Source of the DNA: Methanothrix sp.
GTDB lineage: Archaea; Halobacteriota; Methanosarcinia; Methanotrichales; Methanotrichaceae
Assembly: GCF_024518575.1 (NCBI RefSeq)
Contig: NZ_JANIHG010000016.1
Span: 1-33,376, forward strand
Length of the DNA stretch: 33,376 bases
Direction of reading: 5' to 3'
Part shown: positions 1-33,376 of the stretch, in pieces
Position numbering within the stretch: position 1 is the first letter of the stretch
How the letters are laid out: each line of letters opens with the position of its first letter
Translations under genes and position numbers: made by a program
Notes under the pieces: model-generated
Seen by the model: only the letters and a program-made list of their open reading frames with translations
Databases searched by the model: none
Told to the model about the DNA's origin: nothing

Positions 1-122
1 ATTTTTGATTACATTTAAAATTTTAAAGTTTTTAAATATATCTCAAAACCGCTTTGTAGAGGCACCATCATAAAATAATGGAGATATACCGATTGCGCCG
101 GATGTTTTCAGTCTCCGAAATG

Positions 123-130
123 TTTATACA
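123..130 (+). promoter_or_regulatory. TATA box of the surface-protein gene
   Basis: TTTATACA lies in an AT-rich leader. Its centre predicts a transcription start near 150-153, leaving about 12 nt of leader before the ATG at 164, with a weak GGGGT ribosome site at 154-158. A second TATA-like stretch, TTTAAATATT (140-149), would place transcription start after the ATG and is less likely to serve this start. Confidence 0.4.
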
Positions 131-163
131 TAGAAACCATTTAAATATTTCGTGGGGTAGCAG

Positions 164-3100
164 ATGAAGGGACTGGGCCTTGTTTGTAGCCCGACTATGC
201 GAAGCTGTATCTGGTTTTCAGCTTGGCTTAGCCTCGGTCTCCTTTTCGTATCCCTCCTGCCATGTACGATACCCTCAGCATGCGCCTGGCCCTTCTGGCT
301 GCCCCTCCCTACCTCCTCCAGCCCGGAACTGGAGATGACGATAAGAGCAGATTGTACTGAAATCTTCGCTGGCGATGCACTGGATTATACCTGCGTCCTC
401 AGGAACACCGGGGATCACACACTCTCAAACATATCTGTGACAGACGGCGCCAGGGAGATCGGGTTTCGCGACACCCTGCCTCCCGGGGATGTATTCAGCA
501 TCAGAGCGAAGACGCCGCCTCTTCTGTCACCATCACGATTCAGGGTCACAGCAAGCTCAGATGGGAGGGAGCTCGCATCCAGGGAGATCAGCGTCGGAGT
601 TATGGAAAAAGAGTTGCGCCGCACTCCATATCCAGATCTCAGGGCGACTGTGGAGACAAGCAGGATCGGCAGAGGTGCAGAGTACAGGGTCAAGATCGCG
701 AACCTCGGGAATAAAGAGCTGAGACGCGTTAAGATAGTCGACCGCAGGAACAGCGTGCTCGGCATAATACCCACGCTCGCCCCCGGGGAGAGCCACACGC
801 TTGTGATCGGCTCCTTGGCGGATAGAGGTCTCAGGGTTCTGGCTGTGAACGAGGCCGGAGAGGCTCTTGTCGGTGATGTCAGATACCCCGGTTCACTCCC
901 AGCGCCGGTGGGAGATGCAGGCACTTCAGAGACCACCCTCAGGACCATGGAGTACAGACCCTCCAGCGGCCTGGATCTTATCCTTGAGACGGGCAAGACC
1001 AGGGCGAGAGCTGGGGAGAGGATAAACTACCGCTGCACCGTCAGAAACTCCTGTGGTGACGTTATCTACAACGTGGATCTGCTCTGCCACGAGAAGAGGA
1101 TGACAACCCAGTTCATCCTGCCCGGGAGATCCATCTGCCTGGAGGGCAATTTCACCATCAACTCCACGACAGACCTCAGGGCAAATGTGTCCGGGAGCGA
1201 CAGGAACGGCGCCATCGTATCGAATGAGACATCTGTGACGGTATGGGTCATATCGCCTGAGCTGGCTGTAAGTGCTAGCGCTGACCCAGCAGAGATGGTA
1301 TCGGGCGGGGTGACGAACATCACGGTCAGGCTTGAGAACTCCGGCTCAGATCTGCTCAGAGATATCTCTGTTGAGGACAGCTTCGGCCATATCGGGGAGA
1401 TAAACGAGCTGAAGCCTGGAGAGGTTGGCCATGTCAGCAGGAGGCGGCAGATCTCCTCATCGATAGACGATATCGTAATGGCGTCTGCCAGGGACTCTAG
1501 CGGCCAGGAGATTTACGCCTTCGCCCAGGCAGCTGTGCATGTCTACAGAGCTGGTATGAACCTCTCGCTGGAGCCCGATGAGCTTGTTCTCTATCCCGGC
1601 GAGGAGTCTGAGGTCATGTGCATAATAGAGAACACCGGAGAGGTATCTCTGAGGAACGTGACGCTTGCTGGAATCAGGAGCGGCAGGATCGGAGAGCTCC
1701 CTCCGGGAACAGAGACAAGAATTGCCGCCTCCATATCGTCTGATGTATCTAAAGATGTGACGATCACAGCAACAGGCTACGGAGCTGGCAACCAGGTGGT
1801 TTCTGACACGGCGGTTCTCTCCATGAAAATCATCCGGCCGAACATAACGCTGTCTGTGATGCCATCCCGTGTTATCTCCTCTGCCGGAGATGCGTTCAAC
1901 GTGAGCTGTCTCGTCACCAACTCCGGCACTGATCTCCTATACGATGTCCGGATCTCGGAATCAGAGCTCGGGACAGTTGCATCTCTCGGAGATCTGGCTC
2001 CTGGCGAGTTCAGAACCGTCAATCCATCCGTCTCTGTTAACGAGAACCGAACGTTGATCTTCACGGCAGCCGGCCGTGACGCCCGCGGCAGGATATGGAG
2101 TGCAGATGCAAAATCCGAGGCGGTCGTTCTCGAGTCGGCTCTTGATCTTAAGGTAAGCGTCTCGCCAGCGGCGGCGCGCTTTGGAGAGAAGGTGACAATC
2201 TCCTGCATCGTGGAGAACGTGGGCGGCGTGCCGCTGCAGGAGATATTCGTGACGAGCAGGGTCATAGGGCCCCTGGGGAGCATCGACTTCCTGGCTCCGA
2301 AGCAGAGAAAAACGGTGACCATGACGATACCGCTCACAATGGATGTATCAGATACGGTCACAGCGGAGGGGCTGACCCCCTCGAGGTCGCATGTCCTTGA
2401 CAGGGAGCCGCTGAGCATAAGGCTCCTGAAGGGGCTCGAGCCGAGGCCATCAGGCAAACCGCAGAGCGCCCTCCCGGCTGCAGCAAATGCAGGCTCTGCG
2501 AATGGATCGGCAGCAGAAGAGATCGGCGCGAATGAGAATGCGTCGACGGAAGGGGAATCGATCGCATCGCTCACCAGCACAGCCAGAGCGAACATCACCA
2601 GCCCCATCACCGGCAATTTCACTCCATCGTCTCCCGGGAACGCGGTCGCATCTGAGAACGTGAGCAGAGCTGTGAAGTACAAGACAACCGATATGCTCAG
2701 CCCGAATGAATCTAGGGAGAGACCCGCTCCCTCCAGCGATCAGTCTGCTCTCTCCATCCTCAGGGATGTGATCAGATATATCCAGGAGCTGATCATGAGA
2801 AAGCAGATCGATGTGCCGGGCCAGAGCGCAACTGTCGGGAATGTATCCTATGAGCCTGAGCGCATTCCCATGGACATTCAAGATCCGTCGCTGAACACCA
2901 CGCTGGGGATAGAGAGCGTAAGGGAGAGACGAGCCCCGGTCCGCATTCTGGATGTCACTGCGATACCTCCTGAGCCGGTCGCAGGTGCTCCTGTCAGGGT
3001 CGTCGCCCATATCAGAGGGGATTCAGATGTCGATTCTGTCGTCCTGGAGTACGGGGTGGCGGACCAGAGCATAGCCAGAGCTGATAGGGTCAGCATGAAG

Positions 3101-3805
3101 AGAACCGCACAGATCAAGATGTTGCTGGAGAGCGGCAGCAGCAGGGACGGATACTGGAGCTGCCTGATCCCAGGACAGAGCGCGGGGACAATCCTGGGGA
3201 TATCGGTCAGGGCGGCATGCGGCCAGAGCAGCGCAGAGGACGGACCGTACATGCTGCAGTGGGTCTCGAAATCCCCGACAAGCAGACCGAGCCCGCTTCC
3301 TGAGACGAAGACCAGGGGTGACGGGATGCTCTACATCGAGTCCACAACAGTGAGCGGAAGAGGGGAGGTCTCGATAAGAGACACGTTCATGGAGAACGCC
3401 CTCTCGTACGAGGAGGACCTGAAGGGCAGCGGGAATCTGAACATGGATTCTGTCAGGTGCATGGAGAAGTCGAACCCGACCGTCAACTTCAGCGAGGTCA
3501 AGGACATCTCCTTCGATGGTGGCGTCCTGAAGGGGTTCAAGCGGTTCGACTCGCCTGTCTTCCACGGCGGCATGGGCGCAAGCATAACAGAGCGCTTCAA
3601 CATGAGCCAGCTCGATAAGAGCGAGCGCGGTATGATAAGATCTGTAAATTACAGGAACAACACAGTTGCGTTCTCCACAGAGCAGGCGTTCGAGGGCATG
3701 TGGAACACCAGAACCGAGTACTCCAAGTTCAGCAAGAAGATGAAGGCGGATCAGAGGCTGAATGGGAGCTTCCAGATACAGAAGAACATAAAGTTCCAGG
3801 ACTGA
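164..3805 (+). CDS. Large exported repeat protein (CARDB/DUF11-like Ig-fold repeats)
   Basis: A 1213-residue protein with a Sec-type signal: a hydrophobic run at about residues 16-42 ending near SACAW. The body is built from Ig-like repeats marked by a short recurring motif of the form [C/V]-x-[V/I]-x-N-[S/T/V]-G followed by a D/E-rich strand. Copies start near residues 77, 175, 290, 387, 485, 581 and 680, so the period is about 97 residues except between copies 2 and 3. Many N-x-S/T sequons (NIS, NVS, NIT, NGS) suggest N-glycosylation. A low-complexity linker rich in A, S and N (about 765-860) leads to another domain near 925-1035 and a distinct C-terminal domain (about 1060-1213). I see no clear membrane anchor at the C-terminus, so attachment is unexplained. 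Role inferred: cell-surface, sheath or adhesion component. The C-terminal domain resembles one I recall in other Methanothrix envelope proteins, which is not checked here. Confidence 0.8.
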   Translation: MKGLGLVCSPTMRSCIWFSAWLSLGLLFVSLLPCTIPSACAWPFWLPLPTSSSPELEMTIRADCTEIFAGDALDYTCVLRNTGDHTLSNISVTDGAREIGFRDTLPPGDVFSIRAKTPPLLSPSRFRVTASSDGRELASREISVGVMEKELRRTPYPDLRATVETSRIGRGAEYRVKIANLGNKELRRVKIVDRRNSVLGIIPTLAPGESHTLVIGSLADRGLRVLAVNEAGEALVGDVRYPGSLPAPVGDAGTSETTLRTMEYRPSSGLDLILETGKTRARAGERINYRCTVRNSCGDVIYNVDLLCHEKRMTTQFILPGRSICLEGNFTINSTTDLRANVSGSDRNGAIVSNETSVTVWVISPELAVSASADPAEMVSGGVTNITVRLENSGSDLLRDISVEDSFGHIGEINELKPGEVGHVSRRRQISSSIDDIVMASARDSSGQEIYAFAQAAVHVYRAGMNLSLEPDELVLYPGEESEVMCIIENTGEVSLRNVTLAGIRSGRIGELPPGTETRIAASISSDVSKDVTITATGYGAGNQVVSDTAVLSMKIIRPNITLSVMPSRVISSAGDAFNVSCLVTNSGTDLLYDVRISESELGTVASLGDLAPGEFRTVNPSVSVNENRTLIFTAAGRDARGRIWSADAKSEAVVLESALDLKVSVSPAAARFGEKVTISCIVENVGGVPLQEIFVTSRVIGPLGSIDFLAPKQRKTVTMTIPLTMDVSDTVTAEGLTPSRSHVLDREPLSIRLLKGLEPRPSGKPQSALPAAANAGSANGSAAEEIGANENASTEGESIASLTSTARANITSPITGNFTPSSPGNAVASENVSRAVKYKTTDMLSPNESRERPAPSSDQSALSILRDVIRYIQELIMRKQIDVPGQSATVGNVSYEPERIPMDIQDPSLNTTLGIESVRERRAPVRILDVTAIPPEPVAGAPVRVVAHIRGDSDVDSVVLEYGVADQSIARADRVSMKRTAQIKMLLESGSSRDGYWSCLIPGQSAGTILGISVRAACGQSSAEDGPYMLQWVSKSPTSRPSPLPETKTRGDGMLYIESTTVSGRGEVSIRDTFMENALSYEEDLKGSGNLNMDSVRCMEKSNPTVNFSEVKDISFDGGVLKGFKRFDSPVFHGGMGASITERFNMSQLDKSERGMIRSVNYRNNTVAFSTEQAFEGMWNTRTEYSKFSKKMKADQRLNGSFQIQKNIKFQD

Positions 3806-3863
3806 ACGAATTCATATGTGATATGCGGAATGCGCATCTTCCCGGTCTCCTCCATGAAATTCC

Positions 3864-5327
3864 TCAATAAGGCCTGCTGTTCTGCTTGACGCATGTGCCT
3901 TTGAATATAACGAGTGATACTCCTGGGGACCTGAGCTCCTCTCTGAGGATGCGCTCGATCTCCTGCTCCGGCGCAGGCATCTCCAAGATCCTCATCTCTG
4001 GCACAAGCGCTCTTAAGACGTGCTCCAGATCGAAGACCTCCTGGAATCCGGTCATTGCAGCAACGCGGTTCCAGATCACGCCCACAAGCACGTTCTTTCT
4101 GTGCCAGATCGCATTGATCAAGCCCTGGATGCCGGTGTGTGCCAGCGCGTAGTCCCCCACGATCGCGATCCCCTTCTCCTTGAAGCCAGATGCGACCCCG
4201 ATCGATGAGCCGAGGCCGTAGACCATGTCCACAGCCCCCATCCTCAGGGAGAGTATCGTGCACCCTGCGTCCCCTGCTATCGGTACATCCATCCGTGAGA
4301 GAGCACTGTATAAGGGGAGAAAAGGGCAGCTCTGGCAGATCGACCTCCTCGCCGGACGGCCAGCAGCGGTCTCCATCTCGATTTCTCCCCTCAAATCTGA
4401 GATGTGAACAAGACCGATCGCAGTTCTGAGGTCGTTTGGTTTGATGGGTCCATATGGCAGATGGCCTGTCAGCCGGCCGCGCACACCCTTAAGATGCGAC
4501 TCGATGAACGGCCCCGGCCCCTCCGCAACAAGGACAAGCCGGTGCATCTCCAGAAAACGCTCGATGGCAATCAGTGGAAGTGGATGGGAGTAAAGAGGGA
4601 CGAGCAGCGACGATCCGGTCTCCTCGCACACAGTCTCCGCCAGCGGAACCACAGAGCCGGACGCTATAACGCCTGTATCTCCGCGGAGATCCATGCGAGC
4701 TGAAGACTCAGAGGCCTCTCTCAGAGCCGGAAGAACTTTTGCGAGGTGCCTCTGATGGCGGCCCTTCGCTGTCAGCTCCCAGATGGATCGATCGAAGCAT
4801 CTTGGCGTGTCCCCGAGATGTGATGGCATATCAGATAGATCCGCCACTGCGCTGGCATCCTCAAGCACATCAGATGTGGTTCTCAATATCACCGGTATGG
4901 ATAGCTCCTCTGAGACCCGGAAAGCCTCAGTAACAGCTCTGTAGAGATCCGGGGCTGAGGGATCGAGAACCGGCAGCCCGGTCAGCGGGCCGTAGAATCT
5001 GCTGTCCATCTCGATCTGCGAGCCTCTCGGGCCCAGATCATCGCCAACCAGGACCACGATACCAGCGCCAGTAGTGTGGGTCGTGGAGATGGCGAGCGGA
5101 TCCGCAAGTATGTTCATGCCGAGCTGCTTCACGATGACCATAGATCTGATTCCGGTGGCTGACGCCCCCAGGGCGCACTCTAATGCGACCTTCTCATTCA
5201 CAGCGATCTCCGCCCCGAGCGACTGAGCAAGATCTGTTACCGGGTATCCTGGCACGTAGGTGATGTAACCCGCGCCCACATCCCTCAGGGCCTGATGTAT
5301 CTGCTTCAATGCTCCTCGCATAGCCAC
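3864..5327 (-). CDS. IorA-like TPP-dependent 2-oxoacid oxidoreductase paralogue lacking the ferredoxin domain
   Basis: A 487-residue homologue of the alpha subunit of indolepyruvate:ferredoxin oxidoreductase. The N-terminal half matches the pyrimidine-binding domain (YVPGYPVTDLAQ, then NEKVALECALGAS). The C-terminal half has the TPP-binding stretch GDAGC...GVASG and GDYALAHTG...WNRVAAMTG, equivalent to the IorA pattern GDS..HSG...DNRTTAMTG. Genuine IorA is about 600 residues and ends in a two-cluster ferredoxin domain. Here the protein stops soon after the TPP domain, and only a CQSCPF pair of cysteines remains in the linker. It starts 22 nt inside the end of the marker-11 gene, so translation is probably coupled. 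Substrate and electron acceptor are unknown. A decarboxylase or a partner-dependent oxidoreductase are both possible, and no IorB-like beta subunit lies in the window. Confidence 0.75.
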   Translation of the reverse strand: MAMRGALKQIHQALRDVGAGYITYVPGYPVTDLAQSLGAEIAVNEKVALECALGASATGIRSMVIVKQLGMNILADPLAISTTHTTGAGIVVLVGDDLGPRGSQIEMDSRFYGPLTGLPVLDPSAPDLYRAVTEAFRVSEELSIPVILRTTSDVLEDASAVADLSDMPSHLGDTPRCFDRSIWELTAKGRHQRHLAKVLPALREASESSARMDLRGDTGVIASGSVVPLAETVCEETGSSLLVPLYSHPLPLIAIERFLEMHRLVLVAEGPGPFIESHLKGVRGRLTGHLPYGPIKPNDLRTAIGLVHISDLRGEIEMETAAGRPARRSICQSCPFLPLYSALSRMDVPIAGDAGCTILSLRMGAVDMVYGLGSSIGVASGFKEKGIAIVGDYALAHTGIQGLINAIWHRKNVLVGVIWNRVAAMTGFQEVFDLEHVLRALVPEMRILEMPAPEQEIERILREELRSPGVSLVIFKGTCVKQNSRPY

Positions 5328-6256
5328 TCCGGCACAACGGATCTATCAGAGTCTGCAAAGTACGGCACCGCAGCGACCGCGCCGATGAGCCCCTGTCCGT
5401 CCATCACGATCTCCAGCCCCGCGCTCCTCGCAGCGTTCAGAGCATCCTCGTAGCTCACCCTCTCCAGTCTGCATCGCTTTGCATATCCGAGCAGCATGGA
5501 TGGGTCGAAGCTCCTGCACACCACCATCCCGGTCTCATCAGAGACCGTGTATCTTTCAAGAAGCCTCCTGAAATCCTCTACCATCTCCCTCTCTCTTCCG
5601 GGGATGCATGCGAACTCCACCGCGGTAGAGACGCAGTTCTGTGTCTTCGTTGGCACCGGAAAGAGCTGGACGAGCGAGTGCGAGATGTACCTCGCTTCGT
5701 ATCTGTCGACCTTCTCCGAGATGTTATGCACAAGCGACCATGTCGCCCCAGTGGTCTTCGAGTCCGTGTTGTCAACCCCGATCACCAGGCGCTCCCTTCT
5801 CGGGACAACAATGGTTCCCGTCGCCACCCTCCCCCCACCGGCCTCTGTTGTTCTTGATCTCAACACATCTCCAGCCCTCGCCCTGGTGAACGTGGCACCG
5901 ACACCACCTCCGCCGAGGCCTGTATAGGTAATCTCGACCTCATCGCCTCTCACAAATACTGATGAAATTCCAGCAGACCTTCTCGAGGATATGAGATCCA
6001 GATCCACCTCTCCCGTTCTGACGAGATACCTGAACCACTCTCCAAGGTTTCTTGAGGACACAACCAGCGGACCCTTGCTGTAGTGGTACCTGGCCCATGC
6101 AGAGCCGCCATAGCAGCTGGACCTCTCAAGTATCTCCACCATATCCCCGGACGGGCTGGAGATGGCATGGATCTGCCTGTACGCCACCACGTAGGGATCA
6201 TCCAGATCGAAGACCACCCAAAGCACCTCTCTTTCCAGCTCCTGGATATTCTCCAT
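5306..6256 (-). CDS. Methanogenesis marker protein 11 (TiaS-like)
   Basis: A 316-residue protein that I recognise as methanogenesis marker 11. The diagnostic segment is VIGVDNTDSKTTGATWSL (about residues 155-172), which resembles the IGIDDTDS motif of TiaS, the enzyme that makes 2-agmatinylcytidine in tRNA-Ile2. It continues with ARYISHSLVQLFP and a TKTQNCVSTAVEF segment. Marker 11 is found essentially only in methanogens and relatives and has no established reaction. The similarity suggests an ATP-dependent nucleotidyl or phosphoryl transfer fold, which is inference. It is the upstream gene of a two-gene unit with the IorA-like protein, with a 22-nt overlap. No convincing Shine-Dalgarno or TATA box was found right before the ATG. 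Confidence 0.85.
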   Translation of the reverse strand: MENIQELEREVLWVVFDLDDPYVVAYRQIHAISSPSGDMVEILERSSCYGGSAWARYHYSKGPLVVSSRNLGEWFRYLVRTGEVDLDLISSRRSAGISSVFVRGDEVEITYTGLGGGGVGATFTRARAGDVLRSRTTEAGGGRVATGTIVVPRRERLVIGVDNTDSKTTGATWSLVHNISEKVDRYEARYISHSLVQLFPVPTKTQNCVSTAVEFACIPGREREMVEDFRRLLERYTVSDETGMVVCRSFDPSMLLGYAKRCRLERVSYEDALNAARSAGLEIVMDGQGLIGAVAAVPYFADSDRSVVPEWLCEEH

Positions 6257-6702
6257 GAAAGAGCTTTACAGCCACATGATCTTGCGTGAATCTGCACACC
6301 ATGTACACGTTCCCCCTTCTGGCACGTCTATCCCTTCGCATCTGCTGTCCGTGCCGACCCAGGAGCGAGGAGGTTCATGCGCCCTGCAATACATGCCGTG
6401 CAGCTTCATTGAGATCAGCAGATAGCCACAGATTCATGAGGCTTTCCCCCTGGAATGGCGATTCGTGATAAAAATTTCAGCGAATCGAAGCCACACCCTA
6501 AATACATCAATGGGAGTGATGGCTCACCCCGTGAACGCTCCCCGCCCTGAAGGACGGGGTCTTCCCGCTTCGCTCTCTCCACTCCCAAAGATAAAAAAGC
6601 TCCGCTGGACGGGAGTTTCTCTGGCGCTCACAACCACCGGCGGAGATCAGAAAATCCCCTTGCACTCGGCCATGGAACTTCTGCCAGGCGCAGCAAAGAC
6701 TT
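6257..6702. other. 446-bp gap without a convincing gene
   Basis: This stretch separates the starts of the marker-11 unit from the 3' end of the regulator gene. Short open frames on both strands show no recognisable protein and no codon pattern like the neighbours. The one structured item is the nested inverted-repeat element at 6511-6587. The rest looks like decayed intergenic DNA. Confidence 0.5.
6511..6587. mobile_element. Nested hairpin resembling an IS200/IS605-type end (remnant)
   Basis: An outer perfect 8-bp inverted repeat (TGGGAGTG 6511-6518, CACTCCCA 6580-6587) encloses an inner hairpin at 6540-6559. The inner stem is CCCCG/CGGGG, then one C-A mismatch, then CC/GG, with a TGAA loop. 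The CCCCGCCCTGAAGGACGGGG pattern closely resembles the subterminal palindromes and guide-RNA ends seen with IS200/IS605 TnpB elements. No tnpA or tnpB coding sequence is present nearby, so this would be an orphan end, a PATE-like non-autonomous copy, or an unrelated structured RNA. Confidence 0.4.
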
Positions 6703-7092
6703 CTATGAGGATCCGCTCTGGCTGAGCAGAGCTCTGAGCTTCTGTATCCGCTCCATGGCCCTGTTAGCCTCCTTGAGCTTCTCCTCCTCGTAGTACTTCA
6801 GTATCTCCTCTATCGATGCTCTGAGCCTGTAGACCTTCACCGGCCTGCCGGTGCCATCGTTCCTCCGCACGCTCTCCTCTATCCAGTTGTGCTTCCTCAG
6901 GGTTCGCAGGGCTATGCTCACTTCTGGCTGCCGCAGATCAGATCCCCTCTCGATGTCTCGAGACGTGGCCTCCTCCACGTTTGCCAGGTAAGCAAGCATG
7001 TTCGAGACCTTTCTGGGAACCCCCAAGCTCCGAAGGATCTCGACCACCTGCATATCCCTAGAGTCGAACTTCATTACATAGGACTCCTTCAT
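6703..7092 (-). CDS. Winged-helix transcriptional regulator (ArsR/TrmB-like)
   Basis: A 129-residue protein. Residues about 10-85 form a helix-turn-helix with wing: LGVPRKVSNMLAYLANVEEA, then TSRDIERGSDLRQPEVSIAL as the recognition helix region, then IEESVRRNDGTGRPVKVYRL as the wing. A charged helical tail (about 92-125) is suited to dimerisation. No metal-binding cysteines are visible, so it is not a classical metal-sensing ArsR. The ATG at 7092 has GAGGGAG about 5 nt upstream. An in-frame ATG at 7074 (starting MKFDSRD) with a GGAG upstream is an alternative. It is monocistronic with its own TATA box. The target is unknown. Confidence 0.75.
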   Translation of the reverse strand: MKESYVMKFDSRDMQVVEILRSLGVPRKVSNMLAYLANVEEATSRDIERGSDLRQPEVSIALRTLRKHNWIEESVRRNDGTGRPVKVYRLRASIEEILKYYEEEKLKEANRAMERIQKLRALLSQSGSS

Positions 7093-7134
7093 GCTACTCC
7101 CTCAAGATTGTTCCCTTCAGGATGTAAAGTGGAC

Positions 7135-7150
7135 TTTATACTATAAATAG
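7135..7150 (-). promoter_or_regulatory. TATA region of the winged-helix regulator
   Basis: On the minus strand this reads CTATTTATAGTATAAA. The TTTATA core at 7148-7143 predicts transcription start near 7120, giving a leader of about 28 nt that contains the GAGGGAG site at 7103-7097. Confidence 0.45.
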
Positions 7151-7452
7151 TTTATTTCTGTTAAATAATTCTAATCAATCTTTTTACTTTGGCACATGAT
7201 ATTAATAGTAAACAACATATGCGCAGTCTCTTGAGAATGAATTTGAGGGCTCTCAGGAATCCACAACATAAGAGCAAATCTCAGCATGTCTGCAGAGGGT
7301 TCTGATACCATGAGACGCAACCGCATGCGACGATTCCGAGGAGCACCTATGCATGCGCATTGTCTGGGCATCTCACACCTTCCCGATGAGGCATGGAAGC
7401 ATGATCTATCTGCGATCAGCCAGTGAAAACATGTTCTCGATCTGCTGGACGC
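7151..7452. other. Gene-poor stretch, AT-rich at its left end
   Basis: About 300 bp between the regulator promoter and the MITE. The first 70 bp are markedly AT-rich compared with the rest of the window. A 66-codon minus-strand frame (7171-7371) has no recognisable features and is not called. The last 8 bp (7445-7452) are one copy of the MITE target duplication. Confidence 0.5.
7445..7452 (+). repeat. Left target site duplication of the MITE
   Basis: CTGGACGC, identical to 7569-7576 and abutting the left terminal inverted repeat with no spacer. Confidence 0.8.
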
Positions 7453-7568
7453 TGCTGTGTTGAATAATTAAGAGCTTTAAGGTCGATAGCTATTGATTTT
7501 TACTAGGGTTGCAATTCGTATGAATCCAGCCTATGCTATCGGATTCTCAAACATTATTCAACACAGCA
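7453..7568. mobile_element. MITE-like element, 116 bp, with 8-bp target site duplication
   Basis: Perfect 16-bp terminal inverted repeats: TGCTGTGTTGAATAAT at 7453-7468 and its exact complement at 7553-7568. The similarity continues imperfectly inward, with a shared CGATAGC block about 20 bp in from each end. The element is flanked by a perfect direct repeat CTGGACGC at 7445-7452 and 7569-7576, as expected for a transposition target duplication. It is far too short to code for a transposase, so it must have been moved in trans. The 8-bp duplication limits the donor to IS families that make 8-bp duplications, but I cannot name the family. Removing the element and one repeat restores a continuous sequence leading into the downstream promoter. 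Confidence 0.85.
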
Positions 7569-7576
7569 CTGGACGC
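7569..7576 (+). repeat. Right target site duplication of the MITE
   Basis: CTGGACGC, identical to 7445-7452 and abutting the right terminal inverted repeat. It lies 5 bp upstream of the TATA box of the downstream gene, overlapping the position expected for a BRE. Confidence 0.8.
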
Positions 7577-7581
7577 GGCAG

Positions 7582-7589
7582 TTATATAA
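7582..7589 (+). promoter_or_regulatory. TATA box of the phosphate-binding-type protein
   Basis: TTATATAA centred 28 bp before the ATG at 7614, which predicts a nearly leaderless transcript. The MITE junction is at 7576, so the transposon stopped just short of the core promoter. Confidence 0.65.
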
Positions 7590-7613
7590 GATGCTGATGA
7601 GAGTGTGAGTGTG

Positions 7614-8453
7614 ATGGCAACGTCTAAAACACTGCCTCCGATCCCATTTCTGCTGCTGGTACTTATCCTGCTTTTAGTGCCATCAAATGGTGTGGAGCGG
7701 GTCCGCGTCTCGGGATCCACCACCGTCATGCCCCTCGCAGAGCTCTGCGCTGAGGAGTTCAATTTCGTGCGCAGTGAGTACATGGTCACAGTCACAGCCG
7801 GCGGGTCCGGCGTGGGGATAATCGACGCTGCCGAGGGAAGAGCGGATATAGCCATGTGCTCGAGGGAGATAAAACCCTCGGAAAGGGCGCTTTATGAGAG
7901 GCCAGATCGCAGATTCAGGGAGATACTGATCGGCTACGATGCGATAGTGATAGTCGTGAGCCCGCAGATATACAACAGCGGTGTCAGGGCCCTCACAGCG
8001 ACAGAGGTCAGAAGGATATATTCTGGGGAGATAAGAAACTGGAAGTCGGTCGGAGGGCCTGATAGAGAGATCATGGTGGTGGGAAGAAAGGCGGGTTCAG
8101 GCACCAGAGACACATTCAATGAGATCATCATGGGATCCGCGGCTGCTGAGACCCCGGGCGTGAGCATCGAGGCCATGGACAGCTCAGAGGTCAAGACCGC
8201 GATACTCGGGAGCGACAGGGCCATAGGCTACCTGGGATACAGCTATGTGAAGGCTGGAGGAGTGATGCCGATCGCGCTGGATGGTGTTCATCCAACGATT
8301 GATAACATAAGGAGCGGGAACTACACGCTCGCGAGGAAGCTGTACTTCTACACATTCGGCGAGCCTACCGCCGGAGCAAAAGCATTCATAGACTTCGTTC
8401 TGGGGCCAGAGGGTCGAAGGATAGCGGAGATGCACGGGTTCATACCGCCATGA
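7614..8453 (+). CDS. Exported phosphate-type ABC substrate-binding protein (PstS family)
   Basis: A 279-residue protein beginning with a short charged head and a long hydrophobic run (about residues 9-23) that acts as a signal peptide. Family signs are SGSTTVMPLAELCAEEF, then AGGSGVGIIDAAEGRADIAM with SREIKP following, and GRKAGSGTRDTF: the phosphate-cradle loops of PstS-like proteins. It would capture phosphate or a similar oxyanion outside the cell for an ABC permease. No pstC, pstA, pstB or phoU follows, so it is solitary here. I chose the ATG at 7614 because of the TATA spacing. An in-frame GTG at 7605 would add three residues. A MITE lies immediately upstream of its promoter. Confidence 0.85.
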   Translation: MATSKTLPPIPFLLLVLILLLVPSNGVERVRVSGSTTVMPLAELCAEEFNFVRSEYMVTVTAGGSGVGIIDAAEGRADIAMCSREIKPSERALYERPDRRFREILIGYDAIVIVVSPQIYNSGVRALTATEVRRIYSGEIRNWKSVGGPDREIMVVGRKAGSGTRDTFNEIIMGSAAAETPGVSIEAMDSSEVKTAILGSDRAIGYLGYSYVKAGGVMPIALDGVHPTIDNIRSGNYTLARKLYFYTFGEPTAGAKAFIDFVLGPEGRRIAEMHGFIPP

Positions 8454-8575
8454 TGTGAGAGATCATTTGCGTAATGCGAGCAGCTCACGTAAAGATTGGT
8501 CATGAGCGTTCCCACGGGCACATTTGCGGGTGGATTAAGTACGAAAAGGATCGTAAGATGATGCCATAATGCTCT

Positions 8576-8581
8576 GAGGTG
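8576..8581 (+). promoter_or_regulatory. Shine-Dalgarno site fixing a TTG start
   Basis: GAGGTG with a 5-nt spacer to the TTG at 8587. This supports use of TTG as the start of the endonuclease IV gene. No upstream in-frame ATG gives a better fit to the family. Confidence 0.6.
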
Positions 8582-8586
8582 TTTGC

Positions 8587-9435
8587 TTGGCGAGATTTGG
8601 CGTGCACATATCGATAGCTGGTGGCCTGCATCTCTCTGTGGGAAGGGCGATCGAGCTGGGCTGTGATACGTATCAGATATTCACATCGAATCCGAGAGGC
8701 TGGAGATCGAAGCAGCTCTCAGATAATGTCATAGAGGCGTTTAAAAGCAAGCTCAGCGGCTCAGGGATATGGCCGGTTGTGGGCCACATGCCATATCTCC
8801 CAAACCTGGCCTCCCCCAGGGAGAACGTTTACTCCAGATCTGTACAGGCGCTGAAGGATGAACTGATGAGATGCAGCGCCCTGGGCATCCCGTATCTGGT
8901 AACGCACATGGGAAGCCACCTGGGATCCGGCAGAGATAGCGGCATATCCCGCATAGTCGGCGCGATCGAAGCTGCGCATTCTCATTCAGGTGGCACGAAG
9001 ATCCTGCTGGAGACCACGTCAGGATCGAGGAACAGCGTCGGTGGGAGGTTCGAGGATCTCGCAGACGTCAGGGAGAGGGTGGGATCGGATCTTCTCGGCA
9101 TCTGCCTCGACACATGCCACATATTCGCTGCCGGATACGATCTGAGGGATGAGGCGAGCCTGGATGAAACCCTGAGGGCATTCGACAGCACCGTTGGGCT
9201 GGGGAACCTCATGCTGATACATCTGAACGATTCTGTGGGTGATCTCGGATCCGGCCTGGACAGGCACGAGCATATCGGCATGGGCAAGATAGGACTGGAC
9301 GGGTTCGCAGCGGTGATAAACGATCGCCGTCTCAGAGAGCTGCCCATGATAATGGAGACGCCTGTCGATGATAGGAGGGACGACCGCGGAAACCTTGAGG
9401 TTGTCCGCGGGCTCAGCCGAAGAGGGCCCTCATGA
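8587..9435 (+). CDS. nfo: Endonuclease IV (AP endonuclease, Nfo family)
   Basis: A 282-residue TIM-barrel enzyme that cuts DNA 5' of abasic sites in base excision repair. All metal-binding segments of the family are visible in order: GVHISIAGG, HMPYLPN (His about 67), THMGSHLGSG (His), LLETTSG (Glu), GICLDTCHIFAAGYDL (Asp and His), LIHLNDS (His), DRHEHIGMGKIG (Asp and His) and MIMETPVDD (Glu). The length matches the bacterial and archaeal family. The TTG start is supported by its ribosome site. The last 23 bp overlap tail-to-tail with the response regulator gene on the other strand. Confidence 0.95.
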   Translation: MARFGVHISIAGGLHLSVGRAIELGCDTYQIFTSNPRGWRSKQLSDNVIEAFKSKLSGSGIWPVVGHMPYLPNLASPRENVYSRSVQALKDELMRCSALGIPYLVTHMGSHLGSGRDSGISRIVGAIEAAHSHSGGTKILLETTSGSRNSVGGRFEDLADVRERVGSDLLGICLDTCHIFAAGYDLRDEASLDETLRAFDSTVGLGNLMLIHLNDSVGDLGSGLDRHEHIGMGKIGLDGFAAVINDRRLRELPMIMETPVDDRRDDRGNLEVVRGLSRRGPS

Positions 9436-9841
9436 CCAGCATCATCGCGTCCCTTGAGACCGGCTTCACAAGGTAGGTGCTCGCTCCAAGGTCGTAGCTC
9501 TTCTGTATGTCAGAATCCGCGTTGGAGCATGTCAGCATCACTACAGGTATCTTGGAGAAACGCGCGTCGCCCTTGATGCTCTTCAGCACAGCCATGCCGC
9601 CCATGTCCGGCAGGTTGATGTCGAGAAGAATGAGATCTGGGAGGTGCTCTCCTGCTCTGAACATCTCCTCAAGGATACGCAGAGCCTCCACACCGTCACC
9701 TGTGATCTGCATGTCGCCATCAAGGCCGCTCCTTCTCAGAACCTTTCTTGTGAGAAAGACGTCCTCTGGGTTGTCCTCCACAAGGAGTATCCTGAGCTTT
9801 CTCGTATCTTCAACCATAATGCAAGCACTTCTTGAGTCCAT
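9413..9841 (-). CDS. Stand-alone response regulator receiver protein
   Basis: A 142-residue single-domain receiver of the CheY/Rcp1 type. The acidic pocket is E22-D23 (LLVEDNPED), the phosphoacceptor is D74 in LILLDINLPD, the switch Thr is T104 in VVMLTCSN and the conserved Lys is K126 in TYLVKPVS. No output domain is present, so it probably acts through protein contacts. No histidine kinase lies in the window. The ATG at 9841 has AGGTG 4 nt upstream. An ATG at 9817 lacks a ribosome site. The gene lies 50 bp downstream of taw1 on the same strand and could be co-transcribed. Its 3' end overlaps the end of nfo. Confidence 0.9.
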   Translation of the reverse strand: MDSRSACIMVEDTRKLRILLVEDNPEDVFLTRKVLRRSGLDGDMQITGDGVEALRILEEMFRAGEHLPDLILLDINLPDMGGMAVLKSIKGDARFSKIPVVMLTCSNADSDIQKSYDLGASTYLVKPVSRDAMMLVMRALFG

Positions 9842-9891
9842 ACTGCACCTGAGCTTTCTGAATCTTTTTAGCAGGCTCTTGGTCCTATATC

Positions 9892-10794
9892 TCAGGGTTT
9901 ATCTAGTTTTCTCTGGACATCTCCACGGGAGAGAAGGACCACCCTGCTGAGGCTCACCTGGTCTTCCAGGGAGTATCCGATGGATTCGGAGAGCTCTGAT
10001 GCGAAGCTCACGACCTCCTCATGTGACGGCATAGCATCTCTCGATAACCTGTATCTTGATCTGCCGAGATGCATGTACGCCTTGATCTCTATGAAGTCCG
10101 GCTCTGCATCGGCCAGAAGCCGGGCGTATGACTCGGGAGCAAACATGTTCACGCCCCTTACGAGCGTGATCCTGACAACGGTCCTGCACCTCAGATCGCG
10201 CATCAGGTCCAGGCTTTCCAGGATGCTATCCCAATATCTTCCAGAGGAGACCTTTCTGTAGGTCTCCTCATCCGGGGCGTTCAGGCTGATGTAGAGCTGC
10301 GTCGGCTCCACATCGTTCAGAGCATCCGGATTCGTGCCGTTCGTCACCAGGAAGGATGTCATCCCTCTCGCGGTTATCGCCTCGATCAGACCTCTGAGAT
10401 GCGGATAGAATGTTGGCTCTCCCATGAGCGATATCGCCACATGTCTTGGCGTTGAGGCCTCCTGAAGCCTCGCGCGGTCGACGACATCTGAGCCCCAGTA
10501 ACCAGACAGGATCCTCCTCTGCTCTCTTAGCACTAGCTCCAGGAGTGCATCCGGATCGGTCCACTTCTCAGGTAGCGGGAACGCCTCGTCCACAGGACGC
10601 CAGCAGTGGAGGCAGAGATGATTGCAGTGGAGCGTCGGGGTCATCTGCACGCACCGGTGGCTCTCTATGCCGTAGAAGTGATGCTTGTAGCACTGCTCTC
10701 CCCCTCTCAGGCTTCTCTTCAGCCAGAGGCAGGGCTTCGCAGCGCCCTCCCCAACAAGATGGTACCCCTGTTGCTCAAGCACTGCAGGATCCAT
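9892..10794 (-). CDS. taw1: tRNA 4-demethylwyosine synthase Taw1 (TYW1), radical SAM
   Basis: A 300-residue radical SAM enzyme that condenses N1-methylguanosine-37 of tRNA-Phe with the C2-C3 unit of pyruvate to form the tricyclic base of wyosine. The radical SAM cluster motif CNHLCLHCWRP supplies C57, C61 and C64. Upstream cysteines C22, C35 and C48 match the ligands of the second 4Fe-4S cluster known in archaeal TYW1. MGEPTFYPHL and ISLNAPDEETY are family-typical. The ATG at 10794 follows a strong GGAGG with a 5-nt spacer. Longer in-frame starts (10818, 10893) lack a ribosome site, and the longest would run into the malic enzyme gene. Confidence 0.93.
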   Translation of the reverse strand: MDPAVLEQQGYHLVGEGAAKPCLWLKRSLRGGEQCYKHHFYGIESHRCVQMTPTLHCNHLCLHCWRPVDEAFPLPEKWTDPDALLELVLREQRRILSGYWGSDVVDRARLQEASTPRHVAISLMGEPTFYPHLRGLIEAITARGMTSFLVTNGTNPDALNDVEPTQLYISLNAPDEETYRKVSSGRYWDSILESLDLMRDLRCRTVVRITLVRGVNMFAPESYARLLADAEPDFIEIKAYMHLGRSRYRLSRDAMPSHEEVVSFASELSESIGYSLEDQVSLSRVVLLSRGDVQRKLDKP

Positions 10795-10859
10795 ATTCGC
10801 CTCCGTCGGCTTGCGCATATCTGTGCAGGACCGTCTTGCTATTCTGCTTCTATGTAATC

Positions 10860-12104
10860 CTATCTGAAACTCTCTACTGGACGTTCGCCCCACTCCTCAG
10901 ATACAAGCTCTATCGCATGAGCTCTCACCTCAGAGGGGTCGCGAGGCATGCGTGCCACGCCGCTATCAATTGCGGCCGCGGCCACTGCCTCTGCCACCGC
11001 AGGAACAACCCTTCTATCCAGCGGGGATGGAATTACGCAATCCTCTCGGACAGGATCGACCAGAGATGCTATCGCCTGAGCAGCTGCTTTCTTCATGCTC
11101 TCGTTTATGTCGCTGGCCCTGACATCGAGCGCGCCGCGGAACATCCCCGGGAAACCCAGAGCGTTGTTCACCTGGTTGGGATAGTCTGACCTTCCGGTGG
11201 CAACGACCCTCGCGCCAGCCATCCTCGCCTCATCCGGCATTATCTCAGGCACTGGATTAGCCATCGCAAACACTACCGGATCCACGGCCATCCCCTCGAC
11301 CATATCCCTGCTGACTATTCCGCCGACAGAGAGCCCTATGAAGACATCCGCGCCTCTCATCGCATCTCTCAGAGAGCCGGTCATTCCCTCAGGATTCGTG
11401 AGTTCGGCCAGCATTCTCTTGATCGGGCTCAGGTCCCCACGATCCCTGTGGATTATGCCCCTCCTATCGCATACCCTGATATCCCTCACCCCGAAGTCCA
11501 GGAGAAATCTCGTAACCGCAACTCCTGCTGCTCCGGCGCCTGATACAGCGACCGATATCTCCTCGAAGCTCTTGCCGACCAGCTTCAGCGCGTTTATCAG
11601 AGCAGCGACCACAACAACCGCGGTTCCATGCTGGTCGTCGTGAAATACGGGAATGTCCAGCCTCTTCTTGAGTGCCTCCTCTATCTCGAAGCATCTGGGC
11701 GCGCTGATATCCTCCAGGTTGATCCCGCCGAAGACCGGCGAGATCCTGACCACGGTCTCCACGATCTCAGCTGGATCCTTGGTGCTCAGAGCTATCGGAA
11801 AAGCATCAATCCCCGCAAGCCTCTTGAATAGAAGCGCCTTGCCCTCCATGACTGGTATCGCCGCCAGTGGACCTATGTCACCGAGGCCCAGAACCGCGGT
11901 GCCGTCTGTGACGACTGCAACCATGTTTCCCTTCGATGTGTAAATATACACATCATCCGGGTTCCTGCTTATCGCGAGGGACGGCTCTGCAACACCGGGT
12001 GTGTAGGCCAGGCTGAGATCTCCAGCATTCTTTAAAGCAACCCTGCTGCAGATGGCTATCTTGCCCATCCTGTGGTACCTGAGAGCATCATCTTTAAGCG
12101 ACAT
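10860..12104 (-). CDS. Malic enzyme (oxaloacetate-decarboxylating malate dehydrogenase)
   Basis: A 414-residue NAD(P)-dependent malic enzyme of the short prokaryotic type, converting malate to pyruvate and CO2. Visible family signs: SLAYTPGVAEPS with the catalytic Tyr, PVMEGKALLFK with the catalytic Lys, GGINLEDISAPRCFEIE with acidic metal ligands, PVFHDDQHGTAVV, the Rossmann stretch VSGAGAAGVAV, FAMANPVPEI and RSDYPNQVNNALGFPG. There is no phosphotransacetylase-like extension. A TATA box 30 bp before the ATG suggests a leaderless mRNA. It is divergent from mcrC across a 313-bp region, and taw1 follows 65 bp downstream on the same strand. Confidence 0.93.
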   Translation of the reverse strand: MSLKDDALRYHRMGKIAICSRVALKNAGDLSLAYTPGVAEPSLAISRNPDDVYIYTSKGNMVAVVTDGTAVLGLGDIGPLAAIPVMEGKALLFKRLAGIDAFPIALSTKDPAEIVETVVRISPVFGGINLEDISAPRCFEIEEALKKRLDIPVFHDDQHGTAVVVVAALINALKLVGKSFEEISVAVSGAGAAGVAVTRFLLDFGVRDIRVCDRRGIIHRDRGDLSPIKRMLAELTNPEGMTGSLRDAMRGADVFIGLSVGGIVSRDMVEGMAVDPVVFAMANPVPEIMPDEARMAGARVVATGRSDYPNQVNNALGFPGMFRGALDVRASDINESMKKAAAQAIASLVDPVREDCVIPSPLDRRVVPAVAEAVAAAAIDSGVARMPRDPSEVRAHAIELVSEEWGERPVESFR

Positions 12105-12130
12105 CGCTGTGCATCTGGGTGTATTTGAGA

Positions 12131-12138
12131 TAAATATT
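12131..12138 (-). promoter_or_regulatory. TATA box of malic enzyme
   Basis: AATATTTA on the minus strand, centred about 30 bp before the ATG at 12104. This predicts a transcript starting at or within a few bases of the start codon. Confidence 0.55.
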
Positions 12139-12323
12139 GCTGTGGATTATGACCGTGCTGGGCATGTGTCGGTTCACAAAACTGTTCTCAGCTTCAGATG
12201 GATCGAGTCGAACCATAAGTGCTCGAAGCATTCCAGCGGCGATATCTTTAGGATTGTATATGAATTTTCGATATGCAAGGCAATCTCCTCTCTGAGAGTC
12301 TCCGCTGCCATCTGCACCCCACC

Positions 12324-12340
12324 TTATACTTACAGTATAA
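12324..12340. repeat. Inverted repeat, possible operator upstream of mcrC
   Basis: TTATAC and GTATAA are perfect 6-bp arms around a 5-nt centre, about 50 bp upstream of the mcrC TATA box. The arms look TATA-like themselves, so this could be a regulator site or chance. Confidence 0.25.
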
Positions 12341-12386
12341 TGCTGAAATGTGTCCGTCATTGAGACATCTCGCCGCAGGGCAAAGA

Positions 12387-12393
12387 CTATATC
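12387..12393 (+). promoter_or_regulatory. TATA box of mcrC
   Basis: CTATATC centred 28 bp before the ATG at 12418, with no Shine-Dalgarno in between. A leaderless transcript is the simplest reading. Confidence 0.5.
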
Positions 12394-12417
12394 AGCATTG
12401 AGCTCAGAGTCTGATGC

Positions 12418-13047
12418 ATGATCGGCAGGCAGACCCAGGTCGTGGACTGCAGGGAGAGCATGGGGCTGGCCAAGGGCGGTGGGCTCGCACAGAGAGGCAC
12501 ACTCTCAGAGGCGGCGAGGCCGGACGTTATAGCGATCGCGATGTCTCCGGGAAGGAGGCACATCACAAAACCGGTCTGCGAGATAACCTACGGTCTCAGA
12601 AGGGAGGGCATACAGACGAGCGTTCTTGTCCTGGAGGCCGGGACAGGCGTTCCGGAGTCCTTCCCCCAGGCATCGAGGGGCTACGGTCCAACATTCGGTT
12701 TGACCCCGAAGGAGATCGAGCAGATAGAGAGGCACAAGATCGCCGTGATACACCTCGGCAACGTGAAGTCGCATGTCATCTACAAGACGAGAGACATCCT
12801 CGCGTTTGTGGATATCCCCGCTGTCGTCGTATCCCAGTGCCCAGTGGACTTCGAGGACTTCGCAAAGGAGGGTGTGAAGACGCGGGTCGTCATGCCACCG
12901 AAGAGCAAGCAGGTCACAAGGGGTACTGTTGTGGATATCGTCACAGGAGTGACAAGAGGGGCGACATGTGGCAGGAGCAAGCTCAACACCCTTGCTAAGG
13001 TCCTGAACAGGCATCTCGCTGAAATGGGTTCAAAGAGAACCGAGTGA
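12418..13047 (+). CDS. mcrC: Methyl-coenzyme M reductase operon protein C (McrC) outside an mcr operon
   Basis: A 209-residue protein with the full McrC pattern: a start of the [16 protein letters not shown] type, glycine-rich [73 protein letters not shown] and a [17 protein letters not shown] tail. McrC is not a subunit of mature MCR. It is reported with Mmp7, Mmp17 and component A2 in the complex that reductively activates the MCR nickel site. In many methanogens mcrC lies within mcrBDCGA. Here none of mcrA, B, D or G is adjacent. It has its own TATA box, and the phosphoglycerate mutase gene starts 6 bp after its stop. Whether this is the only McrC or a second copy cannot be told from the window. 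Confidence 0.9.
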
Positions 13048-13053
13048 TCCTGC

Positions 13054-14232
13054 TTGAAGTACGTGGTGCTTCTCGGTGATGGAATGGCCGACTGGCCGCT
13101 GGAGGCTCTGGGCAGCAGGACGCCCCTCCAGGCCGCGCACAAGCCGAACATGGATTCCATCGCCCGCATCGGGAGATGCGGTCTCGCCAGGACGGTGCCT
13201 GAGGGCATGACCCCTGGTAGCGATGTGGCAAACCTCTCCATAATGGGATACGATCCGAGGAGGTATTACACAGGCCGTGCCCCTCTCGAGGCTGCTGCCA
13301 TGCGGATACCTCTCGGGGAGAACGAGATCGCGTTCAGATGCAATTTCGTCACCGTGACGAATGGCATAATGGACGACTACAGCGCCGGTCATATTACATC
13401 TGAGGAGGGCGCTGAGATAGCGAGATCCCTGAAGGAGGTTGTACCGGGCGGGAGGATATATCCTGGAGTGAGCTACAGGAACATCGTCGTTTTAACGACA
13501 TGCAGGGATGCGGTTTGCACGCCACCACATGATATAATGGGCAGACCGATATCAGATCATCTCCCCAGAGGGGATGATGCGCACATTCTCATAGATATAA
13601 TGGAGAGAGCCAAGCCGCTGCTCGATAACCATCCTGTAAATCGCAGGCGTGTGAGCATGGGTTTGAAGCCCGCAAACATGATCTGGCTCTGGGGGCAGGG
13701 GCCTGCTCCATCGATGCCCAGGTTTCATGACATCTACGGGTTGAGGGGCGCGGTGATCTCAGCGGTCGATCTCCTGAAAGGGCTGGGCGTCTACGCTGGC
13801 TGGCGCGTGATCGATGTTCCGGGGGCGACGGGCACGATCGATACTAACTACGCTGGCAAGGTCGAGGCAGCGCTAAAAGCGCTTGTGTCGGTGGACATGG
13901 TATATCTCCATATAGAAGCGCCGGACGAGGCCGCACACTCAGGGGATGTGGAACAGAAGATAAGAGCGATAGAGCTCTTCGATGAGAGGGTGGTTGGCCC
14001 GATGATCAGTGGCCTGAAGAGTTCTGGAGAGGCGTGGCGTGTGCTCCTTCTCCCGGATCATCCCACGCCCATAAAGATAAGGACACACTCCACAGACCCG
14101 GTGCCATTCGCGATAGCTGGGTCCGGAATAGATGCGGATTCTGTCGATGCGTTCGACGAGATCTCAGCGTCGAGGGGAAGCTATGGGGGTGTCGAGGGCA
14201 CTGACCTCATCAGGCTGCTCATCGCGGGATGA
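13054..14232 (+). CDS. apgM: Archaeal-type cofactor-independent phosphoglycerate mutase
   Basis: A 392-residue enzyme interconverting 3- and 2-phosphoglycerate in glycolysis and gluconeogenesis, of the alkaline-phosphatase superfamily. Typical segments: KYVVLLGDGMADWP at the start with a metal-binding Asp, KPNMDSIARIGRCG, TPGSDVANLSIMGYDP with the serine that carries phosphate, FRCNFVT, IEAPDEAAHSGD and LLLPDHPTP. The start is a TTG preceded by GTGATCC, which overlaps the stop of mcrC and pairs well with the 16S rRNA end. With a 6-bp gap, it is co-transcribed and perhaps coupled with mcrC. A methanogen growing on acetate needs this step for sugar synthesis. Confidence 0.93.
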   Translation: MKYVVLLGDGMADWPLEALGSRTPLQAAHKPNMDSIARIGRCGLARTVPEGMTPGSDVANLSIMGYDPRRYYTGRAPLEAAAMRIPLGENEIAFRCNFVTVTNGIMDDYSAGHITSEEGAEIARSLKEVVPGGRIYPGVSYRNIVVLTTCRDAVCTPPHDIMGRPISDHLPRGDDAHILIDIMERAKPLLDNHPVNRRRVSMGLKPANMIWLWGQGPAPSMPRFHDIYGLRGAVISAVDLLKGLGVYAGWRVIDVPGATGTIDTNYAGKVEAALKALVSVDMVYLHIEAPDEAAHSGDVEQKIRAIELFDERVVGPMISGLKSSGEAWRVLLLPDHPTPIKIRTHSTDPVPFAIAGSGIDADSVDAFDEISASRGSYGGVEGTDLIRLLIAG

Positions 14233-14326
14233 TCTGCAGCTCTACCTCAAGAGGCAGATCGAGATGAGAGGGCTCAGATGCTGCCTGAGAAGGAGGGCAT
14301 CCCTCGGAACAGGCGCGTCTAAACTA

Positions 14327-14334
14327 TTTATATA
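14327..14334 (+). promoter_or_regulatory. TATA box of the aIF1A-rio1-KH-protease operon
   Basis: TTTATATA in the 179-bp gap after apgM. The predicted transcription start is near 14353-14358, just before the ATG of a 27-codon upstream ORF (14362) and about 55 nt before the proposed aIF1A start. Confidence 0.6.
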
Positions 14335-14361
14335 GGATATCCTTATACATGATGTAGGCTG

Positions 14362-14444
14362 ATGGACGATATGGAGCTGCTCAGCAAATTAAAAATGATT
14401 GAGGTGATAGGCTGCATCAGAAAGATGTTGATGAGGCTGTTGTA
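14362..14444 (+). other. 27-codon upstream ORF overlapping the aIF1A start
   Basis: ATG at 14362, TAA at 14442-14444, in a different frame from aIF1A. It begins only 4-9 nt after the predicted transcription start, so it could be read on a near-leaderless mRNA. It overlaps the Shine-Dalgarno and the CTG start of aIF1A, and its stop lies 30 nt beyond the CTG. The peptide has no recognisable features. It may be chance or a regulatory leader ORF. Confidence 0.3.
14401..14408 (+). promoter_or_regulatory. Shine-Dalgarno for a CTG start of aIF1A
   Basis: GAGGTGAT is an exact 8-base match to the anti-Shine-Dalgarno complement, ending 3 nt before the CTG at 14412. It is the strongest ribosome site in the neighbourhood and has no other start codon of the aIF1A frame to serve. 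Confidence 0.6.
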
Positions 14445-14723
14445 ACGAGGGTCAGGGTCCCTCGCAAGCAGAACAGGGAGGTATTCGGGTACGTGGAGAG
14501 CCTTCTGGGCTCAAACCGTATCAAGGTAAGGTGCATGGACGGCCAGACGAGGATCGCCAGGATCCCGGGAAAGATGAAGAAGCGGATATGGATCCGCGAG
14601 GGCGATGTCGTAATAGTGGTCCCGTGGGAGTTTCAGGACGACAAGGCAGACGTGATATGGAGATACACCGGACCTCAGGTCGACTGGCTTGAGCGCAAGG
14701 GATATCTCAAATCAACCCCATGA
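14412..14723 (+). CDS. Translation initiation factor aIF1A, probable CTG start
   Basis: A small OB-fold factor of the 30S A site, homologous to eIF1A and bacterial IF1. Conserved blocks: [20 protein letters not shown], then [36 protein letters not shown] and [11 protein letters not shown]. The conserved VTRVRVPR block is encoded upstream of the first in-frame ATG, GTG or TTG (a GTG at 14493), so that GTG cannot be the true start. The frame opens after a TGA at 14400-14402, and the only reasonable start is CTG at 14412, giving 103 residues, a normal family length. Rio1 follows with an ATGA overlap at 14720-14723. Alternatives are a one-base sequence error or frameshift entry from the upstream ORF. 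Confidence 0.85.
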
Positions 14724-15511
14724 AGCGAAGGAAAGAGGAGGAGCTCGACGCGCGTATCGATCTCTTCCGCAGACGCATCAAGGATGCAAACGATTTGAAG
14801 GTAAGGGATGACGTTTTTGATACGCGCACCCTTATGAACCTCTACTACCTATCAAAGAAGGGCTACGTCGAGGCCCTTGGGGGCTCGATCAGCCGTGGGA
14901 AGGAGGCAAACATATTCCACGCGCTCGGCCGGGGAGGCAAGCACCTCGCCCTGAAGATCTACAGGGTCGCTACAAGCGACTTCAAGGCGATGCAGGACTA
15001 CATCCTGGGGGATCCGAGGTTCAGAAGCGTGAAGGGCAACAAGCGCAGCCTTGTGAACGCCTGGACCAGGAAGGAGTACAGGAACCTGCTCAGGGCAGAG
15101 GAGGTCGGCGTGCGTGTCCCGCACCCATACACTGTCAGGGAGAACATCCTGGTCATGGATCTCGTCGGCACCGACGGAGTTGCGGCGCCCCTTCTCAGAG
15201 AGGTGGAGCTTGAGAAAGAGGAGGCGGAGCGCGTCTACAGGAGGATCGCGGATTACGTTGTCCTCCTCCACAACCGCGCGGGGCTCGTCCATGCGGATCT
15301 GAGCGAGTTCAACATACTCTATGATGGGGAGCCTGTGGTGATAGACATGGGCCAGGCTGTGACGCTCGACCACCCGAACTCGATGGAGTTTCTCAAAAGG
15401 GATATATCCAATCTGGTGAGATTCTTCAGGGAGCGTTACGGCGTAGGATCTGAGGATGAGATCTGGAGCAGGATAGAATCAGAGAATGAAGATACAGATA
15501 GAGGTTCTTAG
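14720..15511 (+). CDS. rio1: RIO-type protein kinase/ATPase Rio1
   Basis: A 263-residue atypical kinase that acts in late small-subunit ribosome maturation. A winged N-terminal segment is followed by the nucleotide loop [10 protein letters not shown] (family usually STGKEA), the Lys in LALKIYR, the catalytic loop HADLSEFN (Asp about 193) and the metal-binding IDMGQ (Asp about 209). A charged tail ends the protein. The start overlaps the aIF1A stop (ATGA) and the KH gene begins directly after its stop, so this is a tight translation-related operon. Confidence 0.93.
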
Positions 15512-16036
15512 ATGAATATAAAGATCCCCAGCGACAGGATCGGCGCAGTGATAGGCCCGAACGGAGAGACGAAGAGATACCTGGAGGAGAGGTGCAAGAT
15601 ATCGCTTGATATAGACAGCGAGAGCGGTGTTGTCACCGTGACCTCTCAGGGGGATGCTCTGGACGCCATGAAGGCCATGGATGTCCTCAGGGCAATAGCG
15701 AGGGGTTTCTCGCCAGAGCGGGCATTTGCACTGCTGGATGATGACATGCTCATGCTCGATGTTCTGGATCTCTCGAGCCTGGCCGCGACTAAGAACGACA
15801 TGATCCGGATAAAGGGCAGGATCATAGGCAAGGAGGGCAAGACCAGGGAACTGATGGAAAGCCTGACAGGGGCCAGGATCTCCGTCTACGGAAAGACGGT
15901 CTCCATCATCGGGTACCCTGAGCAGATAAAGGTCGTGCGCTCTGCGCTCGAGATGCTGATCGATGGTGCGCCCCACGGCAACGTTTACAGCTTCCTTGAG
16001 AGGAAGCGGAGAGATCTCCTGGAGATGGAGCTCTGA
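15512..16036 (+). CDS. Two-KH-domain RNA-binding protein (archaeal Dim2/Pno1-like)
   Basis: A 174-residue protein with two KH domains. The first has the GxxG loop in GAVIGPNGETKR (about residues 10-21) and the second in GRIIGKEGKTREL (about 107-119). This is the archaeal counterpart of eukaryotic Pno1/Dim2, which binds near the 3' end of 16S/18S rRNA during 30S assembly. It directly abuts the rio1 stop, a pairing that matches the Rio1-Dim2 link in ribosome biogenesis. An ATG one base after its stop begins the protease gene. Confidence 0.9.
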   Translation: MNIKIPSDRIGAVIGPNGETKRYLEERCKISLDIDSESGVVTVTSQGDALDAMKAMDVLRAIARGFSPERAFALLDDDMLMLDVLDLSSLAATKNDMIRIKGRIIGKEGKTRELMESLTGARISVYGKTVSIIGYPEQIKVVRSALEMLIDGAPHGNVYSFLERKRRDLLEMEL

Positions 16037-16037
16037 A

Positions 16038-17594
16038 ATGGATTTCAGCAGCGAGCAGTGGCTCATTCTGATCGTGCTGGCTCTGGGGCTGCTCTCTCTC
16101 CTGGGAACAGCTCTCGGCGGTGAGAGGGGGATCAGCAGCTGGGGGCCTGTGATATTCGTGAGAACGACCAGGGGTCTCGGCCTGCTCGACAGGCTTGCAG
16201 GTGCGAGGCGTTTCTGGCGTTTAACAACGACACTCTGCATGCCTCTCGTCCTTGCGGGAATGGTCTATTTTATGCTCCTGCTGCTTCTGATGGTCTATGT
16301 GATGTGGAGGGCGCCACCAGAGCCAGGGAGCTACAGCTCCCCGCGGAACGTTCTGCTCATACCCGGAGTCAATCAGTACATACCGCTCGTCTGGGGATGG
16401 GTTGCTCTCTCCGTCACGATAGTGGTTCATGAGCTCTCACATGGAATCATGTGCAGGGTCGAGGGGATACGGGTAAAATCGATGGGCGCGATATTTCTGC
16501 TCTTCCCGATAGGCGCCTTCGTCGAGCCGGATGATTCCGAGCTCTTCGGGGACGATAAGAATCCCCCAAAAGCGACACGACATGCGAGGATGAGAATACT
16601 ATCCGCCGGCGTCATCGCGAATTTTCTGGTAGCTGCTCTGGCGCTGTCTCTCTTCTTCGGACCCGTCATAAACGCGTTATCTCCAGTCGACAGGGTCGTC
16701 GTTGTGAGCGTCGAACCTGAAAGCAGCCCCGCAGGCGATCTCCGCGCGGGAATGGTTGTATCAGGCGCAAGCAGCCTTGAGGAGATTTACAGGATCGCGT
16801 CAGAGGGCAGATCCCTGGAGCTTTTCGATGACACCTACAGAACAACGATCTCCGGAGAGCCGGTTCTGGGGGTGCTCGTAGTTGACACATTTGACGTATC
16901 GCCGGCGAAGGACGCCGGAATGCCAGATGAGTTCGTGATCACAGAGATAAATGGTACCAGAATCGAATCTCTCGAGAGCTTCAGGGATTACATGAACTCC
17001 ACATCTCCTGGACAGGTTTTGAAAATAAACACAACAAGGGGATCGTACAGCGTGAAGCTCGCACCAAAGGGCGATGGGACCGGCATGATAGGGGTTGCGA
17101 TCTCTGGCACAGCGCTCTACATCGATGGAGTTATCCTTCAGGAGTTCCAGGCGGAGAGGTTCCTGTCGCTCATGAGATCGATCCCCTCAAGCGGGTTGAG
17201 GGGTTTCAACACGCTCATGGGATTGCCGTTTGCGGGCATTGGGGGATTCACATCAGATGGCTTCCAGGGCTTCAGCGGATCGATGCTGTATCTCTTCGAG
17301 CCGGCCGGCTGGGCAGAGCCACTGGGTGATAAAATATTCTGGATCGCCAATCTCCTGCTCTGGATAGGCTGGATCAACATGTACGCGGGGCTCTTCAACT
17401 GCCTGCCGACGATACCGCTCGACGGAGGCCACATAGTCCGCGACATGATCCGTACGCTCCTCGACAGGGTGATGAGCGAGAGGAGAGCCGAGCGGTTCAC
17501 AAGAGGCATCGTGGCCGCGCTATCATGGCTCGTGATATCCTCACTGATCTTCACCGTTCTCGGTCCGTACCTAGCTCACGGGATACCGCTCTGA
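16038..17594 (+). CDS. Site-2-type intramembrane zinc metalloprotease with PDZ domain (M50)
   Basis: A 518-residue multipass membrane protein. Hydrophobic segments sit near residues 7-25, 65-90 and 115-135. The zinc site VVHELSHGIMCR holds HELSH at about 131-135, and LPTIPLDGGHI (Asp about 461) supplies the third ligand. A soluble PDZ-like region (about 270-350, with VLVVDTFDVSPAKDAGMPDE) lies between the halves, and a final hydrophobic pair closes the protein. Such enzymes cut substrates within the membrane. No substrate or anti-sigma-like partner is visible. The start at 16038 is one base after the KH gene stop. A longer in-frame start inside the KH gene (15963) is rejected because residues before MDFSSEQW look like shadow coding. 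The 3' end overlaps mfnF by 24 bp. Confidence 0.88.
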   Translation: MDFSSEQWLILIVLALGLLSLLGTALGGERGISSWGPVIFVRTTRGLGLLDRLAGARRFWRLTTTLCMPLVLAGMVYFMLLLLLMVYVMWRAPPEPGSYSSPRNVLLIPGVNQYIPLVWGWVALSVTIVVHELSHGIMCRVEGIRVKSMGAIFLLFPIGAFVEPDDSELFGDDKNPPKATRHARMRILSAGVIANFLVAALALSLFFGPVINALSPVDRVVVVSVEPESSPAGDLRAGMVVSGASSLEEIYRIASEGRSLELFDDTYRTTISGEPVLGVLVVDTFDVSPAKDAGMPDEFVITEINGTRIESLESFRDYMNSTSPGQVLKINTTRGSYSVKLAPKGDGTGMIGVAISGTALYIDGVILQEFQAERFLSLMRSIPSSGLRGFNTLMGLPFAGIGGFTSDGFQGFSGSMLYLFEPAGWAEPLGDKIFWIANLLLWIGWINMYAGLFNCLPTIPLDGGHIVRDMIRTLLDRVMSERRAERFTRGIVAALSWLVISSLIFTVLGPYLAHGIPL

Positions 17595-18548
17595 GAGCAG
17601 GCGGGCCACAGCAAACGCGGGAAATACATCTGACAATCTTTCAGTGTATATCTCCGAGAGGCGGATGCACTCAAGACCTGCGCGCTCGCATGCCGCCTCA
17701 ACAATGAACTCGCCCACGCCGGCTGCAACAACCCTCCTGATTTTATGCCTCTCAGCTATTCTGGATATACCATTGAATATGATCGAGATCTGCCGGGATT
17801 TCGCCTGCGCTGCGATCGAGAGCGCCCCATCCTCCCCGAGCTCATCCAGATCCGAGCAGACGGTCCTCGCGAGTCTTCTGAGAGCTCCCTCACGGCTCTT
17901 CGGCCCGCCGTCCGGAGTCTCGCATGAATATGCATCCGGTTCTATATCACCCAGCGCTAGGTACGCATCTGCTGTAATTGAGAAGAGCTCGGATGAGAGC
18001 GGTGCGGAGCCCTCGGATAGATCGACGCACGGGAGCAACGCTGCGAGGTTTGTGCGCAGCACCCCTGTGTATATCAGCTCACCGCGCATCAGCCTCTTCA
18101 GATCAGTATAGCCAAAGAGCAACCGGTCCACCACAGGTACGATATCAGTGGTTGTCGAACCCATGTCAACTAAGATGCATTCCCCTATATCTCTGAGCAG
18201 TAGACTGACGGATGCGGACCAGTTTGCAGCAGCTAGATCCATGGCGATCTCTCTTGAAACGCTCTCATGAAATCCGCTCAGACCCCAGAAGTGGACCGGG
18301 CACTCAAACGCCCTTTCGACCTCAGACGCTATGAATATCACCCCCTCTCTCCTGCTCTCAAAGCAGTCCGCCAGCTCGCCGGTCATTACCACGCCCACCG
18401 CATCAGGCTTCAATCTGGAGTTCAGGCCAGCAAGATGCTCACCAAGCGGGCATCTCTTCCAGAGGGGGAGGTACCTGATCTCCGCAAACCGTCCATCTGA
18501 GCTCGCCGCCTTTGTGTTCGCCCCGCCAATATCGACTCCGAGAATCAC
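17571..18548 (-). CDS. mfnF: Methanofuran biosynthesis ASKHA enzyme MfnF
   Basis: A 325-residue protein of the hydantoinase/oxoprolinase branch of the ASKHA fold. GVDIGGANTKAASSDG at the N-terminus and CILVDMGSTTTDIVPV (about 148-163) are the two phosphate-binding loops. It matches the family once called 'H4MPT-linked C1 transfer protein', whose methanogen member MfnF joins gamma-glutamyltyramine to the aminomethylfuran diphosphate during methanofuran synthesis. The GTG start lies 27 bp from a TATA box, suggesting a leaderless message. It is monocistronic, divergent from an F420 oxidoreductase gene and convergent with the protease gene, with a 24-bp overlap of coding ends. Confidence 0.85.
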   Translation of the reverse strand: MILGVDIGGANTKAASSDGRFAEIRYLPLWKRCPLGEHLAGLNSRLKPDAVGVVMTGELADCFESRREGVIFIASEVERAFECPVHFWGLSGFHESVSREIAMDLAAANWSASVSLLLRDIGECILVDMGSTTTDIVPVVDRLLFGYTDLKRLMRGELIYTGVLRTNLAALLPCVDLSEGSAPLSSELFSITADAYLALGDIEPDAYSCETPDGGPKSREGALRRLARTVCSDLDELGEDGALSIAAQAKSRQISIIFNGISRIAERHKIRRVVAAGVGEFIVEAACERAGLECIRLSEIYTERLSDVFPAFAVARLLSERYPVS

Positions 18549-18567
18549 ACTTCTGCAGGCATATCCT

Positions 18568-18582
18568 TACCATAAAAGCTTT
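18568..18582. promoter_or_regulatory. Shared bidirectional TATA region for mfnF and the FrhB-like gene
   Basis: ACCATAAAAGCTTTA reads as a TATA-like box on both strands. For mfnF the box is centred about 27 bp before the GTG. For the plus-strand gene the predicted transcript start is near 18602, leaving a short leader with a GGAG site at 18606-18609. Confidence 0.4.
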
Positions 18583-18617
18583 AGGTATGAAGCCCATGGA
18601 GTTTCCGGAGATTCATC

Positions 18618-19706
18618 ATGGCTGCTAAGGAGATGTACCCTGAGCCCACCTTTCTGGAATGCGGGTTCGCCGATCTGGATTACAGTGTAGTCCAGCGGGG
18701 GATCTGCTGTCTGTGCGGCACCTGTATAGCCCTCTGTCCCAGGATCGGGCAGCAGAATCGAAAGCCAACACTTATGGAGTACGATCCCCTCTGTGGTTTA
18801 TGCTATGCATACTGCCCGAGAAGCTTCTTCGAGATGCCGTTCTTTGAGAGGAAGCTCTTCGGGAGATCCAGGGGGTCTGACGAAGCCCTGGGGGTATACC
18901 GGAGCGCGATGGCCGCCAGGGCAACGCCAGTTCGCGGCAAGGTTCAGGATGGCGGGGTTGTAACCGCCCTTCTTGTCCACGCGCTCGAGACCGGCGTGAT
19001 CGACTGCGCAGTTGTTACCGATAGGAACTCGAGGTGGCAGACGATACCCAAAGTCGCAACCACGCCGGAGGAGATTATTGCAGCTGCAGGCACCAAGTAC
19101 ACCATAACCCCGAGTGTTGTCGGCGTTCAGATGGCCATAGACAAGGGCTTCACAAAGATCGGGTTCACGGGGACGCCCTGTCAGATACAGGCGCTTCGCA
19201 AGGCCCAGCTTCTTGAGGAGCCATACCAGTTCGGCCAGGATAAGATCTCCCTCCTGATCGGTCTCTTCTGCATGGAGAACTTCGATTACCAGAGGCTCAT
19301 GACCGGTCTGGTGAAGGAGAAGATGAATCTGCAGCCCACAGATATCGAGAGGTTTGAGATACAGAGAGGCATGTTCAGGGTCATCTCAAAGGAGGGCGTG
19401 AAGGAGGTGCCCCTCCAGGAGACTGATGAGTTCACATGGGCTGGATGCGGTCCGTGCTTCGACTTCACAGCCGAGCTTGCGGATGTCTCTGTGGGCAGCG
19501 TTGGATCGCCGGGCGGATGGTCCACGGTGCTCGTGAGGACCGATGCAGGTGAGAAGATCTACAGATCCGCGCTCGCCGCAGGCGTGATCGAGGAGAAGGC
19601 GCTGACGGATAAAGGCATGGCTCTCATGAAGAGACTTGCATCCGAAAAGGTCTCCAGATTCGAGGATTATGCATCCAGATGCAAACTGAATATAAAGAGG
19701 ATCTGA
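18618..19706 (+). CDS. F420-dependent iron-sulfur oxidoreductase, FrhB/FpoF family
   Basis: A 362-residue protein. The N-terminus carries a full 4Fe-4S motif (C30, C33, C36, C40-Pro) and a second, shorter one (C59, C62, C66-Pro) whose fourth cysteine is not in the usual place, with C15 and C31 as candidates. The rest is the FrhB-type flavin and F420 domain: KVQDGGVVTALLVHALE, AAGTKYTITPSV, GFTGTPCQIQALRKAQ and LIGLFCMENFDY. It probably moves electrons between coenzyme F420 and iron-sulfur carriers. The partner is unknown, since no hydrogenase, Fpo or formate dehydrogenase genes are adjacent. Members of this family include FpoF, FrhB, FdhB and F420-linked sulfite or glutamate enzymes, so the exact role is open. 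Confidence 0.82.
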   Translation: MAAKEMYPEPTFLECGFADLDYSVVQRGICCLCGTCIALCPRIGQQNRKPTLMEYDPLCGLCYAYCPRSFFEMPFFERKLFGRSRGSDEALGVYRSAMAARATPVRGKVQDGGVVTALLVHALETGVIDCAVVTDRNSRWQTIPKVATTPEEIIAAAGTKYTITPSVVGVQMAIDKGFTKIGFTGTPCQIQALRKAQLLEEPYQFGQDKISLLIGLFCMENFDYQRLMTGLVKEKMNLQPTDIERFEIQRGMFRVISKEGVKEVPLQETDEFTWAGCGPCFDFTAELADVSVGSVGSPGGWSTVLVRTDAGEKIYRSALAAGVIEEKALTDKGMALMKRLASEKVSRFEDYASRCKLNIKRI

Positions 19707-19727
19707 GAGTCTCTGGCAGGCCGTTGC

Positions 19728-19737
19728 GAAAATAGTA
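19728..19737 (+). promoter_or_regulatory. BRE/TATA of the YchF-type GTPase gene
   Basis: GAAAATAGTA, preceded by a C so that CGAAA forms a BRE-like lead-in. Centred about 27 bp before the ATG at 19759, with no clear ribosome site, so a leaderless message is likely. Confidence 0.45.
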
Positions 19738-19758
19738 ATGGGTTGATGGGAAGATCGT

Positions 19759-20931
19759 ATGCTTTCGATAGGGCTTGCTGGAAAGCCGAACGCCGGGAAA
19801 TCGACGTTCTTCAAGGCTGCCACTCTGGCGGATGTCGAGATAGCGAACTATCCGTTCACAACCATCGATGCCAACCACGGCGTCTCGTACGTGAGGGTGA
19901 GGTGCCCATGTGTCGATCTAGGCATCGAGGGCGGATGCGGCAGATGCATCAATGGGAGCAGATTCGTGCCGGTGGAGCTCATAGACGTCGCAGGGCTGGT
20001 CCCGGATGCTCATCTCGGGAGGGGTCTCGGAAATGAGTTTCTTGACAGCCTCCGCCTGGCAGAGGCCGTGATCCACGTGCTCGACGCATCAGGATCCACA
20101 GATGCGGAGGGAAATCCCGTCGGCGTCGGAAACTACGATCCTCTGAGGGATGTGGAGTTTCTCAAGCACGAGATAAGCATGTGGCTCTTCGGGATCCTGG
20201 AGAGGAACTGGGCAAAGCTGATGCGCCAGTACACCTCGGAGAAGGCGAAGCCGGAGCAGATCATATACGAGCAGCTCGGTGGCGCTGGCGTATCCGATAA
20301 GGATGTGCGATGGGCCCTCTCCCGCATGGACTCAGATCCCGCGAGCTGGAGCAAGGATGATCTCAAGAGATTCGCGGAGCTTCTAAGGCAGTCCAGCAAG
20401 CCGATGATCATAGCGGCGAACAAGATCGATCTCGCGCCCAGGGAGAACATCCGGAGGCTCATGGAGCTCGATGATATCGTCGTGCCTGTGAGCGGTGCTG
20501 CGGAGATCGCCCTCCGGATGGCCGATAAGGCAGGCGTTATAAGATACCTGCCAGGTGATCCCGATTTTGAGATCGTGGGCGAGCTGACCACGGCTCAAAA
20601 GGCCGGCCTGGAAAAGATAAGAGCTCTCCTCAAGGAGTTTGGTTCCACAGGAGTGCAGGAGTGCATCAACCGCGCTGTCTTCGATCTCCTCGACTACATA
20701 ACAGTCTACCCGGTGGAGGACGAGAACAAGTTCACCGACAGAAACGGGGTGGTCCTGCCGGATGCGTACCTGATGAAGAGAGGATCCACAGCGCGCGATC
20801 TCGCGTACAGAGTCCACACAGACCTGGGTGAGAGCTTCCTATTCGCGATAGATGCACGCAGGAAGCTGCGTGTCGGGGAGAAGTACGAGCTCAAGGACGG
20901 GGATGTTATAAAAATAGTGGCGACCAAATGA
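19759..20931 (+). CDS. YchF/OLA1-type Obg-family GTP-binding protein with TGS domain
   Basis: A 390-residue P-loop protein. G1 is GKPNAGKST (residues 8-16), the switch region is ANYPFTTIDANHG, G3 is DVAGL and G4 is AANKIDLA (about 219-226). It ends in a TGS domain (about 305-388, with DLAYRVHTDLGESF and GDVIKIV). Archaeal members of this group carry a cysteine-rich loop between switch 1 and G3. Here it is RCPC followed by GGCGRC (about residues 51-70), which could bind zinc. Bacterial YchF prefers ATP and binds ribosomes. The nucleotide preference here cannot be read with confidence. It may be followed by argH in one transcript. Confidence 0.9.
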   Translation: MLSIGLAGKPNAGKSTFFKAATLADVEIANYPFTTIDANHGVSYVRVRCPCVDLGIEGGCGRCINGSRFVPVELIDVAGLVPDAHLGRGLGNEFLDSLRLAEAVIHVLDASGSTDAEGNPVGVGNYDPLRDVEFLKHEISMWLFGILERNWAKLMRQYTSEKAKPEQIIYEQLGGAGVSDKDVRWALSRMDSDPASWSKDDLKRFAELLRQSSKPMIIAANKIDLAPRENIRRLMELDDIVVPVSGAAEIALRMADKAGVIRYLPGDPDFEIVGELTTAQKAGLEKIRALLKEFGSTGVQECINRAVFDLLDYITVYPVEDENKFTDRNGVVLPDAYLMKRGSTARDLAYRVHTDLGESFLFAIDARRKLRVGEKYELKDGDVIKIVATK

Positions 20932-21028
20932 CCCCAATTCGGTTCGGGTGATCAGCAATTAGGCAGGAATCCTTTAGGCGATCAGTGCCAGGGGCAGGGC
21001 TGGTGCTGCACTAACTCATCATGCGTCT

Positions 21029-22525
21029 TTGGCTTCAACAGCAGATGAGGAAAATCTGGACATGCTGCTCAGAGGATCTAGGCTGGGAGATATCTCCGGG
21101 GAGGTGCTGGATTTCATCTCCTCCAGGGATGCGGATTTGTGGATAGCAGAGGCTGACGTTCTTGTGGACATGGCGCACCTCCTGATGCTTCACGAGAGGG
21201 GGCTGATACCGCGGGAGGACTGCGCCAGGATACTCACGGCGCTGAAGGAGCTGCTCGCAGAGGGTTTTGATCTCCTCGGCGAGGGAGAGGATATACATGA
21301 GGCGATCGAGGCCTATGTAATAGAGCGCGTGGGGCCGGCCGGCGGCAGGATGCACACAGCGCGATCCAGGAACGATGAGGTGGCCACATGCATCCGAATC
21401 GCTCTGAGAGAGCAGATGCTCGGCATCATGGAAGAGCTCATCCAGATGATAGATGCGCTGGTACGGATCGCAGATGAGACCCGGGAGCGCATCATCCCCG
21501 GGTACACGCACCTGCAGCACGCTCAGCCCACGACCCTCGCACATCATCTTCTTGCGCATGCAGACGCTCTGATGAGAGATCTCGAGAGGTTTGAGGACGC
21601 ATACGACAGGGTCAACCTCAGCCCTCTGGGAGCAGCTGCATTTGCATCCACCGGATTCAATATTGACAGATACATGACATGCGAGCTCCTCGGGTTCTCC
21701 GGGATTGTGGAGAACAGCATGGATGCCGTGTCAAGCAGAGACTTCGCTCTTGAGGTCCTATCAGACACATCGTTACTGATGATCAACCTGAGCAGGATCG
21801 CAGAGGAGATCATACTCTGGTCGACCTCGGAGTTCGGATATTTGGAGGTGAACGACCTCTTCGCCTCGACGAGCTCGATAATGCCGCAGAAGAAGAATCC
21901 AGATACGGCTGAGCTTGTAAGGGCGAAGAGCGGAACTGCCATCGGATCTCTTGTGGGCGCGCTGAGCATATGCAAGGCTCTCCCGATGAGCTACAACAGG
22001 GATCTGCAGGAGCTCACGCCGCACTTATGGCGCGGGATTGGAGCTGCGAGAGCATCGCTGAGGGTAATGAAGGGATGTGTATCAACGCTCAGGTTCAACT
22101 TTGAGAGGCTCGAGAGATCATCCACAGAGGGATTCACGACAGCCACCGAGCTTGCGGATTCCATGGTTAGAATCACAGGGATGCCCTTCAGAACAGCCCA
22201 CCAGATTGTGGGCAGGCTTGCACGCCTTTCAGGGAAACCCAGCCTCGAGGACCTCGACAGGATAGCCCTGGAGGTGGCAGACCTTCGGCCGAGCCTCATG
22301 GGGTTCACTGCTGAAGATCTCGAGCGCGCCCTCGATGCGAAGAAGAACATCTCGATGCGCGCCAGGCCAGGCGGTCCTGCGCCTGAGGAGGTCTCAAGGA
22401 TGCTGGATGCCAGGAAAAAATACCTGGAATCAGCCTCATCCAGGCTCGCAGAGAGGCGCTCAAGGGTCGAGTCTGCGATAAGTCACCTGATGGAGATCGT
22501 CGATCTCACAGTGAAGTCTTCCTGA
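21029..22525 (+). CDS. argH: Argininosuccinate lyase
   Basis: A 498-residue enzyme of the fumarase/aspartase superfamily that splits argininosuccinate to arginine and fumarate. Family segments: GGRMHTARSRNDEVATCIR, PGYTHLQHAQPTTLAHHLL with the active-site histidine, GAAAFASTGFNIDR and the signature loop STSSIMPQKKNPDTAELVR (about 279-297), plus SYNRDLQE. The TTG at 21029 has no good ribosome site. Homologues begin near LLRGSRLG, so the in-frame ATG at 21062 (487 residues) is an equally good start. No other arginine genes are adjacent. It converges on the AhpD-like gene. Confidence 0.94.
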   Translation: MASTADEENLDMLLRGSRLGDISGEVLDFISSRDADLWIAEADVLVDMAHLLMLHERGLIPREDCARILTALKELLAEGFDLLGEGEDIHEAIEAYVIERVGPAGGRMHTARSRNDEVATCIRIALREQMLGIMEELIQMIDALVRIADETRERIIPGYTHLQHAQPTTLAHHLLAHADALMRDLERFEDAYDRVNLSPLGAAAFASTGFNIDRYMTCELLGFSGIVENSMDAVSSRDFALEVLSDTSLLMINLSRIAEEIILWSTSEFGYLEVNDLFASTSSIMPQKKNPDTAELVRAKSGTAIGSLVGALSICKALPMSYNRDLQELTPHLWRGIGAARASLRVMKGCVSTLRFNFERLERSSTEGFTTATELADSMVRITGMPFRTAHQIVGRLARLSGKPSLEDLDRIALEVADLRPSLMGFTAEDLERALDAKKNISMRARPGGPAPEEVSRMLDARKKYLESASSRLAERRSRVESAISHLMEIVDLTVKSS

Positions 22526-22660
22526 AGAGGCTTTCCGCCTGCTGCGATCCCTGGAAATCTCAAATCACTGCTCTATCGCCGCCAAATGGGAGAACAATTT
22601 GATAATCAGCGCGCTCAAGACTTGCATCAACGTAAGGGAGCATTTTCCGCATCGCTACTG

Positions 22661-23098
22661 CTACTTCTTCTCATGCACCTCGCACGTTCCGATCTGGCAG
22701 GCCCTGCATACCTCCCTCTTCTCGTCCAGCTCGCGTGTGGCGGTTGCGAGCACGCTCGCATTGACCAGATTCGCCGCCAGGAACATCGCAGCAGCTATCT
22801 CCTCATCGCTTACCCCCATACGTGATGCAACTCGAATATGCATCTCCAGGCAGTGGCTGCATCTTATGGCAGCGCTGACAGCGATGGATATCAGCTCGAT
22901 CGTCTTCATGTCGAGCTTCGAGCTGCGCACGATCGCGTTGTTGTGAAGAACCTTTGTCACGAGGAGCTCAGGGCTGTCCTTCATGAAGTGAAATATGTAG
23001 GGCACCTCTCCGTAGATCTTCTCGATCGTCTTTATCATATCCTCAGCAGATCTCTCCACGCCCTTCTCAAGTATGCCCTTCAGTTCGTCCTCAAGCAT
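22661..23098 (-). CDS. AhpD-like carboxymuconolactone decarboxylase family protein with Cys-rich tail
   Basis: A 145-residue all-helical protein. The AhpD-type active site is RCSHCLEMHIRVA (CxxC then His, about residues 79-91), followed by MGVSDEEIAAAMFLAANLV. Such proteins are usually thiol-redox enzymes. An unusual short tail, CRACQIGTCEVHEKK, adds three more cysteines and a histidine in a metal- or disulfide-friendly pattern. It lies 4 bp downstream of mmp7 at the end of the MCR-activation cluster, which suggests a redox or thiol service to that system. That role is inferred from position only. Confidence 0.82.
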   Translation of the reverse strand: MLEDELKGILEKGVERSAEDMIKTIEKIYGEVPYIFHFMKDSPELLVTKVLHNNAIVRSSKLDMKTIELISIAVSAAIRCSHCLEMHIRVASRMGVSDEEIAAAMFLAANLVNASVLATATRELDEKREVCRACQIGTCEVHEKK

Positions 23099-23102
23099 GC
23101 TC

Positions 23103-24026
23103 TCAAAACACCATCCCTGTCTCAGATTCAGGAAGAATCCTGACGAGCGTGTAGTTCTTCATCCTGGAGGGCAGTATTTTCGCGATCTCTTTTAGCGTAA
23201 CCCCCTCGTCGAACCTCACATCTCCTATAGCCTCGTGGTACTCATCGTATGGAAGCTTTATCCTGCATCCCGTCAGGTTCAGAGCGATCGGCAGCGGGGA
23301 GTACGATCTCTCGATATCAGGAACCTGCTCGCGAACCACGTCCATGACTCTTGGTGGAGATGTCGTCAGCGGATCCTTCTCGATATCAGCGCGCATCTTG
23401 TCAAGAGCTCTGCCCACAGCAGCTACAATCCTGTCCAGATTTCCAATTTCGTTCGCCTTCTTGGATCTGTGAGCTATCCTCCCCACAGAGGAGACATACT
23501 CGAATGCGTACGGCATCTCTCCCTTGGGTATCTCAGGCCCGCCTGTGACTACCACAGGGATGTTTATGCCCTTGTACAGCTCCTCCTTCTTGATTATGCA
23601 TTTTGCGAAGTTCCCGAAGAGAAATACAGCCACATCATGCTCGTTTATAAGGGCAGTCTCATATTCGTTTATCTGGGCTATCTCGCGCCCGACACCCCGT
23701 GCCAGGCCGATCATGTTGGTCTTCGAGCCGTTCCGCCTCAGGTACTCAGCGATATCACACGCTGTGTGCGGGAGATGGTGTATCGCCAGGGTCGGGGTCA
23801 CAACCGCGACCTCTGTTCCGGCAAGCGGAGCGCGGGTCAGCTCTCCTCGCAGCTCCTTTGTGAGATCCTCCAGGATCTTGAGATCCTCAGCCGGCACGAG
23901 CAGGAGCAGGATCACCTCGCTCTGCGTCACGTTCTTCTGGAGCAGGTAACCGCCGAGATCCTCGACAAGCTCTATGACCAGGTCGTGCTTGTAGACGCCG
24001 CCGGTAAACATCACAGGTTCAAGCAT
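23103..24026 (-). CDS. mmp7: Methanogenesis marker protein 7 (MCR activation complex)
   Basis: A 307-residue protein recognised as methanogenesis marker 7, from segments such as MFTGGVYKHDLVIELVEDLG at the N-terminus, ALINEHDVAVFLFGNFAKCI, PVVVTGGPEIP and a C-terminal ALNLTGCRIKLPYDEY block. It is restricted to organisms with MCR. It is reported in the ATP-dependent complex, with McrC, Mmp17, Mmp3 and component A2, that reduces the F430 nickel of MCR. Its start overlaps the mmp17 end by 8 bp, so translation is likely coupled. Only a few cysteines are present, and any cluster binding would be shared with partners. Confidence 0.88.
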   Translation of the reverse strand: MLEPVMFTGGVYKHDLVIELVEDLGGYLLQKNVTQSEVILLLLVPAEDLKILEDLTKELRGELTRAPLAGTEVAVVTPTLAIHHLPHTACDIAEYLRRNGSKTNMIGLARGVGREIAQINEYETALINEHDVAVFLFGNFAKCIIKKEELYKGINIPVVVTGGPEIPKGEMPYAFEYVSSVGRIAHRSKKANEIGNLDRIVAAVGRALDKMRADIEKDPLTTSPPRVMDVVREQVPDIERSYSPLPIALNLTGCRIKLPYDEYHEAIGDVRFDEGVTLKEIAKILPSRMKNYTLVRILPESETGMVF

Positions 24027-24588
24027 TCTCCATACCCCTGATCTTCTCCCTGACCTCCTCGATCAGCTCCGGTGTTATCGTCTCCTCAGAGGCGATGAAG
24101 AGGAAGGAGTCCTCGGTCATCTCGTTCCTTCTGTTTCTGAACCCCTCGGGCGCTATTCTTATCAGAGCATCGGTGAGGTCCCTCCTGAACTCAGCGTCCA
24201 CATCAGTCACAATCAGATCAGCCGGGCTCACATCAGAAGATACCGTGAGAAGGTCCCTGTCCGGCTGCTCCACCCTGTCCCGCCCGTACTTCTCCCAGAG
24301 GACCTTGAGCATATCTGCGAGGTGCTCCTCCTCGTTCACCTTCACCTGGTAGCCCTCCTGGGTCTTGACCACATCAGCGACATCACCAACCCTGAGGGGG
24401 GGAAGTGAGCCGCGCAGCATGCCGTACACGGCAAAATATGGCTTCTCTATATCAACGTAAACGTAAAGCCTGCCTATGGACCTGACCAGGCCCAGGTCCT
24501 GGAGTATGTCGAGTATGATCTCGCGGTACTTCCTGGCGCCGAACTCCTCTCCTGGAGCCTCCACCTTGTAGACCTCGAGGGGATCCAT
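24019..24588 (-). CDS. mmp17: Methanogenesis marker protein 17 (MCR activation complex)
   Basis: A 189-residue protein recognised as methanogenesis marker 17: a VYKVEAPGEEFGARKYREII start, YVYVDIEKPYFAVYGMLRGS, SPADLIVTDVDAEFRRDLTD and FLFIASEETITPELIEEV. Reported with Mmp7 and McrC in the MCR-activating complex. The ATG at 24588 follows a strong GGAGGT with a 5-nt spacer located in the end of mmp15, and is one base past the mmp15 stop. A longer in-frame start at 24639 lies inside mmp15 and is rejected. The end overlaps mmp7 by 8 bp. Confidence 0.88.
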   Translation of the reverse strand: MDPLEVYKVEAPGEEFGARKYREIILDILQDLGLVRSIGRLYVYVDIEKPYFAVYGMLRGSLPPLRVGDVADVVKTQEGYQVKVNEEEHLADMLKVLWEKYGRDRVEQPDRDLLTVSSDVSPADLIVTDVDAEFRRDLTDALIRIAPEGFRNRRNEMTEDSFLFIASEETITPELIEEVREKIRGMENA

Positions 24589-24589
24589 A

Positions 24590-25816
24590 TCAGACCTCCA
24601 GCAGCCCTGAGACGAGAAGAGCAGCGCCGACAGCTCCAATGTACTGGGCGTGGTCCGGCACGATGACCTTTATCCCCAGCAGTTCCTCCATCGCTCTGGG
24701 AAGCCCCTCGATGAGGGATGTCCCTCCGACCATGATCACAGGTTGTTTCACCTCGACCTCCTGGAGCTGCTGCTCGAAGACCTGCTCAGCGACGCTGTGG
24801 CATGCTGCCATCGCGACATCCTCAGGCCGCGCGCCCTTCGAGAGGCTGTTGACGAGGCTCTGTGTGCCGAAGACTATGCAGTAGCTGTTCATCGGCACGC
24901 TCTTGTATGATCCTTTCAGAGCGAGCTTGCCCAGCTCTGTTATGTTGACACCCAACCTTCTCGCGGTCAGCTCCAGGAACCTTCCGGATGCGCCCGCGCA
25001 TATACCCCCCATCGTGAAGCTCCCGGGCACACCGTCCTGGACGGATATCGCCTTGTTGTCCATACCGCCTATGTCTATCACTGTGGCAGGGCCCTTCTGG
25101 GCGTTCGCGAGGAAGACAGCGCCCTTGGAGTTCACAGTGATCTCCTCCTGGACCAGCTTCGCATCGAAATGTTTGCCGATGAGGAATCTCCCGTATCCGG
25201 TGACGCCGATGCCCTGGATCTCCTCGCGTTTCACTCCAGACTCCTGGAGGGCCTGCTGGAATGCCTCCTCCGCGCTGTTTATGACCTCTGTCGTCGGCAC
25301 CCAGCCACGGCCTATGATCTGGTTGTCGCGCATTATCACGGCCTTTGTGGTCGTAGAGCCGGAGTCTATACCGGCTGTGAGACCTGTCTGCCGCTCCCTG
25401 GCGAGCAGCCCCCTCATCCTGGCTGTTGTCACCAGAGCCTCCATTCTTGTTAGCAGGGTCTCTGCTGTTGTCCTCTCCGTGAACGAGTAGCTCAATACCG
25501 GGAGCCGCGAATGCTCGTGGATGTATCGCCTCACCTCTCCCCGAATTATGGCGCCCTCAGCGCATCTAAAACATGTCGCGACGAAAACAGCATCTGCCAG
25601 ATCTGGATTCTGTACCAGCCTGGTCGCCCTGGCCATTATCAGGTTGAGGTCCCCACTCGGAACTGATACGCCGAAGCGCTTCTCCACATCCATCACATCC
25701 TCGAGTGAGACCTCTGGCGAGATCATCTTCGCGCCAACGATCTCAGCTGCCCTCTCAAGCTCCTTCTGGATGCCGCTGTACTCAGCGCCGCATGAAAGCT
25801 GGGCGATCCTGATCAT
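24590..25816 (-). CDS. mmp15: Methanogenesis marker protein 15 (BadF/HgdC-type ASKHA ATPase)
   Basis: A 408-residue protein. The N-terminal third (about 1-140) is specific to marker 15 and holds a CFRC motif in [12 protein letters not shown]. From about residue 145 there is a full activator-type ATPase of the 2-hydroxyacyl-CoA dehydratase family: [41 protein letters not shown] and [20 protein letters not shown], whose Cys is the usual 4Fe-4S ligand at a dimer interface. Family members use ATP to push electrons to a very low potential. That fits the need to make Ni(I) in MCR, although its own target has not been shown here. The start overlaps the mmp5 stop by 4 bp, with GGAGG upstream. Confidence 0.88.
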
Positions 25817-26250
25817 TTGAGACCCTCCAGGAATACCCTGATCTCATGAACGAAGCGTCTGGCTTCTCCATCATCCCTCGGGTACTTGAGCTCTATGAAC
25901 GGAATTCCCTTGATCTTGATCAGCAGCCTTGTGAGCTCGTTCGTCCTGGCACATCCGGTGCATCCCACAAGACAGTTGCTGTCCTCAACTATTATCGCGG
26001 CCTCAGCCTCATCTATCATCGGCCCTATCAGAGACATCCGTCCGCGAACTCCTGAGGGCACATCGACAGCTGCGTATTTCAGGCCCTTCTTCGGGTCCTC
26101 GGGTGTGATGTTCAGCGGAGGTGACTCCAGACTTGGCGTGTCTATCTTCTTCCTGATCTCGTTCGCCATCACCAGGGGTTTGTGCCCCATCCTCTCGACG
26201 AGATCCGCGAGTATCGTGCTTGTGGGGGGGTAGACAATGACTTTGACCAT
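25813..26250 (-). CDS. mmp5: Methanogenesis marker protein 5
   Basis: A 145-residue protein recognised as methanogenesis marker 5, with a [20 protein letters not shown] start, LGVSI-type spacing and [16 protein letters not shown] (about residues 92-107). The latter is a CxxxCxxC arrangement suited to an iron-sulfur cluster. No reaction is known for this family. It sits between mmp6 (9 bp upstream) and mmp15 (ATGA overlap) in the MCR-activation cluster, so a part in metallocofactor assembly or electron delivery is a reasonable inference. GAGGA lies about 7 nt before the ATG. Confidence 0.84.
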
Positions 26251-26259
26251 CAGGATTCC

Positions 26260-26685
26260 TCAGGCAAATTCATCCTTAATAATTTCTACAAGTCTCTCCA
26301 TGCTCACGGGCATCTTCTCAGTGGCAGCCTCTGGCATAGGCGCGTTTTTGCTCTCAGCCTCAAGAGCTCTCGATATCATGGGGAGCATCTTCGACTCGCA
26401 CTCAAGCATGAAGAAGCCAGGCCTCGGCCCGCCACCACGGTGCCCTCTGCATCTTCTGGGATCTCCCGGCGGGAACCCACGGTCCTTTATGAATATCCCG
26501 TTCGGATCCATGGCCCTTATCTCCCTGACGAGATCATTGATCTCGTCCTCCTCTCCGTTTATGATCACTCCGAAGCAGGTCTCTTTGACATGAACGTCGC
26601 GCTTCGATCCGTAGATGTGCATGGCGATGTCAGAGGGGAGTATATCAGACTCAGGAGATGTTATCACGTACTTTGTAACCCTCAT
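26260..26685 (-). CDS. mmp6: Methanogenesis marker protein 6
   Basis: A 141-residue protein recognised as methanogenesis marker 6, with TKYVITSPESDILPSDIAMH and ETCFGVIINGEEDEINDLV blocks and a basic, glycine-rich PGDPRRCRGHRGGGPRPGFF loop (about 72-91). Three cysteines are present (C37, C78, C95 approximately). Function unknown. The start overlaps the mmp3 stop (ATGA), with a GGAGGAG ribosome site inside the end of mmp3. Confidence 0.84.
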   Translation of the reverse strand: MRVTKYVITSPESDILPSDIAMHIYGSKRDVHVKETCFGVIINGEEDEINDLVREIRAMDPNGIFIKDRGFPPGDPRRCRGHRGGGPRPGFFMLECESKMLPMISRALEAESKNAPMPEAATEKMPVSMERLVEIIKDEFA

Positions 26686-28211
26686 CCTTTCTCCTCCATG
26701 ACATAAACGATCTCCCCCTCATTCACATCCCTGAGTTTATCGAGATCGATGACTCTGCCGATGATGTTCGTGCCCTCGAACTTCTCCCCTGACGGCCCGT
26801 ATCTCTTGTCCTCAACGAACTTCACTCCGATCAGCCCTGTCCTCTTGGCCGCCTGGTTCGTGACGCCTATAGACCCAGCTGGTACAGGCCCAGTCGGCTT
26901 GTTCTCCGGAAGCAGCTCCTTGTATCTGAGCGCATCTATAACCGGCTTGAAGAGAACCGTGTTCTCATAGACGAAGAAGACGGGGAGAGGCCCGACTGGG
27001 CGCTCCTTGAGCCCCACCACATGCCTGAAGTAGTCCAGGGTCTTCGGGGCCAGATCGTCATAGAGCTCTATTCTGACAAGCCTGGACGACGGTATGGCCT
27101 TCAGCGATACCTTGCCGGACTTCAGAACCTCCATCGTGGTCGTCGGGTTCTGCTCGATGACTACAGCATCATCTCCGGAGTATCCATCGAAAGATGGCTC
27201 AATCCCCCTGGCCCTGGCGAGCTCCATCGCCTCCTTGAGTGGGGTTCCCAGCACCATGAACCTCTCAGGCCTGACCTTTGCGGTGAGGCGCTGGCCGGCG
27301 GATGCAAGCTTGAGGAGGTCCAAACCCGCAGTGACCCTGCCAACGACAGAGTGGTTCGGATTTGATGTCCTGTCAGCCTTGTAGATGAATATGTGGCCAA
27401 GTCCACGTCCGCTGATCCTGACTGTAACCGCACCCTCCAGCCGCGGCTCCCTGTGCTCGAACTCTATCGGCTCGCCCTTGAGGACATGTGAGGAGACGTA
27501 GGAGCTCGAGACCGCATCCACCTTCAGAGCCCCGTCCTTCGTCGCTGCAAGGAAGAACTCCGCCCCCTTGGGGGCATCCTCGATGAGCTCCACCTCGAAC
27601 CGCGAATAGATCTCCATTCCATCAGCTAGAGGAAACGACATTTCAGTTGTGACAAGCTTCTCAGTCAGATCCTCCCACTCGACGATCGGCTCCACCCTCA
27701 GTATCCTGTCATTCCTCTCCAGCCTGTCGAGGATGTTCTTCCCGCCGACGACCCTCGCGAAGACCCCTCTGTTGTCAGATGGCACACCATAGACCGCGGA
27801 ATGCCTGCGCTTGATGAAGATCAGCTGCGACTTATCGCTCTCGAAGCCGCTGGCGCCGAGGAGCACGTCAAACCTGCTGTACTCATGTGTGCCCCTGCCG
27901 GGAGATATCGATGATGGAAAGTTCCCGAATGCAACAGCACCTGAGTCAGACCACCTCCCCTCCAGGCCTGCGATCCTCTCGACGGCCTCATGCCACGCGT
28001 CCTTCAGGCCAGTATCCAGGAGATCGATCCTTATCCTGCCCTTGGTTGTGACAAGCCAGTAGGAGTCTGTGGCCTTGGCCTTCTCCCCGCGCCCCTTTAT
28101 GATGCCGATCACAGCCCCTGGCGATACTGCGGAGCTGGCAGCATCGAGCGCCTCGCCCAGAGTGGCCCCATCCCTCAGAGATATCTCCGACCCATCTACT
28201 CTGACCCTCAT
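26682..28211 (-). CDS. mmp3: Methanogenesis marker protein 3 (MCR activation complex; cyclophilin-like region)
   Basis: A 509-residue protein recognised as methanogenesis marker 3. It starts with a small beta-grasp-like segment (MRVRVDGSEISLRDGATLGE). Internal segments such as GRGTHEYSRFDVLLGASGFE and DNRGVFARVVGGKNILDRL recur in a related form later (NPNHSVVGRVTAGLDLLKLA). RIELYDDLAPKTLDYF and GTNIIGRVIDLDKLRDV near the C-terminus resemble cyclophilin-type peptidyl-prolyl isomerase strands. Reported as part of the MCR activation complex. I chose ATG 28211 because AAGGAGG lies right before it. The in-frame TTG at 28241 adds ten residues without family support. The stop overlaps the mmp6 start. 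Confidence 0.87.
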   Translation of the reverse strand: MRVRVDGSEISLRDGATLGEALDAASSAVSPGAVIGIIKGRGEKAKATDSYWLVTTKGRIRIDLLDTGLKDAWHEAVERIAGLEGRWSDSGAVAFGNFPSSISPGRGTHEYSRFDVLLGASGFESDKSQLIFIKRRHSAVYGVPSDNRGVFARVVGGKNILDRLERNDRILRVEPIVEWEDLTEKLVTTEMSFPLADGMEIYSRFEVELIEDAPKGAEFFLAATKDGALKVDAVSSSYVSSHVLKGEPIEFEHREPRLEGAVTVRISGRGLGHIFIYKADRTSNPNHSVVGRVTAGLDLLKLASAGQRLTAKVRPERFMVLGTPLKEAMELARARGIEPSFDGYSGDDAVVIEQNPTTTMEVLKSGKVSLKAIPSSRLVRIELYDDLAPKTLDYFRHVVGLKERPVGPLPVFFVYENTVLFKPVIDALRYKELLPENKPTGPVPAGSIGVTNQAAKRTGLIGVKFVEDKRYGPSGEKFEGTNIIGRVIDLDKLRDVNEGEIVYVMEEKG

Positions 28212-28224
28212 ATGCCTCCTTGCC

Positions 28225-28239
28225 GCCGGAAATTCCGGC
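28225..28239. repeat. 15-bp palindrome between atwA and mmp3
   Basis: GCCGGAAATTCCGGC is a perfect 7-bp inverted repeat around one central base. As RNA it could form a 5-bp GC stem with a 5-nt loop, ending 13 nt before the mmp3 start and just ahead of its ribosome site. It could be an RNA processing or translation-control element, or a DNA site. Confidence 0.4.
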
Positions 28240-28253
28240 AATCAAGCTGAAGA

Positions 28254-29870
28254 TCAACTCCCCAGCATCTCGCGCTCCTCTTCCTCTGTGAGCAGCTTCA
28301 AGACCTCAGATGGAACGCCGATAGAGACTGCTCTCCCATTCCTCATAAGCATAGCGCGATCGCACACGTTGTTGACGAAGTCCATGTCATGGCTAACTAT
28401 GACAAAGGTCTCCTCGAGCTCATCCCTCGCGCTGAGGATCGACTTGCTCACCTCTATCTTCGTTATCGGGTCCATCGTGCCGGTGGGCTCATCAAGAACG
28501 ACTATCCTGGGCTCTTTTATCAGTACCTGAGCCATGGCAACCCTGTGCCGCTCGCCCTCGCTGAGCTCGTCCGGATATTTGTTCAGAATCATCTCAGCCT
28601 CGTCATCTGTGAATCCGACGGTCGTTAGCGTGTGAATCGCCTTCCTCTCGCCCAGCTCATATGGAAGCGAGAGTCCTATCGCCTCTGTCAGGTTCTCTAT
28701 GACGGTTCTGTAGGGGTAGAGCGTGTACTCCTGATGCAGGACTCCTATGTACTTCGTGGCCCTGCCGCGGCCATCAGCTCCGAGCAGCGTCATATCCACC
28801 CATTCATCGCCCACCCTGACAAACGCGAACCCGCTCGTCGGGGTTATGAGACCGCTGATTATCTTCGAGAGCGTGGTCTTTCCGCCGCCGCTGACTCCCA
28901 CTATGCCGAAGATCTCCCTCTCGTAGACCTCAAAGGATACGTTATCTACAGCTTTGACAACACCACGATCTATGCTGATATACCTCTTTGAGAGGTTTGT
29001 GGCCCTGATTATCGGCTCACCTACCGCAACCGGCTCTCTCTTTCCGATCTCCCCGGCCATTGCGATGAACTGGTCCGCTATCTTCCTGGGATCGCCTATG
29101 GCCTGTATCTTCCCGTGATCGAGAAGTATCGCCCTGTCCGCCAGATCTACCATGACATCCTGCCAGTGGCTGGTGATGATCATGGTCATCTTGAAATCCC
29201 TGACCGCCCTTTTTATGGAGTCGTGGACCAGAGCTGCGGTCGCCGGATCCAGGGTTCCCGTGGGCTCATCTGCAAGGAGAATCATCGGCGATTTTGCTAG
29301 CTGTCTTGCAAGCACGACCCTCTGCTTCTCGCCGCCGCTGAGCTCTCTCGCAACATGCATCATCCTGTGCGAGAGGTTGACCTCATCGAGGAGATCTGCT
29401 GCCCTGTGAACGCTTATCGTCTCTCCTGTATCCTCCACTGCCCTCATGACGTTGACTATCACCCTCTCATCGCCGTAGAGGGCGAATGTCCTCTGGAGCA
29501 TTATCGCGATTCTCCGGGCGACCGCTCTCCTGAGAGGATCGTTTATCCCCAGCTTTGCGAAATCCGCTTCAGCTTTTTTAAAAATGCCACCGCATCTGCA
29601 CTGCCCGCCGACCCTGCTCGGCGGCTCCACATAGCCACACTTCTCGCAGATTGCGATGTGGTAAACAACACTTCCACTTATGTCTGGAAATACCTCAACG
29701 CCCCTCAGAACATGCATCAAAACGCTCTTGCCCGCGCCGCTCCTGCCCAGGATCCCTAAAGACTCACCCTCCTCGATCTCGAGATTCACTTTGCTCAGGA
29801 CCTCAAGCTCGCCAAATCTAACAGTCAGATCCTTGATCTCTATAAAAGGTGCCAAAGTATCAATCCCCAT
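28254..29870 (-). CDS. atwA: MCR activation component A2 (AtwA), twin ABC ATPase
   Basis: A 538-residue soluble twin-ATPase. The first half has Walker A GRSGAGKS (about 40-47), signature ELSGGEKQR and Walker B LLADEPTGTLD. The second half has GVSGGGKTT, a variant signature ELSEGERHR and Walker B VVLDEPTGTMD. Inside the first ATPase a CEKCGY...CRCGG insertion (about 73-92) looks like a zinc ribbon. Component A2 binds ATP and drives reductive activation of MCR. It has no membrane partner, despite its transporter-like sequence. ATG 29870 lacks a ribosome site. An in-frame TTG at 29855 gives an APFIEIKDL start like homologues, and fits a TATA box for a leaderless mRNA. It heads the mmp3-6-5-15-17-7 run. 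Confidence 0.92.
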   Translation of the reverse strand: MGIDTLAPFIEIKDLTVRFGELEVLSKVNLEIEEGESLGILGRSGAGKSVLMHVLRGVEVFPDISGSVVYHIAICEKCGYVEPPSRVGGQCRCGGIFKKAEADFAKLGINDPLRRAVARRIAIMLQRTFALYGDERVIVNVMRAVEDTGETISVHRAADLLDEVNLSHRMMHVARELSGGEKQRVVLARQLAKSPMILLADEPTGTLDPATAALVHDSIKRAVRDFKMTMIITSHWQDVMVDLADRAILLDHGKIQAIGDPRKIADQFIAMAGEIGKREPVAVGEPIIRATNLSKRYISIDRGVVKAVDNVSFEVYEREIFGIVGVSGGGKTTLSKIISGLITPTSGFAFVRVGDEWVDMTLLGADGRGRATKYIGVLHQEYTLYPYRTVIENLTEAIGLSLPYELGERKAIHTLTTVGFTDDEAEMILNKYPDELSEGERHRVAMAQVLIKEPRIVVLDEPTGTMDPITKIEVSKSILSARDELEETFVIVSHDMDFVNNVCDRAMLMRNGRAVSIGVPSEVLKLLTEEEEREMLGS

Positions 29871-29874
29871 GGTG

Positions 29875-29883
29875 ATTTATAAG
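29875..29883 (-). promoter_or_regulatory. TATA box of the MCR-activation operon
   Basis: CTTATAAAT on the minus strand. Its centre is 9 bp before the ATG at 29870 but 24 bp before the TTG at 29855, so it supports either a leaderless TTG start or an upstream second promoter. Farther upstream lie an imperfect hairpin (ATTCGGTC/GACTGAAT, 29889-29909) and a perfect 12-bp palindrome ATTGTTAACAAT (29923-29934), both candidate regulator sites in the 114-bp gap. Confidence 0.45.
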
Positions 29884-29922
29884 ATTGCATTCGGTCTCCA
29901 GGACTGAATCCTACTTAAGTTT

Positions 29923-29934
29923 ATTGTTAACAAT
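29923..29934. repeat. 12-bp palindrome, candidate operator of the MCR-activation operon
   Basis: ATTGTTAACAAT is perfectly palindromic and centred about 50 bp upstream of the TATA box of atwA. It lies in the gap following the Zn-ribbon gene. Confidence 0.35.
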
Positions 29935-29984
29935 TGCATTCTCCATGGCACGGTTCCAGAGGCGGGCGCTGGGCTGGAGATGCA

Positions 29985-30170
29985 TCAGTGCCCCTTTCCG
30001 CCGGTTCCTCCCTTCACCAGGAGGAACTCCTTGTCCAGATATGCTTGATGGCTCAGCTCCAGGCACTCCTGGCAGATGTAGAACGTGGTATCCTTGGGAC
30101 CAAAGATCGTAACCTGCTTAGCCTTTACAGGAAATGTCTCCTTCTCCACCCCACAGAGTTGACACTTCAT
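29985..30170 (-). CDS. Small zinc-ribbon protein
   Basis: A 61-residue protein with two CxxC pairs (CQLC at residues 3-6 and CQEC about 33-36), typical of a one-zinc ribbon, and a glycine-rich GGTGGKGH tail. The ribosome site AGGTGA is 5 nt before the ATG. It starts 12 bp after the ubiX stop and is probably co-transcribed with it. Function unknown. Binding to RNA, DNA or a partner protein are all possible. Confidence 0.7.
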   Translation of the reverse strand: MKCQLCGVEKETFPVKAKQVTIFGPKDTTFYICQECLELSHQAYLDKEFLLVKGGTGGKGH

Positions 30171-30182
30171 TCAATTCACCTA

Positions 30183-30773
30183 CTACCGTTCTTCACCCGT
30201 ATCATTATAAGCATTTCCACCGAAACCGCGCCATCTTGGCGATATGCTGTTATCAATCCCCAGAATGTCCAGGATCCTGCACACCACTGTGTCCACCAGA
30301 TCCCCGACGCTTTGGGGCCTGGAGTAGAACGATGGCGATGCTGGAATTATGATGCCCCCTGCCTCTGAGACTGCGAGCATGTTTCTAAGATGTATCAGGC
30401 TCAGCGGAGACTCTCTCGGCACCAGGACGAGCGGTCTTCTCTGCTTGAGAGAGACATCCGCCACCCTGGCTATGAGTGTGTCCGATATACCTGAGGCGAT
30501 CGCGGCCATCGTTCTCATGCTGCATGGGGCCACAACCATCGCATCGAAGAGATAGGAGCCGCTTGCGATGGGCGATGTGAGATCGTCCGGATCGAATACG
30601 CGATCCGCCAGAGGGGTGATCTCTTTGTATGACTTGTTGCACTCTATCTCCAGGATCTTCCTCGCGGCCTCGGTGACTATGAGGTTGACAAAGCAGCGCT
30701 CACGCAGAACCTCAAGCAGTCTTGTTCCATACACAACACCAGATGCGCCGCTTATTCCAAGAACGATCTCCAC
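30183..30773 (-). CDS. ubiX: UbiX-type flavin prenyltransferase
   Basis: A 196-residue flavoprotein. GISGASGVVYG at residues 7-17, APCSMRTMAAIASGISDTLI (about 82-101) and LVPRESPLSLIHLRNM are the FMN and dimethylallyl-phosphate binding segments of UbiX. The enzyme makes prenylated FMN, the cofactor of UbiD-type decarboxylases. In archaea it may serve quinone-like or mevalonate-pathway decarboxylases. No UbiD homologue is in the window. The start is GTG with a TATA-like CATATGATAAAA just upstream. It is first in a two-gene unit with the Zn-ribbon protein, directly ahead of the MCR-activation operon. Confidence 0.92.
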   Translation of the reverse strand: MEIVLGISGASGVVYGTRLLEVLRERCFVNLIVTEAARKILEIECNKSYKEITPLADRVFDPDDLTSPIASGSYLFDAMVVAPCSMRTMAAIASGISDTLIARVADVSLKQRRPLVLVPRESPLSLIHLRNMLAVSEAGGIIIPASPSFYSRPQSVGDLVDTVVCRILDILGIDNSISPRWRGFGGNAYNDTGEER

Positions 30774-30785
30774 GCTATCTACCCC

Positions 30786-30797
30786 ATTTTATCATAT
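30786..30797 (-). promoter_or_regulatory. TATA-like box of ubiX
   Basis: CATATGATAAAA on the minus strand, centred about 19-22 bp before the GTG at 30773, consistent with a short or absent leader. Confidence 0.35.
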
Positions 30798-31068
30798 GCC
30801 CGGCCCGAAGACCCGCGCTCCCAGGATTTCATGGCATGCGACGAACCCCTCATTGAGACCATGTGATTTATGCCAGCGTCCTGTGTCGTTTACGGCCGCC
30901 GCTTTGGAGGATTTTGCATCTTTCGTGAAGAGCGCGCGATTCCCCGGCATTTATGTTCGGTGATTCAAACCCACGAGCGGATTCTTAAAGTGCTATGAAT
31001 CTTCACGCAATTTATCTCTGTCGATCTCTGCAGATGTTGATGCACAAAATACAGCTTCCACTGGAGAT
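30798..31068. other. Intergenic stretch between ubiX and the MFS gene
   Basis: About 270 bp upstream of the ubiX promoter and downstream of the MFS gene. No tRNA-like cloverleaf, repeat or convincing ORF was seen. Confidence 0.45.
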
Positions 31069-32220
31069 TCATGTATCCTGCAGGCTCAGAGTCAGGGCTG
31101 AGATCATCAGGGTCACGGCCATGAATGCTGTGAGCGCCCCTGCCAGGCCGCTGAGATCCGCTGTGAGGCCGGCTATTATAGGTCCTATGACGACTCCGAG
31201 CATTCTCGAGGTGTTGAAGATCCCAAAGATCTCCCCCCTCCTCTCAGGGCTTGTGACATCCGAGACCACCACAGCAGCTGCTGGTGTGCACATTCCTGAG
31301 CTCAGGCCGAGAAGTGAGAGGGCCAGAAGCTCAGGAAGAAGCCCCGGGCCGCGGCCGAGCGCCGCGAACCCGAGGGCGCAGCCTAGGCTCCCTCCGCTTA
31401 TGAGAAGCCTGCGGTGGCCGAGATCCGCCATTCTTCCGAAATATATATTGGAGAGAGCATTGGTGCCTGCGTATGCCATGTACAGGATGCCCAGCTGAGA
31501 CACGCCCACACCGACGCTCAGCGCCAGCTCCGGCAGCAGCGTCATGTTGAATCCCCCGATCAGGCCGGGAAGCATCACCACGCCGCAGCATATGATGAAA
31601 GTTACCATAGATCCCTCTATGATCAGCCGGGATCTGTGTGGATTTGCGGAGAGCACACCGCTCCTGATCGGTGGCTCTCTGACGACAAAGATCACTATTA
31701 CAAGAGCTGCAGTTGCAAACAGGCTCCAGAAGACGAATGGCGCGTTTATTCCAAACCTCCCGTAGAGAAGGCTTCCGATGACCGGACCCACAGCCAGGGC
31801 AGAGTAGAATGATGCGTTGTACCAGCCCATGGCAAGGCCTCTGTGCGACGGCTCCACATAATCCACAATCAGGGCCATGGCGACCGGCCAGACCATCGAA
31901 GCCCCTACGCCGCCGAAGATACGTATCAGTATGAGCTGATACGCATTCGATGCATAAATGTAGAGCAGCGGCATTATTGCGAATGTCAGGAGCCCGATGA
32001 GAAGAACTGACTTTCGTCCCCTCTGATCTGATAGCCTCCCTGCAGGCATCTGGGTGAGCAGCTGAACCGCGCCGTAAACGGAGATTATTATCCCCAGCAT
32101 GAGGTGTGTCGCACCCAGCTCCAGGGCGTACAGGGGGAATATCGGCGCCACAAGTGAGAATCCCAGAACTGAGACGAAGACCGAGAGGTACAGGGGGAAT
32201 AGGCTCTTCGGAAGATTCAT
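31069..32220 (-). CDS. Major facilitator superfamily transporter
   Basis: A 383-residue membrane protein with about 12 hydrophobic segments. The MFS motif A is GRLSDQRGRKSVLLIG (about 61-76) after the second segment, with a weaker repeat GRMADLGHRRLLISGG in the second half. It resembles proton-driven drug or sugar efflux carriers, and the substrate cannot be told. The ATG follows the stop of the RAM-domain gene with no gap (TAG ATG), so translation is coupled. It is the last gene of a four-gene minus-strand unit. Confidence 0.88.
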   Translation of the reverse strand: MNLPKSLFPLYLSVFVSVLGFSLVAPIFPLYALELGATHLMLGIIISVYGAVQLLTQMPAGRLSDQRGRKSVLLIGLLTFAIMPLLYIYASNAYQLILIRIFGGVGASMVWPVAMALIVDYVEPSHRGLAMGWYNASFYSALAVGPVIGSLLYGRFGINAPFVFWSLFATAALVIVIFVVREPPIRSGVLSANPHRSRLIIEGSMVTFIICCGVVMLPGLIGGFNMTLLPELALSVGVGVSQLGILYMAYAGTNALSNIYFGRMADLGHRRLLISGGSLGCALGFAALGRGPGLLPELLALSLLGLSSGMCTPAAAVVVSDVTSPERRGEIFGIFNTSRMLGVVIGPIIAGLTADLSGLAGALTAFMAVTLMISALTLSLQDT

Positions 32221-32454
32221 CTAGAACTTTAGCTCCATGCCGAGTATTGTTCTTGTGTTCGTCACGCTGGGTATCTCGCGAACCGAGAGAACTATCCTGT
32301 TAAGATCAGATATCGCCTCGACATCTGCTATCGCTATGAAGTCGTACTCGCCGTAAACCGGCACGACCTCCTTTATGTCTCTGATCCTCTGAAGGGAGTC
32401 GAACACCTGCTTCTCAGAGCCCGGCTCGACATTTATCATTATGAATCCTTTCAT
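32221..32454 (-). CDS. Stand-alone RAM (Lrp/AsnC ligand-binding) domain protein
   Basis: A 77-residue protein consisting only of the alpha-beta ligand-binding domain found at the C-terminus of Lrp/AsnC regulators: GFIMINVEPGSEKQVFDSLQ, VVPVYGEYDFIAIADVEA and VREIPSVTNTRTILGMEL. It has no helix-turn-helix. Such lone domains form ring oligomers and may bind amino acids. GGAGG lies about 7 nt before the ATG. It is placed between the TPR gene and the MFS gene and may sense the transported compound, which is inference. Confidence 0.85.
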   Translation of the reverse strand: MKGFIMINVEPGSEKQVFDSLQRIRDIKEVVPVYGEYDFIAIADVEAISDLNRIVLSVREIPSVTNTRTILGMELKF

Positions 32455-32484
32455 GCGCGCCCTCCATGCGGATGTACCAGATCC

Positions 32485-32997
32485 TCACCCTTCGCTCTGC
32501 TCGGAGCCGTTGCCCTCCTGAGCGAGGTCCTCCATCGCCTGGACCTTTCCGATTATGGCGGCCATCTCGACCTCGAACCTGGGGTCAGGAGTCATCTCAT
32601 AAGCCCTGCCGATGCATTCGATCGCCTCCTGGAACCTGCCCAGCGCCACGAGCACGGTCGCCTTTGCCTCCAGGTCGTAGGCATCTCCGCCTCTATCAAT
32701 AACGGTCTCGTAGAGTTCCAGGGCCTTTTCCAAGTCGCCAAGTGCGCGGTGGACGAACGCCATGTTCCTCATCGCATCCAGGTTATCGGGATCGATTTCC
32801 AGAGCTCTGCTGTAGCAATCGAGCGCCTCATCGACCCTGTCCAGGCGGTAGAGCGCAACCCCCTTGTTGTTCAGGGCATCCGAGCTGTTCGGGTTGATCT
32901 CCAGCGCTCTGTCGTAGTACTCCAGGGCCTTCTCATACATTCCTCGCTTCACCATGTCTATGCCCTTGTGTATGAGGATCTTCTCCTTGGTATGCAT
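32485..32997 (-). CDS. Tetratricopeptide repeat protein
   Basis: A 170-residue soluble protein made of about four TPR units from residue 12 on, for example YEKALEYYDRALEINPNSSD, VDEALDCYSRALEIDPDNLD and LEKALELYETVIDRGGDAYD, then FQEAIECIGRAYEMTPDP. A short acidic tail follows. TPR arrays act as protein-docking scaffolds. It starts 11 bp after the upstream gene with a G-rich ribosome site. Confidence 0.88.
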   Translation of the reverse strand: MHTKEKILIHKGIDMVKRGMYEKALEYYDRALEINPNSSDALNNKGVALYRLDRVDEALDCYSRALEIDPDNLDAMRNMAFVHRALGDLEKALELYETVIDRGGDAYDLEAKATVLVALGRFQEAIECIGRAYEMTPDPRFEVEMAAIIGKVQAMEDLAQEGNGSEQSEG

Positions 32998-33007
32998 CCC
33001 GCTCCCC

Positions 33008-33331
33008 CTACATGTAACCCTGGAGCTGCGATGATCTCTCAGGCTCCTTCGGCTTCCCAGGGCGCTTGATCTCTCCGAAGAGCTTCTCGTACTCCTTTAT
33101 GTGGTTCATGAGCCACTCTGCAAGCTCCTTTGCTGCAAGCGGCGAGAGTATAACCTCAACCTCCATGCTCCTCTCGACTGTGCTCAGCTGCTTGCCGCCC
33201 TCTATGAAAGCTCTCGGCGAATCGTTGTAGAACGATATCCTGAAATCGTACGGGCTGTGCCCGCCAATGGCCCCTATCGCGTAGACCTGCCGGAACGCAG
33301 GGCTCCTTGTTACTTCTATAGAGACTTCCAT
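33008..33331 (-). CDS. DUF3467-like small protein
   Basis: A 107-residue protein, probably of the DUF3467 family: VYAIGAIGGHSPYDFRISFY, then a variable loop, then EVILSPLAAKELAEWL and a charged helix IKEYEKLFGEI. No reaction is known for this family. I chose ATG 33331 because a TATA box lies 24 bp before it, which fits a leaderless message. An in-frame ATG at 33349 would add six residues and sits too close to the TATA box. It is the first gene of the unit running to the MFS transporter. Confidence 0.72.
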   Translation of the reverse strand: MEVSIEVTRSPAFRQVYAIGAIGGHSPYDFRISFYNDSPRAFIEGGKQLSTVERSMEVEVILSPLAAKELAEWLMNHIKEYEKLFGEIKRPGKPKEPERSSQLQGYM

Positions 33332-33350
33332 GGTAATCCGGTAAAACATC

Positions 33351-33360
33351 TATATTAAAA
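33351..33360 (-). promoter_or_regulatory. TATA box of the DUF3467-TPR-RAM-MFS operon
   Basis: TTTTAATATA on the minus strand, centred about 24 bp before the ATG at 33331. No ribosome site is visible, so the message is probably leaderless. Confidence 0.5.
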
Positions 33361-33376
33361 TAGGTGTTGAGACGGC

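Follow-up and report, generated by a model that had tools for sequence, protein, structure and literature searches.

MITEs of the type II pattern resemble an IS at their ends alone (PMC10969869). In the archaeon Haloquadratum walsbyi, MITEs have their ends in common with a regular transposon and an unrelated interior, the helper sets their target duplication, and some families have no functional helper (PMC3119063). The Chunjie MITE of Geobacter uraniireducens occurs in tens of intergenic copies, one of which affects a phosphate-uptake locus (PMC10969869). Within the IS5 family, the ISH1 group, to which ISTth7 is assigned, is listed with lengths of 900-1150 bp and 8-bp duplications (PMC6352166).

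Analysing a 33,376-bp stretch of Methanothrix sp. DNA (the window; contig NZ_JANIHG010000016.1), we found a 116-bp element with the anatomy, genomic copies, target duplications and empty orthologous site of a MITE, together with an IS in the same genus that has matching ends and duplication length. We are highly confident that this is a non-autonomous type II MITE of a Methanothrix-group archaeon, most likely mobilised in trans by an IS5-family (ISH1-like) element, and that its insertion left a core promoter intact while displacing the DNA upstream of it. It represents a new family within this familiar class. Like the Haloquadratum walsbyi MITEs it is archaeal and has its ends, but not its interior, in common with a regular transposon; it differs from them in host class and in the sequences of ends and interior. 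Like Chunjie it has tens of intergenic copies and touches a phosphate-related locus; however, Chunjie is bacterial, is 178-235 bp long and disrupts an operon, whereas the Methanothrix element leaves gene and core promoter intact. Its candidate helper resembles the ISH1 group of IS5 (for example ISTth7) in its IS5-type transposase (NF033579), length of about 1 kb and 8-bp target duplication, a placement by length, duplication and profile; the MITE itself has no transposase. A search of open-licence papers found no MITEs described for Methanosaeta. The present case offers a clean pairing of MITE and IS in archaea, from a group of methanogens with environmental importance.

The MITE, assigned below to subfamily A, occupies positions 7453..7568 (+ strand, an arbitrary orientation), an assignment based on its ends and on copies in its own genome and two congeners. 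Its left 16-bp terminal inverted repeat, TGCTGTGTTGAATAAT (7453..7468, + strand), has its exact reverse complement at 7553-7568 (16/16 by sequence and repeat search). The element is flanked by direct repeats of CTGGACGC at 7445..7452 and 7569..7576, both read from the sequence and neither assigned a strand. Both the perfect ends and the 8-bp repeats are thus exactly as the initial annotation, made from the letters of the window, had described them. The order at the site is CTGGACGC-element-CTGGACGC-GGCAG-TTATATAA, the five bases GGCAG separating the right duplication from the TATA-like box TTATATAA (7582..7589, + strand) of the downstream gene, which is the 5-bp distance previously reported. 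The element is well below the 500-bp bound for MITEs and, at 116 bp, cannot encode a transposase; it has terminal inverted repeats, a target-site duplication and multiple copies.

Copies were gathered by search and by locus in the window's own genome (G000; 1.66 Mb in 72 contigs). The initial annotation had proposed a search for further copies, and it returned 42 matches, comprising 40 near full-length copies of 91-100% identity, one 76% relative and one fragment. Matches were also found in the congeners G003 (31) and G005 (17) and in a genome of another genus, G032 (three), and no relatives of the element were found among plasmid, phage or viral-contig sequences. Allowing up to three mismatches, the 16-bp end occurs 127 times in the 1.66 Mb, against one occurrence of a reversed-pattern control. 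Taken with the 42 matches, this places the inverted ends far beyond chance.

The type-A copies (n = 39) lie one to seven bases from their consensus, differ from each other by a mean of 5.9 bases and retain perfect 16-bp ends in 22 cases. Since the two nearest copies are 99% identical to the window copy and it has derived bases in common with four others, the window copy belongs to a young subgroup. The earlier description of the insertion as recent therefore holds relative to species divergence, the element being absent here in five relatives, but the mean of 5.9 differences does not fit a single fresh burst.

The PstS-type gene next to the element was located in all six genomes of the genus, and the site was compared in the five relatives; the element was not found at this place in any of them. 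G002, G003 and G004 read GCTGGACGT, then GGCAG or CGCAG, then TTATATAT, with one target copy and no element; the single CTGGACGT, which corresponds to the left duplication of the window, directly precedes GGCAG or CGCAG and TTATATA. G005 has a related sequence, ACAGAACGTGGCAGTTATATAT, at the orthologous site, and G001 has a different upstream sequence that is likewise element-free. The empty site anticipated by the initial annotation is thus found in three relatives, and because relatives carry the same promoter with one target copy and no element, the insertion in the window is the derived state.

A conserved family might also consist of ordinary intergenic or structured-RNA sequence that merely resembles a MITE. 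The strand does fold more stably than shuffled sequence (z about -5), and throughout the genus the family has retained a length of 116-117 bp. However, most of the fold is contributed by the 16-bp ends, and the predicted interiors fold differently in each subfamily. Empty orthologous sites and copies at unrelated places with 8-bp duplications require transposition, leaving this reading extremely improbable. Structured RNA as such was ruled out, since a search of Rfam returned no match and no interior fold is common to the subfamilies. The MITE assignment is instead borne out by the copies, the duplications, the empty sites and a full IS with the same ends.

That IS, whose existence the earlier reading had made a matter for searching, was found by a genus-wide DDE_Tnp_1 search combined with stray ends from the pattern search, and it is present as a 1003-bp form in G000 and a 988-bp form in G005. 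The G000 IS starts at C42:16339, reaches the end of that contig and continues through C24:1-529; its 1003 bp are joined over an exact 127-bp overlap of the two contigs, a typical assembly break, and may combine two copies. TGCTGTGTTGAATAA stands at both of its ends, its ORF reaches the end of the IS without a stop codon, and a further right end, 96% identical, lies in contig C18. In G005, nine identical 988-bp copies with TGCTGTGTTGGATAA ends are present, six with perfect 8-bp duplications and a seventh (L141) with a duplication that reads as 9 bp. Against the IS5-family model NF033579, with its cut-off of 140, the two transposases reach 251 and 265 bits; both carry PF13737 and PF01609, and in both a Y-x2-R-x3-E-x6-K signature can be recognised by eye. 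In G023, a relative 1031 bp long has the same ends together with an 8-bp duplication and a transposase of 82% identity, and similar transposases among named records are mostly in Methanosaeta/Methanothrix MAGs. With its IS5-type DDE transposase, 8-bp duplication and length (988 bp) within 0.9-1.15 kb, the candidate helper fits the IS5 family, and it fits the ISH1 group by size and duplication length only.

The MITE and the IS agree at their ends. The left inverted repeat agrees with one end of the full IS at all 16 bases and with the other at 15, and the right inverted repeat with four more bases (7549..7568, - strand) is identical over 20/20 positions to the end at which the transposase starts. 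Subfamily A thus has 20 bp in common with the G000 IS at one end and 15 bp at the other. Interior matches between MITE and IS (blastn-short) are at chance level with a single exception, 13 bp that match the G005 IS (E 0.001), so that likeness to the autonomous element is confined to the terminal 15-20 bp, as in type II MITEs. An origin of the MITE by simple internal deletion of the IS was ruled out, similarity stopping 15-20 bp from the ends.

A second MITE subfamily, B, has different ends (GGATAAGT) and 13 copies in G000. Its relatives number at least 40 in G001, 23 in G004 and nine in G002, and related MITEs are present in all six Methanothrix genomes examined. Subfamily B (TGCTGTGTTGGATAAG...) has 17 bp in common with the G005-type IS; because A matches the G000 IS over 20 bp and B the G005-type IS over 17 bp, the end variants track the IS variants. 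Trans-mobilisation and its end specificity are directly testable in this group, where copies are numerous, relatives retain empty sites and each of the two end variants has a corresponding IS lineage.

The helper might instead be another transposase, one that simply accepts the same ends. No matching IS5-type transposase was found in G001 or G004, despite their many related copies with duplications; most copies read in these two genomes have duplications of 8 or 9 bp. This absence is weak evidence, as draft assemblies often lose multi-copy IS, but copies without a detectable matching transposase mean that another or a lost helper has to be allowed for. Against a different helper stand the IS with identical ends in the element's own genome, the same duplication length in the G005 IS and the tracking of IS variants by subfamily ends, and we regard it as very unlikely. 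The 116-bp element is a type II MITE, most likely mobilised in trans by the matching-end IS, which we infer to be the source of the mobilising enzyme.

In detail, an IS5-family (ISH1-like) DDE transposase from the IS of about 1 kb, which has the same terminal 15-20 bp, would act on the MITE ends in trans and join the MITE to a target cut with a stagger of 8 bp or, at times, 9 bp. The target preference is weak, T before and A after (about TTTN[8]NAAA), and the surviving copies are mostly intergenic. The window copy inserted 5 bp ahead of the TATA box belonging to the PstS-type gene and pushed the upstream DNA 124 bp off.

Duplications were analysed in 82 elements with flanks from G000, G003 and G005, the second subfamily included. 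Over 8 bp, left and right flanks are identical in 45 elements, a number that rises to 59 when one mismatch is allowed, whereas agreement at 6 or 7 bp was seen in none of the 82 and at 9 bp in one element; a few copies, in this set and in G001 and G004, have 9-bp duplications. Around the duplication, the averaged target has T at positions -4 to -2 and A at positions +10 to +12. With mechanical ORF calling, six of the 38 type-A or A-like copies that had enough flank fall within ORFs of 150 aa or longer, versus 75% of random positions at the same loci, and the window copy was scored as inside through such an ORF though it lies between two real genes. At several loci (L067:15597-15839, L080:1372-1616, L062:251-399 and L059/L060:67-198), MITE or IS copies adjoin or overlap others, which suggests clustered or nested insertion.

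Each of the four groups compared has a consensus of 116 bp, and most G001 and G004 copies measure 117 bp. Similarity between the interiors of A and B barely exceeds that of shuffled sequences (10 of 1000). One may conceive of a single genus-wide superfamily in which a length of 116-117 bp (about 11 helical turns), and not the interior sequence, is selected for transposition, and which in some species persists or moves without a helper of its own. Interiors diverged almost beyond recognition, ends that track the local IS and a steady length of 116-117 bp would speak for such selection, a reading that we nonetheless consider distinctly unlikely. The subfamily-B-like MITEs at L189-L208 (G001 and G004) are mostly 117 bp long with 8- or 9-bp duplications, and shortened MITE copies of 111-112 bp recur.

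The gene downstream of the window copy (7605..8453, + strand; alternative ATG at 7614) encodes a PstS-family substrate-binding protein (TIGR02136 above cut-off, PF12849), as had been proposed. The gene beyond it is deoxyribonuclease IV, not pstC, and pstCAB does not follow; each of the six genomes has a second PstS-like gene of about 65% identity. Upstream and divergent lies an MreA-family regulator (6703..7092, - strand; NF053756), syntenic and 98-99% identical in G003, G004 and G005, and the MITE sits in the intergenic region common to the two genes. In Methanosarcina, MreA acts as a global regulator of genes for methanogenesis (PMC12918732).

The TATA box reads TTATATAT in four element-free relatives. 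Compared with the relatives, the core promoter of the window is unchanged, including the bases beside the TATA box, because the target duplication restored them. The archaeal BRE is located in the bases next to the TATA box. The initial annotation held that the insertion had replaced whatever lay upstream, but that DNA is still present, 124 bp further away. It had also suggested that a phosphate-responsive site might have been displaced by 124 bp. The displacement of upstream DNA stands, and includes a partly conserved block (GATCTGTCTGCGATC) now 124 bp further from the promoter; however, no known regulatory site was identified, and a phosphate-response effect of the insertion is unsupported.

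More broadly, the insertion might have rewired the PstS-type gene, with a phosphate response lost or gained or a promoter borne by the MITE. The separation of GATCTGTCTGCGATC from the promoter would allow this, and MITEs of other organisms can carry promoters (PMC10969869). The unchanged core promoter and bases just before it, the lack of an identified regulatory site and a gene that pstCAB does not follow weigh against rewiring, which we judge unlikely while leaving it an appreciable chance. A strong effect on the gene is unlikely, and its regulation has presumably changed little. The chief interest of the locus is that it provides a natural case of 124 bp of added spacing at a promoter that is otherwise conserved.

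Some IS and MITE copies border rearranged DNA. The G000 IS at C42 (L064, C42:16339) and a MITE at C23:8066-8181 (L209) each lack their own duplication partner and have CCAAGAGG in common. In G001-G004 the left flank of C42 is contiguous with the right flank of C23, so the two once lay on either side of a single target site. The two remaining flanks lie at distant places in the complete G005 genome, the three loci falling at 761.6, 821.6 and 1198.1 kb. A composite IS-DNA-MITE transposon, suggested by the exchanged target duplication, is unsupported because the inner flanks map to two distant G005 places. The pattern is the trace of a chromosomal rearrangement at these elements, subject to the caveat that C42 and C24 are joined by an assembly overlap. 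Two further IS copies, at 1053196 (L142) and 1272672 (L144) in G005, lie in opposite orientation with their duplication halves exchanged (TTTCCAAAT/ATTTGGAAA and AACTTTTT/AAAAAGTT), the signature left when the roughly 220 kb between two such copies is inverted.
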